Source: Flavobacterium haoranii
GTDB taxonomy: Bacteria; Bacteroidota; Bacteroidia; Flavobacteriales; Flavobacteriaceae
Length of the DNA: 64,000 nucleotides
NCBI RefSeq assembly: GCF_009363055.1
Contig: NZ_CP045292.1
Coordinates: 868,001-932,000 of the forward strand
Direction: 5' to 3'
A program made the translations under genes and the position numbers. The notes beneath the pieces were generated by a model. That model did not search any database and was not told the DNA's origin. It was given only the letters and a program-made list of their open reading frames with translations. Every line of letters starts with the position of its first letter. The first letter of the stretch is position 1. Below, piece after piece: positions 1 through 64,000 of the stretch.

Positions 1-604
1 TTGTTATATCAGAAATTATTTTGTAAGTAACGAATTTTTTTGTTTTAGTATCGTAAATCTCTAGTAAATAGTATGAAACTGTGATTTCTGCATTAGCTTT
101 TAATACATTATCGGTAACAAGAAAAGCATTATCAAAATCATGTAAAACTATTAATTCATGTTTTTTACCTGAACTCTCAGCTAATTCTATTGTTAAAAAT
201 TGACCACTTACTATTTTTTTAAATTTACCTGTAACAACTTCGTCTTCAGAAGAATCTTCAGAAGCATATTTTTCTGCAATACCTGTATCTAACATAGCAT
301 TAACAAAGGCAGGACAATTAGTAGCTAATTTCATCCCCATATCTTCTCCTAAAGTTTCGATAGCTTTATCATTTCCAATAATATTATCTCCGTAATAAAA
401 CGCTACGTCTGATTTATATTTTGTTACACCTTGTAACATACATAAACCTAAAACCATTTCGAAATTCTCTTTTGTAATTTTCTCTTTAGAACTACATTCA
501 CAAGCATCATCTGCTAATTTTGAAACTAATTCGTCTTTCGTCATAGTTTGAGAAAAAGACAATTGAACTAATAAAACGGAAACAATAAATAAAATTTTCT
601 TCAT
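1..604 (-). CDS. Secreted hypothetical protein, C-terminus cut by window edge
   Basis: An open frame of 201 codons begins at the ATG at 604-602 and runs off the left edge without a stop. The N-terminus (MKKILFIVSVLLVQLSFSQ) is a typical Sec signal peptide ending in a Bacteroidota-style SFSQ cleavage site, so the mature protein is probably periplasmic or surface associated. A cysteine cluster (CECS) lies near residue 36, with further cysteines near 54 and 94. I do not recognise a named family. The start lies one base beyond the stop of the Fe-S protein upstream on the same strand, so it is probably the last or a late gene of the amidase-MCE-Fe-S operon. Function unknown. Confidence 0.75.
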   Translation of the reverse strand, partial: MKKILFIVSVLLVQLSFSQTMTKDELVSKLADDACECSSKEKITKENFEMVLGLCMLQGVTKYKSDVAFYYGDNIIGNDKAIETLGEDMGMKLATNCPAFVNAMLDTGIAEKYASEDSSEDEVVTGKFKKIVSGQFLTIELAESSGKKHELIVLHDFDNAFLVTDNVLKANAEITVSYYLLEIYDTKTKKFVTYKIISDIT

Positions 605-605
605 A

Positions 606-1397
606 TTATAAATCTTGAGCGTTAGCAATAATTTCGGCGATATCTAAAACTTTAACTTCATTTTCTTTGTGTGCAAATTTTACACCATCTGTCATCATTG
701 TATTACAATAAGGACAACCAGTAGCAATAATGTTTGGATTGGTTTCTAGAGCATCTTGAGTTCTTAAAACATTGATATCCATATTTCCTTTTTCTGGTTC
801 TTTAAACATTTGCGCTCCTCCTGCACCACAACATAAGGCTGAACTCTTACTTCTTTTCATTTCAACAACTTCAGCATTTGTTTTAGTAAGCACTTCTCTA
901 GGAGCTTGGTATTCGTTATTAGCTCTACCTAAATAACAAGGATCGTGAAAAGTAATTTTACTTCCTTTATAAGTATCTTTATTAAAATCGATTCGACCTT
1001 CGCTTAAAAGTTGTTGTAAAAATTGAGTGTGATGTAGTACCTCATAATTTCCACCTAAACTTGGATATTCATTCTTTAAACAGTTAAAAGAATGTGGGTC
1101 GCAAGTAACTATTTTTTTTACTTCATAAGCATTTAATAATTCGATATTCATTAAAGCTTGCATTTGAAATAAAAATTCATTTCCTGCTCTTTTTGCAACA
1201 TCACCAGTACAGCTTTCTTCAGTTCCAAGAACTGCAAAATTTACATTTGCTTTGTTTAAAATTTTAACAAAAGCTCTAGTAATTTTTTTTGCTCTGTCAT
1301 CGTAACTACCAGCAGAACCAACCCAAAATAAAATTTCTGGTTGTTTACCTTCGGCCATCATATCGGCCATTGTTGGCACTATTAAATTTTCTGACAT
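606..1397 (-). CDS. (Fe-S)-binding protein, CCG-domain (HdrB/GlcF-like)
   Basis: 263 residues with the cysteine-rich CCG architecture of heterodisulfide reductase subunit B, GlcF and LutA: Cys99 and Cys106, Cys154 (HDPCYLG), the pair Cys189-Cys190 (ALCCGAGG), and Cys228/Cys231 (GCPYC). Such domains bind Fe-S clusters and pass electrons to or from a partner. The next gene upstream on the same strand encodes a membrane ferredoxin-type protein, and the two together resemble a split membrane-bound reductase of the Hdr/lactate-oxidase kind. The substrate cannot be read from the sequence. The gap to the upstream gene is 62 bp and the gap to the downstream gene is 1 bp, consistent with one operon. 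Probably cytoplasmic face of the inner membrane, by association. Confidence 0.88.
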   Translation of the reverse strand: MSENLIVPTMADMMAEGKQPEILFWVGSAGSYDDRAKKITRAFVKILNKANVNFAVLGTEESCTGDVAKRAGNEFLFQMQALMNIELLNAYEVKKIVTCDPHSFNCLKNEYPSLGGNYEVLHHTQFLQQLLSEGRIDFNKDTYKGSKITFHDPCYLGRANNEYQAPREVLTKTNAEVVEMKRSKSSALCCGAGGAQMFKEPEKGNMDINVLRTQDALETNPNIIATGCPYCNTMMTDGVKFAHKENEVKVLDIAEIIANAQDL

Positions 1398-1459
1398 ATT
1401 ATTTTATTTTAAATCAATATTTAGAAATATACTCTAACTATCTAATTTTAATATTTTTA

Positions 1460-2788
1460 CTACTCGTTTTTCCAATTTAAACGGTCCATTTGACTGTAAG
1501 GCCAAGGCGCACCATTATTTTCAATATTACTCATCATGTTATTTAATTCCATAGGTGCAGCACTTTGCTCCATAACTAAATAACGACGCATATCTACAAT
1601 AATTGATAACGGACTAATATTAACTGGACATTCTTCAACACAAGCGTTACATGTTGTACAAGCCCAAAGTTCTTCAGGAGTAATATAATCGTTTAATAAA
1701 GATTTTCCATCATCTACAAATTTACCTCCATTTGCATCGATGTTTTTACCAACTTCTTCTAAACGATCTCTTGTATCCATCATAATTTTACGAGGCGATA
1801 ATTTTTTACCTGTAAGATTTGCTGGACAAGATGAAGTACAACGACCACATTCTGTACAAGTGTAAGCGTTTAATAATTGTACCCAATTTAAATCTTGAAC
1901 ATCTGAAGCACCAAATTTAGCAGGTACAGCATCTGGATTTGCTGGCGCTGCAAACGGATCAGCACTTGGATCCATCATTAATTTTACTTCATTGGTAACA
2001 CTTTCTAAATTATTAAACTTCCCTAGCGGATTTAAATTTGCAAAATATGTGTTAGGGAAAGCTAATAAAATGTGTAAGTGTTTAGAGAAATATAAATAAT
2101 TTAAGAAAACTAAAATTCCGCAAATGTGTAACCACCAAGCTCCTCTTTCGATTAAAATAACAAGACCGTTACTCATTCCGTCAAAAACTGGAGCAATAAA
2201 TTGAGAAATTGGAAAACTACCTGCTTGATGATAATGAGCTACTTCAGAAGGTATATGTTGTAAGTGAAAATCGGCAGCATTCATGACTAAAAACAATGTC
2301 ATTAACACCATTTCGAAATACAAAATATAATTGGCATCATTTTTAGGAAAACCTTGCATTTCTGGTTTCCAAAAACGTTGAATTTTCACAACATTTCTTC
2401 TAATCCAAAATACAATAACAGCTACTAATACTAAGAAAGCTAAAATTTCAAACGAACCTATCAATACATTATAAAATCCACCTAAAAATCTAAATATTCT
2501 ATGAGTTCCAAATAAACCATCAATAATGATTTCTAGAACTTCAATATTGATAATTACAAACCCTAGATAAACTAATATGTGTAAAAATCCAGCCACTGGA
2601 CGTTTTACCATTTTAGATTGTCCCAATGCAATCATTGCCATGTTTTTCCATCTTTCGCTGGGATTGTCGCTACGATCAATATCTTGTCCTAATTTAATGT
2701 TACGAATAAGTTTTTTTACATTGCGAGCAAAATAACCTACTCCAACAATAAGAATAACAGCAAATAAAATATTAGATAAAATACTCAT
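1460..2788 (-). CDS. Membrane (Fe-S)-binding protein with two 4Fe-4S motifs
   Basis: 442 residues. The N-terminal half (about 1-245) has several hydrophobic segments, including 3-20, 65-90, 108-130, 155-172 and 208-235, and resembles the nitrate reductase gamma-type cytochrome b membrane domain. The C-terminal half holds two classical [4Fe-4S] motifs, Cys311/314/317/321 (CTECGRCTSSCP) and Cys377/380/383/387 (CTTCNACVEECP). The layout matches HdrC/DsrK-like or GlcF-like electron-transfer subunits that link the quinone pool to a cytoplasmic CCG-domain partner, here the protein encoded at 606-1397. It follows the MCE gene by 5 bp, so co-transcription is likely. The physiological donor and acceptor are not evident. 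Confidence 0.88.
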   Translation of the reverse strand: MSILSNILFAVILIVGVGYFARNVKKLIRNIKLGQDIDRSDNPSERWKNMAMIALGQSKMVKRPVAGFLHILVYLGFVIINIEVLEIIIDGLFGTHRIFRFLGGFYNVLIGSFEILAFLVLVAVIVFWIRRNVVKIQRFWKPEMQGFPKNDANYILYFEMVLMTLFLVMNAADFHLQHIPSEVAHYHQAGSFPISQFIAPVFDGMSNGLVILIERGAWWLHICGILVFLNYLYFSKHLHILLAFPNTYFANLNPLGKFNNLESVTNEVKLMMDPSADPFAAPANPDAVPAKFGASDVQDLNWVQLLNAYTCTECGRCTSSCPANLTGKKLSPRKIMMDTRDRLEEVGKNIDANGGKFVDDGKSLLNDYITPEELWACTTCNACVEECPVNISPLSIIVDMRRYLVMEQSAAPMELNNMMSNIENNGAPWPYSQMDRLNWKNE

Positions 2789-2793
2789 GATAA

Positions 2794-3759
2794 TTACTTC
2801 TTAATTTGTTCGTTGTTCTCGTTAACTTCTGGTGATTTATAAGGTTTTTCTTTTTTTCCAAATAATGAAACATTTACATAACGTGTAGGATGTAAACGTA
2901 AATCTTGCAACAACAACTCTAATTCTTTAGAAGCTTGAGTAAAATTATTATACATTGCTTCATCTTTCATTAATTTACCCATTGTACCGTTTCCTTGTTC
3001 CATATCAGCTAAAAGTTTATCTACACTCGCTAAAGTTTTTTCTAAATTTTTAACCGTTTGACCGAAATCAGCTTTTGCTAATGAATCTGAAATAGCTACA
3101 AAATTTGAAGTCGTTTTATCTAGATTTGTAAAAGTTTTGTCTAATTTAGATTTGTTTTCAGCAAGTAATTGATTTAAATTTTTAGAAACTCCACTAAATT
3201 CAGTCATTGTTTTATTAAACTCCACTAAACTGTTTTTTAAATTAGCTTTACCTTGTTCATCTAAAACTTCATTAACATTTGCAAAAAGTGCATTTGCATT
3301 ATCTAAAAGTTTTTCAATTTTATCTTTAATTGGAACAATCTCTTTTGCTAAAGCATCCGTTAATCCTAACTTATTTGATGATTTCAAGTAATCGCCGCTT
3401 TCTGTTTCTAATTTATCTTCAAAATTAGGAATAATGGCAATTTCTCTTCCTCCAACTAAACCAGAATCATAAATCTCTGCAGTACTCGATTTAGAAATTG
3501 GAAAATCAGTATCAATTTGCATTTGAACTAATAATTTTCCATCAGGATTAATTTTAATAGAATTTACTCTACCTATTTTTAAACCATTAAGTGTAACGGG
3601 AGCCGCAGGAACCAATCCTGAAACATTTTCATAAACAGCATACAATTTTTTACTTGTATCAAATAAATTTTTTCCTTTTAAAAAATTAAATCCCCAAATA
3701 AACAAAGCGATTGCTAATATTACCAGAATTGCTGTTTTAAGTTCTCTTGATAGTTTCAT
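2794..3759 (-). CDS. MlaD/MCE family lipid-transport protein
   Basis: 321 residues. One N-terminal transmembrane anchor (about 9-27, ILVILAIALFIWGFNFL) is followed by an MCE/MlaD domain at roughly 35-115 (YENVSGLVPAAPVTLNGLKIG is the usual entry strand), then a long helical region with many Leu, Asn and Lys residues up to about 290. The family forms periplasmic hexameric rings that shuttle phospholipids between inner and outer membranes, working with an MlaE permease and MlaF ATPase; neither gene is in this window. It lies 80 bp downstream of the amidase gene, an arrangement common in flavobacteria. Family assignment is firm; the substrate is inferred from the family. Confidence 0.88.
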   Translation of the reverse strand: MKLSRELKTAILVILAIALFIWGFNFLKGKNLFDTSKKLYAVYENVSGLVPAAPVTLNGLKIGRVNSIKINPDGKLLVQMQIDTDFPISKSSTAEIYDSGLVGGREIAIIPNFEDKLETESGDYLKSSNKLGLTDALAKEIVPIKDKIEKLLDNANALFANVNEVLDEQGKANLKNSLVEFNKTMTEFSGVSKNLNQLLAENKSKLDKTFTNLDKTTSNFVAISDSLAKADFGQTVKNLEKTLASVDKLLADMEQGNGTMGKLMKDEAMYNNFTQASKELELLLQDLRLHPTRYVNVSLFGKKEKPYKSPEVNENNEQIKK

Positions 3760-3839
3760 TTATTGTTTTTCAAGTTCTTTTTACACAAACATTTTAGTTT
3801 TTTAAAATGTTCAATTTTTAACAAAAATAAAACTTTATT

Positions 3840-4961
3840 TTATTTTAATGCATCTGCTAGGCTTATTTTTACTCCGTCTTTATAAGCAACAATAAAAGCA
3901 GAGTCGTAACCTTTCTTTTTAGCTTCTTCTAGTCTATTTTTAATTTGCTCATAACTAGACTCATTTGCATAAAAATATTTATATAATTTTCCTGATTGTT
4001 CTCTGTCGATTGGAGATAGCCCTTTAAAGTTTGATGCTTTTGTTTCTAGTTTTTTACTACTAGCTGAAATTTGCACTTTAAAAATTACACCTTTATTATT
4101 TGATACAATTTCTGAAGTTGTTTTCTCATTGACTACTTCAGTTTTAGAAGCGTCTTTTTTTGGAGCTTCTTCATAAGTTGAACTAGTAGAATTGAAAAAA
4201 TCTTTTTTATAGCTCAATATAGCATCTGCGATTGCTTGAGCAATTTCATTTTGACCTTTATCAGAATTTAGATAAGTTCCTTCTTCAACATTAGTAACAA
4301 ATCCTGTTTCAATTAAAACGCTTGGCATGTAAGATGCATCTAAAACCCACAATGGTTGTTGTTTAACACCTCTACTTTTTCTGCCTAATTTATCGGTAAA
4401 GTTTGATTCAATTCTAGAGGCTAATTCGATACTTTGATATAAATATTCTTCTTGTAAAATTTTAAGCCCAATTAATGATTCTGGTTTATTAGGATCAAAA
4501 CCATTATATTTTTCTTGGTAATCTTTTTCTAAGAAAATTACCGAGTTTTCACTTTTAGCAACATCAAAGTTTAAATTAGTTCGAGACATTCCCATAACAA
4601 ATGTCTCAGTACCATAAGGTGCGAAATTTTTACCCGCAGAATTACAGTGAATAGAAACAAATAAATCGGCATCATTTCTATTAGCAATATTAGCTCTTTC
4701 TGTTAATTCAACAAAAACGTCAGTCTTTCTTGTAAAAACAAGCGTTACATCTTTTTCTCTATCTAAGATATTACCAACTTTTTTTGTAATTTCTAATGCT
4801 ATATTTTTTTCTAGAAAACCATGAGCATTTTTCCCTGTATCTTTTCCACCGTGACCCGCATCTAATACAACTTTGAACTTAGATTTTTGAGCATACGCTA
4901 AATTTTGAATTTGTAGTAAACTTAAAATAATTAGTAATAACGAAAAGTTTTTTAATTTCAT
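3840..4961 (-). CDS. N-acetylmuramoyl-L-alanine amidase (Amidase_3) with SPOR-like tail
   Basis: 373 residues. A signal peptide (about 1-24) is followed by an Amidase_3 domain: the zinc-ligand segment VVLDAGHGGKDTG near residue 32-44, Glu near 52 (FLEKNIALE), FVSIHCNSA near 102, and the catalytic Glu in VLIETGFVTN near 217. The enzyme cleaves the amide bond between MurNAc and the stem peptide in peptidoglycan and acts in the periplasm during division or remodelling. Residues from about 290 on (FKVQISASSKKL onward) look like a SPOR domain, which binds denuded glycan at the septum. It is the first gene of the leftward operon and is divergent from the LptD-like gene, with 63 bp between them for both promoters. 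Confidence 0.92.
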   Translation of the reverse strand: MKLKNFSLLLIILSLLQIQNLAYAQKSKFKVVLDAGHGGKDTGKNAHGFLEKNIALEITKKVGNILDREKDVTLVFTRKTDVFVELTERANIANRNDADLFVSIHCNSAGKNFAPYGTETFVMGMSRTNLNFDVAKSENSVIFLEKDYQEKYNGFDPNKPESLIGLKILQEEYLYQSIELASRIESNFTDKLGRKSRGVKQQPLWVLDASYMPSVLIETGFVTNVEEGTYLNSDKGQNEIAQAIADAILSYKKDFFNSTSSTYEEAPKKDASKTEVVNEKTTSEIVSNNKGVIFKVQISASSKKLETKASNFKGLSPIDREQSGKLYKYFYANESSYEQIKNRLEEAKKKGYDSAFIVAYKDGVKISLADALK

Positions 4962-4997
4962 AATTTATGGTATAGCGTTATAATTTTATTAATTCTT

Positions 4998-5005
4998 TAT
5001 TTTTG
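4998..5005 (+). promoter_or_regulatory. Possible -7 element for the LptD-like gene
   Basis: TATTTTTG matches the Bacteroidota -7 consensus TAnnTTTG and lies 20 bp before the proposed TTG start at 5025. No TTG is seen at the expected -33 spacing, so this is a weak prediction. Confidence 0.35.
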
Positions 5006-5024
5006 CCAAAAAATATATGTAAGT

Positions 5025-7727
5025 TTGACACTTCAAAAAGTGAGCCAAATTTTTACAAAAATACTATTAATAGGATTGCGTAACAAGTTATTTTATATCG
5101 TTTTATTAGCATTTTTTCTAACAATTGGAAAAAATGCAATCTATGGACAAGAAATTAAACATGCAGATAGTTTACACTTAAATGTAAATGAAACTGTAAA
5201 TTTAGCTATTGCCGATACTATAAAAACAGATAGTATAAAGCCTAGAAAAAGTACTTTAGAAGGAATTGCTAAAAGAAAAGCTAAAGATTACGAGAAATTT
5301 GATCGCAAAAAAAAGCAACTTACTTTATACAATGAAGCTGAACTTTATTATACCGATATTGAATTAAAATCGGGAATTATTGTATTAGATTATGATAAAA
5401 ATGAAGTTTATGCTGGAAGAATTAAAGATAGTTTAGGAAACTACACTCAATATCCTGTTTTTAAACAAGGAAGTAATGAGGTTCAACCCGATTCTATTCG
5501 TTTTAATTTTAAAACAAAAAAAGCATTAGTTTGGAATTCTAGAACCAAACAAGGAGAAATGAACATTAAAGCAGAAATTTCTAAAAGAGAGAATGATTCT
5601 GTTTATTTCTTGAAAAATGCGCGCATTACAACTTCAAAAAATATCGATGATCCTGAATATTATTTTTTAGTTAGAAAAGTAAAATTTGTACCAAAGAAAA
5701 AAGTAGTTGCAGGACTAACCAATATGGTAATTGCAGATGTTCCTACTCCAATAGGTTTACCTTTTGCATATTTTCCAATGACAGATGAAAGCACTTCTGG
5801 ATTCATTATTCCTACACCAGGACAATCTAATCAACAAGGTTATTTTTTACAAAACGGTGGATATTATTTTGCTTTGAGCGATTATTATGACCTGGCTGTT
5901 TTAGGAGATTATTACACAAACGGAAGTTATGGACTACGTTTTGAAAGTAATTATGCTAAGCGTTACAAATTTAATGGTCGCATGAATTTTAGATTTGAAA
6001 ACAATATTCAAAGCGAAAGAGGATTACCAGATTATGTAAGATCAAAACAATACAACATTCAATGGAGTCACAGTCAAGATGCAAAAGCAGCTGCTAATTC
6101 TAGATTTTCTGCTTCAGTAAACTTGGGAAGTAGTCAATATTATAGGCAATCTGTTAATTTATCGAATGTTAGTTCGAGTTTAAATAACAACTTGAGTTCT
6201 TCGGTTTCTTATTCTAAAACATTCCAAACAGTTCCTCAAGTAAACTTCTCACTTTCTGCAACACATAACCAAAATACAAATACTGAATTAATTAATATGA
6301 CATTACCTACGCTACAAGCTAGTGTAGACCGTATATTTCCTTTTGCTCCAAAAGATGGCGTTAAAAAAGGATTTATCAAAAATATTAACCTTCAGTATAA
6401 TTTAAGAGGTGAAAATAGAATTACAACTTATGATTCTTTATTCTTTAAACCACAAATGTTTAGAGATGCCAAAACTGGTTTTCAACACACTATTCCATTA
6501 AGTACTAATTTTAAAATTTTCAAATATTTTAGTGTTTCTGCTAGTGCCAATTATAATGAAGTTTGGACTTTTAACACTGTAAAAAAATATTATAGTCCTA
6601 TTGAAAATAAAGTTGTAACGGAAGATGAAAAAGGTTTCGAAGCTTTCAGGACTTATAATTTCACAACGGGTATTGGAACTACAATTTACGGTACTTTTAA
6701 CTTTGGAGAAGATAAAAAAATACAAGCCATTCGTCATGTAATGCGTCCTAATGTCTCATGGAGTTACACACCAAGCTTCGACCAATATTATGATAGTTAC
6801 GCTATTGATGCAACTGGAACTACTATGCAAGAATATACACGTTTTGAAAACGGATTATTTGGTGCTCCTGGAAGAGCATATGCACAAAATGTAGGATTAT
6901 CGTTAAGTAATACTTTTGAAGCAAAAGTTAGAGATGATGAAAGTAAAACGGACGAACCTAAAAAGGTTATGCTGTTAAACAACTTAAACTTTCAAACCAG
7001 TTACAATTTAGCCGCAGATTCACTTGCTTTAGCTCCACTTAGAGTTAGTGGTGGAACACAGTTTTTTAAACAAAAGATGAATGTAAATTTCGCTACAACT
7101 TTAGATCCGTATGCAATTGATAATTCTGGAAAAAGAATTGATGTTTTCAATATTGATAATGGAGGAAGTTTATTTAGAATGACAAGTGCTAATATGACCT
7201 TCAATTACTCTTTTTCTAGTACAGATTTAGATAAATCTAAAGATTCTAAAGATAATCAAACAGCACAAAATGGTGGTAGAACTGACGATTTATTTGGTTC
7301 AGGAACAGATTTAAGTGATAACAGAAAGAGTTTATTTAACGATGATAACAAAGAAGATGGAACTGCCACTGATATGGAATGGTACAACTTTAAACTTCCA
7401 TGGGATTTAAGACTTGCTTATTCTGTAACTTATAACAACAGTAACCGACAAAAAGAAATATCCTCTCAATCGTTAATGGCTTCAGGTAATGTAGAATTAG
7501 CTCCAAGATGGAAAGTAGGAATATCGTCTGGTTATGATTTTAAACAAAAAGGGGTTACGTTTACTCAATTACGTTTTGAAAGAGATTTAGAAAGCTGGAG
7601 AATGAGTTTTAACTGGGTTCCTTATGGTACAAATAGTTATTGGGGATTCTTCATTGGAATTCGATCTTCAATGCTGAGCGATATTAAATGGGAAAAACGA
7701 AAATTACCAGATAGAGTATTTAGATAA
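5025..7727 (+). CDS. LptD-like outer membrane LPS assembly protein
   Basis: 900 residues. A hydrophobic N-terminal segment (about 20-40, ending in YGQ) acts as signal peptide. An OstA/LptA-like periplasmic part follows at roughly 80-230 (LYNEAELYYTDIELKSG), and then a long region of alternating amphipathic strands typical of the LptD beta-barrel, ending in an aromatic-rich strand. LptD inserts LPS into the outer leaflet of the outer membrane. The length fits the flavobacterial family. The start is uncertain: there is no in-frame ATG near the signal peptide and TTG at 5025 gives MTLQKVSQIFTK; a nearby ATG at 5017 is out of frame and stops at once. The gene is divergent from the amidase and ends at a strong bidirectional terminator. 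Confidence 0.87.
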   Translation: MTLQKVSQIFTKILLIGLRNKLFYIVLLAFFLTIGKNAIYGQEIKHADSLHLNVNETVNLAIADTIKTDSIKPRKSTLEGIAKRKAKDYEKFDRKKKQLTLYNEAELYYTDIELKSGIIVLDYDKNEVYAGRIKDSLGNYTQYPVFKQGSNEVQPDSIRFNFKTKKALVWNSRTKQGEMNIKAEISKRENDSVYFLKNARITTSKNIDDPEYYFLVRKVKFVPKKKVVAGLTNMVIADVPTPIGLPFAYFPMTDESTSGFIIPTPGQSNQQGYFLQNGGYYFALSDYYDLAVLGDYYTNGSYGLRFESNYAKRYKFNGRMNFRFENNIQSERGLPDYVRSKQYNIQWSHSQDAKAAANSRFSASVNLGSSQYYRQSVNLSNVSSSLNNNLSSSVSYSKTFQTVPQVNFSLSATHNQNTNTELINMTLPTLQASVDRIFPFAPKDGVKKGFIKNINLQYNLRGENRITTYDSLFFKPQMFRDAKTGFQHTIPLSTNFKIFKYFSVSASANYNEVWTFNTVKKYYSPIENKVVTEDEKGFEAFRTYNFTTGIGTTIYGTFNFGEDKKIQAIRHVMRPNVSWSYTPSFDQYYDSYAIDATGTTMQEYTRFENGLFGAPGRAYAQNVGLSLSNTFEAKVRDDESKTDEPKKVMLLNNLNFQTSYNLAADSLALAPLRVSGGTQFFKQKMNVNFATTLDPYAIDNSGKRIDVFNIDNGGSLFRMTSANMTFNYSFSSTDLDKSKDSKDNQTAQNGGRTDDLFGSGTDLSDNRKSLFNDDNKEDGTATDMEWYNFKLPWDLRLAYSVTYNNSNRQKEISSQSLMASGNVELAPRWKVGISSGYDFKQKGVTFTQLRFERDLESWRMSFNWVPYGTNSYWGFFIGIRSSMLSDIKWEKRKLPDRVFR

Positions 7728-7730
7728 AAT

Positions 7731-7760
7731 AAAAAAGCTTTCATTTTGAAAGCTTTTTTT
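7731..7760. terminator. Bidirectional Rho-independent terminator
   Basis: An A-tract, a stem AAAGCTTTC/GAAAGCTTT with loop ATTT, and a T-tract serve both the rightward LptD-like gene and the leftward thioesterase gene. Confidence 0.85.
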
Positions 7761-8151
7761 ATTTATTGTCAAGTCGATCTTTTACATATTCTATCTGAGT
7801 TTTTCCATGTGATGCTGGAACTCCATCCGGTCCTAAATTTACCATTGTAATATTATCAATAGTAATAATAGTTTCTCTGGTCATCATATTACGTACTTCA
7901 CTTTTTAATACTAATGACGTTTTTCCAAATTTTACAACATCGATACCAATTTCAATAACATCTCCTTGTTTTGCGGCACTCATAAAGTTAATTTCACTCA
8001 TATATTTAGTAACAACTTTAGAATTTTCTAGTTGTACAACTGAATACAAAGCTGCTTCTTCATCAATCCATGCTAATAATTTTCCTCCAAATAACGTTCC
8101 ATTGGCGTTTAAATCTTCTGGTTTTACCCATTTTCTAGTGTGAAATCTCAT
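7759..8151 (-). CDS. Acyl-CoA thioesterase, hotdog fold
   Basis: 130 residues with the hotdog-fold thioesterase pattern: VKPEDLNANGTLFGGKLLAWIDEEAA, in which the conserved Asn and the Gly-Gly before the Asp carry the usual active-site geometry of the YciA/BFIT-like acyl-CoA hydrolases, then a central strand FMSAAKQGDVIEI and a C-terminal strand ITIDNITMVNLG. It hydrolyses acyl-CoA to free acid and CoA in the cytoplasm; chain-length preference cannot be told. It stands alone on the minus strand, ending in the terminator shared with the LptD-like gene. The his operon end is 78 bp upstream. Confidence 0.87.
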   Translation of the reverse strand: MRFHTRKWVKPEDLNANGTLFGGKLLAWIDEEAALYSVVQLENSKVVTKYMSEINFMSAAKQGDVIEIGIDVVKFGKTSLVLKSEVRNMMTRETIITIDNITMVNLGPDGVPASHGKTQIEYVKDRLDNK

Positions 8152-8229
8152 AGTTCTAAATTTTTCTTAAAGATAGAAAAAATCAATTTTTAATAATCTA
8201 TCTCTTCAATAGTTTTATTGATAATGATA

Positions 8230-8825
8230 TTACTTTTCTCTATTTTTCAAAACTTTCACAACATCATTCAATTGAAAACCTTTTGCTTGTAACAAAATTA
8301 AGTAGTGAAACAATAAGTCGGCACTTTCATTTAAAAACAAATCGTCATTGTTGTCTTTAGCTTCAATAACAACTTCAACAGCTTCTTCGCCAACTTTTTG
8401 TGCAATTTTATTAATTCCTTTCTCAAAAGAGATGCTACATAGCTCTTTTCAGCCGTTGCGCTTTCTTTTCGTTCTTTAATTGTGTTTTCTAATTTAGTTA
8501 GGAAACCATAATCTTGTTTATTATTTTCGTTCCAACAAGTATCAGAACCCGTATGGCATGTTGTTCCAACAGGATTTACTTTTAGTAACAAGGTGTCGTT
8601 ATCACAATCAACTGAATAACTTACTAAGTTTAAAAAGTTGCCACTCTCCTCTCCTTTCGTCCATAATCTATTTTTAGAACGACTAAAAAAAGTTACTTTG
8701 TTAGTAGCAAATGTTTTTTCTAATGCCTCTTGGTTCATAAAACCCAACATTAAAACATTTTTAGTTTCATTATCTTGAACAATTGCAGGAACTAAACCGT
8801 CTGTATATTTTGAGAAATTTATCAT
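8230..8825 (-). CDS. hisIE: Bifunctional phosphoribosyl-AMP cyclohydrolase / phosphoribosyl-ATP diphosphatase, with frameshift
   Basis: Last gene of the his operon, covering steps 2 and 3 of histidine synthesis. The HisI part (about 1-105) shows [16 protein letters not shown] and the zinc motif THTGS-like [10 protein letters not shown]. The HisE part should follow, but the frame from 8825 breaks after SYVASL and reads a lysine/leucine-rich tail to a stop at 8331. Reading one base over from the A4 run at 8425-8428 restores a good HisE sequence ([18 protein letters not shown], then [17 protein letters not shown]) to a TAA at 8230-8232. One T is missing on the coding strand, so the reconstructed protein is about 198 residues, the normal family length. 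It is either a sequencing error or a recent lesion that would remove HisE activity. Confidence 0.85.
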
Positions 8826-8850
8826 AATTATATTTTTTTACACCCCTAAA

Positions 8851-8866
8851 GTCCCCTCAAGGGGAC
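8851..8866. repeat. Short perfect palindrome between hisF and hisIE
   Basis: GTCCCCTCAAGGGGAC forms a 6 bp GC-rich hairpin with a TCAA loop in the 43 bp gap between hisF and hisIE. It lacks a U-tract on the transcribed strand, so it is more likely an intergenic repeat or an RNA-processing hairpin than a terminator. Confidence 0.5.
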
Positions 8867-8868
8867 AA

Positions 8869-9624
8869 TTATAGTCTAATGTTAATATTTTGCTGTTTTA
8901 AAAATTGTTTCAATTCTGGAATGTCTATTTCGTGATAATGAAAAACACTAGCTGCCAAGGCGGCATCGGCTTTTCCTTCGATAAAAGTATCGACAAAATG
9001 TTGCATAGTTCCGGCGCCGCCAGAAGCTATAATTGGAATATTTACAATTTCAGAAAGTGTAGCTAATGCTTCATTTGCAAAGCCGTTTTTGGTTCCATCA
9101 TTATTCATTGAAGTAAATAAAATTTCGCCTGCTCCTCTTTCCTCTACTTCTTTTGCCCAATCGAATAATTTAATATTAGTTGGAACTTTGCCGCCAACTA
9201 AATGTACCATCCATTCGCCATCAATTTGTTTGGCATCGATAGCAACAACCGTACATTGACTTCCATATTTGGAAGCAATTTCATTAATTAGTTCAGGTCT
9301 TTTTACCGCCGAAGAATTGATAGAAACTTTATCAGCACCATTTCTCAATAATATATCAACATCTTCTACTGAAGAAATTCCACCACCAACCGTAAAAGGA
9401 ATATTAATTGCTTCAGCTACTTTTCGAACCAAATTGACTAATGTTTTTCTTCGTTCTTCCGTTGCAGAAATATCTAAAAATACCAATTCATCCGCCATGG
9501 TTTCGACGTATTTTTTTACCAATTCTACAGGATCACCTGCATCTCGTAATTCCAAGAAATTGACACCTTTTACCGTGCGTCCATTTTTAATATCTAAACA
9601 AGGTATGATTCGTTTTGTTAGCAT
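8869..9624 (-). CDS. hisF: Imidazole glycerol phosphate synthase cyclase subunit
   Basis: 251 residues, a (beta/alpha)8 barrel with the phosphate-binding repeats typical of His[18 protein letters not shown] at the N-terminus with the catalytic Asp11, FTVGGGISS near 78-86, the second catalytic Asp in VAIDAKQ near 130, and IIASGGAGT near 200. It takes ammonia from HisH and converts PRFAR to imidazole glycerol phosphate plus AICAR. The start ATG at 9624 lies 3 bp from the stop of hisA, so translation is probably coupled. Complete and without anomaly. Confidence 0.96.
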
Positions 9625-9627
9625 TTT

Positions 9628-10353
9628 TTAGTTGTTTAAAATGTAATTTTCCAATTGTTTTAAGCTGATTCTGTTTTCGTAAATAGCCTTTCCAATTATA
9701 GTTCCTTCGCAACCTAATTCAGCTAATTTGGGTAACTCATCAAAAGTGGAAATTCCTCCTGAAGCGATTAATTTGACATTTGGAATTTGCTCTAAAATCC
9801 TTTTATACAAATCAAAACTTGGTCCTTGTAGCATGCCGTCTTTCGAAATATCAGTACAAATCACATATTGAATTCCTTCTTCTTGATAGTTTTGAATAAA
9901 CGGAATTACTTCTTTAGTAGATTCTTCTAACCATCCAGAAATAGCTATTTTTTCATTATTAGCATCAGCACCTAAAATAATCGCTTCAGCACCGTATTGA
10001 GTAATCCATTTTTTGAAAATTTCTGGATTTTTTACTGCAATACTTCCTCCTGTGATTTGTTTCGCACCACTTTCAAATGCAATTCTTAAATCTGCATCTG
10101 ATTTTAAACCTCCACCAAAATCAATTTTTAAACTAGTTTTTGAAGCAATTTGTTCCAATACTTTATAATTCACAATTTGACTCGATTTGGCACCGTCCAA
10201 ATCCACTAAGTGCAAATACTGAATTCCATGTGCTTCAAATTGTTTGGCAACTTCTAAAGGATTTTCATTATAAATCTTCTTTGTATCATAATCGCCTTTT
10301 GAAAGTCGAACACATTTTCCTTCGATGATATCTATTGCTGGGATTATTCTCAT
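9628..10353 (-). CDS. hisA: ProFAR isomerase
   Basis: 241 residues, a (beta/alpha)8 barrel paralogous to HisF, beginning [17 protein letters not shown] with the catalytic Asp8; the second acid is in [11 protein letters not shown] near 168-176, and phosphate-binding loops are FGGGLKS and IASGGISTF. It isomerises 1-(5-phosphoribosyl)-5-[(5-phosphoribosylamino)methylideneamino]imidazole-4-carboxamide to the ribulosyl form PRFAR. It sits between hisH (30 bp upstream) and hisF (3 bp downstream), the usual order for flavobacterial his operons. Confidence 0.96.
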
Positions 10354-10383
10354 TTTTTTATGTTTTAGTTAAATGGTAATAGG

Positions 10384-10965
10384 TTAAAGATTTAAGAAGT
10401 TTTGAAGAATTTTTTCTCCATAATTTCCGCTTTTCTCTGGGTGAAATTGTACGCCATAAAAATTCTCTTTTTGTATGGCTGTTGCATATTCAATTCCGTA
10501 TTCAGTTGTAGCAATTGTGTATTCACATTTTGGAACAAAATAACTGTGTACCAAATACATAAATTCTTCATCTTTTATTTCTTTAAATAAATCTGCTCTC
10601 AAGTTTTTAATGGTATTCCAACCCATTTGAGGAACTTTAACTTCATTAGAAAATCGAATTACATTAACATCAAAAATCCCTAGTCCTTCAGTATTTCCTT
10701 CTTCAGAATGTTTACATAACAATTGCATTCCTAAGCAAATGCCTAAAGCAGGTTGTTTTAAAGTTGGAATTAATTTATCTAATCCTAAATTTTGAAGCCT
10801 CTTCATAGCACTACTCGCCTCGCCAACACCAGGAAAAATTACTTTATCGGCTTTTGAAATAATATTCCAATTAGAAGTAACTTCAGCTTCATAACCCAAT
10901 CTATTCAAAGCAAACAATACACTTTGCACATTTCCTGCTCCGTAATCTATAATCGCTAATTTCAT
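10384..10965 (-). CDS. hisH: Imidazole glycerol phosphate synthase glutaminase subunit
   Basis: 193 residues of the class I glutamine amidotransferase family. The nucleophile Cys is in GICLGMQLL near residue 78, and the His-Glu dyad is in VQFHPEKSG near 173-178. The N-terminal IIDYGAGNVQSV is characteristic of HisH. It hydrolyses glutamine and channels ammonia to HisF. Upstream, between this gene and hisB, there is an 81 bp gap filled by a dispersed inverted repeat; otherwise it is part of the his operon. Confidence 0.96.
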   Translation of the reverse strand: MKLAIIDYGAGNVQSVLFALNRLGYEAEVTSNWNIISKADKVIFPGVGEASSAMKRLQNLGLDKLIPTLKQPALGICLGMQLLCKHSEEGNTEGLGIFDVNVIRFSNEVKVPQMGWNTIKNLRADLFKEIKDEEFMYLVHSYFVPKCEYTIATTEYGIEYATAIQKENFYGVQFHPEKSGNYGEKILQNFLNL

Positions 10966-10979
10966 ATTTTAAACATTTT

Positions 10980-11036
10980 GTCACACTGAGCTTGTCGAAG
11001 TGTTTTGATTTAGTCTTCGACAGGCTCAGACTGACA
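10980..11036. repeat. Intergenic imperfect inverted repeat (GTCACACTGAGCTTGTCGAAG type)
   Basis: CTGAGCTTGTCGAAG at 10986-11000 pairs with CTTCGACAGGCTCAG at 11015-11029, with one G-U, and the flanking GTCA and TGAC extend the symmetry. It lies inside the his operon between hisB and hisH. It resembles small palindromic repeats scattered in flavobacterial genomes and would fold into a hairpin in the his mRNA. Confidence 0.7.
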
Positions 11037-11046
11037 TAATTATATT

Positions 11047-12186
11047 TTATAACATTCCTTTAGTTGAAGGCAAAATCATTTTCTCGGGATCTCTTTTTAC
11101 AGCAACTTTTATAGCTTTTGAAAAAGCCTTAAAAATCGCTTCAATTTTATGATGTTCGTTTGTACCTTCTGCTTTGATATTTAGATTTGCTTTAGCACCA
11201 TCGGTAAACGATTTGAAGAAGTGAAAAAACATTTCGGTTGGCATTTGACCAATCATTTCACGTTTAAATTCAGTTTCCCAAACCAACCAATTTCTTCCAC
11301 CAAAATCAATTGCTACTTGAGCCAAACAATCGTCCATTGGTAAACAAAAACCGTAGCGTTCAATCCCTAATTTATTGCCCAAAGCTTTTGAAAAAACTTC
11401 TCCTAACGCAATTGCTGTATCCTCAATCGTGTGGTGTTCGTCAACTTCTAAATCGCCTTTGACTTGAATATCTAAGTCCATTTGTCCGTGACGCGCAATT
11501 TGATCTAACATGTGATCGAAAAAGGAAATTCCAGTATTGATGTTACTTTTTCCTGTTCCGTCTAAATTTAATGTAATAGCAATGTCTGTTTCATTTGTTG
11601 TTCTAGAAATTGAAGCTGTTCTTTCCTTCAATTTTAGAAATTCGTAAATCTTTTCCCAATCATTACTTTCTAAAGCAATTGAGTTTTGAAGTTCTTCTAA
11701 TGAATTTTCAACTTCAGTTATTCCTGCTTGTATTCCATCATTGATAAAAATTGCTTTACAACCCAAATTTTTAGCCAATTCAACATCAGTAATTCGGTCA
11801 CCAATTACAAAGGAATTTTCTAAATCATATGCAGGATTATTGATGTATTGCGTGAGCATTCCTGTTCGAGGTTTTCGGGTTGGCGCATTCTCTTCAGGAA
11901 AACTTCTATCAATGCATTGATTTGAAAAGACTACACCTTCTCCTTCAAATGTTTTCATGATGAAATTGTGAACCGGCCAAAAATTTTCTTCTGGAAAAGA
12001 AGAAGTTCCTAATCCATCTTGATTGGTAACTAATACCAATTCGAAGTCTAATTCTCTGGCAATTTTTCCTAGAAAAGTTAGACATTTTGGATAGAAATAC
12101 ATTTTTTCAAAAGCATCAATCTGATAGTCAGAAACTTCCTTTATCATAGTGCCATCTCGGTCAATAAATAATATCTTTTTTGCCAT
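11047..12186 (-). CDS. hisB: Bifunctional histidinol-phosphatase / imidazoleglycerol-phosphate dehydratase
   Basis: 379 residues, a fusion. The N-terminal HAD phosphatase (about 1-165) has the DxDxT motif FIDRDGTMI at 6-14 and the metal motif GDRITD near 142; it removes phosphate from histidinol phosphate. The C-terminal IGP dehydratase (about 190-379) shows the manganese-binding motifs [36 protein letters not shown] and [10 protein letters not shown]. It catalyses steps 6 and 8 of the pathway. It overlaps the hisC stop by one base. Full length, no anomaly. Confidence 0.96.
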
Positions 12187-13226
12187 TATAATGTTTTTAA
12201 AATTGAAATAACTTTTTCGTTTTCATCGGAAGTTCCAATTGTAATACGCAAACAATTGTCACAGAGTGGTTCATTTGTTCTATTTCTAATCACTATTCCT
12301 TTGTTTAATAATTGGTTATATCGTTTTACTGCATTATCTACTTTAAATAAAATAAAGTTTGCATCTGAAGGATAAACGTCCAATACAAATGGAATTTTTG
12401 TAAGTACTTTTGCTACTCTATTTCTTTCAAAAATCAGCTCTTTTATTTGAGTATTCGTTTTGTTTAAACTTAATAATTCTATAGCTTTTTGCTGCGATAA
12501 TTCGTTTATATTATAGGGTGGTTTTATCTTATTTAGTATTGAAATTATTGCTTTGGAAGCATATAAAATACCAATGCGTAAACCTGCCATTCCATAGGCT
12601 TTTGAAAGTGTTTGTGTGATTACCAAATTAGGAAAATCAGATAGAACACTTAACCAACTTTTATCTTTTGAAAAATCAATATAGGCTTCATCAATAACAA
12701 CTAAACCCTTAAAATTATTTATAATTTTTAAAACAGCTTCATCTGAAAATGAATTACCCGTTGGATTATTTGGGGAACAAAGGAAAATCAACTTTGTTTT
12801 TTTCGTTACTTCGTTTAAAATCGCTTCAACATCAGGTTGAAAATTCGGTTTTAAAATGATTTTTTTGTTTTCAATTGCATTAATATCTGCCAATACACCG
12901 TACATTCCATAAGTTGGAGGCAGCGTGATAATATTGTCTTTATTAGGTTCACAAAACGCTCTAAAAATTAAATCCAAAACTTCATCACTTCCATTACCAA
13001 TCAAAATATTTTCAGCTTTAACTCCGTTTTTTGAAGCCAATAACGCCTTTAAATCTTGTTGTTTAGGATCTGGATAGCGATTTACACCGTTTTCAAATGG
13101 ATTTTCATTAGCATCTAAGTAAATCATCTTTTGATTAAAATCTTTAAACTCATCTCTTGCAGAAGAATATGGTTTTAATGATTTAACATTAGTACGGACC
13201 AAAGTATTTAAATCGAATGTTTTCAT
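12186..13226 (-). CDS. hisC: Histidinol-phosphate aminotransferase
   Basis: 346 residues, fold-type I PLP enzyme. Recognisable parts are [13 protein letters not shown] near the N-terminus, the substrate-binding [13 protein letters not shown] near 81, CSPNNPTGN near 149, and the PLP-binding lysine in [16 protein letters not shown] near 208. It transfers an amino group from glutamate to imidazole acetol phosphate. Start and stop overlap hisD by 4 bp (ATGA) and hisB by 1 bp, so it is tightly coupled to both. Confidence 0.96.
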
Positions 13227-14509
13227 TTTTTTAATGCATTTAAACGTAATGAAACTGCATTTTTGTGTGCTTGTAAACCTTCTGCATCGGCCATTAATTC
13301 AATACTTGGTCCAATATTTTGTATTCCTTCTTCAGTGATTTTTTGAAACGTCATCGCTTTCATAAAACTATCTAAATTTACCCCACTGTAGCTTTTAGAA
13401 TAACCGTTTGTTGGTAGCGTGTGATTGGTCCCAGAAGCATAATCTCCAGCACTTTCTGGCGTATTATTCCCAATGAATACAGAACCTGCATTTGCAATTC
13501 CATCGATGAAAAAATCTTCATTTTTAGAACAGACAATAAAGTGTTCTGGAGCATATTCATTAATCAATTCTAAAGCCGTTTCTTCAGTTTCAACATAGAT
13601 TAATTTGGAATCTTGAATAGCAACTTGTGCGATTTCTTTTCTTGGAAGTTTTTTTAATTGTTTATAAACTTCTTCCTCTACATCATTCAAGATTTTTTTA
13701 TCGGTAGTAACCAAAATTACCTGACTGTCTTTTCCGTGTTCGGCTTGACTTAATAAATCGGAAGCAACGAAAGCAGCATTTGCAGAATCATCAGCATAAA
13801 CTAACAATTCACTTGGTCCGGCAGGCATATCGATTCCAACACCAAATTGAGTAGCGTATTGTTTTGCAACTGTTACAAATTGATTTCCAGGTCCGAAAAT
13901 TTTATAAACTTGAGGAATAGATTCAGTTCCAAAAGTTAAAGCTCCGATTGCTTGAATTCCTCCAACTTTAAAAATTTTAGTAACGCCACACAATTGAGCG
14001 GCATATAAAATGGCTGAATTTATTTTTCCTTCCTTGTTTGGCGGTGTGCATAAAACAATTTCTTTGCAACCTGCAATTTGTGCCGGTAAAGCCAACATTA
14101 AAACCGTTGAAAACAAAGGCGCAGAACCACCCGGAATATACAATCCTACTTTTTGAATAGGTCTTTTTTCTTGCCAACAACTAACTCCACTGGTTGTGAT
14201 TACTTCAACTTTTTCTGTTTTTTGAGCTGCGTGAAAATTGTAAATATTGTTTTTTGCTACTTCAATTGCTTCTTTTAATTCTGTGGAAACTAAAGAAACA
14301 GCTTCGTCAATTTCTTCTTGTGAAACTAGAATGTTTTCAAATGACGTTCCGTCAAATAAAGACGTGTATTTTTGAACAGCCACATCACCTTTTTGTTGGA
14401 TTTCTTTGAATATTCCTTTTACCGTTTCTTCAATATCTTCAAATGATTGGGTTGGTCTTTTTAGTATTTCTGACCAAGATTCTTTTTTTGGATTAAATAT
14501 GATTTGCAT
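13223..14509 (-). CDS. hisD: Histidinol dehydrogenase
   Basis: 428 residues, the usual length. Family signatures are GLYIPGGSAPLFSTVLM near 127, KVGGIQAIGALTFGTESIP near 180, FGPGNQFVTVAKQ near 205, IDMPAGPSELLVYADD near 227 and the zinc/catalytic segment EHFIVCSKNEDF near 321 with SAGDYASGTNHTLPT near 354. It performs the last two NAD-dependent oxidations, from L-histidinol to L-histidine. It lies 17 bp downstream of hisG and overlaps hisC by 4 bp. Confidence 0.96.
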   Translation of the reverse strand: MQIIFNPKKESWSEILKRPTQSFEDIEETVKGIFKEIQQKGDVAVQKYTSLFDGTSFENILVSQEEIDEAVSLVSTELKEAIEVAKNNIYNFHAAQKTEKVEVITTSGVSCWQEKRPIQKVGLYIPGGSAPLFSTVLMLALPAQIAGCKEIVLCTPPNKEGKINSAILYAAQLCGVTKIFKVGGIQAIGALTFGTESIPQVYKIFGPGNQFVTVAKQYATQFGVGIDMPAGPSELLVYADDSANAAFVASDLLSQAEHGKDSQVILVTTDKKILNDVEEEVYKQLKKLPRKEIAQVAIQDSKLIYVETEETALELINEYAPEHFIVCSKNEDFFIDGIANAGSVFIGNNTPESAGDYASGTNHTLPTNGYSKSYSGVNLDSFMKAMTFQKITEEGIQNIGPSIELMADAEGLQAHKNAVSLRLNALKK

Positions 14510-14526
14510 AGTTGTGAGTTTTAAAA

Positions 14527-15384
14527 TTATAATACCATTTTTTCAATTGGACAAATCAAAATGCCTTCCGCTCCAGCTTCTTTTAATTGGTCTATTACTT
14601 CCCAAAATTGATCTTCATCGATTACCGAGTGTAAACTGCTCCAATATTCTTCTGCTAAAGGCATGATTGTTGGACTTTTCAAAACAGGAAGAATTGCACT
14701 TACTTCAGAAATCTTGTTATTTGGCACATTCATCAAAATATATTTTGATTTTCTAGAACGTAAAACCGATTGAATTCTAAACTGAAGTTTTTCCAATATT
14801 ACTTTGGAATCATCTGAAATTTTAGGAGAAACGGCTAAAACAGCTTCACTTTTTAAGATGACTTCCACTTCTTTCAATCCGTTTTTAAAAAGCGTACTTC
14901 CTGAAGAAACGATGTCTACAATGGCATCTGATAATCCAATATTTGGAGCAATTTCAACCGAACCCGAAATTTGGTGAATATCAACTGAAATACGTTTTGA
15001 AGAAAAGTAATCAATTACAGTTTTAGGATAAGAAGTTGCGATTCGCATTTTATTTAAATCTTGAATAGAATTGTATTCAAAATTCTTTGGAACAGCCACT
15101 GAAACTTTACATTTTGAGAAACCTAGTTTTTCTGCAATTTGAATATTAGCTCCCTTTTCAACCAATAAATTATCGCCAACAATCGCAATATCTACTACTC
15201 CATCAATCAAATATTGTGGAATATCCGAGTTTCGTAAATAGTAAACTTCTAAAGGAAAATTGGAAGCGGTAACTTTAAGTTGGTCATTTCCATTGTACAC
15301 TGAAATCCCACAATCTTTCAAGATTTGGATACTTTCATCGTGAAGTCGACCTGATTTTTGAATCGCAATTTTTAAAGTGTTCAT
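14527..15384 (-). CDS. hisG: ATP phosphoribosyltransferase, long form
   Basis: First and committed enzyme of histidine synthesis: condenses ATP and PRPP. The 285-residue version starting MNTLKIAIQKSGRLHDES is the correct one; the frame is open further upstream to 15465, but that extension would cover the attenuator terminator and has no family similarity. The PRPP-binding region (IVDIVSSGSTLFKNGL near 155-170) and the C-terminal PII/ACT-like regulatory domain (about 210-285, VMNVPNNKISEV-like then WEVIDQLKEAGAEGILI) mark it as the long HisG that histidine inhibits directly. Expression is probably also controlled by the attenuator just upstream. Confidence 0.95.
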   Translation of the reverse strand: MNTLKIAIQKSGRLHDESIQILKDCGISVYNGNDQLKVTASNFPLEVYYLRNSDIPQYLIDGVVDIAIVGDNLLVEKGANIQIAEKLGFSKCKVSVAVPKNFEYNSIQDLNKMRIATSYPKTVIDYFSSKRISVDIHQISGSVEIAPNIGLSDAIVDIVSSGSTLFKNGLKEVEVILKSEAVLAVSPKISDDSKVILEKLQFRIQSVLRSRKSKYILMNVPNNKISEVSAILPVLKSPTIMPLAEEYWSSLHSVIDEDQFWEVIDQLKEAGAEGILICPIEKMVL

Positions 15385-15403
15385 TTTATTTTTTAATTTT
15401 AAA

Positions 15404-15464
15404 ATGAGTACACCAAGTAGATTTAAAAACTGACTGTAAATAAAAAACCCGCTTGATGTACTCA
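15404..15464 (-). promoter_or_regulatory. Second inverted repeat spanning the his attenuator
   Basis: ATGAGTACACCAAG at 15404-15417 is nearly complementary to CTTGATGTACTCA at 15452-15464 (one wobble pair). In the hisG leader RNA this gives an alternative long hairpin that uses the terminator sequence and closes just before hisG. It cannot prevent termination, because its downstream arm is made after the U-tract, but it may stabilise the readthrough mRNA or hide the ribosome-binding region. Confidence 0.5.
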
Positions 15465-15469
15465 AACGG
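15441..15469 (-). terminator. Attenuator terminator of the his operon
   Basis: On the transcribed strand CCGTTTGA-GTACA-TCAAGCGG (15469-15449) forms an 8 bp stem with one G-U and is followed by GTTTTTTATTT. It lies between the His-rich leader peptide and hisG. The 5' arm can instead pair with CUCAAGCG of the leader peptide region (15511-15518), which would serve as antiterminator. Confidence 0.82.
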
Positions 15470-15504
15470 ATTTCTGATTTATATGGATTAATTACATAGC
15501 ATCA

Positions 15505-15558
15505 TTACTTCGCTTGAGCGGAGGTATGATGATGATGATGTAATTGATTTAAAAACAT
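15505..15558 (-). CDS. hisL: His operon leader peptide (five consecutive His codons)
   Basis: A 17-codon frame starts at ATG 15558-15556 and ends at TAA 15507-15505, encoding MFLNQLHHHHHTSAQAK. Five CAT codons in a row in a tiny frame just before a terminator and hisG are the hallmark of histidine attenuation. Scarce charged tRNA-His would stall the ribosome on the His run and let the antiterminator form. The peptide itself is not expected to have a function. It is too short for ordinary gene finders. The gene symbol follows the enterobacterial analogue; homology is not implied. Confidence 0.82.
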   Translation of the reverse strand: MFLNQLHHHHHTSAQAK

Positions 15559-15582
15559 AATTTTTGTTATTATTTAACTCTG

Positions 15583-15614
15583 CAAAGTTAATGACATATT
15601 TTTTTAATAAACAA
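15583..15614 (-). promoter_or_regulatory. Promoter of the his operon
   Basis: TAACTTTG (15590-15583) matches the Bacteroidota -7 consensus TAnnTTTG, and TTG (15614-15612) lies 21 bp upstream as the -33 element. Transcription would start near 15577, about 20 nt before the leader peptide ATG. Confidence 0.65.
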
Positions 15615-15637
15615 GATTTTTTAAAATTTATTTTTTC

Positions 15638-16351
15638 TTAAGCAATATTTACTCCAAAAATATGCCCTACAAGTGATGATAATCCCATAGCAATTGTTCC
15701 CCAAAAAGTAATGCGTAAAACTGCTTTCAAAACACTTGAACCTCCAGCTTTTGCAGCTAATCCTCCCATAATTCCTAAAAACAAAATAGCAAAAATATAT
15801 AATGCATATTCTAAATAAACTAACGGAAAAAACAAAACTACTAACAAAGGTAAAATTCCACCAACGGTAAAAGAAGCTCCAGATGCCATAGCAGCCTGAA
15901 ATGGTTTAGCTTGACTAATTTCGTTAATTCCTAATTCATCGCGAACATGAGCACCTAACGCATCGTGTGCCGTTAATTCTTTAGCAACCAATAACGCAGT
16001 CTCTTTTTTTAAACCTCTATCTTCATAAATTTGTGCTAAACGTTGCAGTTCAAGCTCTGGCATTTCTTCTAATTCTTGTTTTTCACGTTCAATATCTGCT
16101 TTTTCAACATCTGTTTGTGAACTTACCGAAACATATTCTCCTGCCGACATAGACAAAGCTCCAGCAACTAAACCTGCTAAAGCTGCCAAAATTATAGGTT
16201 CTCTTGTAGCACTTGCGGCAGCAACACCAATTGCAATACTTGCCGTAGAAAGAATTCCATCATTTGCACCTAAAACAGCTGCTCTTAACCAATTACTTCT
16301 ATTTATATAATGATTGTCTAAATAATTGTCTAATTCTTTATTTTCACTCAT
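15638..16351 (-). CDS. VIT1/CCC1-type transporter
   Basis: 237 residues. The N-terminal DNHYINRSNWLRAAVLGANDGILSTASIAIGV is the signature of the VIT/Ccc1 iron-manganese transporter family. Hydrophobic segments lie at about 35-50, 57-72, 150-170, 175-200 and 210-230, with a charged cytoplasmic metal-binding loop (about 85-135, rich in Glu: EREKQELEEMPELELQ) between the second and third. The family moves Fe2+ or Mn2+ across the inner membrane, usually out of the cytosol. It lies 26 bp downstream of the reconstructed efflux adaptor gene and may be co-transcribed with the metal efflux genes. Confidence 0.88.
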   Translation of the reverse strand: MSENKELDNYLDNHYINRSNWLRAAVLGANDGILSTASIAIGVAAASATREPIILAALAGLVAGALSMSAGEYVSVSSQTDVEKADIEREKQELEEMPELELQRLAQIYEDRGLKKETALLVAKELTAHDALGAHVRDELGINEISQAKPFQAAMASGASFTVGGILPLLVVLFFPLVYLEYALYIFAILFLGIMGGLAAKAGGSSVLKAVLRITFWGTIAMGLSSLVGHIFGVNIA

Positions 16352-16376
16352 AGATTTTTCGGTTACTTAAAATTAT

Positions 16377-17491
16377 TTAATTCAATTGAAACACGCCTTT
16401 TGTAAGCACTTCCGAATTCTGATTTAATAATGAATTTGTCAAAACTTCAGTAAATGCTTCGTTTTCAATACCTGTTTTAACAGCAACTTTTTTAAACTCA
16501 TAACCAGTTGCAGTTTTTTTGGTTACTAAATATAGGAATTTTTATCACCTTCTTCAGAAAAAGCAGCTGTTGGTAAAGCCAATACTTTTTTGTTACCAAA
16601 GATAATTTTGGCATCTGTAAACATACCAACTACTAATTTTTTCTTTAAATCAGTATCTAAATCTCCGAATACTGGAATCGAACGATCGGTTTCATTAATT
16701 GCTTTTCCAATTGTTTTTATCTTTGATTTATAAATAGTTTCAGCATTTTCTCCAATAGTAAATTGAATTTCTTGTCCTTCTGAAAGTTTTAAAATATCTT
16801 TTTCGAAAACTGCTAAACTCAACAATAAATTGGCATCATTTACTATTTCAACAATCGTATTTTCAGGAGCAATATAAGCACCAATATTTGCATTTGTAGT
16901 AACCACTACTCCATTTATAGGCGAAAAAATAGTTACCTGCGAACTTAATTTAGCTCTACTAATTGCATTTGGATTGATATTGATTAATTGTAATTTTTCA
17001 CGAAGTGAATTGTAGCTACTTACTGCTTGTTGGTAATCACTTTCCGCTTTTAAATAATTTTTTTGAGAGGTGATATTTTCATCGAAAAGTGTTTTTTGAC
17101 GCACATATTCCGATTTTAGGTACGTTAATTGTTCCGAAATTTCAAGATAATCTCTTTGGATATCAATGAATTCAGTATTTTCAATTACAGCAATAGCCTG
17201 ACCTTTTGTAACTTTTTGACCAATAATAACATTAGAAGCCTTAATGTAACCACCTAAAACCGCTGTAATTTTAGCTTTATCTTTTGCTGGAACGTCAATT
17301 TTTCCTGAAACTTTTAAAACATCATCAAAATCATGTTCTTTAGGTGAACCAATTTCCATTTTTGAAGTTTCAAATTGTTCTTTTGTAAGTGCAACTATAT
17401 TTGAGGTTTCAGTTTGAGTTTCCTCCGTATTTGTTTCTTTGCAAGAAGTAAATGCAACTAAAACTAAAAATGTATATACTAATTTGTTCAT
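16377..17491 (-). CDS. Efflux RND periplasmic adaptor (CusB/CzcB-like), with frameshift
   Basis: The frame from 17491 gives 321 residues and ends abruptly after GDKNSYI at 16526. Inserting one base near 16537-16543 (coding-strand AATTCC for an expected AATTTCC) continues it as FLYLVTKKTATGYEFKKVAV to a TAA at 16377-16379, about 371 residues in all, the normal length. Features are a lipoprotein-type signal (VAFTSC, Cys17), a barrel-sandwich hybrid half (KITAVLGGYIKASNVIIGQKV), a coiled-coil hairpin at about 110-165, and a second lipoyl half (VTIFSPINGVVV). It bridges the RND pump at 17495-21829 to its outer membrane channel. As sequenced, the missing tail is the membrane-proximal domain. Confidence 0.85.
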
Positions 17492-17494
17492 AAT

Positions 17495-20400
17495 CTATTG
17501 GTAATTAATAAATTCTATATCTAAAATGGTGTTGTTATATTCTAAAATCGCGTCTAAATAATCAATCTTGATTTGCAATGCGTTTTCCAAACTTTGGATG
17601 TATTGAAAGAAATCAATTTCGCCATGTTTGTAACTCATATTGGCAACTTTCAAAATTTCATCTGAGAGCTTTTTACCCGAATTTTCATAGTAATCAATCG
17701 TAGTTTTTATTCCCAATAACTGATTGTTCTTTTGAGCAACAAATTGATTTATTTTATTCAGTTCAGCTTCTTTTTGTTGGTTCCAACTTTCCTTTTCTAG
17801 CTGTAACATTTTTGTTTTTTTAGCATTTCCAGAAAAGAATAAAGGTACATTTAGACCTACTTGAAATCCGTAAAGCGAACTTGATAATCCAGTATTTTTA
17901 CCTTGAAAATATTCAGCTGAAATAGATGGAAACCAAGCTTGTTTTTGTAACTTCAACTGAGAATCATAATTATTTGTAACACTTTCATAATAAGAATTAT
18001 AAATATTAGTATTTGAATTTTTAATTGAATTGTAATTTAATTCGTTTTCTTTAATAACAACCAAAGAATCCGATTGCAATAAACCTTGTAAAGCATTGTA
18101 TGAAGCTGCTTTTTCTTTGTCTATTTTTTGTAATTCAGCAGTAATTTTTTGAGACTTTGCTTGCGCTGTAATTTTCTCTAAATAATTGGTTTCTCCTAAT
18201 TCAAATCGTCTATTACTTGCTTTTGAGAAATTTTGATACAAACTATCTAAATATTGATACAATTTCTCTCGATTTTGCCAATAAACGATTTCGTAATAAT
18301 TCTTAGAAACTTTACGATTCAATTTACTTTTTTCAATTTCTAATGCTTTACTTTCAACTTCATAATCTGATTTTAATAGCTTCTTTTTAGCAAAATAAAG
18401 CGAAGGAAAATCAAAATCTTGTTGCACACCAAAAACTTTTAAAGGCTCATTATTAACAGCTAAATTATTTTGATCGTAACTGTAATAAACCGTTGTTCTA
18501 TCTAACGTAAAAGCTGTTGTTGCGTTTACTTTGGCCTTTTCTAACTTTAATTCTAAAGCTTTAATTTCCTTATTATTTTGATTAGCTAGTTGAATTAAAT
18601 TCGATAATTCATCCTTTTTCTCCTGACTTTGAGCTGTGATTCCGAAAAATACAAATGCTAAAATTAAGGTCGATGATTTCATTTTTTTGAATTTAATTTT
18701 CTTCGTTTCTTTTTCATCTAATAATTTGAATAAAACTGGTAACACAATCATCGTTAGCAAAGTAGCTGTAATTAATCCGCCAATTACAACAGTTGCTAAT
18801 GGTCGCTGTACTTCTGCACCTGCAGAAGCCGAAATTGCCATAGGTAAAAACCCTAATGCAGCTGCTGAAGCTGTTAATAAAACAGGACGTAATCTATCTG
18901 TTGTTCCTTTTATGATTAACTCATCTAAAGTCATATCGCCTTGATGCTGTTTTAGTTCCTTGAAATGTTCGATTAATACAATTCCATTTAAAACAGCAAT
19001 ACCAAAAAGGGCAATAAATCCAACTCCAGCTGAAATACTAAAGGGTAAATCCCGAATCCATAAGAATAAAATTCCTCCAACTGCCGAAAGCGGAATAGCT
19101 GAATATACCATTGCGGCTTCTTTTAAAGAACCAAATGCAAAATGTAATAAGATAAATATTAAGACTAAAGCAATTGGAACAGCTATCATTAATCGGGCTT
19201 TTGCACTTTCAAGATTTTTAAATTGTCCGCCGTATTCGATATAATAACCTTCTGGTAAATCTATTTTACTAGTTACTTTTGCTTTGATATCATCAACAAC
19301 ACTTTGTAAATCGCGGTTTCTAACATTTACGCCAACCACTACTCTACGTTTTGTATCATCTCGAGAAATTTTAGCTGGACCTTTACTGTATTGAATGGTT
19401 GCCAATTCGTGAAGCGGAATTTGTTCGCCATTAGGTAACGAAACAAATAAATTTCGTAAATCATCGATAGAAGATCTTTTGCTTTCATTTAAACGAACCA
19501 CCAAATCGAAACGTTTTTCGCCTTCAAAAACTTGTCCTGCTGATTTTCCTGCAAAACCTAATGCTATAAAGTCATTCAAATCGGAAATATTTAAACCATA
19601 ACGAGCGATTTTACTCCTGTTATAACTTACAGTCATTTGAGGCAAACCTTCCGTTTTTTCTACAATAATATCAGATGCGCCTTCAACATTTTTTATGGCA
19701 GTTTCAATTTCTGTTGCTTTTTGAGCTAAAATATCTAAATCTTCGCCAAATAATTTAATCGCAATATCAGAACGTGTTCCAGAGATTAATTCGTTAAAAC
19801 GCATTTCAATTGGTTGCGTAAACTCGATTTCCATGTTTGGAATTTTCTTTTCGATGGCTTCTTTAATCTTATCTGCCAATTCATCTTTAGAATCAGCAGA
19901 AACCCAATCGCTCTTTGGTTTCAACTTTACAATAACATCACTTTCTTCCATGCTCATAGGATCCGTTGGTACTTCGGCAGCACCAATTCTACTCACCACT
20001 TGTTCTACTTCAGGGAAATTATCTAAAATCGTTTTTTCGATTAACGTTGTAGTTTCAATAGTTTTACTTAACGAAGTTCCAGTTTTTAAAACAGGTTGGA
20101 TAACAAAATCACCTTCGTCTAATGTTGGGATAAACTCACCACCCATTGTTGTAAATAAAATAATGGTTCCAATTAATAAAGAAAATGCACTGATTAAAAC
20201 TTTTTTGGTATTCTTTAATGCCCAATGAATTACAGGCAAATACCAGGAATTCAGTTTATTGATTAATCGATTAGATATTGAATTTTCTTTTTCCTCTTTA
20301 GGCTTCAGGAAAATGGATGAAATTACAGGAACATACGTCAAACAAAACAACATGGCGCCTAATAAAGCAAAACTAAACGTCATTGCCATAGGTTTGAACA

Positions 20401-21829
20401 TTTTCCCTTCAACGCCTGATAAAGATAAAATCGGAATAAATACAATTAAAATGATTAACTGACCGAAAATGGCAGAATTCATCATTTTAGCAGCGCTACT
20501 GTAGGTTATTTTATCAATTTCAGTTTGTTTATCTTCTTTGGCTAATTGATTTAATGTAACCGATTTTTGGGTGATTTGGAACGCAATAAATTCAACAATG
20601 ATAACGGCTCCGTCAATTATAATTCCGAAATCGATAGCACCTAAACTCATTAGATTAGCATCTATTCCAAAAATATTCATAAATGAAATCGCAAATAATA
20701 AACATAATGGAATAACTGACGCAACCACTAAACCAGAGCGCCAATTTCCTAATAATAAAACCACTACAAAAATTACTATTAAACAGCCTAAAATTAAGTT
20801 TTCGGCTACTGTAAATGTGGTTTTACCAACAAGTTCTCCTCTTTCTAAAAACAGATTAAGATAAACGCCTTGAGGTAATGTTTTTTGTAATTCGGCAACA
20901 CGTTCTTTAACATCACTTAAAACTTGTTTTGAATTTGCGTTTTTAAGCATCATAATTTGCCCCATCACTTTTTCACCTTGTCCATTACCCGTAATGGCTC
21001 CAAAACGATTAGCGTGACCAAATTTTACTTCTGCAATATCTTTTACATAAACAGGAATTCCGTTTGTAGTTTTAACGACAATATTATTAATATCATCAAG
21101 ATTAGAAACTTTTCCTTCCCCGCGAATGAAATAACTTTCGTTTGCTTTCTCAATATATCCACCGCCTGCAATGCTGTTATTTTTCTCAAGAGCTGTAAAT
21201 AAATCTGTAATTGAAATATTCATTGCTTTCAAGTTTGCCGAATTAACAGCTACTTCATACTGTTTTAAGTAACCACCCCAAGTATTAATTTCAACAACAC
21301 CACTTATTCCTGACAAATTGCGTCTTACAGTCCAATCTTGAATAGTTCTTAAATCGGTAATAGAATATAAATCGGCATATTCTGGCTCTACTTCTAAAGT
21401 ATATTGGTAAATTTCGCCTAAACCTGTTGTAATTGGTCCCATTTCTGGAACACCAAAACCTGAAGGAATTTTTTCTGTTGCAGATTTTATTTTTTCTGCA
21501 ATTAATTGGCGTGGTAAATAAGTTCCTAAATTTTCTTCAAAAACAATAGTAACTACAGAAATACCAAACTTTGAAATGGAACGAATTTCTACAACTCCTG
21601 GTAAATTTGCCATTTCTAATTCAACTGGTGCTGTAATATATTGTTCTATATCTTCAGTTGAAAGATTTCTTGATGTTGTGATAACTTGTACCTGATTATT
21701 GGTTACATCGGGTACGGCTCCAATAGAAATTTGAAACACCGAATAAATACCAAACCCTAAAACTGCTATAGTGAAAAGTATAATTATAAGCTTACTTCTT
21801 AAACTAAAGGCAATAATTTTTTCTAACAT
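17495..21829 (-). CDS. CzcA-type heavy-metal RND pump fused to a TolC-type outer membrane channel
   Basis: 1444 residues. Residues 1-1049 are a full HME-RND pump: N-terminal helix IIAFSLRSKLIIILFTIAVL, two periplasmic porter regions, and in TM4 the acid triad of DFGIIIDGAVIIVE, the CzcA-type pattern linked with divalent cations (Zn, Co, Cd, Ni) rather than the CusA pattern for Cu/Ag. Residues 1050-1444 form a TolC-like protein starting MKSSTLILAFVFFGITAQSQ, which looks like its own signal peptide, followed by coiled-coil repeats. Such fusions are known in Bacteroidota. The natural alternative is an internal start at 18682 giving a separate channel, or cleavage by signal peptidase. The adaptor gene follows after 3 bp. 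Confidence 0.9.
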   Translation of the reverse strand: MLEKIIAFSLRSKLIIILFTIAVLGFGIYSVFQISIGAVPDVTNNQVQVITTSRNLSTEDIEQYITAPVELEMANLPGVVEIRSISKFGISVVTIVFEENLGTYLPRQLIAEKIKSATEKIPSGFGVPEMGPITTGLGEIYQYTLEVEPEYADLYSITDLRTIQDWTVRRNLSGISGVVEINTWGGYLKQYEVAVNSANLKAMNISITDLFTALEKNNSIAGGGYIEKANESYFIRGEGKVSNLDDINNIVVKTTNGIPVYVKDIAEVKFGHANRFGAITGNGQGEKVMGQIMMLKNANSKQVLSDVKERVAELQKTLPQGVYLNLFLERGELVGKTTFTVAENLILGCLIVIFVVVLLLGNWRSGLVVASVIPLCLLFAISFMNIFGIDANLMSLGAIDFGIIIDGAVIIVEFIAFQITQKSVTLNQLAKEDKQTEIDKITYSSAAKMMNSAIFGQLIILIVFIPILSLSGVEGKMFKPMAMTFSFALLGAMLFCLTYVPVISSIFLKPKEEKENSISNRLINKLNSWYLPVIHWALKNTKKVLISAFSLLIGTIILFTTMGGEFIPTLDEGDFVIQPVLKTGTSLSKTIETTTLIEKTILDNFPEVEQVVSRIGAAEVPTDPMSMEESDVIVKLKPKSDWVSADSKDELADKIKEAIEKKIPNMEIEFTQPIEMRFNELISGTRSDIAIKLFGEDLDILAQKATEIETAIKNVEGASDIIVEKTEGLPQMTVSYNRSKIARYGLNISDLNDFIALGFAGKSAGQVFEGEKRFDLVVRLNESKRSSIDDLRNLFVSLPNGEQIPLHELATIQYSKGPAKISRDDTKRRVVVGVNVRNRDLQSVVDDIKAKVTSKIDLPEGYYIEYGGQFKNLESAKARLMIAVPIALVLIFILLHFAFGSLKEAAMVYSAIPLSAVGGILFLWIRDLPFSISAGVGFIALFGIAVLNGIVLIEHFKELKQHQGDMTLDELIIKGTTDRLRPVLLTASAAALGFLPMAISASAGAEVQRPLATVVIGGLITATLLTMIVLPVLFKLLDEKETKKIKFKKMKSSTLILAFVFFGITAQSQEKKDELSNLIQLANQNNKEIKALELKLEKAKVNATTAFTLDRTTVYYSYDQNNLAVNNEPLKVFGVQQDFDFPSLYFAKKKLLKSDYEVESKALEIEKSKLNRKVSKNYYEIVYWQNREKLYQYLDSLYQNFSKASNRRFELGETNYLEKITAQAKSQKITAELQKIDKEKAASYNALQGLLQSDSLVVIKENELNYNSIKNSNTNIYNSYYESVTNNYDSQLKLQKQAWFPSISAEYFQGKNTGLSSSLYGFQVGLNVPLFFSGNAKKTKMLQLEKESWNQQKEAELNKINQFVAQKNNQLLGIKTTIDYYENSGKKLSDEILKVANMSYKHGEIDFFQYIQSLENALQIKIDYLDAILEYNNTILDIEFINYQ

Positions 21830-21925
21830 TTTTATTTAATTAAAAGAATAATAAATAGCATCTATCTTAAAAAGACAAATACAATGAGATAAACGAAAAG
21901 AATTTCGCTTTTAACTAATTAAATG

Positions 21926-22300
21926 TTAGGCTATTTTAGGAGGCATCCAAATTGAAATAACCAATTTAGATTTAAAAGATTTGTTGTAAAAAAACTTCTG
22001 TTTACAAGTAATTATAGATTTAATTAATTGAATTTGAAGATTTATAAATGAAATAGTAAAAACACTCGTAACATTATCAAATGTTTTGAATGGTAAATTT
22101 TGATGTTCTTCTTGATTATTCTCGAATTTTTTAGAATAATGGAGTTTTAAAAACTGAACAAAAGAAATAGAACTTGTGGCAACTTTTTTTTGATGCTCTT
22201 TATAATGTTCTAAAAGATTAGGAACTTTCAATAATTGCCCTATTGATGTGTTTGCACACAAAAAAATAGTAATTAGAAATATGGCAATTATCTTTTTCAT
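21926..22300 (-). CDS. Small secreted protein upstream of the metal efflux genes
   Basis: 124 residues with a signal peptide (IIAIFLITIFLCANTSIGQ). The mature part holds LLEHYKEHQKK and ends in WMPPKIA. Small proteins of this shape, with a LLEHYxEHK-like motif and a C-terminal PPK, commonly precede CzcA/CusA-type pumps in Bacteroidota, but I know no assigned function. Conserved His and Glu residues in the first third could bind metal. It lies 96 bp upstream of the RND gene on the same strand and probably leads that transcript. Confidence 0.7.
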   Translation of the reverse strand: MKKIIAIFLITIFLCANTSIGQLLKVPNLLEHYKEHQKKVATSSISFVQFLKLHYSKKFENNQEEHQNLPFKTFDNVTSVFTISFINLQIQLIKSIITCKQKFFYNKSFKSKLVISIWMPPKIA

Positions 22301-22321
22301 TTATAAATTTTAGTAAACTTG

Positions 22322-22379
22322 CTTTACGAAGTAAAGGCTGAAATTATTTAGTTCAAAAGTTTACAGCACAAATTTACAG
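22322..22379 (-). promoter_or_regulatory. Candidate promoter/operator of the metal efflux operon
   Basis: In the 106 bp before the small secreted protein, TAAATTTG (22376-22369) matches the -7 consensus. It is flanked by a direct repeat CTGTAAA at 22379-22373 and 22366-22360, a possible response-regulator site. Downstream CTTTAC-GAA-GTAAAG at 22322-22336 is a perfect short hairpin in the 5' leader. No TTG at proper -33 spacing is seen. Confidence 0.35.
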
Positions 22380-22406
22380 TAAAAAATCAAAAAATAATCT
22401 TAAATT

Positions 22407-23807
22407 CTACTTAGGATTACTTTTATTAAATGTTAAAGTCACTGCCGTGCCCTTTTCTAAAGTACTTTTAATTGTTATCTCAATTTTTAACAAATCGCAT
22501 AGTCTTTTTACAATTGAAAGTCCAATTCCTGTTCCTTTAATTTCTGGATGACTCGCTGGGTTAGATCTATAAAAAGATATGAAAATTTTATCTAAATCTT
22601 CTTTTGAAATTCCAACACCATTATCATTAATAACAAATAAAAATTGATTTGCTTCAGCTTTTAAATTTAAATCAATTTTTCCACCATTATTTGAATATTT
22701 TATAGAATTGGAAATCAAGTTATTAAACACAATTGACAATAAATAACTATCTGATTTTAAAATACAATCTTGCTGCAAGTTCGTTTTAATTGTAATGTCT
22801 TTTTCTTTTAATTGGTTCGAAAAAAGCGAAACAGTATCTAAAACCAAAGCATCTAAATAAACTTCTTCACTTTTAATATTGTGCTTTTGATTTTCAAATC
22901 GTGCTAATAATAACAATTGATCTACTAAATTATTGATGCGGTCAACTTCTTTAATACAATAATTAATCTTTTCATTATATTGTTCTGAAGTTCTAGGTTT
23001 TCTAATTAAAACTTCTAAAGTTCCTTTAATAACAGCAAGTGGTGTTCTTAATTCGTGAGAAGCATCAGAAGTAAATTGTTTCTCTCTTAAAACGGCATTT
23101 TCTATACGGTCTAATAAATTATTAATGTTTTCAGATAAAATGTAAAGTTCGTCTTTATTAACAGGAAGTGGAATTCTAGTTTGCAAATTATCTTTGGTAA
23201 TTTGACTTGATGTTTCAATAATTGTACTAACAGGTTTTATACTTTTTCCTGCAAAAAATCTAGCAAACAAAAATAATAAAATTACAATTATTGGAAACGA
23301 AATAACTAGTATATTCTTGAGAATAGAAACAATTTCAAAATCTTCTAAAGACATGGCTACCACAACATAACCAACGGTTTTTCCTTCGAAAAGAATTGGT
23401 GTTTGAATTTGCCTAATAGGAATTCCGTTCAATTTTGAATTTAAAAACTTATCGTTGTAAGAATCGTCAAAAAGTTTAAGTTCAGCATTTTTTAAATTTG
23501 GAGATCTATCAATAAGTAATTTATGATCGTCGTAAAATTCGACAAAAACAGGGTTTACCGAAATAGAATTATGTTCGCGTGCACGCCATTGATCGACGTG
23601 AATTAAATAAGTATCATTAGAATCAATAGTAACATCGTCTAAATGTTTGTATAATTCTTCTTCAACTTCTTCATTTACATGTTGATTAACACTGTATTCT
23701 ACAATTTTATAGATAAATAAAAATACAAGTGCAATAAGAATTGAACCTGAAACAATATAGTTAAAGGCAATTCTATTTTTAAATGAAGAAGGAAAAAATT
23801 TAATCAT
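22407..23807 (-). CDS. Sensor histidine kinase (HAMP, HisKA, HATPase)
   Basis: 466 residues. One transmembrane helix near 12-35, a periplasmic sensor of about 130 residues, a second helix near 165-187, a HAMP domain (about 190-240), the HisKA phosphoacceptor FTSDASHELRTPLAVI near 245-260, and a HATPase_c with the N box NLISNSIKYSNNGG, the G1 box FVINDNGVGISKED and the G2 box IKGTGIGLSIVKRL. It is an OmpR-family partner kinase of the CusS/heavy-metal-sensor kind by position and layout. Its ATG (23807) overlaps the tail of the response regulator gene by a few bases, so the two are coupled. The signal is unknown; metal is inferred from the efflux genes downstream. Confidence 0.9.
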   Translation of the reverse strand: MIKFFPSSFKNRIAFNYIVSGSILIALVFLFIYKIVEYSVNQHVNEEVEEELYKHLDDVTIDSNDTYLIHVDQWRAREHNSISVNPVFVEFYDDHKLLIDRSPNLKNAELKLFDDSYNDKFLNSKLNGIPIRQIQTPILFEGKTVGYVVVAMSLEDFEIVSILKNILVISFPIIVILLFLFARFFAGKSIKPVSTIIETSSQITKDNLQTRIPLPVNKDELYILSENINNLLDRIENAVLREKQFTSDASHELRTPLAVIKGTLEVLIRKPRTSEQYNEKINYCIKEVDRINNLVDQLLLLARFENQKHNIKSEEVYLDALVLDTVSLFSNQLKEKDITIKTNLQQDCILKSDSYLLSIVFNNLISNSIKYSNNGGKIDLNLKAEANQFLFVINDNGVGISKEDLDKIFISFYRSNPASHPEIKGTGIGLSIVKRLCDLLKIEITIKSTLEKGTAVTLTFNKSNPK

Positions 23808-24460
23808 TGGCTATATAACCTACTCCTCGTATTGTTTTAATTAGTTCTTCGTCTTTTGACAAATTTAGTTTTTTTCTGATGGCATTCATAAAAACATCAA
23901 TAACACCAGTATCATATTCAAAGTGAATATCCCAAACATCTTCAATAATTCCTGTACGGGTGCAAACTTTACCTTTGTTTTCTACTAAATATTTTAAAAG
24001 TTCATATTCACGTTGAGTTAAAGAAACTTCTTTGCCATCTACAAAAACTTGAAAAGTATTTAAATTGAGTACTATTTTACCTAATCTTAATTCTTTATTT
24101 GTTGTTGAAGTTCTAAAATGTACTTCAATTCGAGCTAATAATTCTTCAAAACTAAAAGGCTTTTTTATATAATCGTTAGCACCTGCTTTTAAACCTTCTA
24201 TTGTTTCTTGAACGGTATCTTTGGCTGTTAAAAGATAATTGGAATTTGAGTATTTGTTTCGCGTATTTTAGTACACAACTCTAACCCTGTTAACTTTGGA
24301 AGCATCCAATCTAACAAGAGCAAATCAAAACTTTGATTTTCAAAGAAATTCAAACCTTCTTCACCATTTGAAGCGCAAATTACTTCAAATCCTTCTTCTT
24401 CAAGCCTTGTCTTAAAAAATTTTGAATTCCTATTTCGTCTTCAACAATTAAAATTTTCAT
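23800..24460 (-). CDS. OmpR-family response regulator, two apparent frameshifts
   Basis: No single long frame exists here, but the three frames together spell a complete regulator of about 220 residues: MKILIVEDEIGIQNFLRQGL, then EEEGFEVICASNGEEGLNFF with phosphoacceptor FDLLLLDWMLPKLTG, then LTAKDTVQETIEGLKAGAND and a winged-helix domain ending TIRGVGYIAND at 23800. One base is missing near 24400-24403 and another in the A4 run at 24230-24233. The DNA-binding half and receiver motifs are otherwise intact, which suggests sequencing error or very recent inactivation. The start is 2 bp from the stop of the DUF3570 gene, and the end overlaps the kinase gene. Confidence 0.82.
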
Positions 24461-24461
24461 C

Positions 24462-25904
24462 TTATTGCATTACAAATTTAATTCCAAAAGATACTATATT
24501 CGATTTTAACCCATCACTTCTGTTATAATGATTATATCTTAAATCAATATTCTTAATACCAAGTTTCCAAATTCTTGAACCCATAAAAATATCAGTATAA
24601 CTGACACCAAAACCATATTGATTTGCACTAAAACTAGATAAATCATAATCAGAAGTATAAAACTTTTCAGTTGATAAATGAGTTTCATAAGGTGCAAAAT
24701 ATTTAGATTGATTTTGTACATAATATCGATACATTGGAAATACAGTAAATTTATCTGATAATTTAATTGGTAACTCTAAACTAGCAGTATGAGATGTGAT
24801 TCCCCAATCGTCCCAATAATATCTATAATATGTTCTCAATGAAAACCTTTCATTTAAATAATAATTTAATCTACCTCCAAATGGTAATTTAAAGCGAGTT
24901 CCTGGTAAACGTTCTATATCATCGGCTAACTGATAAACCCCTTTATTTTGAGATGATTCATATACTGGAATATATTGAGCCTGACCAATATAATAATTAG
25001 CTTTATCAGCAAAATAAACTCTATGATAAGGTGTTGATAGCATACCTTCTTGCTGCAAAAGATCAAAAAATATTGAAAATTGCATTTTTTTTGTAGCAAC
25101 TTGGGAAAAACCAAATGAAGCAGCATATGAATTTCTATTCGTTGTTTTCCACTGTTCAAATGAAGAAGGTAAATAACTATTGGAAGTTAATCCATTTTGG
25201 TCTATTATGTCAACACCTTGAAAATAACCTTGGTTTTGAAAATTATTACCATAAACACCATATTCGTGTAATTCTGTCGGATATATTGGTCTCCATTGAT
25301 CTAAATAAACATTTCCTTTGATGCTAACTTCAGAGTTTTTATTATTAAATAATTTACTTATTCCACCACCAAAACCAAATGAAGTATAGTCATATTCATT
25401 TGAAAATGAAACATCTGCATTCCAGATTAGATTCCTGTCATCTGAACTGTGACTATAATTTATTACAGCAGTTCCCAATACATCTTGAGCCGATGCACCA
25501 GATGAAGCTTGCCAAGGAGTACCATAAGGGCCTGTATTAGCTCTATCATCATCATCATCATCATCATCATCACCACCTCCAGAAGCTCCTGTAGCATTAA
25601 ATGGATTTATATTACTAGAGGATGCTGATGTGTAAGCTGATAATCCCATATCAACAGTTAAAACATCATCATCATTTAAAGGTATAGCAACGACAATATT
25701 TGATGCTAAATCGGTTAACTTTTCTGAACCCATACCACCAGATACAGAAGAGTGAACACCATCTTGCTTATAATAACTTGCTAAGAAATCTATTTCAGTA
25801 CTTTCAAGCACTCTTTTTTTATAAGCTACTTCGGTAGAATCGCTTTCTTGAGCAAATGCACAAGCGCCGAAGAAGAAAAAGATATATTTCAATTTATTTT
25901 TCAT
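24462..25904 (-). CDS. DUF3570 domain-containing outer membrane protein
   Basis: 480 residues. Signal peptide (YIFFFFGACAFAQ) followed by DUF3570: TEIDFLASYYKQDGVHSSVSGGMGSEKLTD, LTVDMGLSAYTSASSSNINPF, and then many alternating aromatic strands with a C-terminal strand ending IVSFGIKFVMQ, the pattern of an outer membrane beta-barrel. Residues near 113-121 are nine consecutive Asp encoded by a pure GAT repeat. The family has no proven function; it regularly accompanies DUF4266, ApbE and a thioredoxin, as here. The gene follows DUF4266 by 15 bp and ends 1 base from the response regulator start. Confidence 0.9.
   Translation of the reverse strand: MKNKLKYIFFFFGACAFAQESDSTEVAYKKRVLESTEIDFLASYYKQDGVHSSVSGGMGSEKLTDLASNIVVAIPLNDDDVLTVDMGLSAYTSASSSNINPFNATGASGGGDDDDDDDDDRANTGPYGTPWQASSGASAQDVLGTAVINYSHSSDDRNLIWNADVSFSNEYDYTSFGFGGGISKLFNNKNSEVSIKGNVYLDQWRPIYPTELHEYGVYGNNFQNQGYFQGVDIIDQNGLTSNSYLPSSFEQWKTTNRNSYAASFGFSQVATKKMQFSIFFDLLQQEGMLSTPYHRVYFADKANYYIGQAQYIPVYESSQNKGVYQLADDIERLPGTRFKLPFGGRLNYYLNERFSLRTYYRYYWDDWGITSHTASLELPIKLSDKFTVFPMYRYYVQNQSKYFAPYETHLSTEKFYTSDYDLSSFSANQYGFGVSYTDIFMGSRIWKLGIKNIDLRYNHYNRSDGLKSNIVSFGIKFVMQ
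25545..25571. repeat. Trinucleotide repeat (ATC)9 coding poly-Asp
   Basis: Nine perfect ATC units on the + strand (GAT on the coding strand) give nine Asp in the DUF3570 protein. Copy-number change would alter the acid run without shifting the frame. Confidence 0.95.
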
Positions 25905-25919
25905 GCTAATAACTTGATA

Positions 25920-26132
25920 TTAATTACAACCACAACCACCACCAGTTTTACCACCATTGGCACCGGCTGCAGCTTCTCTGTAAACTTGAAAATTAGTTTC
26001 GAAGCGTTCTACTTGACGAGCAGAAAGTTTCATTTCAGGATCATTAATATATTGTTTGTCATACTCTTTTACAGTATTACAAGAACTCAATCCTAAAATT
26101 GAAATAACTGTTATTAATAAACTCTTTTTCAT
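25920..26132 (-). CDS. DUF4266 small lipoprotein with GGGCGC tail
   Basis: 70 residues. A lipoprotein signal (LGLSSC, Cys18) is followed by the DUF4266 signature KEYDKQYINDPEMKLSARQ and a Gly-rich end TGGGCGCN with two nearby cysteines. Likely anchored in the outer or inner membrane facing the periplasm. It always travels with DUF3570 in the cases I know, and here sits between apbE (immediately upstream) and the DUF3570 gene. The two-cysteine tail could bind a metal or take part in thiol redox with the thioredoxin-like protein of the same operon; that is inference. Confidence 0.88.
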   Translation of the reverse strand: MKKSLLITVISILGLSSCNTVKEYDKQYINDPEMKLSARQVERFETNFQVYREAAAGANGGKTGGGCGCN

Positions 26133-27110
26133 TTAATTATACTTTTTTAAGTCAATATTTTTTGAAACAAATAATTCTCCTGTATCGCTAACTACAATAC
26201 ATTCTATATTTGGAATTTGGTCAATTAAACTAATCCCCACATCTTTTCCCATTACAAAAATTGAAGTTGCTAAAGCATCTGCAATTTCTGTCTTTTTTGC
26301 AAAAACCGTTACACTCACAATTCCCGTAGCAGGATAACCCGTTCTAGGATCAATTATGTGCGAATAACGCTTACCATTGAAAGTGACAAATTTCTCATAA
26401 CTTCCAGAAGTTTCAACTGCACTGTCTATCAATGGAAATGAAGCAAAAACTTTTTCTTTATTCATTGGATTAATAATGGCAACTGTCCATGGGCTACCAT
26501 CGGGTTGATAGCCCCAAGTTGTAATATCTCCCGAAACATTTACTAAACCTGAGCTACAACCTTTTTTTTGTAATAACTCTTTAATTGAATCGGCTATGTA
26601 ACCTTGCCCTATTCCGCCTAAGCCAATTTTCATACCTGTATTTTTTAAAAATACTGTTGAAGCTTGAGCGTCTAATACTACATTTTTATAGCCAACTTTA
26701 CTAACAGAAGCTTTAATCTCATCTTCAGATGGCATTTGTTTCATACTGCCGTCAAACTTCCATATTTTATCCATAGAAGCATAACTAATATCGAAAGCGC
26801 CGTCAGTTAAATGTGAAATTTTTAAAGCTCGATCTATTAAACCAAAAACTTCTGCATTTACTTTTACAGATTTAATTCCTGCATTTCTATTGATTTCAGA
26901 AACTTGAGTAGTTGGAATCCAATCAGAAATTAAATTTTCTACCCTTTTTACTTCAGCAATTGCCATATCGCAATAAGCATAACCTTGAACACTGTCATTT
27001 GCTACTACAATAATTTCGAACGGACTTCCTAAAAGAGCCGCTTTCTTTTTATAAGTATTTTGTGCAAATGCAGAAAATGAAAGTAAAAAAACTAGAAAAC
27101 TAATTCTCAT
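26133..27110 (-). CDS. apbE: FAD:protein FMN transferase (ApbE family)
   Basis: 325 residues. Signal peptide ISFLVFLLSFSAFAQ, then an ApbE domain with AISHLTDGAFDIS-like HLTDGAFDISYA near 95, KIGLGGIGQGYIAD near 157, a GDITTWG segment, and the metal-binding YSHIIDPRTGYPATG near 250 followed by DALATSIFVMG. The enzyme transfers FMN from FAD to a Thr in an exported target (Dx8[S/G]AT-type motif). No target with such a motif is evident in its neighbours, so the flavinylated partner is unknown. Its stop is directly followed by the DUF4266 gene, and the thioredoxin gene ends one base upstream. Confidence 0.93.
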   Translation of the reverse strand: MRISFLVFLLSFSAFAQNTYKKKAALLGSPFEIIVVANDSVQGYAYCDMAIAEVKRVENLISDWIPTTQVSEINRNAGIKSVKVNAEVFGLIDRALKISHLTDGAFDISYASMDKIWKFDGSMKQMPSEDEIKASVSKVGYKNVVLDAQASTVFLKNTGMKIGLGGIGQGYIADSIKELLQKKGCSSGLVNVSGDITTWGYQPDGSPWTVAIINPMNKEKVFASFPLIDSAVETSGSYEKFVTFNGKRYSHIIDPRTGYPATGIVSVTVFAKKTEIADALATSIFVMGKDVGISLIDQIPNIECIVVSDTGELFVSKNIDLKKYN

Positions 27111-27111
27111 T

Positions 27112-27543
27112 TTATTCGTATTCTTTAATTAATTTAATGTATTCTGAAGGAGAAACGTTTTTAAAACCTAATTTACCTAAAACTTTACCTTCTGGATTTA
27201 AAATAACTACTAATGGAAAATTTCCTTCTTTATTATATTTTTCAGCTAATTCTCTATTGTGTTTTTCTTCATCTGCAGGTAACTGATTTGCTTTTTTTCT
27301 AGGAAAATTTAATTTCATTGTTACCCAATTATTTTTAGATTCGTCTTTAAATTCTTGAGATTGCCAAATATTCTTATCTAAACGAATACAAGGAGCACAC
27401 CAATCTGAACCCGAAAATATCATGATTATATTTTTATTTTCTTGTTTCGCTATTTTTTTAGCACTATCAAAATTATTTACCCAATTTTGAGAAAATGAAA
27501 GTGATGAACAAAACACAAAGGCCACTATAAATAAATTTTTCAT
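27112..27543 (-). CDS. Periplasmic thioredoxin-family protein
   Basis: The frame is open from 27570, but MKNLFIVAFVFCSSLSFSQ at 27543 gives a clean signal peptide, so that start is preferred (143 residues). The domain shows IIMIFSGSDWCAPCIRLDKNIW, a CxxC active site of the thioredoxin/DsbD-gamma type, and a cis-Pro region FPLVVILNPEGKVLG. It probably reduces or isomerises thiols in the periplasm. It leads the apbE-DUF4266-DUF3570 operon, and the two cysteines at the DUF4266 C-terminus are a plausible substrate. Confidence 0.87.
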   Translation of the reverse strand: MKNLFIVAFVFCSSLSFSQNWVNNFDSAKKIAKQENKNIIMIFSGSDWCAPCIRLDKNIWQSQEFKDESKNNWVTMKLNFPRKKANQLPADEEKHNRELAEKYNKEGNFPLVVILNPEGKVLGKLGFKNVSPSEYIKLIKEYE

Positions 27544-27604
27544 ATTCATTATTTTATACAAATTAAACACTTAAGTTAATCAAATAGTATACTATAAGTT
27601 TTAT

Positions 27605-29560
27605 TTAAGGAAATCTTAATTTATCATTATTATAAAGATAATCCGCAGTTTGATACCAAGCAATAGTTTCTCGTTTTAAATCTTTGTTTGTGTTGGTTTT
27701 TAATAAATCGTTTGTTTTAGAGTTCCATTTGTATTGATGCACTTCTTTTTTATTTGTTAAAACTACAAGATCATTGTCACTTTTTAACAATCCCAATTTC
27801 AAATAGGTAGCAATTAAAGCTCTTGGCTCATAATAAGTACTTAAAATATTTTCTCCAAAAAAATCGGATTTGTAACTCCAATTTAATTCATGAAACAATG
27901 TTGGAAAAATATCGATTTGGCTGCAAAGTACATCAACATTTTGAGGCTTAATAGAAGCTCCATAAATAATAGCCGGAATATGATAATTCTTTACATCTAT
28001 TTCGTCTTTACCAGCACTACTAGCACAATGATCGGCAATGAAAACAAAAACTGTATTTTCGAACCAAGGTTTATTTTTAATTTTTTTAAATAGTTGAGAA
28101 AGCGCATAATCGCTATATTTTACAGCGCCATCTCTACTTTTTCCAGATGGAATATCAATTTTTCCTTCAGGATAAGTATAAGGTCTGTGATTTGAAGTTG
28201 TCATTATAAAATTAAAAAAGCGTTCTTTATTAGTATAACATCTATCAGCTTCTTTAATCATTTTATTGTAAATATCCTCGTCGCAAATTCCCCATGCGTT
28301 TTCATGAGTAACTTCATCATCGTTAATATTTGTTCGCTTTGTTTTAATATTATCTGCTAAAATACTTCCTCTACCTCTATCGAAAATATTAAAACCATTT
28401 CCTCCATAAAAAGCATTCATATTATCGAAATAACCATCGCCACCATAAAAGAAATTACATGTATATTTTTTCTCTTTAAAAACCGAAGCTACTGTAAATA
28501 AATTATCATTATTTTGTCTTTTAACAATACTTTGTCCTGGTGTAGGCGGAATTGATAAAGTAACAGCTTCCATTCCTCTTACTGTTCTATTTCCTGTTGC
28601 ATACAAGTTTTTTAAGAAAACACCTTTATTTGCAATACTATCTAGAAACGGAGTTAACTTTTTTTCGTTACCAAAAGAAGTCATAAAATCGGCACTCATG
28701 CTTTCCATTAAAACAAAAACAACATTTGGTTTAATTTCTTCTAAAGAATCATGTATTGTTCTTTTTATTTCTAATGAATCTGGATGAATAAACTGAGAAT
28801 TCACGTCTTTTAATTTATTTTTTATTAAGGCAAAAACTTGTCTATCGTCTAAAGTTTGATAAAAAGTTTTATAATCTAACTTGTTATTTCTAAGCTCTGA
28901 AAAGAATGCATAAATTCCTGCTTTCGAAATTTCGTTACTATATCTATTAGAAGACCATTCAGCTTGGTTATTTTTTATTAAAAAAACATAAAACAAACAC
29001 ATTACTAAACTAGTTGAAAATACAATAGCTCTCTTTAAAAAAGGTACTTTTGAAGTAAAAACTTGTTGAAAAACATCTAACTTTTTAAATATTAAATATA
29101 TTCCGAATACAATTAATAAAATTGATGGCACTAAAATGACTAATGGATAAGATTCGTTTATGTTTTTAACCACTTCGTAAGTATAAATTAAATAATCTAC
29201 AGCTACGAAATTAAATCGGCAGTGAAATTCTTCCCAAAAAGTTATTTCTGCAAAAAAAGTAAAAATGAAAATTAGTGTGCTTAAAAAGAAACCTGAATAA
29301 ACTATAGCTTTATCAAGCTTTGAACCTATAAATTTTCTTGGCATTATCAATAAATAAAAGTTTACGATAACAAATAGAAATGATAAAACACCTAAATCAT
29401 AAAAAAGTCCAGTTGCTATAATTCTAAAGAAACTTAAAAAGGTTAATTCAACATCGGAAATTTGCCAAAATAATAAGGCAATTCGCAATATAAATGAAAG
29501 CAAAATAAAGCCAATTGCGTACTTTTTAAGAAGTTGATAACGGTCGAAATTTGGTAACAT
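27605..29560 (-). CDS. LTA synthase family / sulfatase-fold membrane phosphoglycerol transferase-like protein
   Basis: 651 residues. Five hydrophobic segments in the first 210 residues (for example 13-32, 42-70, 80-107, 140-160 and 176-200), then an alkaline-phosphatase-superfamily domain: VVFVLMESMSADFMTSFG near 275, the nucleophile region NLYATGNRTVRGMEA near 315 with Thr as the acceptor, and the metal site VFVFIADHCASSAG near 500. The architecture is that of LtaS and of Gram-negative OpgB/EptA-like enzymes. In Bacteroidota, which lack lipoteichoic acid, the substrate is unknown. It lies 61 bp upstream of the thioredoxin gene on the same strand. Confidence 0.87.
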   Translation of the reverse strand: MLPNFDRYQLLKKYAIGFILLSFILRIALLFWQISDVELTFLSFFRIIATGLFYDLGVLSFLFVIVNFYLLIMPRKFIGSKLDKAIVYSGFFLSTLIFIFTFFAEITFWEEFHCRFNFVAVDYLIYTYEVVKNINESYPLVILVPSILLIVFGIYLIFKKLDVFQQVFTSKVPFLKRAIVFSTSLVMCLFYVFLIKNNQAEWSSNRYSNEISKAGIYAFFSELRNNKLDYKTFYQTLDDRQVFALIKNKLKDVNSQFIHPDSLEIKRTIHDSLEEIKPNVVFVLMESMSADFMTSFGNEKKLTPFLDSIANKGVFLKNLYATGNRTVRGMEAVTLSIPPTPGQSIVKRQNNDNLFTVASVFKEKKYTCNFFYGGDGYFDNMNAFYGGNGFNIFDRGRGSILADNIKTKRTNINDDEVTHENAWGICDEDIYNKMIKEADRCYTNKERFFNFIMTTSNHRPYTYPEGKIDIPSGKSRDGAVKYSDYALSQLFKKIKNKPWFENTVFVFIADHCASSAGKDEIDVKNYHIPAIIYGASIKPQNVDVLCSQIDIFPTLFHELNWSYKSDFFGENILSTYYEPRALIATYLKLGLLKSDNDLVVLTNKKEVHQYKWNSKTNDLLKTNTNKDLKRETIAWYQTADYLYNNDKLRFP

Positions 29561-29644
29561 AATTTACAGATTTTTACTTAACAAAAATCTATAATCAAAA
29601 CTTAAGAAGACTTAAGAACAACTTAATTGAAACTTAAGATTCCC

Positions 29645-31669
29645 TTAAGTAAGACCGTTATATTTTCTTATAAACCATTCTAAACTCAACAAAGAAACGA
29701 TAAACAATAACAACCATTTCCAATCGATTAATGGCGATTTTCTAACAACTTCTTTTTGGGTTGGGTTTAAACTTTCGTCTTTTAAAAGACTATTTATCAA
29801 TACAGTTACATTATTAGGATAGTAAACTTTTCCGGAAGTATTTTGAGCTAATTGTTCTAATCTTCTCAAATCGGGATTTACAAATTGATTTTCAATATCG
29901 AAAGCTATAACTTCAAAAATACCAGTAACTCTTTCTTTAGACTTTTTTTCAGAAACAGTGTACGAATAAAACCCTGCTTCAAGATTATCGAAATTTACCA
30001 AATATTCGTTTGAACTATTATAAAAATTATACGATTTCGTCTTTTTATCTTTCTGTTTTGTTAACGTTATGGATAACTCAGCATTAGGATCAAACTCGAA
30101 ATTTTTATCAAAATATTGCGCTTTAATTTCAATTGGTAAACCAGTATTATAAATCTTTTCAGCTTCTACTAATAATGCTTTTTTATTTGGATTTACACTT
30201 AAATACTGAACTATTTTATCGATAAAATTATCAAAATCGTCAAATGATTTATCTTTTAAATAAGACTCCATTCTCCATTTCCAAATTCCCTCACCAAAAA
30301 TATAAGCACTTCTTTTAGAACCGATTTCTGAAAATGAAACCAAAGGTGCTGTTATCTCTACATTTTTAACTTTAGCTTTTAATAAAACCGAAACATCTCC
30401 TTTTGTAGTGATACTTCCGAATTTATTTTCTAAAGGAGAAAATCTCTCGAAACCGAAATTTTCTATTGAAAAATTGGTAAAATTCGAATTAAATGAAGCT
30501 GTAAAATTTTCAAATTGATTACTCATTCTAAACGAAAAATCATCAACATAATTATTTAAAAAATCAAAATCGGTTGTTTTACCTGTTATCAATAACGAAT
30601 TGATTTTTAAAACTTTATTCTGTTCCAAAATATTTCTAAAACTTTGATTAGGTTGGTACAAAACTAAAGCCGAATATTTTTTAAGATCTACTTCTATTGG
30701 TTTTACAATCGAAACTTTTCTTTGTTCATTAGCTTCAATACTTCTTTTTAAAACTCCTAAATCGGGATGATTTATACTCGCAATTAAAGCAATTTCTGTT
30801 CGCTGATCGATAACATCAATTACAAAAGGTTTTGAGTTATTAATCTTGTTTTTTTCACTTTCTTTTGGTTGTAAAAAAACATGGAACTTTTTAATTCCAA
30901 CAGTAGAAGCATCTAATAAAAAAGAAACTTTTTGCGATAATTGATTTTTAGAAAATTGCACATTTTGTCTAGCAACAATCACATTTCCATTTGATATTGA
31001 AAGTACACTTGAGAAACTTTCTTTGCTATTACTTTCTATGAAAACTTCAACAGGAAATTTATTCTTTAAAAAAGCATACTGATTAACATTTATTGCAGAA
31101 ATTTTAGAATCAAATACTTTTACTGTATCGCCTAACACAACTGGAAATACTGGATTATTTTCCTGAAAATCGAACACATAATCTTCACCAAATGTTTGAT
31201 TTCCATCAGTTACTGCAACAATTGGATAATTTTTATTTCTATACAATTGCTTTAATTCTTTTGGAATTTTATTTAAAAGTGTTTGGTTTCCTTTAAAATT
31301 TAAGGAATCTAATTTTTTAATTTCAGCATCAAATGAAAAAAACTGAACATTAAACTTATTCTCTAAGTCAGCATTTTTTTGAAATTCTTTAAGAACATTT
31401 TTTGCTTCATTATTTACACCTAAATGTTGAATAGACTTTGAGTTATCTATAAAAATTGGTAATGGTAATTTTTCAATTTCATATTTTTTAATTTTTACTA
31501 ACGGATTGATTAATAAGATCAAAATTCCGAGTATGCTTAAAAAACGTAAAAAAGCTAAAAGCAAATTCCACTTAGAATTACTTTTAGCTTTAAAAAAATA
31601 TTGTAAATATGCTAAACCACCAGCGACTAAAACCGATAAGATAAGTAAAAGTAAAGTGGTAGCTGTCAT
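29645..31669 (-). CDS. VWA-like membrane protein (BatA-like architecture)
   Basis: 674 residues. Two N-terminal transmembrane helices (about 2-25 and 37-60), a domain starting LPIFIDNSKSIQHL in which DNSKS fits the DxSxS metal site of von Willebrand A domains, a long beta-rich periplasmic region, and a C-terminal helix WKWLLLFIVSLLSLEWFIRK followed by a short tail. This double-anchored shape is common in Bacteroidota next to aerotolerance-like genes, but the MIDAS motif is imperfect elsewhere. No function is known to me. It ends 85 bp before the LTA-synthase-like gene and begins 14 bp after fabG. Confidence 0.7.
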   Translation of the reverse strand: MTATTLLLLILSVLVAGGLAYLQYFFKAKSNSKWNLLLAFLRFLSILGILILLINPLVKIKKYEIEKLPLPIFIDNSKSIQHLGVNNEAKNVLKEFQKNADLENKFNVQFFSFDAEIKKLDSLNFKGNQTLLNKIPKELKQLYRNKNYPIVAVTDGNQTFGEDYVFDFQENNPVFPVVLGDTVKVFDSKISAINVNQYAFLKNKFPVEVFIESNSKESFSSVLSISNGNVIVARQNVQFSKNQLSQKVSFLLDASTVGIKKFHVFLQPKESEKNKINNSKPFVIDVIDQRTEIALIASINHPDLGVLKRSIEANEQRKVSIVKPIEVDLKKYSALVLYQPNQSFRNILEQNKVLKINSLLITGKTTDFDFLNNYVDDFSFRMSNQFENFTASFNSNFTNFSIENFGFERFSPLENKFGSITTKGDVSVLLKAKVKNVEITAPLVSFSEIGSKRSAYIFGEGIWKWRMESYLKDKSFDDFDNFIDKIVQYLSVNPNKKALLVEAEKIYNTGLPIEIKAQYFDKNFEFDPNAELSITLTKQKDKKTKSYNFYNSSNEYLVNFDNLEAGFYSYTVSEKKSKERVTGIFEVIAFDIENQFVNPDLRRLEQLAQNTSGKVYYPNNVTVLINSLLKDESLNPTQKEVVRKSPLIDWKWLLLFIVSLLSLEWFIRKYNGLT

Positions 31670-31682
31670 TTAAAATTATTTA

Positions 31683-32429
31683 TTATGTTAACATTCCACC
31701 GTCAACATTTATAACTTGTCCTGTAACATAAGCACTCATATCAGAAGCTAAGAACACACAAACATTTGCTACATCTTCTGGAGAACCACCACGTTTTAAT
31801 GGAATTCCTTCTCTCCAACCTTTAACTACATCTTCATTTAATTTTGCAGTCATTTCAGTTTCGATAAAACCTGGCGCAATTGCATTACAACGAATATTTC
31901 TAGAACCTAATTCAAGAGCAATTGATTTAGTAAAACCTATCATACCTGCTTTTGAAGCTGCATAATTTGCTTGTCCCGCATTCCCTTTAACTCCTACTAC
32001 ACTACTCATATTAATGATAGAACCTGCTCTGTTTTTTAACATTGTTTTTTGAACAGCTTTTGTCATATTGAAAACAGATTTTAAATTGATGTCGATAACA
32101 GCATCAAAATCTTCTTCAGACATTCTCATTAATAAATTATCTTTTGTAATACCAGCATTGTTAATTAGAATATCGATTGTACCAAAATCAGCTAATACAT
32201 CGTCAACTAATTTTTGAGCTTCATCAAAATTTGCAGCATTTGATTGATATCCTTTTGCTTTAACCCCTAAAGCAGATAATTCATTTTCTAAAGCTTCAGC
32301 TGAAGATGCAGAAGAACTATAAGTAAAAGCTACATTAGCGCCATTTTTAGCAAATATTTCAGCTATTCCTTTACCAATACCTCTACTAGCACCAGTAATA
32401 ATAGCAACTTTTCCTTCTAATAATTTCAT
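31683..32429 (-). CDS. fabG: 3-oxoacyl-[acyl-carrier-protein] reductase
   Basis: 248 residues, classical short-chain dehydrogenase. Cofactor site GASRGIGKGIA at 12-22, NNAG at 90-93, catalytic Ser in NMSSVVGVKG near 140, and the YxxxK pair in NYAASKAG near 155-159. Closest in pattern to FabG, which reduces 3-oxoacyl-ACP with NADPH in fatty acid elongation. Other SDRs are similar, but the C-terminal PEDVANVCVFLASDMSAYVTGQVINVDGG favours FabG. It lies upstream of the VWA-like gene by 13 bp. Confidence 0.92.
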   Translation of the reverse strand: MKLLEGKVAIITGASRGIGKGIAEIFAKNGANVAFTYSSSASSAEALENELSALGVKAKGYQSNAANFDEAQKLVDDVLADFGTIDILINNAGITKDNLLMRMSEEDFDAVIDINLKSVFNMTKAVQKTMLKNRAGSIINMSSVVGVKGNAGQANYAASKAGMIGFTKSIALELGSRNIRCNAIAPGFIETEMTAKLNEDVVKGWREGIPLKRGGSPEDVANVCVFLASDMSAYVTGQVINVDGGMLT

Positions 32430-32585
32430 TTGTAAATGTTTTATTTGGTTTGTAAAGTCAAAATGCGACGCTAATTTATCATTAGCAATTCATAATTTGA
32501 TTTGTTAGTTTATTTATAGCAAATATAAGAATTTACTCATTATTTAAAGATATGCCCAATTAAAGTTATCCTAAATTTATATATC

Positions 32586-32612
32586 AAAAAAAAGCCCTTA
32601 AATAAGGGCTTT
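32586..32612 (-). terminator. Terminator downstream of sucD
   Basis: AAAAGCCCTTATTTAAGGGC followed by eight T on the minus strand; stem AAGCCCTTA/TAAGGGCTT. It closes the sucD transcript. Confidence 0.85.
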
Positions 32613-32635
32613 TAAATATTTAGAGTTTAAGAAAA

Positions 32636-33508
32636 TTATCCTAAAACTTCTTTCACTTTTTTACCAATTTCTGCAGGTGAATCTACTACGTGTATTCCGT
32701 GCTCTCTCATGATACGTTTTTTAGCTTCAGCTGTATCATCAGCACCACCAACAATTGCACCTGCATGACCCATTGTACGTCCTTTTGGTGCAGTTTCTCC
32801 AGCGATGAAACCTACTACTGGTTTACGATTACCATCAGCTTTAATCCATTTAGCAGCATCAGCTTCTAATTGACCACCAATTTCACCAATCATAATGATA
32901 CACTCAGTTTCTGGATCGTTCATTAATAATTCAACAGCTTCTTTAGTTGTAGTTCCAATAATTGGGTCACCACCAATTCCAATAGCAGTTGTAATACCAA
33001 ATCCTTGACGTACTACTTGATCAGCAGCTTCATATGTTAAAGTTCCTGATTTAGACACAATACCAACTTTTCCTTTTTTGAAAACGAAACCTGGCATAAT
33101 ACCAACTTTTGCTTCTTCTGGAGTAATTACACCTGGACAGTTAGGACCTACTAATCGACAATCTTTACCTTGAATATAATCGTAAGCTTTAATCATATCC
33201 GCAACTGGAATACCTTCTGTAATACAAATAATTACTTTGATTCCTGCTTCAGCAGCTTCCATAATTGCATCTGCAGCAAATGCAGGCGGAACAAAGATAA
33301 TTGAAGTATCAGCGCCAGCTTTTACTACTGCTTCTTGAACTGTATTAAATACTGGACGATCTAAATGTGTAGAACCACCTTTACCAGGAGTTACTCCACC
33401 TACAACGTTACTACCATATTCAATCATTTGAGAAGCATGGAAAGTACCTTCACTTCCAGTAAAACCTTGAACGATTATCTTTGAATTTTTATTTACTAAA
33501 ACACTCAT
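32636..33508 (-). CDS. sucD: Succinyl-CoA synthetase alpha subunit
   Basis: 290 residues. CoA-binding Rossmann part with [15 protein letters not shown] near 13-27, GVTPGKGG near 37, [10 protein letters not shown] near 117, the ligase domain [14 protein letters not shown] near 147, and the phosphohistidine segment [13 protein letters not shown] near 243-255. With SucC (not in this window) it interconverts succinyl-CoA and succinate in the TCA cycle, with ATP or GTP formation. Flanked upstream by a 90 bp gap with a -7-like element and downstream by a terminator, so it may be transcribed alone. Confidence 0.96.
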
Positions 33509-33548
33509 TTTATTTGTTTTTTAATTGTATTGTCAATTTCAAGTGATG

Positions 33549-33556
33549 CAAAAGTA
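33549..33556 (-). promoter_or_regulatory. Possible -7 element of sucD
   Basis: TACTTTTG on the minus strand matches TAnnTTTG, 40 bp before the sucD ATG. The nearest upstream TTG is about 25 bp away, longer than usual. Confidence 0.35.
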
Positions 33557-33598
33557 AGATTTTTGAATAATATATCACTTACAAATTTTTGTTTTTTT

Positions 33599-33961
33599 TT
33601 AAGCAGGTTTGCTAATTTGATATCCTTTTATTAATTGACCATTTTCTATGTCCCAAATTACTATAATTCTTGCTACTGTAAACAATTCTTTTGGGTTTTC
33701 AATAGTTGCAACATGATGTAAATAACTGACCACAATCTTAGAATCTGTAACAACTTTATCTAATACAGTTGTTTTAGATAAATGATAATTATTTTTCAAC
33801 TCATGAGCTAAAGCAACAATATCACTTTTTGACATAACTCTTTTTTCTTGTGAACTATCCCACTCGAAAGTAAATTCATCAGCAATAATTGATTCTAAAA
33901 AATCTACATCTCTTAAACCATCTAGATCATAAAGCCTTTCAATAATTTGATTTGGTTCCAT
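33599..33961 (-). CDS. NTF2-like (SnoaL-type) domain protein
   Basis: 120 residues with the cone-shaped alpha+beta NTF2/SnoaL layout: an N-terminal helix (NQIIERLYDLDGLRDVDFLESIIAD), EFTFEWDSS, a second helix, and four strands ending IIVIWDIENGQLIKGYQIS. Such small proteins act as isomerases, hydrolases or ligand binders, and no catalytic residue can be picked here. Its ATG overlaps the stop of the second lpxD gene (TAATG), indicating coupled translation. Function unknown. Confidence 0.8.
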   Translation of the reverse strand: MEPNQIIERLYDLDGLRDVDFLESIIADEFTFEWDSSQEKRVMSKSDIVALAHELKNNYHLSKTTVLDKVVTDSKIVVSYLHHVATIENPKELFTVARIIVIWDIENGQLIKGYQISKPA

Positions 33962-34890
33962 TATTTCAGTTTTTCAATAATTTCAGGAATTCTCTTTATA
34001 TAAACTAGTTGTTTAAATTTTTCTCTTGATTCCTCTGCTGGAGTTCCAAAATAAGTTTTTCCACTTTCTAAATCATTGCCTACTCCAGATTGCGCTAAAA
34101 CAACTGCTTTACTGTGAATTGTAATTCCGCTTTTCATACCAACTTGTCCCCAAAGCGTTACTTCATCTTCAATAACTACACAACCAGCGATACCTGTTTG
34201 TGCAGCAATTAAACATTTTTTACCAATAATAGTATCGTGACCAACATGCACTTGGTTGTCAATTTTTGTACCAGCACCAATAGTTGTATCTCCAGTTACA
34301 CCTTTATCAATAGTACATAAAGCTCCTATTCCAACATTATCTTCTATTACTACTCTACCTCCAGATAGCAATTGATCATAACCTTCAGGTCTCTTTTTGT
34401 AATAAAAAGCATCACCTCCTAAAATACTTCCTGCATGTATAATTACATTGTCTCCAATAATTGTATTATCATAAATAGAAACATTTGAGTGGATAAGACA
34501 ATTATCGCCAATCTTTACATTATTACCAATAAAACAATTGGGTTGAATAATTGTATTTTTTCCAATTTCAGCTGTTGGAGAAATAGCCACAGAAGAATCA
34601 ACAAATGGTCTAAAGTGTTTGCTTAATTTATTGAAATCTCGAAATGGATCATCCGAGATTAACAAAGCTTTACCTTCAGGACAATCTACTTCTTTGTTAA
34701 TTAAAACAATCGTAGCAGCTGATTGAAGTGCTTTGTCATAATATTTAGGATGATCGACAAAAACAATATCTCCAGGTTCTACAACATGGATTTCATTCAT
34801 TCCTAAAACTGGAAAATTAGCTTCTCCAATAAAATCACACTCAATAATAGAGGCAATTTCGCTTAGATTATAAGTTTTGTTAAATTTCAT
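33961..34890 (-). CDS. LpxD-like UDP-3-O-acylglucosamine N-acyltransferase, second paralogue
   Basis: 309 residues. An N-terminal uridine-binding domain (LSEIASIIECDFIGEANFP to about residue 100) is followed by left-handed beta-helix hexapeptide repeats (TAEIGKNTIIQPNCFIGNNVKIGDN and so on) with the catalytic His in QVHVGHDTIIGKKCLIAAQTGIAG. It differs from the other LpxD at 37880-38890, which is longer and lies with lpxC. Either a second N-acyltransferase with different chain choice or a sugar acyltransferase of another surface glycan. Located between efp and the NTF2-like gene. Confidence 0.82.
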   Translation of the reverse strand: MKFNKTYNLSEIASIIECDFIGEANFPVLGMNEIHVVEPGDIVFVDHPKYYDKALQSAATIVLINKEVDCPEGKALLISDDPFRDFNKLSKHFRPFVDSSVAISPTAEIGKNTIIQPNCFIGNNVKIGDNCLIHSNVSIYDNTIIGDNVIIHAGSILGGDAFYYKKRPEGYDQLLSGGRVVIEDNVGIGALCTIDKGVTGDTTIGAGTKIDNQVHVGHDTIIGKKCLIAAQTGIAGCVVIEDEVTLWGQVGMKSGITIHSKAVVLAQSGVGNDLESGKTYFGTPAEESREKFKQLVYIKRIPEIIEKLK

Positions 34891-34912
34891 ACGTTGAGTA
34901 ATTAGTGATACG

Positions 34913-34946
34913 AAAAAAAAGTGATTAGGTTATTCTAATCACTTTT
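34913..34946 (-). terminator. Terminator downstream of efp
   Basis: On the minus strand AAGTGATTAG-AATAAC-CTAATCACTT followed by a run of T; a 10 bp stem, 16 bp past the efp stop. Confidence 0.85.
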
Positions 34947-34961
34947 CACTATTACTTATAA

Positions 34962-35522
34962 TTATACGCGCTCCATGTATTTTCCAGTAGCCGTATCAAT
35001 TTTAATTTTATCGCCTTCATTAATGAATAAAGGAACATTTACAGCTGCACCTGTTTCTACTGTTGCAGGTTTTGTTGCATTTGTTGCTGTATTTCCTTTT
35101 ACACCTGGTTCAGTATAAGTTACTTCTAAAATTACTGAAGCAGCCATATCTACTGCTAAAGGTAATTCTGTTTCTGTATTGATTTGAACCATTACATTTT
35201 CTCCTTCTTTTAATAAATCTGGAGCATCTAAAATATCTCTATTTAAAGTAATTTGCTCAAAAGTTTCAGTATTCATAAAATGAAAATCATTTCCCTCTGC
35301 ATATAAATATTGAAAAGTATGTGTTTCAACACGAACAGTTTCAATTTTGTGACCTGCAGAAAAAGTATTATCTAAAACTTTTCCATTTGTTAATGATTTT
35401 AATTTTGTTCTAACGAAAGCAGGACCTTTACCTGGTTTAACGTGCAAAAACTCAACGATTTTGTAAATATCGTGATTAAACTTAATACATAATCCGTTTT
35501 TAATATCTGCTGTTGTAGCCAT
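34962..35522 (-). CDS. efp: Translation elongation factor P
   Basis: 186 residues in three beta-barrel domains. The tip loop is HVKPGKGPAFVRTKLKSL with Lys at the position modified in other EF-Ps; the C-terminal signature is IKIDTATGKYMERV. EF-P rescues ribosomes stalled at polyproline. No epmA/epmB or earP gene is in this window. It lies inside the lipid A gene cluster, 31 bp downstream of lpxA, and has its own terminator, so it probably ends the lpxD-lpxC/fabZ-lpxA-efp transcript. Confidence 0.96.
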   Translation of the reverse strand: MATTADIKNGLCIKFNHDIYKIVEFLHVKPGKGPAFVRTKLKSLTNGKVLDNTFSAGHKIETVRVETHTFQYLYAEGNDFHFMNTETFEQITLNRDILDAPDLLKEGENVMVQINTETELPLAVDMAASVILEVTYTEPGVKGNTATNATKPATVETGAAVNVPLFINEGDKIKIDTATGKYMERV

Positions 35523-35552
35523 TATAAATTGTTTGTTATAGTTTGATAAATA

Positions 35553-36338
35553 TTAATAAATTCCTGAATATCCTTTCATAATTCCTCTTGCAGAATTTCT
35601 AATGAATTGGATAATTTCATCACGTTCTGGAGTTGCCTCCATTTCTCCTTCAATGATACTCAATGCCTGAGATGTGTTGTAATTTTTTTGATATAAAATT
35701 CTGTAAATTTCTTGAATTTCTCTAATTTTTTCTGTTGAAAAACCTCTTCTTCTTAATCCTACAGAGTTAATTCCAACGTAAGAAAGTGGTTCTTTTGCAG
35801 CTTTTGTAAAAGGCGGAACATCTTTTCTAACTAACGAACCTCCTGATATCATGGCATGATCTCCAATATGAATAAATTGGTGAACAGCAGCTAAACCACC
35901 AATAATAGCGTGGTTACCAACTTCTACATGCCCTGCAAGTGCAACACCATTTACAATAATCACATTATCACCTAAATGACAATCGTGAGCTATATGAGCT
36001 GTTGCCATGATAAGACAATTTTTTCCTACTACAGTTTTACCTGAAGCAACTGTTCCTCTATTTACAGTAACAAACTCTCTAATTGTAGTGTTATCACCAA
36101 TTATCGCTAATGAATCTTCTCCACCGAATTTTAAATCTTGTGGCATTGCTGAAATAACTGCACCTGGAAAAATATTACAATTTTTTCCAATACGAGCACC
36201 TTCCATAATAGTTACATTAGAGCCAATCCAAGTACCTTCTCCAATTTCAACATTATTGTGAATTGTTGTAAAAGGATCAATTACCACATTACGAGCAATC
36301 TTTGCTCCTGGGTGTACATATGCTAGTGGTTGATTCAT
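35553..36338 (-). CDS. lpxA: Acyl-ACP--UDP-N-acetylglucosamine O-acyltransferase
   Basis: 261 residues. Left-handed beta-helix from VHPGAKIARNVVIDPF onward, the catalytic His in MATAHIAHDCHLGDN near 120, NGVALAGHVEVGNHAIIGGLAAVHQF after it, and the C-terminal helical domain with GLRRRGFSTEKIREIQEIYRILYQ. It attaches a 3-hydroxyacyl chain to UDP-GlcNAc, the first step of lipid A synthesis. Lies 142 bp downstream of lpxC-fabZ. Confidence 0.95.
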   Translation of the reverse strand: MNQPLAYVHPGAKIARNVVIDPFTTIHNNVEIGEGTWIGSNVTIMEGARIGKNCNIFPGAVISAMPQDLKFGGEDSLAIIGDNTTIREFVTVNRGTVASGKTVVGKNCLIMATAHIAHDCHLGDNVIIVNGVALAGHVEVGNHAIIGGLAAVHQFIHIGDHAMISGGSLVRKDVPPFTKAAKEPLSYVGINSVGLRRRGFSTEKIREIQEIYRILYQKNYNTSQALSIIEGEMEATPERDEIIQFIRNSARGIMKGYSGIY

Positions 36339-36480
36339 ATTTTTAATTATTAGTAATTAGTAATCAGTAGTTCGTCTTTTGCCTATTTTTAAAAAATGAC
36401 TTTTACTACATACTAATTATTACATTTTATTATTTAATTTAAATTAAAAGTAAGTAATTGCTTATTACTTTTAACTAACA

Positions 36481-37866
36481 CTATTTTACTTTAACAATTT
36501 GCGCCATTAATTCGGCTTCTGAAACTAATTTTCCATTAGCGTATGCATATGCTTGCATATGACAAATTCCTCTTCTAATAGGAGAAATTAAATCACATTT
36601 GAAAAATAATGTATCGCCTGGTAACACTTTATTTTTGAACTTAACATTATCAATTTTCATGAAATAAGTCAAGTAATTTTCAGGATCTGGAACCGTACTT
36701 AAAATTAAAATACCACCTGTTTGAGCCATAGCTTCAATTTGTAAAACTCCAGGCATTACAGGTGCACCAGGAAAATGTCCTACGAAGAAATCTTCGTTCA
36801 TAGTAACATTCTTTAATCCTACCACATGAGTATCTGAAAGTTCTAAAATTTTATCTACTAACAAGAATGGTGGTCTGTGAGGTAATAAATTCATGATGCC
36901 ATGAATATCTAAAACAGGATCTTGATTAATATCGTAAGTAGGTACATTATTGCGTTCTTCAAGCTTAATAATTTTTGACATTTTTTTAGCAAACTGAGTA
37001 TTAACAAAATGTCCAGGTTTATTAGCAATAATTTTTCCTTGAATTCTTGTACCAATTAATGATAAATCGCCAATTACATCTAATAATTTATGACGCGCCG
37101 CTTCATTAGGATAATGTAACGTTAAGTTATCTAAAATTCCATTTGGTTTAACAGAAATAGAATCTTTGTTAAATGCTTTTTTAAGATTTTCCATAGTCTC
37201 TGGAGAAATCTCTTTGTCTACATATACGATTGCATTATTTAAATCGCCACCTTTAATTAAACCATGATTTAATAAAGCCTCTAATTCATGTAAAAAGCTA
37301 AAAGTTCTACAACTAGAAATCTCTGATTTAAATTCAGAAACATTTTTCATTGTTGCATTTTGAGTTCCAAGAACTTTAGTTCCGAAATCTACCATTGCAG
37401 TAATAGAATACTCATCACTTGGAATTACTGTAATTTCACTACCAGTTGATTCATCTGTATAAGTAATAACTTCCTTTACTACGTAAACTTTTCTATCTGC
37501 ATCTTGTTCAACAATTCCAACTTTTTCGATTGCTTCCACAAAATATTTAGAAGAACCATCCATAATTGGTAATTCAGAAGCATCTAATTCAATAATTACA
37601 TTATCTAAATCACACCCAACTAACGCCGCTAAAACGTGCTCAGGTGTTTGAATCATTACGCCTCTTTTTTCAAGATTTGTTCCGCGTTGTGTATTTACCA
37701 CATAGTTAGCATCTGCTTCAATAATAGGTTGCCCTTCTAAATCTACTCTTATAAAGGTAAATCCATTATTGATTGGAGCTGGTTTAAAAGTCATAGTAAC
37801 TTCTTGACCTGTATGAAGACCAACACCTTTTAATGAAATTTCACTTGCGATTGTAGTTTGTTTCAC
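36481..37866 (-). CDS. lpxC-fabZ: Bifunctional UDP-3-O-acyl-GlcNAc deacetylase / 3-hydroxyacyl-ACP dehydratase
   Basis: 461 residues, the fused enzyme typical of Bacteroidota. LpxC part about 1-305: LKGVGLHTGQEVTM, TPEHVLAALVG with a zinc ligand, and HKLLDVIGDLSL with the second His and Asp ligand. FabZ part about 320-461: IMNLLPHRPPFLLVDKI and the catalytic GHFPGAPVMPGVLQIEAMAQ. The first half deacetylates UDP-3-O-acyl-GlcNAc in the committed step of lipid A synthesis; the second dehydrates 3-hydroxyacyl-ACP. Both compete for the same 3-hydroxyacyl-ACP pool, so fusion fixes their ratio. Starts 13 bp after lpxD. Confidence 0.96.
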   Translation of the reverse strand: MKQTTIASEISLKGVGLHTGQEVTMTFKPAPINNGFTFIRVDLEGQPIIEADANYVVNTQRGTNLEKRGVMIQTPEHVLAALVGCDLDNVIIELDASELPIMDGSSKYFVEAIEKVGIVEQDADRKVYVVKEVITYTDESTGSEITVIPSDEYSITAMVDFGTKVLGTQNATMKNVSEFKSEISSCRTFSFLHELEALLNHGLIKGGDLNNAIVYVDKEISPETMENLKKAFNKDSISVKPNGILDNLTLHYPNEAARHKLLDVIGDLSLIGTRIQGKIIANKPGHFVNTQFAKKMSKIIKLEERNNVPTYDINQDPVLDIHGIMNLLPHRPPFLLVDKILELSDTHVVGLKNVTMNEDFFVGHFPGAPVMPGVLQIEAMAQTGGILILSTVPDPENYLTYFMKIDNVKFKNKVLPGDTLFFKCDLISPIRRGICHMQAYAYANGKLVSEAELMAQIVKVK

Positions 37867-37879
37867 AGTTTTTGATTTT

Positions 37880-38890
37880 TTATTTTTTAAGTTTGTTTAG
37901 TTCGTCAACAATTTTTGGTAAATTTTTGAAATGCACAAATGATTTTGCAAAATCACCATAATTGAAAGCTGGACTTCCTTGCACTACTTCACCATCTTTT
38001 AAACTCTTACCAATACCAGATTGTGCCTGAATTCTAACTCCGTCACCAATTGTAATATGTCCTACAATTCCAACTTGTCCGCCAATCATACAGTTTTTAC
38101 CAATTTTTGTAGAACCAGCAACTCCTGTTTGAGAAGCAATAACTGTATTTTCACCAATTTCAACATTGTGTGCAATTTGAATTTGGTTGTCTAATTTTAC
38201 TCCTTTTCTAATAATTGTAGAACCAAGTGTTGCTCTATCTACAGTAGTACAAGCTCCAATTTCTACATTATCTTCAATAATTACATTTCCAATTTGAGGA
38301 ACTTTAGCATAAGTACCATCTTCTTGTGGAGCAAATCCAAATCCGTCAGAACCAACAATAGTTCCGGAATGTATCGTACAATTTTTTCCAATTACAGTTT
38401 CAGAATAAACTCTTGCTCCTGCAAAAAGAATAGAATTATCTCCAATTACTACATTGTCTCCAATAAAACTATTTGGATAAATCTTTACATTATTTCCTAT
38501 TACTACATTTTTACCTATGTAACAAAAACTACCAAGATACAATCCTTCTCCATAAGTAACACCTTCAGAAATAACTGATGGTTGCTCAATTCCCGATTTC
38601 ATTAATTTAACTTGATTGTAATACTCTAACAATTTAGAAAACGCAGATTTTGCATCTTCTACTTTAATTAAAGTAGTAGTTATTTCTTGTTCGGGTTCAA
38701 AAGATTTATTTACAATAGTAATTGTCGCTTCCGTAGTATATATATAGTTAGCATATTTAGGATTAGCTAAAAAAGTTAAAGAACCTTCCGTTCCTTCTTC
38801 AATTTTGGCTAATTTATTTACTTCGGCTTCTGGATTACCAACTACATCTCCTTCTAATATGCCTGCAATTTGAGCTGCTGAAAATTTCAT
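37880..38890 (-). CDS. lpxD: UDP-3-O-(3-hydroxyacyl)glucosamine N-acyltransferase
   Basis: 336 residues. N-terminal uridine-binding domain ([25 protein letters not shown]), hexapeptide-repeat helix from about 100, catalytic His in [23 protein letters not shown] near 235, and a C-terminal helix [19 protein letters not shown]. It adds the second acyl chain to the lipid A precursor. First of the lpxD-lpxC/fabZ-lpxA set, 67 bp downstream of the HD-domain gene. Confidence 0.95.
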
Positions 38891-38957
38891 TCAAAAAAAT
38901 TAAATTCTTATTTGTTGTTAAATCAACTTGACAAAAGTATAAAATTATATTAATATG

Positions 38958-40193
38958 TTAAGATTCCAAAATTTGTTTTGGAAAACATACAAAATATTTT
39001 GTTACGGGTTTAGATAACGCTTTTAAATGCAATTGATCTGAAGCTTCCACAACATCTTCAATGGTTTTGTCTTTCTTTAAAATTCTAATTGGTTCACCTT
39101 CTTTATTATAGGCTTGATTTTTTAAATTTCCTTTGAAAACAAAATATTCGCTTTCCTTTTCGGTAAGGTTATTTAAAGTCATTAATTTATTTCTATAATT
39201 TGTGATAAGTTCTTTATTCGGTTTATCATCAAACATATTAATTTTCAGTAAATCGCGATTAATTATCATTGTACACAATTTACTTAATACTTTATCTTGA
39301 TGAAATTGCCACGATTTTATAGCACTTAAAACATCATAATCGTCTAAATAACTAAACTTTTGAAGTATTTGTTCGTCAAACTCTGTAAGTGTTACTTTAT
39401 TTTCTAAAAAATATTTGAATGGTACGCTTGCTTCAACTGAAACTCCTTTGTGAACAAGTTCTTTTGCTCTTTTTAAAATCTTCGTTAAAATAAGTTCCGC
39501 TACAACAGATGTTTTATGAAGATAAGCTTGCCAATACATTAATCTTCTAGCTACTAAAAACTTTTCAACTGAATAAATTCCTTTTTCTTCAATAACTAAA
39601 ACATCATCTTCAACATTCATCATTTGAATTAAACGTTCACTATTTATATTACCTTCAGCAACACCACTATAAAAACTATCACGCTTTAAATAATCCATTC
39701 GATCCATATCTAGCTGACTAGAAATCAATTGCAGCATAAATTTTCTATGATATTCGCCTTTAAAAACTTTAATAGCTAAAGATAATTTACCGTCGAACTC
39801 CTTATTCAATTGTTCCATAAATAGCAACGAAAGCTCTTCATGATGTATTTCCTCTACAATACTATGTTCCATTGCATGGCTAAAAGGACCATGACCAATA
39901 TCGTGCAATAAAATAGCGATGTAAAGTGCATTTTCTTCTTCATTAGAAATTTCAACACCTTTAAAGCGTAAAGTTTGAACCGCTTTTTGCATAATATGCA
40001 TACAACCTAAAGCATGATGAAATCTTGTATGATGTGCTCCTGGATAAACCAAATATGACATTCCCATTTGAGAAATTCTTCTTAACCTTTGAAAATAAGG
40101 ATGTTGAATTAAATCGTAAATAAAGGAATTTGGAATAGTAATAAATCCGTAAATAGGATCATTAAATATTTTGAGTTTATTAGTTTGGCTCAC
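38958..40193 (-). CDS. HD-domain phosphohydrolase (dNTPase-like)
   Basis: 411 residues. Metal-binding residues H...HD...D are seen: FQRLRRISQMG near 36, the His of HHTRFHHALG near 54-62, and AILLHDIGHGPFSHAMEH near 92-109, with DMDRMDYLKRDSFYSG near 166. The pattern is that of YdhF/SAMHD1-like deoxynucleotide triphosphohydrolases. The nucleotide specificity is not evident. It is divergent from porX, with 181 bp between them. Confidence 0.87.
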   Translation of the reverse strand: MSQTNKLKIFNDPIYGFITIPNSFIYDLIQHPYFQRLRRISQMGMSYLVYPGAHHTRFHHALGCMHIMQKAVQTLRFKGVEISNEEENALYIAILLHDIGHGPFSHAMEHSIVEEIHHEELSLLFMEQLNKEFDGKLSLAIKVFKGEYHRKFMLQLISSQLDMDRMDYLKRDSFYSGVAEGNINSERLIQMMNVEDDVLVIEEKGIYSVEKFLVARRLMYWQAYLHKTSVVAELILTKILKRAKELVHKGVSVEASVPFKYFLENKVTLTEFDEQILQKFSYLDDYDVLSAIKSWQFHQDKVLSKLCTMIINRDLLKINMFDDKPNKELITNYRNKLMTLNNLTEKESEYFVFKGNLKNQAYNKEGEPIRILKKDKTIEDVVEASDQLHLKALSKPVTKYFVCFPKQILES

Positions 40194-40247
40194 AAGTTCT
40201 ATTTTAGAAATACAAAAATAATTAATTATTACTATCTTAACAAAAAA

Positions 40248-40275
40248 GGAAACTTTTTTTAATTAAAACGTTTCC
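40248..40275 (-). other. Hairpin with T-tract in the divergent HD/porX intergenic region
   Basis: On the minus strand GGAAAC...GTTTCC with an inner TTTTAATTAAAA palindrome is followed by six T. It looks like a terminator on the minus strand, yet no minus-strand gene lies upstream of it. It could be a leader attenuator for the HD gene or a stray structure. Confidence 0.35.
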
Positions 40276-40374
40276 TAAAAAATCAATTAAAATTATATAA
40301 AACTTTATACTAATTTTAAAACAAACATCGTTGTATAAATAGTAAATTGCGCTATTAAAAACTTAGAAGATACT

Positions 40375-41928
40375 ATGACTCCAATAAAAATACTTTGGGT
40401 AGATGATGAGATTGATTTATTAAAACCTCACATTCTATTTTTAGAAAAGAAAAATTACGACCTAACCACTTGTAATAACGGACAAGATGCGATAGAGTTA
40501 TTTGAAGAAAATAATTTTGATATTGTATTCTTAGACGAAAATATGCCAGGTTTAAGCGGATTAGAAACATTAGCTGAGTTAAAAGAAAAAAAATCTTCAG
40601 TTCCTGTAATTATGATTACAAAAAGTGAAGAAGAATATATCATGGAAGAAGCTATTGGTTCTAAAATTGCCGATTATTTAATTAAACCAGTAAATCCAAA
40701 TCAAATCTTGTTAAGTTTAAAGAAAAACTTAGATCATTCGCGTTTAGTTTCTGAAAAAACAACACTAGATTACCAAAAAGAATTTAGAAAAATTGCAATG
40801 GAACTTGCGATGGTAAATTCTTACGAAGATTGGGTTGAATTATATAAAAAGTTAATCTACTGGGAAATTGAACTTGAAAATATTGAAGATCAAGGAATGG
40901 TTGAGATTTTAGAAAGTCAAAAAACGGAAGCTAATGTTCAATTTGGTAAATTCATTGAGAAAAATTATGAAGATTGGATACAAGACGAAGACGATGCTCC
41001 TGTTTTATCTCATCAATTATTTGGCAAACTTGTAGCACCCGAAATTCGTAAAAAAGACAAACCAATTCTTTTTGTTGTAATTGATAATTTACGCTACGAT
41101 CAATGGAAAGCTTTCGAAAATATTGTTGGAAACCATTATAAGTTAGAGAAAGAAGTAAGCTACTACTCTATTTTACCTACAGCAACACAATATGCTAGAA
41201 ATGCCATATTCTCGGGATTACTTCCTTTAGAAATGGAAAAAAAATATCCTCAATATTGGAAAAACGATACTGATGAAGGCGGAAAAAACTTATTTGAAGG
41301 CGAATTTTTAACCGAGCAATTAAAACGTTTAGGTTTAAACATTAAACAAGAATATTACAAAATTACCAATAATAGAGATGGTAGAAAACTTGTAGAAAAC
41401 TTTAAATCATTAAAAAATAACGATTTAACTACAGTAGTTTATAACTTCGTAGACATGCTTTCACATGCTAAAACTGAAATGGATGTTGTAAAAGAATTAG
41501 CTTCAAATGATAAAGCTTATCGTTCATTAACATTAAGTTGGTTTAAAAATTCTCCATTATTAGAGTTAATACAATTAGCCCAACAAAATGGTTTTAAACT
41601 AATCTTAACAACAGATCACGGAACCATCAATTGTAAAAATCCAAGTAAAGTAATAGGCGACAAAAACACTTCCTTAAATCTTCGTTATAAAACAGGTAGA
41701 AGTTTAACTTATGAAGATAAAGATGTTTATGCAGTAAAAGATCCTAAAAAAGTTGGTTTACCAGCTATAAATATGAGTAGTTCTTTTATTTTTGCTAAAA
41801 ATGATTTGTTTTTAGCTTATGTAAATAATTATAATCATTATGTAAGTTATTACCGAAACACCTATCAACACGGTGGAATTTCATTAGAAGAAATGATTAT
41901 TCCTTGTTTGATTTTTGAACCAAAATAG
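40375..41928 (+). CDS. porX: PorX, T9SS response regulator with PglZ domain
   Basis: 517 residues. Receiver domain at 1-120 with the acid pair VDDE at 9-12, phosphoacceptor Asp54 in VFLDENMPG, and Lys in ITKSEE. A helical linker follows, then a PglZ domain of the alkaline phosphatase superfamily from about 215 (LFVVIDNLRYDQW; LTTDHGTINC near 417). This combination is PorX, which with a kinase (PorY) and sigma factor controls the type IX secretion system and gliding in Bacteroidota and has phosphodiesterase activity in its PglZ part. It is followed after 8 bp by tsaE on the same strand. Confidence 0.94.
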   Translation: MTPIKILWVDDEIDLLKPHILFLEKKNYDLTTCNNGQDAIELFEENNFDIVFLDENMPGLSGLETLAELKEKKSSVPVIMITKSEEEYIMEEAIGSKIADYLIKPVNPNQILLSLKKNLDHSRLVSEKTTLDYQKEFRKIAMELAMVNSYEDWVELYKKLIYWEIELENIEDQGMVEILESQKTEANVQFGKFIEKNYEDWIQDEDDAPVLSHQLFGKLVAPEIRKKDKPILFVVIDNLRYDQWKAFENIVGNHYKLEKEVSYYSILPTATQYARNAIFSGLLPLEMEKKYPQYWKNDTDEGGKNLFEGEFLTEQLKRLGLNIKQEYYKITNNRDGRKLVENFKSLKNNDLTTVVYNFVDMLSHAKTEMDVVKELASNDKAYRSLTLSWFKNSPLLELIQLAQQNGFKLILTTDHGTINCKNPSKVIGDKNTSLNLRYKTGRSLTYEDKDVYAVKDPKKVGLPAINMSSSFIFAKNDLFLAYVNNYNHYVSYYRNTYQHGGISLEEMIIPCLIFEPK

Positions 41929-41936
41929 TTTAAAGA

Positions 41937-42350
41937 ATGACTAAAATTTATTCGTTAGAAGAAATAGATATTGTTGCCCAAGAAATTTTAAATATTTCTG
42001 AATTAAAAAAGGTTATAACCTTTAATGCCGAAATGGGTGCTGGAAAAACAACTTTAATCAAAGCACTTGTAAAACATTTAGGAGTAAAAGATAATTCTAG
42101 TAGTCCAACATTTTCATTGGTAAATGAATATGAAACTGAAAATGGTGAAGTTATTTATCATTTCGATTTATATCGTTTAAACTCTGAAATTGAAGCTTAT
42201 GACATGGGAATAGATGAATATTTTTACTCGGGAAATTGGTGTTTTATTGAATGGCCCAATAAAACGCCAAATCTTATTCCTATTGACCATGCTTCTATTT
42301 CAATAAAAGTTTTGGAGAACGGAAAAAGAGAATTGACCATTAACAATTGA
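41937..42350 (+). CDS. tsaE: tRNA t6A synthesis ATPase TsaE
   Basis: 137 residues. Walker A FNAEMGAGKTTLIKAL near 29-44, switch TFSLVNEYETENG near 60, and IYHFDLYRL and FIEWPNK typical of TsaE. It helps TsaB/TsaD complete threonylcarbamoyladenosine at A37 of tRNAs that read ANN codons. The gene follows porX by 8 bp and is probably co-transcribed, an arrangement conserved in flavobacteria. Confidence 0.94.
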   Translation: MTKIYSLEEIDIVAQEILNISELKKVITFNAEMGAGKTTLIKALVKHLGVKDNSSSPTFSLVNEYETENGEVIYHFDLYRLNSEIEAYDMGIDEYFYSGNWCFIEWPNKTPNLIPIDHASISIKVLENGKRELTINN

Positions 42351-42471
42351 TAATGAACAATTGATAGTTGATAATTTTACATTCGTAATTCGTAATTTAT
42401 AATTCTGTGATTTTCTATTTACTATTCTAAAAAAAATAGCTAAATTGGCACAACTTAACTAAAACCTAACC

Positions 42472-43668
42472 ATGGCTATATATAGTCCTTTTTCCACGTC
42501 GCAATTAATGCCACAAGAAGAAAAACTTGAAGTGGCACGACATAAAAGTGAATTATTTATTGGAGTACCGCAAGAAGTTGCTTATCAAGAACGTAGAATA
42601 TGTTTAACTCCAGATGCCGTGGCTTCATTAACATCTCATGGTCATAGAGTTTTAATTGAAGCTGGTGCAGGCGAAAGTGCAAGTTTTTCGGATAAAGAAT
42701 ACAGCGATGCTGGTGCCGAAATTACAAACGACACCAAAAAAGTCTTTAGTTGTCCAATAATTTTAAAAGTAGAACCACCTACTCTTTCTGAAATTGAAAT
42801 GATGAATCCCAAAACAATTATTATTTCAGCTATCCAATTAAAAACTCAGAAAAAAGAATATTTTGAAGCTTTATCAAAAAAGAAAATCACAGCTTTAGCA
42901 TTCGAATTTTTAAAAGACGAAGACGGTTCTTATCCAGCCGTAAAATCATTATCTGAAATTGCTGGAATTGCTTCAATACACATAGCTGCTGAACTCATGA
43001 TAAACCAAAATATTGGAAAAGGATTGTTATTTGGAAATATAACTGGAGTTCGACCTACAGAAGTGGTTATTTTAGGAGCTGGAACCGTAGCAGAATATGC
43101 AGCTAGAACTGCTCTAGGTTTAGGGGCTAGTGTAAAAGTTTTTGACAACTCAATTACTCGATTAAGAAGGCTTCAAAATTTATTACAACATCGAATTTTT
43201 ACTTCTACTATTCAAGATAAAATATTACTAAAATCTTTAATGCGTTGTGATGTTGCTATTGGTGCAACTAGAGGAAAAAACAGAGCGCCAGTTTTAGTAA
43301 CAGAAACTATGGTTGAACAAATGAAAAAAGGAGCCGTTATAGTAGATGTTAGTATCGATACAGGTGGTTGTTTCGAAACTTCTGAAATTACAACACATGA
43401 ACGACCTACTTTTATAAAAAATAATGTGATACATTATTGTGTTCCTAATATTCCTTCACGATATTCTAAAACCGCATCAATGTCTATTAGTAATATCATT
43501 ACACCACTTTTACTTCATGTTGCAGATGATGGCGGACTCGAAAGTGCTATTAGATGTAACAGAGGTTTAAAAAATGGAATTTACAGTTATCATGGTCTAT
43601 TAACAAATAAAGCTATTGCCGATTGGTTTAATTTAGAATATCGAGATATTAATTTAATAGTATTTTAG
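42472..43668 (+). CDS. ald: Alanine dehydrogenase
   Basis: 398 residues, AlaDH/PNT family. After a short N-terminal extension of about 28 residues, FIGVPQEVAYQERRICLTPDAV holds the substrate-binding Arg and Lys region, KTIIISAIQL is part of the catalytic domain, and VVILGAGTVAEYAARTALGLGASVKVFD is the NAD-binding Rossmann fold. It interconverts L-alanine and pyruvate plus ammonia. The extended N-terminus is the form common in Bacteroidota. 121 bp of AT-rich sequence precedes it, with no clear promoter. Confidence 0.92.
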   Translation: MAIYSPFSTSQLMPQEEKLEVARHKSELFIGVPQEVAYQERRICLTPDAVASLTSHGHRVLIEAGAGESASFSDKEYSDAGAEITNDTKKVFSCPIILKVEPPTLSEIEMMNPKTIIISAIQLKTQKKEYFEALSKKKITALAFEFLKDEDGSYPAVKSLSEIAGIASIHIAAELMINQNIGKGLLFGNITGVRPTEVVILGAGTVAEYAARTALGLGASVKVFDNSITRLRRLQNLLQHRIFTSTIQDKILLKSLMRCDVAIGATRGKNRAPVLVTETMVEQMKKGAVIVDVSIDTGGCFETSEITTHERPTFIKNNVIHYCVPNIPSRYSKTASMSISNIITPLLLHVADDGGLESAIRCNRGLKNGIYSYHGLLTNKAIADWFNLEYRDINLIVF

Positions 43669-43669
43669 A

Positions 43670-43770
43670 GCATTCCCTCATTACATTCGGTCGCGTTATT
43701 CGTTTTATCTTTTTTGTTTATTTGAGTAAAGTCGAAAACAAAAAAGGATATCACTTCTACCGCTAATGCG
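43670..43770. repeat. Dispersed intergenic repeat, copy A
   Basis: An inverted repeat with arms around CTTTTTTG and CAAAAAAG and a core TTTGAGTAAAGTCGAAAA lies between ald and the DUF4258 gene. Layout and parts of the sequence match the element at 50361-50447, with more divergence. Confidence 0.6.
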
Positions 43771-43792
43771 AAATTAAGTTTTACCTTTGCAA

Positions 43793-43800
43793 AAAAATAA
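43793..43800 (+). promoter_or_regulatory. Possible -7 element of the DUF4258 gene
   Basis: TACCTTTG matches TAnnTTTG only 3 bp before the ATG at 43804, so the mRNA would be almost leaderless. No -33 TTG seen. Confidence 0.3.
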
Positions 43801-43803
43801 AAA

Positions 43804-44190
43804 ATGAAATTCAAATTTAGATTTGCATATTATTTATTCGGATTATTATTAGGTGTTTTCTTTGTTATTTGGTTTTTAGGAGCAAAAGCAGAATCTAAAG
43901 GAGTTGCTTTTTGTTATTTGCCAAATTGTAGAGTTTTACAAGATTTAAGAAAAAAACCTATGGATGTTACGCCAGAAGCTCAAAATATTTTAGACGAATC
44001 TTGGGTCAATTTAAACGATATTAAAAACACTTTACAATATGGCGATGTAGATTTTTCAAAAAGTAACAAAGCTTTTAAAAAAGGAAAAGTGTACGTAATT
44101 GAAGGCAAAACAATTCATAATGAAGAAATTACCATAACTATGGTAAACTACACTGATAAAGTTGTTTTGGAAAACATTGAAAAAAAATAA
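43804..44190 (+). CDS. DUF4258 domain-containing membrane-anchored protein
   Basis: 128 residues. One N-terminal transmembrane helix (about 7-27, FAYYLFGLLLGVFFVIWFLGA), a small Cys-containing segment (FCYLPNCRVLQDLR), then a DUF4258-like domain LNDIKNTLQYGDVDFSKSNKAFKKGKVYVIEG with strands ending VNYTDKVVLENIE. The domain is RNase-barrel-like and of unknown role. The gene stands between ald and the tRNA-Val promoter, in the same direction. Confidence 0.8.
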   Translation: MKFKFRFAYYLFGLLLGVFFVIWFLGAKAESKGVAFCYLPNCRVLQDLRKKPMDVTPEAQNILDESWVNLNDIKNTLQYGDVDFSKSNKAFKKGKVYVIEGKTIHNEEITITMVNYTDKVVLENIEKK

Positions 44191-44208
44191 AATTTCTTTC
44201 CAAAACAC

Positions 44209-44238
44209 TTGCAAATACAAATAATCAGTGTATATTTG
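44209..44238 (+). promoter_or_regulatory. Promoter of tRNA-Val
   Basis: TTG at 44209-44211, 19 bp, then TATATTTG at 44231-44238: an exact fit to the Bacteroidota TTG-N19-TAnnTTTG promoter. The transcript would start near 44245, about 43 nt before the tRNA. Confidence 0.85.
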
Positions 44239-44287
44239 CACTCGCAATACGGAACTACTGATAACAGTAAAGTAAAGCATTTTATTG

Positions 44288-44362
44288 GGGCAATTAGCTC
44301 AGCTGGTTCAGAGCACCTCGTTTACACCGAGGGGGTCAGGGGTTCGAATCCCTTATTGCCCA
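44288..44362 (+). tRNA. tRNA-Val (anticodon TAC)
   Basis: A complete cloverleaf: 5' acceptor GGGCAAT pairs with ATTGCCC, followed by discriminator A. TAGCTC begins the D-arm, the anticodon stem is CCTCG/CGAGG with loop TTTACAC (anticodon TAC, reading GUA), and the T-arm contains GGTTCGAATCC. CCA is not encoded. It is the only intact tRNA in the window, and the tandem GIY-YIG units begin inside it at U8. Confidence 0.93.
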
Positions 44363-44370
44363 CAAAATTT

Positions 44371-44400
44371 AAAAGCAACACATTTGTGTTGCTTTTTTTA
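44371..44400 (+). terminator. Terminator of tRNA-Val / unit 1
   Basis: AAAGCAACAC-ATTT-GTGTTGCTTT followed by T-tract, 8 bp after the tRNA. Confidence 0.88.
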
Positions 44401-44420
44401 TTTACCAAAATAAAATTTAT

Positions 44421-44675
44421 ATGCCATACTTTGTATACATCCTTCATAGTCTTACTAAAGACAAATTCTATATTGGTTATACAGCAAATCTTTCAGAAAG
44501 AATAATTCGTCATAATCAAAAAAGTAAAGGTTTTACTGGCTCAACTAATGATTGGAAATTGGTTTATAAAGAAGAGTTTACTTCAAAAAGTGAAGCTATT
44601 TTAAGAGAAAAACAAATCAAAAATTGGAAAAGTAAATCTAAAATTCAAGAATTAATTCAACACAATAATATTTAG
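44421..44675 (+). CDS. GIY-YIG nuclease family protein, copy 1
   Basis: 84 residues, a single-domain GIY-YIG (URI/UPF0213) nuclease: FVYIL as the GIY strand, FYIGYT as the YIG strand, Arg in LSERIIRHN, and a helix with the metal-binding Glu in SEAILREKQIKNWKS. The protein ends in NNI, and its TAG stop (44673-44675) is also U8-A9-G10 of the following tRNA remnant. It could cut DNA at a tRNA gene to spread the unit, by analogy with GIY-YIG homing endonucleases; single-domain members of this family are otherwise of unknown role. It starts 20 bp after the tRNA terminator. Confidence 0.88.
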   Translation: MPYFVYILHSLTKDKFYIGYTANLSERIIRHNQKSKGFTGSTNDWKLVYKEEFTSKSEAILREKQIKNWKSKSKIQELIQHNNI

Positions 44676-44739
44676 CTCAGTTGGTTCAGAGCATCCCGAT
44701 TAATCGGGAGGGTCAGGGGTTCGAATCCCTTATTGCCCA
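44673..44739 (+). pseudogene. tRNA remnant 1 (lacks 5' acceptor strand)
   Basis: Matches tRNA-Val from nucleotide 8 to the discriminator (D-arm TAGCTCAGTTGG, T-arm GGTTCGAATCC, 3' ATTGCCCA), but the upstream bases ATAATAT cannot pair with ATTGCCC. The anticodon arm is replaced by the palindrome CCCGATTAATCGGG. Confidence 0.8.
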
Positions 44740-44747
44740 CAACCATT

Positions 44748-44780
44748 AAAAGCAACACAAATAAATGTGTTGCTTTTTTT
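44748..44780 (+). terminator. Terminator of unit 2
   Basis: AAAGCAACACA-AATAAA-TGTGTTGCTTT plus T-tract, the same stem as in unit 1 with a longer loop. Confidence 0.85.
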
Positions 44781-44801
44781 ATTTACCAAAATAAAATTTA
44801 T

Positions 44802-45056
44802 ATGCCATACTTTGTATACATCCTTCATAGTCTTACTAAAGACAAATTCTATATTGGTTATACAGCAAATCTTTCAGAAAGAATAATTCGTCATAATCAA
44901 AAAAGTAAAGGTTTTACTGGCTCAACAAATGATTGGATATTAGTTCACAAAGAAGAGTTTATTTCACAAAGCGAAGCTATTTTAAGAGAAAAACAAATCA
45001 AAAATTGGAAAAGTAAATCTAAAATTCAAGAATTAGTTCAACAAAATAATATTTAG
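44802..45056 (+). CDS. GIY-YIG nuclease family protein, copy 2
   Basis: 84 residues from the ATG of MPYFVYILHS; the frame is open from 44733, but that extension covers the terminator and has no homologue in the other copies. Differs from copy 1 in a handful of residues (DWILVHKEEFISQSE; QELVQQNNI), and all GIY, YIG, Arg and Glu positions are kept. Its stop TAG (45054-45056) overlaps the next tRNA remnant in the same manner. Preservation of the reading frame in all three copies suggests selection or very recent duplication. Confidence 0.87.
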   Translation: MPYFVYILHSLTKDKFYIGYTANLSERIIRHNQKSKGFTGSTNDWILVHKEEFISQSEAILREKQIKNWKSKSKIQELVQQNNI

Positions 45057-45120
45057 CTCAGTTGGTTCAAAGCATCCCGATTAATCGGGAGGGTCAGGGG
45101 TTCGAATCCCTCTTTGCCCA
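45054..45120 (+). pseudogene. tRNA remnant 2
   Basis: Same structure as remnant 1 (no 5' acceptor; CCCGATTAATCGGG in the anticodon arm) with small changes: GGTTCAAAGC, and CTCTTTGCCCA at the 3' end. Confidence 0.78.
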
Positions 45121-45128
45121 CAACCATT

Positions 45129-45158
45129 AAAAGCAACACAAATGTGTTGCTTTTTTTA
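45129..45158 (+). terminator. Terminator of unit 3
   Basis: AAAGCAACACA-AA-TGTGTTGCTTT plus T-tract. Confidence 0.85.
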
Positions 45159-45178
45159 TTTACCAAAATAAAATTTAT

Positions 45179-45433
45179 ATGCCATACTTTGTATACATCC
45201 TTCATAGTCTTACTAAAGACAAATTTTATATTGGTTCTACAGCAAATCTTTCAGAAAGAATAATTCGTCATAATCAAAAAAGTAAAGGTTTTACTGGCTC
45301 AACTAATGAATGGAAATTGGTTTATAAAGAAGAGTTTACTTCACAAAGTGAAGCTATTTTAAGAGAAAAACAAATCAAAAATTGGAAAAGTAAATCTAAA
45401 ATTCAAGAATTAATTCAACACAATAATATTTAG
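45179..45433 (+). CDS. GIY-YIG nuclease family protein, copy 3
   Basis: 84 residues, nearly identical to copy 1; the changes are FYIGST for FYIGYT, NEWKL for NDWKL and TSQSE for TSKSE. All presumed catalytic residues are present. The TAG stop (45431-45433) overlaps the last tRNA remnant. As in copies 1 and 2, there is no recognisable promoter between the preceding terminator and the ATG except AT-rich spacer, so expression may depend on readthrough from the tRNA promoter. Confidence 0.87.
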   Translation: MPYFVYILHSLTKDKFYIGSTANLSERIIRHNQKSKGFTGSTNEWKLVYKEEFTSQSEAILREKQIKNWKSKSKIQELIQHNNI

Positions 45434-45498
45434 CTCAGTTGGTTCAGAGCATCCCGATAAATCGGGAGGGTTAGGGGGTTCGAATCCCTTATTGCTCA
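45431..45498 (+). pseudogene. tRNA remnant 3, closing the array
   Basis: Nucleotides 8 to 73 of a tRNA with CCCGATAAATCGGG in the anticodon arm, an extra G before the T-arm (GGGGGTTCGAA) and ATTGCTCA at the 3' end. It is followed by a different terminator, so it may be the decayed 3' end of the original target tRNA. Confidence 0.75.
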
Positions 45499-45505
45499 CT
45501 AAATT

Positions 45506-45538
45506 TAAAAACGTTCAAGTTAACTTGAACGTTTTTTT
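45506..45538 (+). terminator. Terminator closing the tRNA array
   Basis: Perfect palindrome ACGTTCAAGTTAACTTGAAC plus GT (45511-45532), followed by a T-tract; unrelated to the GCAACAC terminators of the units. Confidence 0.85.
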
Positions 45539-45585
45539 ATATAAAATATTTACTTTAAATTATATTTTTTCTTAAATAACTACAT

Positions 45586-45617
45586 AAAAAAAGCTCCAAA
45601 AATTGGAGCTTTTTTTA
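45586..45617. terminator. Terminator downstream of the cysteine synthase-like gene
   Basis: A-tract, AAGCTCCAA-AAA-TTGGAGCTT, T-tract. Symmetric, so it can act on both strands; it closes the leftward gene at 45632. Confidence 0.85.
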
Positions 45618-45631
45618 ATATCATTTTTACA

Positions 45632-46672
45632 CTATTTTATAATCTCAATTTTTTGAGTTTGTTCTAAGTTCACACTGTCATAAAAACCTTGTTCACTCAT
45701 CCAATCATCGCTATAAATTTTACTCATATAACGAGATCCATGATCTGGAAATATAATTACTACATTACTATCAGCGATAAATTCCCCTTCTTCAGCATAC
45801 TGTTTAGTAGCTTGAAAAGCTGCACCAGATGTATATCCAACAAATAATCCTTCAGTTTTAGCAATTTCTCTTGCAGTATGCGCACTATCTTCGTCTGTCA
45901 CTTTTATGAATTTATCAATAAGATCAAAGTCAGTAGCTGTAGGGATTAAGTTTTTCCCTAAACCTTCAATTCTATAAGGGAAAATTTCGTTACTATCAAA
46001 CTCTTTTGTTTCGTGGTATTTCTTTAAAACTGAACCAAAAGCATCAACACCTAAAACTTTAATATTTGGATTCATTTCTTTTAAATACTTTGCAGTTCCA
46101 GAAATTGTTCCTCCAGTTCCACTACAAGCAATTAAGTGTGTAATTTTCCCGTTTGTTTGTTCCCAAATTTCAGGACCAGTAGATCTATAATGTGCTTCAA
46201 TATTTAGTTCATTAAAATACTGATTAATATAAACAGAACCTTTAGTTTCTTCGTGTAATCTTTTTGCAACATTGTAATATGAACGTTCGTCATCTGCAGT
46301 AACGTGAGCGGGACAGACATATACTTTTGCTCCCATTGCTCTTAACATATCAATTTTATCTTTTGAAGATTTTGAACTTACCGCTAAGATACAATCGTAA
46401 CCTTTAATAATACTTACCATTGCTAAACTAAAACCAGTATTCCCTGAGGTCGTTTCGATAATTGTATCGCCTGGTTTTAAAATTCCTTTTCTTTCGGCTT
46501 CTTCAATAATATATAAAGCTATTCTATCTTTTGTAGAATGTCCTGGATTAAAAGCTTCAACTTTTGCATAAAAATTACCTTCCATATTTTCAGTAATCTT
46601 CGCTAATTTCAAAATTGGAGTGTTACCAATTAATTCCAGTACATTGTTATAGGCTTTTATTTCTTCTTTCAT
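45632..46672 (-). CDS. PLP-dependent cysteine synthase family protein
   Basis: 346 residues from [23 protein letters not shown]; the frame is open to 46720, but a -7 element at 46728-46735 would leave that start without a leader. PLP lysine in [13 protein letters not shown] near 43, [12 protein letters not shown] near 74 and the phosphate loop [11 protein letters not shown] near 183 mark the OASS/CBS family. No CBS domains follow. It could be O-acetylserine sulfhydrylase, cystathionine beta-synthase or a close variant. It stands alone with a terminator behind it. Confidence 0.87.
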
Positions 46673-46727
46673 AAAATCTATATTAATTTGCGTAGTGTCT
46701 CTCTTTTTTTTGAACACCAAAACCTTG

Positions 46728-46735
46728 CAAATTTA
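46728..46735 (-). promoter_or_regulatory. -7 element of the cysteine synthase-like gene
   Basis: TAAATTTG on the minus strand, 55 bp before the preferred ATG at 46672. No -33 TTG at standard spacing. Confidence 0.4.
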
Positions 46736-46750
46736 ACAAAAAAAGTTAAA

Positions 46751-48883
46751 CTATTCCTTAATTTTTTCTAAATCTAATAAAAAGGCAAATTCTTTTGCAA
46801 CTTCCTTTAAAGCTTCAAATCTACCTGATGCTCCACCGTGTCCTGCATCCATGTTAGTATCAAGGAATAACAGATTATTATCGGTTTTTAAATCTCTTAA
46901 TTTTGCCACCCATTTTGCTGGTTCCCAATATTGAACTTGCGAATCGTGAAGTCCTGTTGAAACATACATATTGGGATAATTTTGTGATTTTACATTATCA
47001 TAAGGCGAATAAGAAAGCATATAATCATAATATTCTTTCTCATTAGGATTGCCCCATTCATCATATTCTCCAGTTGTGAGCGGTATAGAATCATCTAACA
47101 TAGTTGTTACAACGTCTACAAAAGGAACTTGAGCTATTACACCATGATATAATTCAGGATTCATATTTACAACAGCTCCCATTAATAAACCTCCAGCGGA
47201 ACCACCTTCTGCATATAAATGATCTTTTGATGTGTAACCTTCTTTTATTAAAAACTTCGAACAGTCAATAAAATCGGTAAAAGTGTTAATCTTTTTCAAA
47301 AGCTTTCCGTCTTCATACCATTGGCGTCCAAGATCTTCTCCTCCTCTAATATGTGCAATAGCAAAAATAAATCCTCTATCTAGTAAACTTAAACGAGTTG
47401 TAGAAAACCATGGATCCATAGAAGAACCGTAAGAACCATAAGCATATTGCAACAATGGATTACTACCATCCAACTTAATTCCTTTTCTATAAACCATAGA
47501 AATAGGAACTTTAGTTCCATCTTGAGCTGTTGCCCAAACTCGTTTTTCTTCGTAATTATCTTTATTAAATTTTCCGCCTAAAACTTCTTGTTCTTTTAAA
47601 ACAGTTTTAGATTTTGTTTTCATATTAAAATCGATAACCGAAGATGGTGTTTTTAATGATTGATAACTGAATCGAAGTATATCGGTATCAAAATCAGGAT
47701 TTGTAGTCGTATATGCAGTGTATGTTTCACTTTCAAAAGGTAAATAATAAGCTTCTCCTCCATCCCAAGGACGAATTTGAATTTTATTTAATCCATTTGT
47801 ACGCTCTTCAACAACTAAATAGTCTTTAAAAATATCGATTCCTTCCAACAAAACATCTTCTCTATGCGGAATCAAATCAGTCCAATTATCCGATGTAGTT
47901 TTACTTTCCGGAGTTTTCATCAATTTAAAATTCGTTGCTTTGTCCTTATTGGTAACAACATAAAAACTATCACCATAATGAGAAATGGAATATTCTAGTC
48001 CTCTTTTTCTTTTAGAAAAAATTCTAAATTCATTCTTTGGTTGATTAGCTTCTAGAATTTGATATTCTGAAGTTAGTGTACTTGTAGAACCAATTACTAA
48101 ATATTTTTTTGATTTTTCTTTATAAACAAAAGTATAGAAAGTATCGTCTTTTTCATGAAAAACTAAAGCATCATTTTTAACTTCAGTAGTTAATTCATGT
48201 CTGTAAATTTTATCAGAGCGAAGTGTTTGCGGATCTTTTTTTGTATAAAAAAATGTCTTATTATCGCTTGCCCAAGCAGTTCCTCCTGTTGTGTTTTCTA
48301 TTTTTTCTGGAAGAATTTCACCAGTTTCTAAATTTTTAACTTGTATAGTATATTGACGACGAGAAACTGTATCAACACCAAAGGTTACCCATTTATTATC
48401 TTCACTTACCGAAATTCCGTTCAAATTGAAATAAGAATGATCTTTTGCCATTTCATTACAATCAAACATAATTTCTTCTTTTGCTTCTAAACTTCCTTTT
48501 TTCCTAGAATAAATAGGATAATCTTTCCCTTTTTCATATCGAGTTATATAATAATAACCATTGTAAAAATAAGGAACCGATTCGTCATCTTCTTTAATTC
48601 TTGACTTCATTTCTTCAAACAAATCTTTTTGAAGTTTTTCAGTATGAGCGGTCATTTTTTTATAATAGTCATTCTCAGCATTTAAATAGGCTATAACTTC
48701 TGGATTTTCTCTATCATTAAGCCAATAATAATCATCATTTCTAACATGTCCATGTTTTTCTAATGTATGAGGTATCTTTTTTGCTACTGGCGGTTGAATG
48801 TTTTCTTTCATATTCTTTTCTTTATCTTTACAAGATGTCGCAAAAATAAGAGAAATAGCTATAAGTGTGGTCGTTTTTTTCAT
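46751..48883 (-). CDS. S9 family peptidase (oligopeptidase B-like), lipoprotein
   Basis: About 710 residues from MKKTTTLIAISLIFATSC, a lipoprotein signal with Cys near 18; an ATG four codons upstream (48895) is also possible. N-terminal seven-bladed propeller (about 40-440), then the alpha/beta-hydrolase domain: catalytic Ser in AEGGSAGGLLMG near 560, Asp in GLHDSQVQYW near 645, and His in AGHGGASGR near 682. The family cleaves small peptides after basic residues or proline; periplasmic lipoprotein forms are frequent in Bacteroidota. 30 bp upstream of the cysteine synthase-like start region. Confidence 0.92.
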   Translation of the reverse strand: MKKTTTLIAISLIFATSCKDKEKNMKENIQPPVAKKIPHTLEKHGHVRNDDYYWLNDRENPEVIAYLNAENDYYKKMTAHTEKLQKDLFEEMKSRIKEDDESVPYFYNGYYYITRYEKGKDYPIYSRKKGSLEAKEEIMFDCNEMAKDHSYFNLNGISVSEDNKWVTFGVDTVSRRQYTIQVKNLETGEILPEKIENTTGGTAWASDNKTFFYTKKDPQTLRSDKIYRHELTTEVKNDALVFHEKDDTFYTFVYKEKSKKYLVIGSTSTLTSEYQILEANQPKNEFRIFSKRKRGLEYSISHYGDSFYVVTNKDKATNFKLMKTPESKTTSDNWTDLIPHREDVLLEGIDIFKDYLVVEERTNGLNKIQIRPWDGGEAYYLPFESETYTAYTTTNPDFDTDILRFSYQSLKTPSSVIDFNMKTKSKTVLKEQEVLGGKFNKDNYEEKRVWATAQDGTKVPISMVYRKGIKLDGSNPLLQYAYGSYGSSMDPWFSTTRLSLLDRGFIFAIAHIRGGEDLGRQWYEDGKLLKKINTFTDFIDCSKFLIKEGYTSKDHLYAEGGSAGGLLMGAVVNMNPELYHGVIAQVPFVDVVTTMLDDSIPLTTGEYDEWGNPNEKEYYDYMLSYSPYDNVKSQNYPNMYVSTGLHDSQVQYWEPAKWVAKLRDLKTDNNLLFLDTNMDAGHGGASGRFEALKEVAKEFAFLLDLEKIKE

Positions 48884-48946
48884 GAAGTTATTCATTAATT
48901 ATAAGCTAATTTAGTAATTTTACTTAACAAATTTAAAATTTAACAT

Positions 48947-49270
48947 ATGTTTGGAGACTTAATGGGTATGATGGGAAAAATCAAAGAAACCCAAGAAAAA
49001 GTTGAAGCTACTAAGAAACGATTAAATACTGTTTTAATTGACGAAAAAAGTAGTGATGGTTTATTAGAGGTAACGTTAACTGCAAACCGTAAAATTAAAA
49101 ACATTTCAATTTCTGATGATTTATTACAAGACAAAGAAATGCTCGAAGATTATCTTGTAAACACTTTAAACAAAGCTATTGAGCGCGCAACAAATGTTAA
49201 TGAAACAGAATTAGCAGCCGTTGCAAAAGAAGGCATGCCTAATATTCCAGGAATGGATTTATTCAAATAA
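48947..49270 (+). CDS. YbaB/EbfC family nucleoid-associated protein
   Basis: 107 residues: [25 protein letters not shown], the long N-terminal helix of YbaB, a central sheet ([20 protein letters not shown]), and a C-terminal helix [15 protein letters not shown]. It binds DNA as a dimer, usually beside dnaX-recR, which are not here. Divergent from the S9 peptidase, with a terminator directly behind it. Confidence 0.92.
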
Positions 49271-49297
49271 AAAAGAGGTTTAAAAACCTCTTTTTTT
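49267..49297. terminator. Bidirectional terminator between YbaB gene and threonine aldolase gene
   Basis: A-tract, AAGAGGTTT-AAA-AACCTCTT, T-tract; it serves both convergent genes. Confidence 0.85.
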
Positions 49298-49299
49298 AT

Positions 49300-50319
49300 T
49301 TACATTTTTTCTAAAACTTCTAAAACATAATCATGCATTACTTGTCGGTAATCCATATGTGTTACTATTCTTAGTTTACCTTGTCCCATAGAACTAATTA
49401 AAATTCCTTTTTGTTTTAATTTTTCTATAAAAGACTTATCATCAATTGTGGGTTGTATTTTAAAAATTACAATATTTGTTTGAATTGGTTCAACTTCTTT
49501 AACCCAATCTTTTCTAATTAACACAGAACCTAATTCTTTTGCTTTTTGGTGGTCTTTTTCTAAACGCTGTATATTATTTTGCATCGCATACAAACCTGCA
49601 GCAGCTAAATACCCAGCTTGACGCATATTACCACCAAACAATTTACGAATTCGCAATGCTTTTTTAATTTCCTCAGCGCTACCAACCAAAACAGAACCTA
49701 CTGGAGCGCCTAAACCTTTAGACAAACAAACAGAAATGGTATCAAACAATTCTCCAAATTGTTTTGGTTGCTGATTTTTAGCTACCATAGCATTCCATAA
49801 ACGGGCACCATCTAAATGATATTTTAATCCATGTTGATTGCAAACTTCTTTAATAGCTCTTAATTCTTCAATTTCATAACAAGCTCCGCCTCCTTTATTC
49901 GTTGTATTTTCAAGGCTAACTAATCTAGTAATTGGTGCATGATAAAACTCTGGATCATTTATAAATTCAGATACTTGATTGGCAGTAATTTTCCCTCTAT
50001 TACCATCTACTAAATGACAAGAAACTCCACTATTTGCTGCTACTCCTCCACCTTCATATAAAAAAATATGCGACCATTTATCACAAATAACTTCATCTCC
50101 TGGTTTTGTATGTAAACGAATCGCTGTTTGATTTGCCATTGTTCCACTTGGAAAAAACAAAGCTGCTTCTTTACCAAACAACTCTGCAGTATAACGTTCT
50201 AATTCATTTACAGTTGGGTCCTGTTTAAATACATCATCACCAACTTTTGCCTGAAACATTACTTCCAACATTTCTTGTGTTGGTTTAGTAACTGTATCAC
50301 TTATCAAATTTATTTCCAT
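49300..50319 (-). CDS. Low-specificity L-threonine aldolase (GntG-type PLP lyase)
   Basis: 339 residues, fold-type I PLP enzyme. Signs are NLISDTVTKPTQEML at the N-terminus, VGDDVFKQDPTVNELE near 27, FPSGTMANQTAIR near 57, HLDGARLWNA near 168, and the PLP lysine in SVCLSKGLGAPVGSVLVG near 196. It splits L-threonine or L-allo-threonine to glycine and acetaldehyde. Length and motifs are normal. It ends in the terminator shared with the YbaB gene. Confidence 0.92.
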   Translation of the reverse strand: MEINLISDTVTKPTQEMLEVMFQAKVGDDVFKQDPTVNELERYTAELFGKEAALFFPSGTMANQTAIRLHTKPGDEVICDKWSHIFLYEGGGVAANSGVSCHLVDGNRGKITANQVSEFINDPEFYHAPITRLVSLENTTNKGGGACYEIEELRAIKEVCNQHGLKYHLDGARLWNAMVAKNQQPKQFGELFDTISVCLSKGLGAPVGSVLVGSAEEIKKALRIRKLFGGNMRQAGYLAAAGLYAMQNNIQRLEKDHQKAKELGSVLIRKDWVKEVEPIQTNIVIFKIQPTIDDKSFIEKLKQKGILISSMGQGKLRIVTHMDYRQVMHDYVLEVLEKM

Positions 50320-50360
50320 ATGTAAAATAGATGTCTTACTTTTGAGTTTTAATTTTTGAA

Positions 50361-50447
50361 GCTATTTCCCGCTATCCGTTTCAATCTTTTTGTCAGTTCG
50401 AGCGAAGTCGAGAACAAAAAGGATTTACACTACTATCAGGGCTAGTT
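50361..50447. repeat. Dispersed intergenic repeat, copy B
   Basis: Begins GCTATTTCCCGCTATCCG and ends CTATCAGGGCTAG. The centre has inverted arms ATCTTTTTG and CAAAAAGGAT enclosing TCAGTTCGAGCGAAGTCGAG. From memory, elements with these end sequences are common between genes in Flavobacterium. Lies upstream of prfB, divergent from the threonine aldolase gene. Confidence 0.7.
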
Positions 50448-50471
50448 TATTAAAACAAAACTACAACAATT

Positions 50472-51570
50472 ATGGTAAATACAGAACAAGTAAAGGACAT
50501 TATTGATCGCCTTGGTGCGTTAAGGAGGTATCTTTGACATCGATAAGAAATTAATCGAAATCACAAACGAAGAAGAAAAGACTTTAGCTCCTGGCTTTTG
50601 GGACAAACCAAAAGAAGCTGAAAAATTAGTTCGAGAAATCCGTTCAAAAAAGAAATGGGTTGAAGATTACACTAAAGGAGTTGATATGGCTGACGAACTT
50701 CAAATTATGTTAGATTTCCTTAAAGAAGGAGAAATTTCAGAAGAAGAAGTCGACGAGTTGTATTACAAAACAATTGCTCATATTGAAGATATTGAATTCC
50801 GTAATATGCTTTCTGACGAGGCCGATAGCATGAGTGCTGTTTTGCAAATTACTGCTGGTGCCGGTGGAACCGAAAGCTGTGATTGGGCTTCTATGTTAAT
50901 GCGTATGTATTTAATGTGGGGAGAAAAGCATGGATACAAAATCAAAGAATTAAACTTTCAAGAAGGTGATGTTGCTGGTGTTAAAACGGTGACTTTAGAA
51001 TTTGAAGGCGATTTTGCTTTTGGTTACTTAAAAGGAGAAAACGGAGTGCATCGTTTGGTGCGTATCTCACCTTTTGACAGTAATGCAAAGCGTCATACTT
51101 CTTTCGTATCAGTTTATGTTTATCCTTTGGTTGACGATACAATCGAAATTGTGGTAAATCCTTCAGATTTTGAGATTACAACAGCTCGTTCAAGTGGTGC
51201 TGGAGGACAAAATGTAAATAAGGTGGAAACTAAAGTACAATTGGTTCACAAACCAACAGGAATACAAATTCAATGTTCGGAAACGCGTTCACAACACGAC
51301 AACCGAGAAAGAGCAATGCAAATGTTAAAGTCGCAATTGTATGAAATTGAGATGAAAAAACGTTTGGAACAACGCGCCGATATCGAAGCTGGAAAAATGA
51401 AAATTGAATGGGGTTCGCAAATTCGTAATTATGTCATGCATCCTTATAAATTGGTTAAAGACGTTCGTTCGGGTTATGAAAGTAGCGATGTTGATGCCGT
51501 AATGAATGGTGAAATTGACGAATTCTTAAAAGCCTACTTGATGATGATGGGACAAAAAGAGGAAGAATAA
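50472..51570 (+). CDS. prfB: Peptide chain release factor 2, programmed +1 frameshift
   Basis: Starts at ATG 50472 and reads 21 codons to an in-frame TGA (50535-50537). The frame then shifts +1 at CTT-TGA-C and continues to 51570, giving about 365 residues. An internal Shine-Dalgarno-like AAGGAGG (50522-50528) sits just before the slip site, as in the classical autoregulated prfB. RF2 shows the anticodon-like tripeptide SPF ([13 protein letters not shown]) and GGQ in [14 protein letters not shown]. It releases peptides at UGA and UAA. Low RF2 favours the frameshift and so restores RF2. Confidence 0.95.
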
Positions 51571-51582
51571 AAATTGAACTAT

Positions 51583-51611
51583 AAAAACCGTATTTTGAAT
51601 ACGGTTTTTTT
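51583..51611 (+). terminator. Terminator of prfB
   Basis: AAACCGTATT-TTG-AATACGGTTT plus T-tract, 12 bp past the stop. Confidence 0.87.
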
Positions 51612-51672
51612 ATTTGCTTTTATCTATATCCATTTCGTATTTTAGCACTCCAATAAAAACAAACAATACAAC

Positions 51673-53316
51673 ATGGACTTAAATTTCAATAAAAACGAAG
51701 ATCACAATAAATTATTAGTTTCTGATTTACGTAGCCGATTTGCCAAAGTAAAATTAGGTGGCGGACAAAAACGTATCGATAAATTACATGCTGAAGGAAA
51801 AATGACGGCGCGTGAACGTATCGACTATTTATTAGATGATAAAAAAAGTAGTCTAGAAATTGGAGCCTTTGTTGGTGAAGGAATGTATGAAGAACATGGT
51901 GGTTGTCCATCTGGTGGTGTTGTGGTTAAAATGGGTTACATTCAAGGAAAGCAATGTATTGTTGTGGCAAATGATGCAACAGTGAAAGCGGGTGCTTGGT
52001 TTCCAATTACTGGAAAGAAAAACCTTAGAGCTCAAGAAATTGCCATTGAAAATAGATTGCCAATCATATACTTAGTCGATTCTGCAGGTGTGTATTTACC
52101 AATGCAAGACGAAATTTTCCCAGATAAAGAGCATTTTGGTCGAATTTTCCGTAACAACGCAATTATGAGCAGTATGGGAATTACTCAAATTGCTGCCGTT
52201 ATGGGAAGTTGTGTTGCTGGTGGAGCTTATTTACCTATTATGAGCGATGAAGCTTTAATTGTAGATAAAACTGGAAGTATTTTCCTCGCAGGAAGTTATT
52301 TAGTAAAGGCTGCCATTGGTGAAAGTATTGATAACGAAACACTTGGTGGTGCAACTACACATTGTGAGATTTCTGGTGTAACTGACTATAAAGCAAAAGA
52401 CGATAAAGACGCTTTAGACAGAATCAAATCGGTTGTAGGAAAGATAGGTGATTATGAAAAGGCAGGTTTTAATCGTGTTAAATCAGAAAAACCTGCATTA
52501 GAACCAAAAGACATTTACGGAATTTTACCAAAATCGCGTGCTGATCAATACGATATGATGGAAATCATCAAACGTTTAGTTGATAATTCTGAATTTGATG
52601 AATACAAAGCAGGTTATGGACAAACCATCATTACAGGTTATGCGCGTATTGATGGTTGGGCTGTGGGAATTGTTGCGAACCAACGTAAAATTGTAAAAAC
52701 TGCTGGTGCTAAAACTAAACCCAGCGAAATGCAATTTGGTGGTGTCATCTATTCTGATTCTGCTGATAAAGCAACGCGTTTTATTGCAAATTGCAACCAA
52801 AAGAAAATTCCTTTAGTGTTTTTACAAGATGTAACGGGTTTCATGGTTGGAAGTAAGTCAGAACATGGCGGAATAATTAAAGACGGTGCTAAAATGGTGA
52901 ACGCAGTTTCTAATTCAGTGGTACCTAAATTCACGGTTGTTGTTGGAAACTCATATGGAGCCGGAAATTATGCCATGTGTGGAAAAGCATACGATCCTAG
53001 ATTAATATTCGCTTGGCCAAGTGCCGAATTAGCCGTGATGGGTGGCGCTCAAGCTGCAAAAGTATTGTTGCAAATTGAAGCGGCTTCGTTAAAGAAATCA
53101 GGAGAAGAATTAACACCAGAAAAAGAAGCTGAATTATTCAATAAAATTAAAGCCAAATACGACGCGCAAGTTTCACCTTATTATGCCGCTGCTCGTTTAT
53201 GGACCGATGCTATTATCGATCCGCTAGATACGCGCACATGGATTTCTATGGGAATTGAAGCCGCTAACCACGCTCCTATTGAAAAACCATTTAATTTGGG
53301 AGTAATTCAAGTGTAA
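51673..53316 (+). CDS. Acyl-CoA carboxylase beta subunit (methylcrotonyl-CoA carboxylase-like)
   Basis: 547 residues with two crotonase-fold carboxyltransferase halves. KMTARERIDYLLDDKKSSLEIG, oxyanion region SAGVYLPMQDEIFPDKEHFGRIF (the GVYLPMQ form points to the MCC subgroup), GSCVAGGAYLPIMSDEA, and in the second half FLQDVTGFMVGSKSEHGGI and GNSYGAGNYAMCGKAYDPR. It transfers CO2 from biotin to the acyl-CoA. The biotin carboxylase/BCCP subunit is not in the window. Likely role in leucine degradation; propionyl-CoA is the alternative substrate. Confidence 0.9.
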   Translation: MDLNFNKNEDHNKLLVSDLRSRFAKVKLGGGQKRIDKLHAEGKMTARERIDYLLDDKKSSLEIGAFVGEGMYEEHGGCPSGGVVVKMGYIQGKQCIVVANDATVKAGAWFPITGKKNLRAQEIAIENRLPIIYLVDSAGVYLPMQDEIFPDKEHFGRIFRNNAIMSSMGITQIAAVMGSCVAGGAYLPIMSDEALIVDKTGSIFLAGSYLVKAAIGESIDNETLGGATTHCEISGVTDYKAKDDKDALDRIKSVVGKIGDYEKAGFNRVKSEKPALEPKDIYGILPKSRADQYDMMEIIKRLVDNSEFDEYKAGYGQTIITGYARIDGWAVGIVANQRKIVKTAGAKTKPSEMQFGGVIYSDSADKATRFIANCNQKKIPLVFLQDVTGFMVGSKSEHGGIIKDGAKMVNAVSNSVVPKFTVVVGNSYGAGNYAMCGKAYDPRLIFAWPSAELAVMGGAQAAKVLLQIEAASLKKSGEELTPEKEAELFNKIKAKYDAQVSPYYAAARLWTDAIIDPLDTRTWISMGIEAANHAPIEKPFNLGVIQV

Positions 53317-53340
53317 CTTTTTATAACGAAATATAATATT

Positions 53341-53397
53341 GTCATTCCGAATGAAATGAGGAATCTCATAAAGATTCTTTTCTGTTTTTGGAATGAC
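53341..53397. repeat. Intergenic repeat with GTCATTCC/GGAATGAC ends
   Basis: A 57 bp unit with 8 bp perfect terminal inverted repeats and an inner stem GAATCT/AGATTC (53361-53366, 53372-53377). It resembles small non-autonomous palindromic units found between genes in Bacteroidota. It lies 25 bp after the carboxylase stop and may act as its terminator-like 3' structure. Confidence 0.65.
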
Positions 53398-53427
53398 AAT
53401 TTCATTTTTGTACTATACATTTGCTAA

Positions 53428-55089
53428 ATGTTATCAAAATTCCAACATTTCAAAACCAATATTTCAGGTATTTCATTACCTGAAAAATTCACCTTTCCTT
53501 TTTACTACGAACCGCATCCATTAAGTGAGATTGCTTCAAAAGAATTACAAGAATATTTAGAAACACAAACCGATTTTGAACATAATTTTGGTTTACAAGA
53601 AAATCAGAAAGGCTTTGTAATTGGAAAAATGTTTGGGGTATTAGTTTGCCAGGACGAAAATGAAAATTTAGGCTATTTATGGGGCGTTTCTGGAAAATTA
53701 GCCGATATTAATCTTCACGATAAATTTGTTCCACCTGTTTTTGATATGTTAACCCAAGACAGTTTTTTCAAACAGGAAGAAGCTATTTTGAATCAATACA
53801 ACCGAAAAATTGAAAAACTAGAGCAAAGCGAAGAGTTGGCAACTGCCAAAAAAATACTGAAACAAACTGAACTAGAAGCTCAATTCGATTTACAAAGACA
53901 AAAACAACGCATCAAAGATTTAAAAATAGAACGCGACGAAAAACGTGCTTCCTTTGATAATTTGTCACCAACAGCAATTGAGCAATTAGAATTTGAACTT
54001 TCGGAAGAAAGCAAAAAGGAAAGCATTTTGCTCAAAAAAATGACTAAATATTGGAATCTTACAGTTGAAAGTCGAAAATTAAAAGTCGAAAGTCTTCAAG
54101 CCGAAATTGAAAAATTGAAAGAAGAACGCAAACAAAAATCAAGTGAGTTACAACAACGCTTATTTGCTGAATATGCTTTTTTAAATCAGGAAAAAAAATT
54201 AAAAAGTGTTGGCGAAATCTTCGATAACAATCCGCCAGCGGGTGCCGGTGAGTGTGCTGCGCCTAAATTATTACATTACGCTTTCAAACATAATTTAAAA
54301 CCAATCGCTTTAGCTGAATTTTGGTGGGGACAATCGCCAAAATCGGAAGTGCGAAAACACAAACAATTTTATCCGGCTTGTAGAAGTAAATGCGAACCTA
54401 TTTTGGCACACATGCTACACGGAATTGAAATGGATGAAAATCCGCTTTTAGAAAATCCAGCTGAAGGAAAAGAAATCGAAATTGTATTTGAAGATGATTA
54501 TTTAGCCGCAATCCATAAACCCGCAGAATTTCTTTCGGTTCCAGGAAAAAACATTCAGGATTCGGTTTACGAACGCGTCAAAAAACGTTATCCTAATGCA
54601 ACGGGACCTTTAATCGTGCATCGATTGGATATGTCAACATCTGGTTTGTTGTTAATTGCAAAATCAGAAGAAGTTTATAAAAAACTACAATCTCAATTCA
54701 TTAAACGAACAGTTAAAAAGCGTTATGTGGCGCTGCTTGATGGCATTGTAAAACAACCTGAAGGTAGTATCAATTTACCTTTGCGAGTCGATTTAGATAA
54801 TCGTCCGAATCAATTGGTTTGTTACGAATATGGAAAACCTGCCGAAACGCATTTTAAAGTCATTGAAATTAAAAATAAAAAAACACGCATTCACTTCTTT
54901 CCTATTACGGGACGAACGCATCAATTACGCGTTCATGCTTCGCATAGTTTAGGTTTAAATTGTCCAATTGTTGGCGATGATTTATATGGCATAAAAGCAA
55001 ATAGATTACATCTTCATGCAGAAGAAATTACTTTTACCCATCCTGTTTCAAAAGAAATAATGACTATCTTTAAAGAAGCTGAGTTTTAA
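53428..55089 (+). CDS. RluA-family pseudouridine synthase with long N-terminal extension
   Basis: 553 residues. The C-terminal 220 residues are a RluA catalytic domain: VIVFEDDYLAAIHKPAEFLSVPG-like entry, catalytic Asp in IVHRLDMSTSGLLL near 395, and GRTHQLRVHASHSLG near 497. The first 330 residues hold a PHPLSEIASKELQEYL region, a long coiled coil (about 130-245, Glu/Lys rich) and a Cys-containing segment (FYPACRSKCEPILAHML) of unknown role. The extended form is frequent in Bacteroidota. It isomerises uridines in rRNA or tRNA; the target site cannot be told. Confidence 0.87.
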   Translation: MLSKFQHFKTNISGISLPEKFTFPFYYEPHPLSEIASKELQEYLETQTDFEHNFGLQENQKGFVIGKMFGVLVCQDENENLGYLWGVSGKLADINLHDKFVPPVFDMLTQDSFFKQEEAILNQYNRKIEKLEQSEELATAKKILKQTELEAQFDLQRQKQRIKDLKIERDEKRASFDNLSPTAIEQLEFELSEESKKESILLKKMTKYWNLTVESRKLKVESLQAEIEKLKEERKQKSSELQQRLFAEYAFLNQEKKLKSVGEIFDNNPPAGAGECAAPKLLHYAFKHNLKPIALAEFWWGQSPKSEVRKHKQFYPACRSKCEPILAHMLHGIEMDENPLLENPAEGKEIEIVFEDDYLAAIHKPAEFLSVPGKNIQDSVYERVKKRYPNATGPLIVHRLDMSTSGLLLIAKSEEVYKKLQSQFIKRTVKKRYVALLDGIVKQPEGSINLPLRVDLDNRPNQLVCYEYGKPAETHFKVIEIKNKKTRIHFFPITGRTHQLRVHASHSLGLNCPIVGDDLYGIKANRLHLHAEEITFTHPVSKEIMTIFKEAEF

Positions 55090-55180
55090 CTTTTTATTTG
55101 AAAGTTTCATAGGTTTTAATTTGTTATTTTTGTTTTATTACATTTCGTTTAGTTGAAAATATCTCATAATATTTATAAAA

Positions 55181-56440
55181 ATGACAAAAATATTTTATTT
55201 ACTATTTTTTGTTTTCTCATTTAGCAGTTGTTCTTCTCAAAAAGAGAATGTAAATGAAAATTGGGGTGGAGGAGTTAATTGGCCTTACCCAAATGCTAGT
55301 CATAACTTAAAGGGACCTATTAAAAGAATAATACAGTATAAAGTAATTAATAGAACAGGAAGGCCTGAAGAGCGAAGGTATAGAAAGTTTTTTTTATGGG
55401 GTGAATATGATAATCAGTATTTATTAGCAGGAATTCAATTGCGATATGATAGAAAGGGGATGGTACCAGGAAAATTAAATACTTATTCAAATGACACAAT
55501 ATCGAATAATATTGAATATGATTCTTTGGTGCCAAAATTTTTAAAAAGTATAGACACTACGGTTTCTCCATTTCCAGATAATTGGCTTAGAGATACTATT
55601 GATATACAAGAAAAATATAATTATAAGCCTAAATACAGTTACAAACATTTTTTTGGAGGTGATTTGTATAAGTTAGAATTGAATCAATATCAAATTTATG
55701 AATGGGAGGAATTTGATCGTACCGATTTTGATGAGTATGTGAATTGGTACATAATAGATGATAAGGGAAGAATAAAAGAACATAGGAATTATATGTGTGA
55801 TTCTATATATAGGCGAAAATGGAAAAAATTTCCTTTGCAACAAGAAAAAACTAAATATAAAGATTTAAAAGATGAAGATTGGAAAGAAACAACTTTTTAT
55901 AAATATGATAATAAAGATCGTATCATAGAATTAACCTATGCCATGGCTGAGCAAAGTTTAAGATACCAATCTTTCGATTATGTGATTTTGGGTATTTCTA
56001 GAGAGCCTAAGGTTAATTTTAAGTACAACGATAATAATAGAGTAACTGAAGAAATAGTAAGTTGTATAGACCCAGAAGATGAAACTAAAAGAATTGCAGT
56101 ACAAACAAAGAAGTTTACCTATCACCCTACCAAAGGGTATTTAGAAAAGCAAGAAATTTTTATAGATAATAGATTTAAAGACGAATTGTATCGACGTTTT
56201 TTAAACGATACAACAATAATAACTTACAACGAGCACGAAGATATAACGAGTAAAAAATATAAACACCCTCTATTAGGACCTCCAGAAGAGAGAAGTTTAG
56301 TTAATGGTAATAATGATAAATATTATAAGTATGAGTATGACAAGTATGGTAACTGGACAAAATGCAATATGTACTTAACTACTGATATAGAAACACCAAC
56401 AATAATCGCAACAAGAATTTTTGAATATTATAAAGATTAA
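55181..56440 (+). CDS. Hypothetical lipoprotein with YD-like repeats
   Basis: 419 residues. Lipoprotein signal LLFFVFSFSSCSSQ with Cys near 17. The mature protein is rich in Tyr, Lys and Asp and has repeated aromatic strands such as YKYDNKDRIIELTY, FKYNDNNRVTEEIV and YEYDKYGNWTKCNMY, reminiscent of RHS/YD repeats, spaced over the last 180 residues. I do not recognise a named family. Probably surface or outer membrane attached. A repeat-rich 196 bp gap follows it. Confidence 0.75.
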   Translation: MTKIFYLLFFVFSFSSCSSQKENVNENWGGGVNWPYPNASHNLKGPIKRIIQYKVINRTGRPEERRYRKFFLWGEYDNQYLLAGIQLRYDRKGMVPGKLNTYSNDTISNNIEYDSLVPKFLKSIDTTVSPFPDNWLRDTIDIQEKYNYKPKYSYKHFFGGDLYKLELNQYQIYEWEEFDRTDFDEYVNWYIIDDKGRIKEHRNYMCDSIYRRKWKKFPLQQEKTKYKDLKDEDWKETTFYKYDNKDRIIELTYAMAEQSLRYQSFDYVILGISREPKVNFKYNDNNRVTEEIVSCIDPEDETKRIAVQTKKFTYHPTKGYLEKQEIFIDNRFKDELYRRFLNDTTIITYNEHEDITSKKYKHPLLGPPEERSLVNGNNDKYYKYEYDKYGNWTKCNMYLTTDIETPTIIATRIFEYYKD

Positions 56441-56441
56441 T

Positions 56442-56636
56442 TGTAACGTATCTTTACAATTGACAACTAATATTTGAATTCATTTTTCGTCAGTTTGAGT
56501 GATTTTCAGAATGAAAATTGTATCGAAAACAAGAAAATTAATTCTCGATACATTTTTTGTAAACAAAAAACACTCGACACAAGTAAAGCGACTGAACGAA
56601 GTTAATTGACGAATTAAATAATTTATTTTTAATAAT
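56442..56636. repeat. Repeat-rich intergenic region
   Basis: 195 bp with several fragments like those elsewhere in the window: GTCAGTTTGAGTGATTTTC, TATCGAAAACAAGAAAATTA with the inverted AATTCTCGATACA, and CACTCGACAC followed by GACTGAACGAAG. No frame or promoter is evident. It looks like one or two decayed copies of the dispersed TCGA-type palindromes. Confidence 0.45.
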
Positions 56637-58265
56637 ATGAAAAAACTAATCTACATATCAATATTACTACTTGTTTTCCAACAAATTTCTGCTCAAAACT
56701 TCACGCGAAGAGATTCTTTACACGGCGGTCTTCGATATGAGAGAGTTTGTTACGATGTTCTACGATACGATTTAAACATTACAATAAATCCAACGGAAAG
56801 GAGTATTGTGGGTTATAACGATATAACCTTCAAAATTGAAGAGGCTACTCAAAAAATACAAGTTGACTTATTCGAAAACATGAAAGTCGATTCTATTAAA
56901 TGGAATGATAAAAGTTTAAAATATACTAGAGAGTTTGATGCTGTTTTTATTGATTTTGATCATTTATTACCTTTAAATTCAACTGAAAAAATTCGTTTTT
57001 ATTACTCAGGAAATCCATTAGTAGCAAAATATGCTCCGTGGGATGGTGGATTTGTATTTTCAAAAGATAAAAATAATAAAGATTTTATTGCAGTTGCTGT
57101 ACAAGGAACAGGTGCTAGTTTATGGTACCCTGTAAAAGATTCACAAACCGATGAACCTAACAATGGTGCTTCTATAAAAGTTGCAGTTCCAAATGGATTA
57201 ATAAATGTTTCTAACGGTAGATTTAAGGGTTCTCAAGATTTAGGAAATGGTTATACACGATGGGATTGGGAAGTTAAAAATCCAATTAATAATTATGATA
57301 TCACTGTAAATATAGCTGATTATGTTCATTTTCATGATACTTTTAATGGACTCGATTTAGATTACTATGTTTTACGTGAAAATGAAGAAACAGCTAAAAA
57401 ACATTTTGATGAAGATGTTAAAACAATGTTTCAATGTTTTAATTCAAAGTTTGGAAAATATCCATTTTGGGAAGATGGCTATAAATTAGTAGAGACACCA
57501 TATTTAGGCATGGAACATCAAAGTGCAGTTGCTTACGGAAATAAATACAGAAAAGGTTATTTAGGTAACGACTTATCAGGAAGTGGTATAGGCATGGGGT
57601 TTGATTACATTATTATTCATGAAACGGGTCACGAATGGTTTGGAAATAGTATTACAAGTAAAGACATTGCTGATATGTGGATTCATGAAGGTTTTACAAC
57701 TTATTCGGAAACTGTTTTTGTAGAATGTACAAAAGGTTATGAAGCGGCTTTAAAATATGTTAATGGTCAAGCAAGAAGAGTTAGTAACGACAAACCTATT
57801 ATTGGTCATTTTGGAGTAAATAATGAAGGAAGTGGCGATATGTATTACAAAGGTTCATTAATGCTAAACACACTTCGTCATGTTATTAACGACGATGAAA
57901 AATGGTGGGAATTAATATTAAAATACTCTGAAACTTTTAAAAAGAAAATTATTGATACCCCAACAGTAATTCAGTTTTTTAATAAAGAATCGGGAATGGA
58001 TTTAACACCAATTTTCAAACAATATTTAGAAACAACTACTATCCCTACATTGGCATATAAAACTGAAAAAGATAATTTTTACTATTATTGGAAAGATGTA
58101 AATCCTGATTTTAATATGCCAATCGATATTGAATATGGCAATAAAATAGTGAGATTATATCCTACAACTAAAGAGCAAAAGATTAAATTAAAAAGACTAA
58201 AAAAATCGGATAGTTATCAAATAAACGACAATAAGTTCTTTATCAATATTGTTAAAATAGATTAA
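56637..58265 (+). CDS. M1 family metallopeptidase
   Basis: 542 residues. Signal peptide (ISILLLVFQQISAQ), an N-terminal beta domain (YDLNITINPTERSIVGYNDI), the exopeptidase motif region YLGMEHQSAVAYG, and the zinc site HETGHEWFGNS followed 18 residues on by Glu in WIHEGFTTYSE. Aminopeptidase-type enzyme, secreted to the periplasm or surface; it removes N-terminal residues from peptides. Shorter than the 850-residue aminopeptidase N, as is common in Bacteroidota. Alone on its strand between two intergenic gaps. Confidence 0.93.
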   Translation: MKKLIYISILLLVFQQISAQNFTRRDSLHGGLRYERVCYDVLRYDLNITINPTERSIVGYNDITFKIEEATQKIQVDLFENMKVDSIKWNDKSLKYTREFDAVFIDFDHLLPLNSTEKIRFYYSGNPLVAKYAPWDGGFVFSKDKNNKDFIAVAVQGTGASLWYPVKDSQTDEPNNGASIKVAVPNGLINVSNGRFKGSQDLGNGYTRWDWEVKNPINNYDITVNIADYVHFHDTFNGLDLDYYVLRENEETAKKHFDEDVKTMFQCFNSKFGKYPFWEDGYKLVETPYLGMEHQSAVAYGNKYRKGYLGNDLSGSGIGMGFDYIIIHETGHEWFGNSITSKDIADMWIHEGFTTYSETVFVECTKGYEAALKYVNGQARRVSNDKPIIGHFGVNNEGSGDMYYKGSLMLNTLRHVINDDEKWWELILKYSETFKKKIIDTPTVIQFFNKESGMDLTPIFKQYLETTTIPTLAYKTEKDNFYYYWKDVNPDFNMPIDIEYGNKIVRLYPTTKEQKIKLKRLKKSDSYQINDNKFFINIVKID

Positions 58266-58332
58266 AAAAGGTAAAAATTTAGTTTAATTGTTTAATTTTT
58301 AGTAACTTAGAATAAATTTTAAACCATTTATT

Positions 58333-58755
58333 ATGGCTACTATTAAACAGTTAAATAAATGGGCAAATGCAAACACTACGCTATCTTTAGACATTTTGCG
58401 TATTGCTTTTGGTGTATTTTTATTTATTAAAGGTATTTCATTTTTTACCGAACGTAAATATTTACATCAAATTTTCGATTCTTTAGGTGGTTTTGCTAGT
58501 GAGATGCTTTTAATACACTATGTAGCATTTGCTCATATGGTAGGTGGAGTTATGATTGTTATTGGACTCTTAACTCGTTGGTCGGTTTGGGCGCAATTAC
58601 CCATTATTATTTGTGCGTTTCTAATTAATTTTATTGGAGATTTTAATGCAAACAACACATTTCAATCAGGTATTGCACTTATTTTATGTGTGTTCTTTAT
58701 TTTCTTCGGTAGCGGAAAACACTCAGCAGATTATTATCTTAAAATGGAACAATAA
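58333..58755 (+). CDS. DoxX family membrane protein
   Basis: 140 residues with four hydrophobic segments (about 17-34, 54-75, 82-100 and 107-125) and the DoxX pattern LRIAFGVFLFIKGISF and HMVGGVMIVIGLLTRW. DoxX members take part in quinone-linked or redox stress roles, but this one has no specific evidence. Followed by a bidirectional terminator. Confidence 0.85.
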   Translation: MATIKQLNKWANANTTLSLDILRIAFGVFLFIKGISFFTERKYLHQIFDSLGGFASEMLLIHYVAFAHMVGGVMIVIGLLTRWSVWAQLPIIICAFLINFIGDFNANNTFQSGIALILCVFFIFFGSGKHSADYYLKMEQ

Positions 58756-58787
58756 GAAAATCCCATCAAATGATGGGATTTTCTTTT
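58754..58787. terminator. Bidirectional terminator between doxX-like and proline dehydrogenase genes
   Basis: AAGAAAATCCCATCA-AA-TGATGGGATTTTCTTTT; 13 bp stem with A- and T-tracts on either side. Confidence 0.88.
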
Positions 58788-59955
58788 ATTCTAATTTTCT
58801 TCTTTCTCTTTCTTTCTTAATAAGCGTTAGCTCTCTACTTGTTTGTCCAGCAACTGAAGTATTCTCTTCGGCTCTACGAATCAAATAGGGCATAACATCT
58901 CTAACTGGTCCAAAAGGTAAATATTTGGCTACATTGTATCCATTAGCTGCTAAATTGTAGCTAATATTATCGCTCATTCCATATAATTGACCAAAAAAGA
59001 CTCTAATGTCATTCTTAGCAATTCCTTTTTCATGCATCAATTGCATTAATTGGTACGAACTATTTTCATTGTGTGTTCCAGCAAAAACTGCCATCATATC
59101 AATATTATCTAGCATGTAACTTACAGCAGCATCATAATTTTCATCTGTTGCTTGTTTAGAAGCGCAAATTGGAGTTGGATAACCTTTTTCTTCAGCTCTT
59201 TTATTTTCTTTTTCCATATAAGCACCACGAACTAATTTCATTCCAATATGAAAACCTTCAACTTTTGCTTCAGCATGTAATTTTTTTAAATAATCTAAAC
59301 GATCCCAACGATACATTTGCAATGTATTAAAAATAACTGCTTTTTCTTTATTGAATTTCTTCATCATTTTAGCAACCAAATCATCCGCAGCATCTTGCAT
59401 CCAACTTTCTTCTCCATCAATTAATAAAGCAACATCTTTATCATGAGCAATTTGACAAACTTTTTCAAAACGAGCCACTACTCTATTCCATTCTTCTTGT
59501 TCAGAAGCTGTCAATGTTTTTCCTTCGCCTAATTTTTCATACAAAGCAAAACGACCAAAACCAGTTGGCTTAAACACTGCAAATGGAATTGCAAGGCGTT
59601 CTTTAGCAAAATCTATCGTTCTAATTGTCATTTCTAAAGCAGCATCAAATTGCGCTTCTTCTTCTTTTCCTTCAACAGAATAATCTAGAACCGATGAAAC
59701 ACCTTTTGTAAACATCCTATCAACTACTGATAAACAATCTACTTCGTTTACACCACCACAAAAATGATCGAAAACAGTTGAACGAATTAAACCTTCTACA
59801 GGTAAATGTGCTTTTAAAGCGAAATTTGTAACGGCAGTACCAATTTTTACAAGCGGTTCACTTTCAATAAGTTTAAATAAAAAATAAGCTCTTTCAAGCT
59901 CTGTGTCACTTTTTAATGAAAAAGCAACGGCTGTGTTGTTAAATATTTTTTCCAT
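58786..59955 (-). CDS. Proline dehydrogenase
   Basis: 389 residues, the monofunctional PRODH barrel. VFKPTGFGRFALYEKL, LLIDGEESWMQDAADDL, IFNTLQMYRWDRLDYL, MKLVRGAYMEKENKRA near 245 and the C-terminal YLPFGPVRDVMPYLIRRAEEN are the FAD- and proline-binding signatures. It oxidises proline to pyrroline-5-carboxylate at the membrane. The P5C dehydrogenase is not in the window. A -7-like element lies 25 bp before the ATG. Confidence 0.93.
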   Translation of the reverse strand: MEKIFNNTAVAFSLKSDTELERAYFLFKLIESEPLVKIGTAVTNFALKAHLPVEGLIRSTVFDHFCGGVNEVDCLSVVDRMFTKGVSSVLDYSVEGKEEEAQFDAALEMTIRTIDFAKERLAIPFAVFKPTGFGRFALYEKLGEGKTLTASEQEEWNRVVARFEKVCQIAHDKDVALLIDGEESWMQDAADDLVAKMMKKFNKEKAVIFNTLQMYRWDRLDYLKKLHAEAKVEGFHIGMKLVRGAYMEKENKRAEEKGYPTPICASKQATDENYDAAVSYMLDNIDMMAVFAGTHNENSSYQLMQLMHEKGIAKNDIRVFFGQLYGMSDNISYNLAANGYNVAKYLPFGPVRDVMPYLIRRAEENTSVAGQTSRELTLIKKERERRKLE

Positions 59956-59979
59956 GTGAGGATTATCAAAAAACTAGTG

Positions 59980-59987
59980 CAAATATA
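59980..59987 (-). promoter_or_regulatory. -7 element of the proline dehydrogenase gene
   Basis: TATATTTG on the minus strand, 25 bp before the ATG at 59955. The nearest TTG is 12 bp further upstream, too close for -33. Confidence 0.4.
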
Positions 59988-60049
59988 CTTCAGAACTAGC
60001 AATTTTTAAATAAAATTTACCTTATTTTGCATAAAATTCATAGAAAGCC

Positions 60050-61117
60050 ATGCAAACTATTCAAGCAATTAATTACAGTATCCATTTTAACGAATCTTGT
60101 TATAATTATTTGAACGAAATACTACAACCAAATGTATATTCTAAACTATTTATTTTAGTTGATGAAAATACATCAAGTTATTGTTTGCCAAATTTTATTG
60201 CTCAAATTGCAACAGAAGTTGAAATTGAAATTATTGAACTTGAAGCTGGTGAAGAATTTAAAAATATTGAAACTTGTGTTCAAGTATGGCAAAGTCTAAT
60301 AGAACTTGGTGGCGATAGAAAAAGTATCATCATAAATCTTGGCGGCGGCGTAGTAACCGATTTAGGTGGATTTGTTGCTTGTACTTTTAAAAGAGGAATT
60401 GATTTTGTTAATGTACCTACAACATTACTTTCTATGGTCGATGCTTCTGTAGGTGGAAAAAACGGTGTTGACTTAGGTCATTTAAAAAACCAAATAGGTG
60501 TGATTAAAGAACCAAAAGCTGTTTTAATTGATACACAATTTTTAGAAACTTTACCCCAAAGTGAAATGCTGTCTGGTTTAGCTGAAATGATGAAACACGG
60601 ATTGATTAGCGATAAGTCATATTGGGATAAATTCAAAAACCTAAACAACTTAAAATCAGAAGATTTAGATGGTTTAATTTACGAATCGGTTTTAATTAAA
60701 AATAAAATTGTTTCAGAAGATTTAACTGAAAACGGTATTCGAAAAGCTTTAAATTTTGGTCACACTCTTGGTCATGCAATCGAAAGTTACTGTTTAGAAA
60801 ACACTTCAAAGCAAAACCTACTTCATGGTCATGCTGTAGCAATAGGTATGATTTTAGAGAGTTATATTTCTAAAGAAAAAGGGCTCATTACAAACGATGA
60901 ATATCAAGAAATTAAATATTTCATCAACGAATATTTCGAAAAAGTCAATTTTGATGAAAACGACATCAATGAAATTATAGATTTAATGATTTTTGACAAG
61001 AAAAATGAGTTTGGCAAAGTTCAATTTGCACTTTTAAAAGGAATTGGAAACATACAAATCAACGAAACTTCTAGTAACGAATTGATATTCAAAGCATTTG
61101 AAGACTATAATTTATAA
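60050..61117 (+). CDS. aroB: 3-dehydroquinate synthase
   Basis: 355 residues. NAD-binding GGGVVTDLGGFVACTFKRG near 97, VPTTLLSMVDASVGGKNGVD near 126, and zinc ligands Glu in SGLAEMMKHG near 184 and His in NFGHTLGHAIE near 238 and LLHGHAVAIG near 260. It converts DAHP to 3-dehydroquinate, step 2 of the shikimate pathway. Divergent from the proline dehydrogenase gene. Confidence 0.95.
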   Translation: MQTIQAINYSIHFNESCYNYLNEILQPNVYSKLFILVDENTSSYCLPNFIAQIATEVEIEIIELEAGEEFKNIETCVQVWQSLIELGGDRKSIIINLGGGVVTDLGGFVACTFKRGIDFVNVPTTLLSMVDASVGGKNGVDLGHLKNQIGVIKEPKAVLIDTQFLETLPQSEMLSGLAEMMKHGLISDKSYWDKFKNLNNLKSEDLDGLIYESVLIKNKIVSEDLTENGIRKALNFGHTLGHAIESYCLENTSKQNLLHGHAVAIGMILESYISKEKGLITNDEYQEIKYFINEYFEKVNFDENDINEIIDLMIFDKKNEFGKVQFALLKGIGNIQINETSSNELIFKAFEDYNL

Positions 61118-61148
61118 TAATATTTTTTAGAAGTATTATATTATTTTA

Positions 61149-61156
61149 TAATTTTG
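61149..61156 (+). promoter_or_regulatory. Possible -7 element before the speA-like gene
   Basis: TAATTTTG fits TAnnTTTG. The transcript would start near 61162 and carry a 240 nt leader before the decarboxylase gene. Confidence 0.35.
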
Positions 61157-61163
61157 CTTCTAG

Positions 61164-61334
61164 ATGAAAGAACAACTTATTGTAATCGATGAAAGCATAC
61201 CTCCATCTGCTATTGGGAATAGCATTTTGGAGTCAAGTTCTATTAATTTAAAAATTGAGTTCATCGATTTATTTATGCTTTTTAAAGCTTTTCACGAAAA
61301 ACTTCTAATCATTTTTGCTAATATTAGAGTTTGA
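61164..61334 (+). CDS. Possible small ORF, 56 codons
   Basis: ATG to TGA frame giving MKEQLIVIDESIPPSAIGNS then a hydrophobic second half (IEFIDLFMLFKAFHEKLLII). No family is recognised. It starts just after a -7-like element, so it would be leaderless. It could be an unusual leader peptide for the arginine decarboxylase-like gene, a decayed gene piece, or chance. Confidence 0.3.
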   Translation: MKEQLIVIDESIPPSAIGNSILESSSINLKIEFIDLFMLFKAFHEKLLIIFANIRV

Positions 61335-61403
61335 AAATAAGACTTTTATAATGTTTACTTGACTAATAAAACTTATTTCAAACAAAAAAATATCAATATC
61401 TAA

Positions 61404-62804
61404 ATGAAAACAAGCTATTCAGATCTAATAAACCAAACTTTTTATTTTCCACAAGAAGAATTTACGCTTAATAAAGATAATTTACAATTTCATGGTATCG
61501 ACTTAATGAAATTAGTGGAAGAGTATGGAACACCATTAAAATTTACTTATTTACCTAAGATTTCTAAAAATATTCGTCAAGCGAAATTGTGGTTTAGAAA
61601 TTCAATGGAAAAATTAGACTACGATGCTAATTACTATTATTGTTATTGTACTAAAAGTTCACATTTTAAATTTGTATTAGACGAAGCTTTAAAAAATAAT
61701 ATTCATATTGAAACTTCTTCTGCTTTTGACATCAACATTGTAGAAAGCTTAATTGAAGAAGGAAAAATCAATAAAAATACATTTGTTGTTTGTAACGGAT
61801 TTAAACGCGATGCTTATATAGAAAACATTGCTCGTTTAATTAATAACGGACACAAAAACACTATTCCAGTAATTGACAACTACGAAGAGTTAGATTTACT
61901 TCAAGAAAAAATCAAGAGTAAAATCAAAATCGGAATTCGTATTGCAGCTGAAGAAGAGCCAAAATTTGAGTTCTATACTTCTCGATTAGGAATTGGATAC
62001 AAAAACATTGTTCCTTTTTACAGAAAACAAATTCAAGAGAACAAGAAAGTGGAATTAAAAATGCTTCACTTCTTTATTAATACTGGAATTCGTGATACTG
62101 CCTACTATTGGAACGAATTATTAAAGTGTATGAAAGTGTATATTGCTTTGAAAAAAGAATGTCCTACACTTGATAGTTTAAATATTGGTGGTGGTTTCCC
62201 TATCAAAAATTCATTAGCTTTTGATTATGATTATCAATACATGATAGAAGAAATCTTAAATCAAATCAAAATTGCATGCGATGAAGCTGAAGTTGATGTG
62301 CCCAACATTTTTACTGAATTTGGTTCATTTACAGTTGGAGAATCTGGTGGGGCTATCTACGAAGTTTTATATCAAAAACAACAAAACGACCGTGAAAACT
62401 GGAATATGATTGATTCTTCTTTCATTACAACTCTTCCAGATACTTGGGCAATAAACAAACGCTTTGTAATGATGGCAGTTAACCGATGGAATGATACTTA
62501 CGAAAGAGTTTTATTAGGTGGTTTAACTTGTGATTCTGATGATTATTACAATTCAGAACAACACATGAACGCGGTTTATTTACCTAAATATAATAAAGAA
62601 AAACCTTTATATATCGGTTTCTTTAACACAGGTGCTTACCAAGAAACAATTGGAGGTTTTGGAGGTTTACATCACTGTTTAATTCCACAACCAAAACACA
62701 TTTTAATTGATCGCGACAAAAACGGTATTATTGCTACAGAAGTATTTTCTGAACAACAAAATGCTGATGATGTATTAAATATTTTAGGATATAATAAAAA
62801 ATAA
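61404..62804 (+). CDS. Arginine decarboxylase-like fold-type III PLP enzyme
   Basis: 466 residues of the alanine-racemase-fold decarboxylase family. PLP lysine region YYCYCTKSSHFKFVL near 75, GRP-like LKMLHFFINTG near 222, glycine loop LNIGGGFPIKNS near 258, and a TEFGSFTVGESGGAIYEV segment. Related to SpeA and to meso-DAP/ornithine decarboxylases; in flavobacteria this group is annotated as arginine decarboxylase and gives agmatine. Followed at 50 bp by the deoxyhypusine synthase-like gene. An agmatinase gene, which I would expect nearby, is not present between them. Confidence 0.8.
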   Translation: MKTSYSDLINQTFYFPQEEFTLNKDNLQFHGIDLMKLVEEYGTPLKFTYLPKISKNIRQAKLWFRNSMEKLDYDANYYYCYCTKSSHFKFVLDEALKNNIHIETSSAFDINIVESLIEEGKINKNTFVVCNGFKRDAYIENIARLINNGHKNTIPVIDNYEELDLLQEKIKSKIKIGIRIAAEEEPKFEFYTSRLGIGYKNIVPFYRKQIQENKKVELKMLHFFINTGIRDTAYYWNELLKCMKVYIALKKECPTLDSLNIGGGFPIKNSLAFDYDYQYMIEEILNQIKIACDEAEVDVPNIFTEFGSFTVGESGGAIYEVLYQKQQNDRENWNMIDSSFITTLPDTWAINKRFVMMAVNRWNDTYERVLLGGLTCDSDDYYNSEQHMNAVYLPKYNKEKPLYIGFFNTGAYQETIGGFGGLHHCLIPQPKHILIDRDKNGIIATEVFSEQQNADDVLNILGYNKK

Positions 62805-62854
62805 TGAGTCATTTTGGCAATATGCCAATGAGTCAATTTTAAAAACAAAAGAAA

Positions 62855-63826
62855 ATGAAAGGACCAATTAGTCAATTTGTAGAAAAACATTATTTACATT
62901 TCAATGCTGCTGCTTTAGTTGATGCTGCTAAAGGATATGAAGAGCATTTATTAGACAACGGTAAAATGATGGTAACTTTAGCTGGTGCAATGTCAACTGC
63001 TGAATTAGGAAAATCATTAGCTGAAATGATTCGCCAAGATAAAATTCATATCATTTCTTGTACAGGCGCGAACTTAGAAGAAGATATTATGAATTTAGTG
63101 GCACACAATTCATACAAAAGAGTTCCTAACTATAGAGATTTATCGCCACAAGAAGAATGGGATTTATTAGAAAACCATTACAATCGTGTAACCGATACTT
63201 GTATTCCAGAAGAAGAAGCTTTCCGTCGTTTACAATCTCATTTATTTGATATTTGGAACAAAGCTGATAAATCAGGTGAAAGATATTTTCCTCATGAATT
63301 TATGTACCAAATGATTAATTCTGGTGTTTTAGAACAATACTATGAAATTGATCCTAAAGATTCTTGGATGGTTGCTGCAGCTGAAAAAAACTTACCAATT
63401 GTAGTTCCTGGTTGGGAAGATAGTACAATGGGTAATATTTTTGCTTCATACTGTATTAAACAAGAATTCAAAGCTACTACTATGAAAAGTGGTATCGAAT
63501 ACATGATGTGGTTAGCAGATTGGTATAGAGATAATTGTGAAGGAAAAGGAATTGGTTTCTTCCAAATTGGTGGTGGTATCGCTGGAGATTTCCCTATTTG
63601 TGTGGTTCCAATGTTGTACCAAGATATGGAAATGCATGATGTTCCTTTCTGGGCTTATTTCTGTCAAATTTCTGATTCAACAACAAGTTATGGTTCTTAT
63701 TCAGGAGCAGTTCCTAATGAAAAAATTACTTGGGGAAAACTAGATATTACAACACCTAAATTTATTGTAGAATCAGATGCAACAATTGTTGCTCCGTTGA
63801 TTTTTGCTTACATTTTAGGTTGGTAA
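62855..63826 (+). CDS. Deoxyhypusine synthase-like protein
   Basis: 323 residues. NAD-binding Rossmann features (VTLAGAMSTAELGKSLAEMI; IISCTGANLEEDIMNLVAH) and FFQIGGGIAGDFPICVVPML place it in the DHS superfamily. In eukaryotic and archaeal DHS an active-site Lys follows the GGG motif; here the same place reads GGGIAGDF with no Lys, so the reaction may differ. Bacteria lack eIF5A, and related proteins have been linked to homospermidine synthesis. Its place behind an arginine decarboxylase-like gene supports a role in polyamine metabolism. Confidence 0.87.
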   Translation: MKGPISQFVEKHYLHFNAAALVDAAKGYEEHLLDNGKMMVTLAGAMSTAELGKSLAEMIRQDKIHIISCTGANLEEDIMNLVAHNSYKRVPNYRDLSPQEEWDLLENHYNRVTDTCIPEEEAFRRLQSHLFDIWNKADKSGERYFPHEFMYQMINSGVLEQYYEIDPKDSWMVAAAEKNLPIVVPGWEDSTMGNIFASYCIKQEFKATTMKSGIEYMMWLADWYRDNCEGKGIGFFQIGGGIAGDFPICVVPMLYQDMEMHDVPFWAYFCQISDSTTSYGSYSGAVPNEKITWGKLDITTPKFIVESDATIVAPLIFAYILGW

Positions 63827-63913
63827 TTTTTTTTGAAAAAAAAATTAAAAAGTGTTTGATTATATCGTTTTGGATATTACATTTGAAAAAAAAACAATAC
63901 TAAAATAAACCCA

Positions 63914-64000
63914 ATGAAAAGAGTAATTGTTGATTATGCTAAATTAACAAATGAAATCTTAACACTACTAGTTGAGAAGTTTCCTGACGGATATGACGAA
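63914..64000 (+). CDS. Hypothetical protein, 5' part only
   Basis: The frame starts at ATG 63914 and runs off the right edge: MKRVIVDYAKLTNEILTLLV then EKFPDGYDE. It resembles a small conserved flavobacterial protein that follows the deoxyhypusine synthase-like gene, sometimes labelled DNA primase without basis that I know of. Same direction as the gene before, 87 bp downstream. Confidence 0.6.
   Translation, partial: MKRVIVDYAKLTNEILTLLVEKFPDGYDE

Follow-up and report, generated by a model that had tools for sequence, protein, structure and literature searches.

A candidate minimal homing-type mobile element inside tRNA genes of Bacteroidota, built around a single-domain GIY-YIG nuclease

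The window analysed here is a stretch of 64,000 nt from Flavobacterium haoranii (GCF_009363055.1, contig NZ_CP045292.1, positions 868,001-932,000 of the forward strand), in which ARAGORN predicts a single tRNA gene, i.e. tRNA-Val(TAC) at 44288-44363. This gene is followed by three GIY-YIG nuclease genes, each with one tRNA-Val remnant behind it, and the array comprises the following features.

44288..44363, + strand: intact tRNA-Val(TAC) (ARAGORN; Rfam tRNA match of 69.1 bits; empty-site comparison in relatives)
44371..44400, + strand: element-type terminator T1 (sequence; resembles the two internal copies)
44421..44675, + strand: GIY-YIG ORF 1, 84 aa, TAG stop identical with tRNA-like nt 8-10 (ORF list, PF01541)
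44673..44740, + strand: tRNA-Val remnant 1, nt 8 to 3' end (Rfam match, alignment)
44694..44709, + strand: hairpin TCCCGATTAATCGGGA replacing the anticodon arm of remnant 1 (sequence pattern)
44802..45056, + strand: GIY-YIG ORF 2, 84 aa counted from its own ATG (ORF list, PF01541)
45054..45121, + strand: tRNA-Val remnant 2 (alignment; without a separate Rfam match)
45075..45090, + strand: hairpin of remnant 2 (sequence pattern)
45179..45433, + strand: GIY-YIG ORF 3, 84 aa (ORF list, PF01541)
45431..45499, + strand: tRNA-Val remnant 3 (Rfam match, alignment)
45452..45467, + strand: hairpin TCCCGATAAATCGGGA of remnant 3 (sequence pattern)
45510..45538, + strand: terminator T4, unlike T1 to T3 (sequence)

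All three ORFs contain the PF01541 GIY-YIG domain (E 2e-17 to 6e-16), differ pairwise at 4, 10 and 12 of 252 nt and recur with a spacing of 377-381 bp, which bears out the first-pass annotation, according to which an intact tRNA-Val is followed by three direct repeats of about 378 bp with an intact 84-codon GIY-YIG gene per unit. If started at an upstream TTG, ORF 2 would comprise 107 codons. The same annotation let each unit begin at tRNA nucleotide 8; this beginning turned out to be only apparent, since the TAG stop of the ORF coincides with U8-A9-G10 of the tRNA in each unit and the junction in the remnant is the hairpin, which is perfect, 16 nt long and of the same type throughout (TCCCGATTAATCGGGA or TCCCGATAAATCGGGA), located where the anticodon arm is expected. 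Rfam matches two of the three remnants. The units had further been described as containing the tRNA 3' part and a conserved terminator, but units 2 and 3 open with remnant-type sequence and not with copies of the functional tRNA, and the terminators ahead of the last remnant (T1 to T3) are alike, whereas T4 behind it differs.

No integrase gene was found in 44288-45540, the ORFs of at least 60 aa being the three GIY-YIG genes and a frame at 44209-44505 that overlaps the tRNA. In the region 43800-46200, Rfam gave no match to a group I intron RNA up to E 1, and a Y1 transposase gene (PF01797) is absent from the window locus, the two places in the genome with such a gene both being more than 180 kb away. 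Further copies of the unit were not found in the F. haoranii genome (2.87 Mb, one contig), which possesses a second tRNA-Val(TAC) without an adjoining GIY-YIG gene. Two separate observations concern the same genome (G000): it carries one more small GIY-YIG gene at C1:789442-789660 (L009), with no tRNA in the fetched locus, and at C1:18435 and C1:18951 (L367) a hairpin occurs twice, about 516 bp apart and with a common left flank of at least 45 nt, unlike terminator-type hairpins elsewhere.

A chance origin of the window array can be dismissed, as loci built in the same way were found in the genus set, the named set and the phylum set. Relatives of the nuclease were found in 62 of 101 genomes of the window's genus (E 1e-10), some of the copies containing internal stops. 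In 66 of the 122 genus loci examined, the nuclease gene is preceded by an intact tRNA, which lies on the same strand at a distance of up to about 350 nt; 2 loci have the mirror form described below, 8 have a remnant alone and 46 have none, i.e. no tRNA piece detected by the searches used (places left out: G074 twice, G062, G031 C592, G046 C96, G043 C104, G028 and G052 C80). The respective numbers for the 79 loci of the named set, which overlaps the genus set by 16 loci, are 60, 0, 18 and 1. The distance from the tRNA end to the start of the GIY match has a median of 57 nt over 113 distinct loci and amounts to 30-80 nt in 102 of them; by a rough estimate, assuming a genome of 4 Mb with about 45 tRNA genes × 400 nt, well under 1% of genes would be expected behind a tRNA in this way by chance. 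At 20 genus and 7 named loci, BLAST detected no remnant despite an intact upstream tRNA.

In the phylum sample, matches were obtained in 151 of 247 genomes (E 1e-12). The phylum set of 90 loci combines 30 loci with 60 hand-picked regions, partly from the window's genus and including the window itself, so that the 67 loci with an intact upstream tRNA do not represent a random sample; in 7 the intact tRNA is located directly downstream instead, in none on the opposite strand, and 16 have neither. Little upstream sequence is available in 5 of these 16, a motif check detected the hairpin in 11, and neither intact tRNA nor hairpin was found by this check in 5 of the 90 loci. Among these 5 is L335, where seven GIY copies form an array and neither a tRNA nor a hairpin was found in the fetched stretch. 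The largest arrays comprise 6 copies in the genus set and 7 in the phylum set, and the variable copy number anticipated by the first-pass annotation ranges from 1 to 7 per array. In the mirror form, which was found in Ser, Arg and Pro tRNA genes (L304, L343, L337, L354, L299, L351, L155 and L174), the nuclease gene has the remnant on its upstream side and is directly followed by the intact tRNA. The upstream remnant is present in 6 of the 7 downstream-only phylum loci, L311 being located at a contig edge, and by visual reading a hairpin interrupts it in L304, L343 and the genus loci L155 and L174.

GIY-YIG copies without any tRNA piece had been named at the outset as an argument against an element bound to tRNA genes. 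In part, such copies do exist, namely at the 46 of 122 genus loci mentioned above and at L009 of the own genome; the tRNA-piece-free proteins stand largely apart in the tree described below (46 rows), and dispersed repeats flank several of these loci. A different GIY-YIG group of the same genus (L160, L171, L178, L181, L199, L203 and L208), for which no tRNA was found, lies between dispersed repeats (e.g. GTCATTTCGACGAAGGAGAAATC-like) and may represent a separate family of nucleases associated with repeats. Immediately downstream of some ORFs, ARAGORN predicted atypical Cys, Glu, Lys and Phe tRNAs. A record titled Bifidobacterium breve (L061) contains a Flavobacterium-like tRNA-Val element with the terminators of L020, a locus of the window's genus, and is probably a misassigned MAG contig. 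With regard to phage carriage, a viral scan with one protein yielded 21 pattern matches, 1 of which is a relative.

The hairpin was looked for at 182 loci whose upstream tRNA is intact and whose downstream stretches are distinct. Behind the nuclease gene, 115 of them contain a perfect hairpin flanked by tRNA sequence, as compared with 0 of 182 after a single-base shuffle; by this strict test, which requires perfect pairing, a tRNA-flanked hairpin was not seen at 67 loci. The hairpin remnants belong to 13 tRNA classes, and the other tRNA targets anticipated earlier were found. The proposed insertion at the acceptor/D-arm boundary (nt 7/8) had to be abandoned, since the element-host junctions sit at the hairpin, the position of which depends on the isotype. 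It is located at 28|45 or 28|46 in 50 of 54 Val hairpins (28|45 being the commonest), at 27|45 in 9 of 14 Ala and 4 of 4 Arg, at 27-28|45-46 in 5 of 6 Pro, at 25|43 in 2 of 2 Lys, at 37|48 in 8 of 10 Met, at 45|51 in 4 of 7 Asn and at 56|62 in 5 of 5 Phe hairpins, and varies in Asp and Gly. Stems with TCCCGA or TTCCGA occur in 52 of the 83 distinct hairpins. Some remnants contain two hairpins (L022, L109, L124 and L271), and in L271 the first hairpin and the second, which lies beside the T-arm, are reverse complements of each other. An assignment of the hairpin to RAYT/REP repeats was considered and is not supported, with T-run terminators at most sites inspected and PF01797 genes located elsewhere. 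In the F. haoranii genome, 30 TCCCGA-TCGGGA palindromes were counted, 3 of them in the array (backwards pattern: 1), and 13 of 21 palindromes in 20 fetched stretches are followed by at least six T, like ordinary terminators.

The upstream flank of an occupied tRNA-Val locus (L025) was used as a query against 398 genomes, and the best 30 matches were read; tRNA-Val is present in 29 of these loci. The empty sites that the first-pass annotation had expected in relatives account for 18 of the 29, which are free of GIY genes and have a CTCCTTAA-type terminator, with an encoded CCA in 12 of the 18. Three loci are occupied (L247, L268 and L271), three are scars (L257, L264 and L266), in which a remnant and a hairpin are present and a GIY hit is missing, and four have other terminators. 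The terminator of L259 is of the element type although no remnant accompanies it, from which we conclude that the terminator type alone is no proof. No hairpin remnant was found within 1 kb (0.6 kb in L265) in the 23 loci that are neither occupied nor scars. The CTCCTTAA-type host terminator lies behind the remnant in 2 of the 3 occupied loci (L247 and L271) and in 1 of the 3 scars (L257), and in these three loci the functional tRNA bears the element-type end. The last terminator of L268 resembles that of the element-free L248, and a host-type terminator is absent from the stretch inspected in L264 and L266.

Since the terminator of the empty site is found behind the remnant, the insertion lies inside the tRNA gene, with the element supplying a new 3' end. 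Insertion into a tRNA gene with restoration of the tRNA can thus be regarded as well supported by comparison at the one orthologous site worked out in this detail, and the same comparison backs the initial proposal of a free-standing GIY-YIG element whose own tRNA 3' copy keeps the host tRNA whole. The site combines presence and absence, as for free-standing homing endonuclease genes, with a newly supplied gene end and a displaced native end, as in Allomyces atp6; the displaced end includes terminator and CCA in L271 and L257 and the terminator alone in L247.

At the window-orthologous site, tRNA-Val is present in 25 of the 30 loci read among the matches listed, and 3 of these 25, including the window's own, have GIY genes. 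The terminators of the relatives differ here, and no cysteine synthase gene was found within reach of their loci. T4 is presumably the original terminator of the window's host tRNA gene, the portion of remnant 3 past its hairpin presumably the displaced host 3' part, and the intact tRNA-Val of the window would be composed of a host 5' part and an element-borne 3' part. The closest genome (G122, 440 contigs) offers an ambiguous counterpart to the occupied window site, its tRNA being joined to other sequence, perhaps by a misjoin, so that it was not taken as an empty site. This junction and the general proneness of repeats to misassembly could be taken as signs of an assembly or chance artefact, which is practically negligible as an explanation, given that the window genome is one single contig and that the pattern is found in many genomes, some of them single-contig as well.

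The nuclease belongs to the GIY-YIG superfamily, as indicated by the PF01541 match and by the residues Y6, Y17, G19, R27 and E63, which are invariant among 16 diverse members and which we take to be the catalytic residues of GIY-YIG enzymes. A relative in the PDB is UPF0213 (1zg2, E 1.6e-5), and a separate DNA-binding domain was not found in the 84-aa protein. The median dN/dS of 0.076 over 337 non-independent pairs (80-98.5% identity, dS 0.02-2) points to strong purifying selection on the nuclease gene. Such selection is also what one might see in a domesticated or defensive unit, with a nuclease acting on tRNA or foreign DNA and a hairpin remnant serving as decoy or regulator, and the remnants do retain tRNA arms and carry the hairpin at the former anticodon arm. 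However, three GIY-less scars at one site, stop-containing copies and the patchy presence speak against a unit of this kind, which we consider very improbable.

On a tree of 205 distinct proteins, from which 18 of 249 GIY copies with frames below 60 aa were dropped and in which the mirror locus L155 is labelled Ser, the isotype label changes 12 times, the minimum possible being 9, as compared with 103 changes for shuffled labels; none of 200 shuffles gave a value as low, the tree (FastTree, 85 columns) having many weak forks and near-copies alone also clustering labels. Met proteins form one group with a support of 100 and Asp proteins one with a support of 98, and the changes include 3 for Val, 3 for Pro and 2 for the tRNA-piece-free proteins. 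The nuclease lineage hence tracks the tRNA isotype. Vertical descent predicts this as well, and many closely related GIY pairs have homologous flanks, both of which would fit a resident, non-mobile tRNA-associated gene that underwent tandem duplication and vertical descent, with remnants formed by recombination among tRNA copies. This explanation is disfavoured and seems quite improbable to us, because the element-free orthologous sites show the very terminator that lies behind the remnant at occupied loci, because near-identical GIY genes occur in non-homologous contexts (L023 and L087: 96% identity, no flank homology found) and because presence is patchy in genus and phylum genomes. A weaker point is that several pairs show a higher conservation of GIY than of the flanks (97% vs 77% in Polaribacter L108/L109). 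Mobility, in turn, is supported by patchy presence and context.

The reading that we prefer, with a probability of roughly 0.65, is that of a minimal homing-type mobile element living inside tRNA genes, in which the cutting step is assigned to the nuclease by inference. Five parts make up its commonest form: the copied tRNA 3' part, the terminator, a gene for a single-domain GIY-YIG nuclease of approximately 80 aa, a short sequence that mimics the tRNA 5' part, and the hairpin. Comparison with the empty sites shows that the element lies between the halves of the host tRNA, the complete tRNA comprising the host 5' part and the element 3' part, and that the displaced host 3' part and its terminator end up behind the nuclease gene, joined to the mimic by the hairpin; the mirror form leaves the intact tRNA downstream. 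The nuclease, probably made by read-through of the tRNA transcript, would break tRNA genes that are free of the element, within or close to the segment replaced by the hairpin, and repair from an element-bearing copy, with the tRNA halves as homology arms, would copy the element in. The hairpin would erase the target in the displaced remnant, which is its putative role. Arrays would arise most simply by unequal recombination between tRNA and remnant copies, re-insertion being an alternative.

A second tRNA gene of the same isotype is located at 16 distinct loci, 12 times upstream and 4 times downstream of the occupied tRNA; 15 of these genes are identical to the occupied one, and in none of the 16 loci does a GIY gene lie directly behind the second tRNA. 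The persistence of identical unoccupied genes argues against constant cutting of all intact copies by the nuclease; the putative cleavage must be an infrequent event, be subject to regulation or have another target. The remnant is altered by the hairpin, and the rebuilt tRNA and the neighbouring identical tRNA genes retain the supposed target sequence. For free-standing GIY-YIG enzymes, inefficient cleavage of the donor allele is stated to be typical (PMC13096335), which would ease this objection but not remove it.

The survival of identical unoccupied tRNA genes would be accounted for if recombination between tRNA and remnant released a circle (terminator, GIY gene, mimic, hairpin and tRNA 3' part) that re-enters by a single crossover in the tRNA part, with the nuclease acting on the hairpin or the circle and not on the intact tRNA gene. 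A single crossover would lead to the same final structure, a crossover in the 5' part to the mirror form and multimers to arrays, and such a circle would also account for the perfect pairing across 83 distinct hairpins, a pairing which the test itself demands. However, with only about 13 bp for Phe elements and 16-17 bp for some of the Asp elements, the shared tRNA 3' part is short for homologous recombination, and we regard the circle as unlikely, if worth keeping in mind. We consider it probable that the units constitute a new Bacteroidota-wide class of chromosomal mobile elements, in which single-domain GIY-YIG lineages, each specialised for one isotype and one position, enter an essential tRNA gene, bring a replacement half (3', or 5' in the mirror form) and disable the displaced half by a hairpin swap. 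Related units occupy tRNA genes of many kinds in the sampled Bacteroidota, so that the element seems to be both minimal and widespread.

An earlier description of such a bacterial element was not found among the open-licence literature matches listed (titles and abstract starts), subscription papers and preprints being mostly outside, and in a 2006 GIY-YIG survey the three mentions of "tRNA" refer to a methyltransferase fusion and to references (PMC1564403). If true, a unit of about 380 bp with one 84-codon gene would be a very small self-mobile bacterial unit and would show an intron-less nuclease occupying RNA genes that the cell needs. Its isotype-specialised lineages would represent a natural series on how an 80-aa nuclease picks one tRNA gene, and many small GIY-YIG proteins of the phylum, as well as tRNA fragments mistaken for tRNA genes, would acquire a meaning.

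Tyrosine-recombinase elements with tRNA attachment sites also bring a tRNA 3' copy that restores the tRNA, with direct repeats as flanks, whereas the unit described here has a length of about 380 bp, no integrase and a displaced copy with a hairpin in place of one segment. When located in tRNA genes, group I introns that encode homing endonucleases likewise are nuclease elements with which the tRNA stays functional; unlike in these, no intron RNA was found at the window locus, and function would be kept by duplicated tRNA sequence and not by splicing. The phage enzyme SegB is longer than the 84-aa protein of the window. As far as the consulted parts of the sources extend, SegB is encoded in phages T4 and T6 by a free-standing GIY-YIG gene among tRNA genes, is reported to cleave inside tRNA genes and is associated with segment amplification (PMC13096335, PMC2988022). 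The motif reported for it, RAWTSGAAC, agrees by our own reading with the tRNA T-loop GTTCGAATC when the latter is taken as reverse complement. SegB differs in being phage-borne and inserted between tRNA genes, with no replacement tRNA part inside a tRNA gene described in those parts (PMC13096335, PMC2988022). In fungal mitochondria, mobile ORFs replace the 3' ends of Allomyces atp6 and of Glomus atp6, atp9, cox2 and nad3, the hybrid gene being expressed and the enzyme being of the GIY-YIG type in the Glomus atp9 case and LAGLIDADG in the other three Glomus cases, as stated in the part of the report at hand (PMC3630166). These ORFs concern mitochondrial protein genes, and neither a hairpin swap nor a tRNA target is described in that part; as in the elements reported here, an endonuclease ORF carries a replacement gene end and the displaced native end, matching relatives, lies downstream (PMC3630166). 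The carrying of a replacement gene end is a principle already known from fungal mitochondria.
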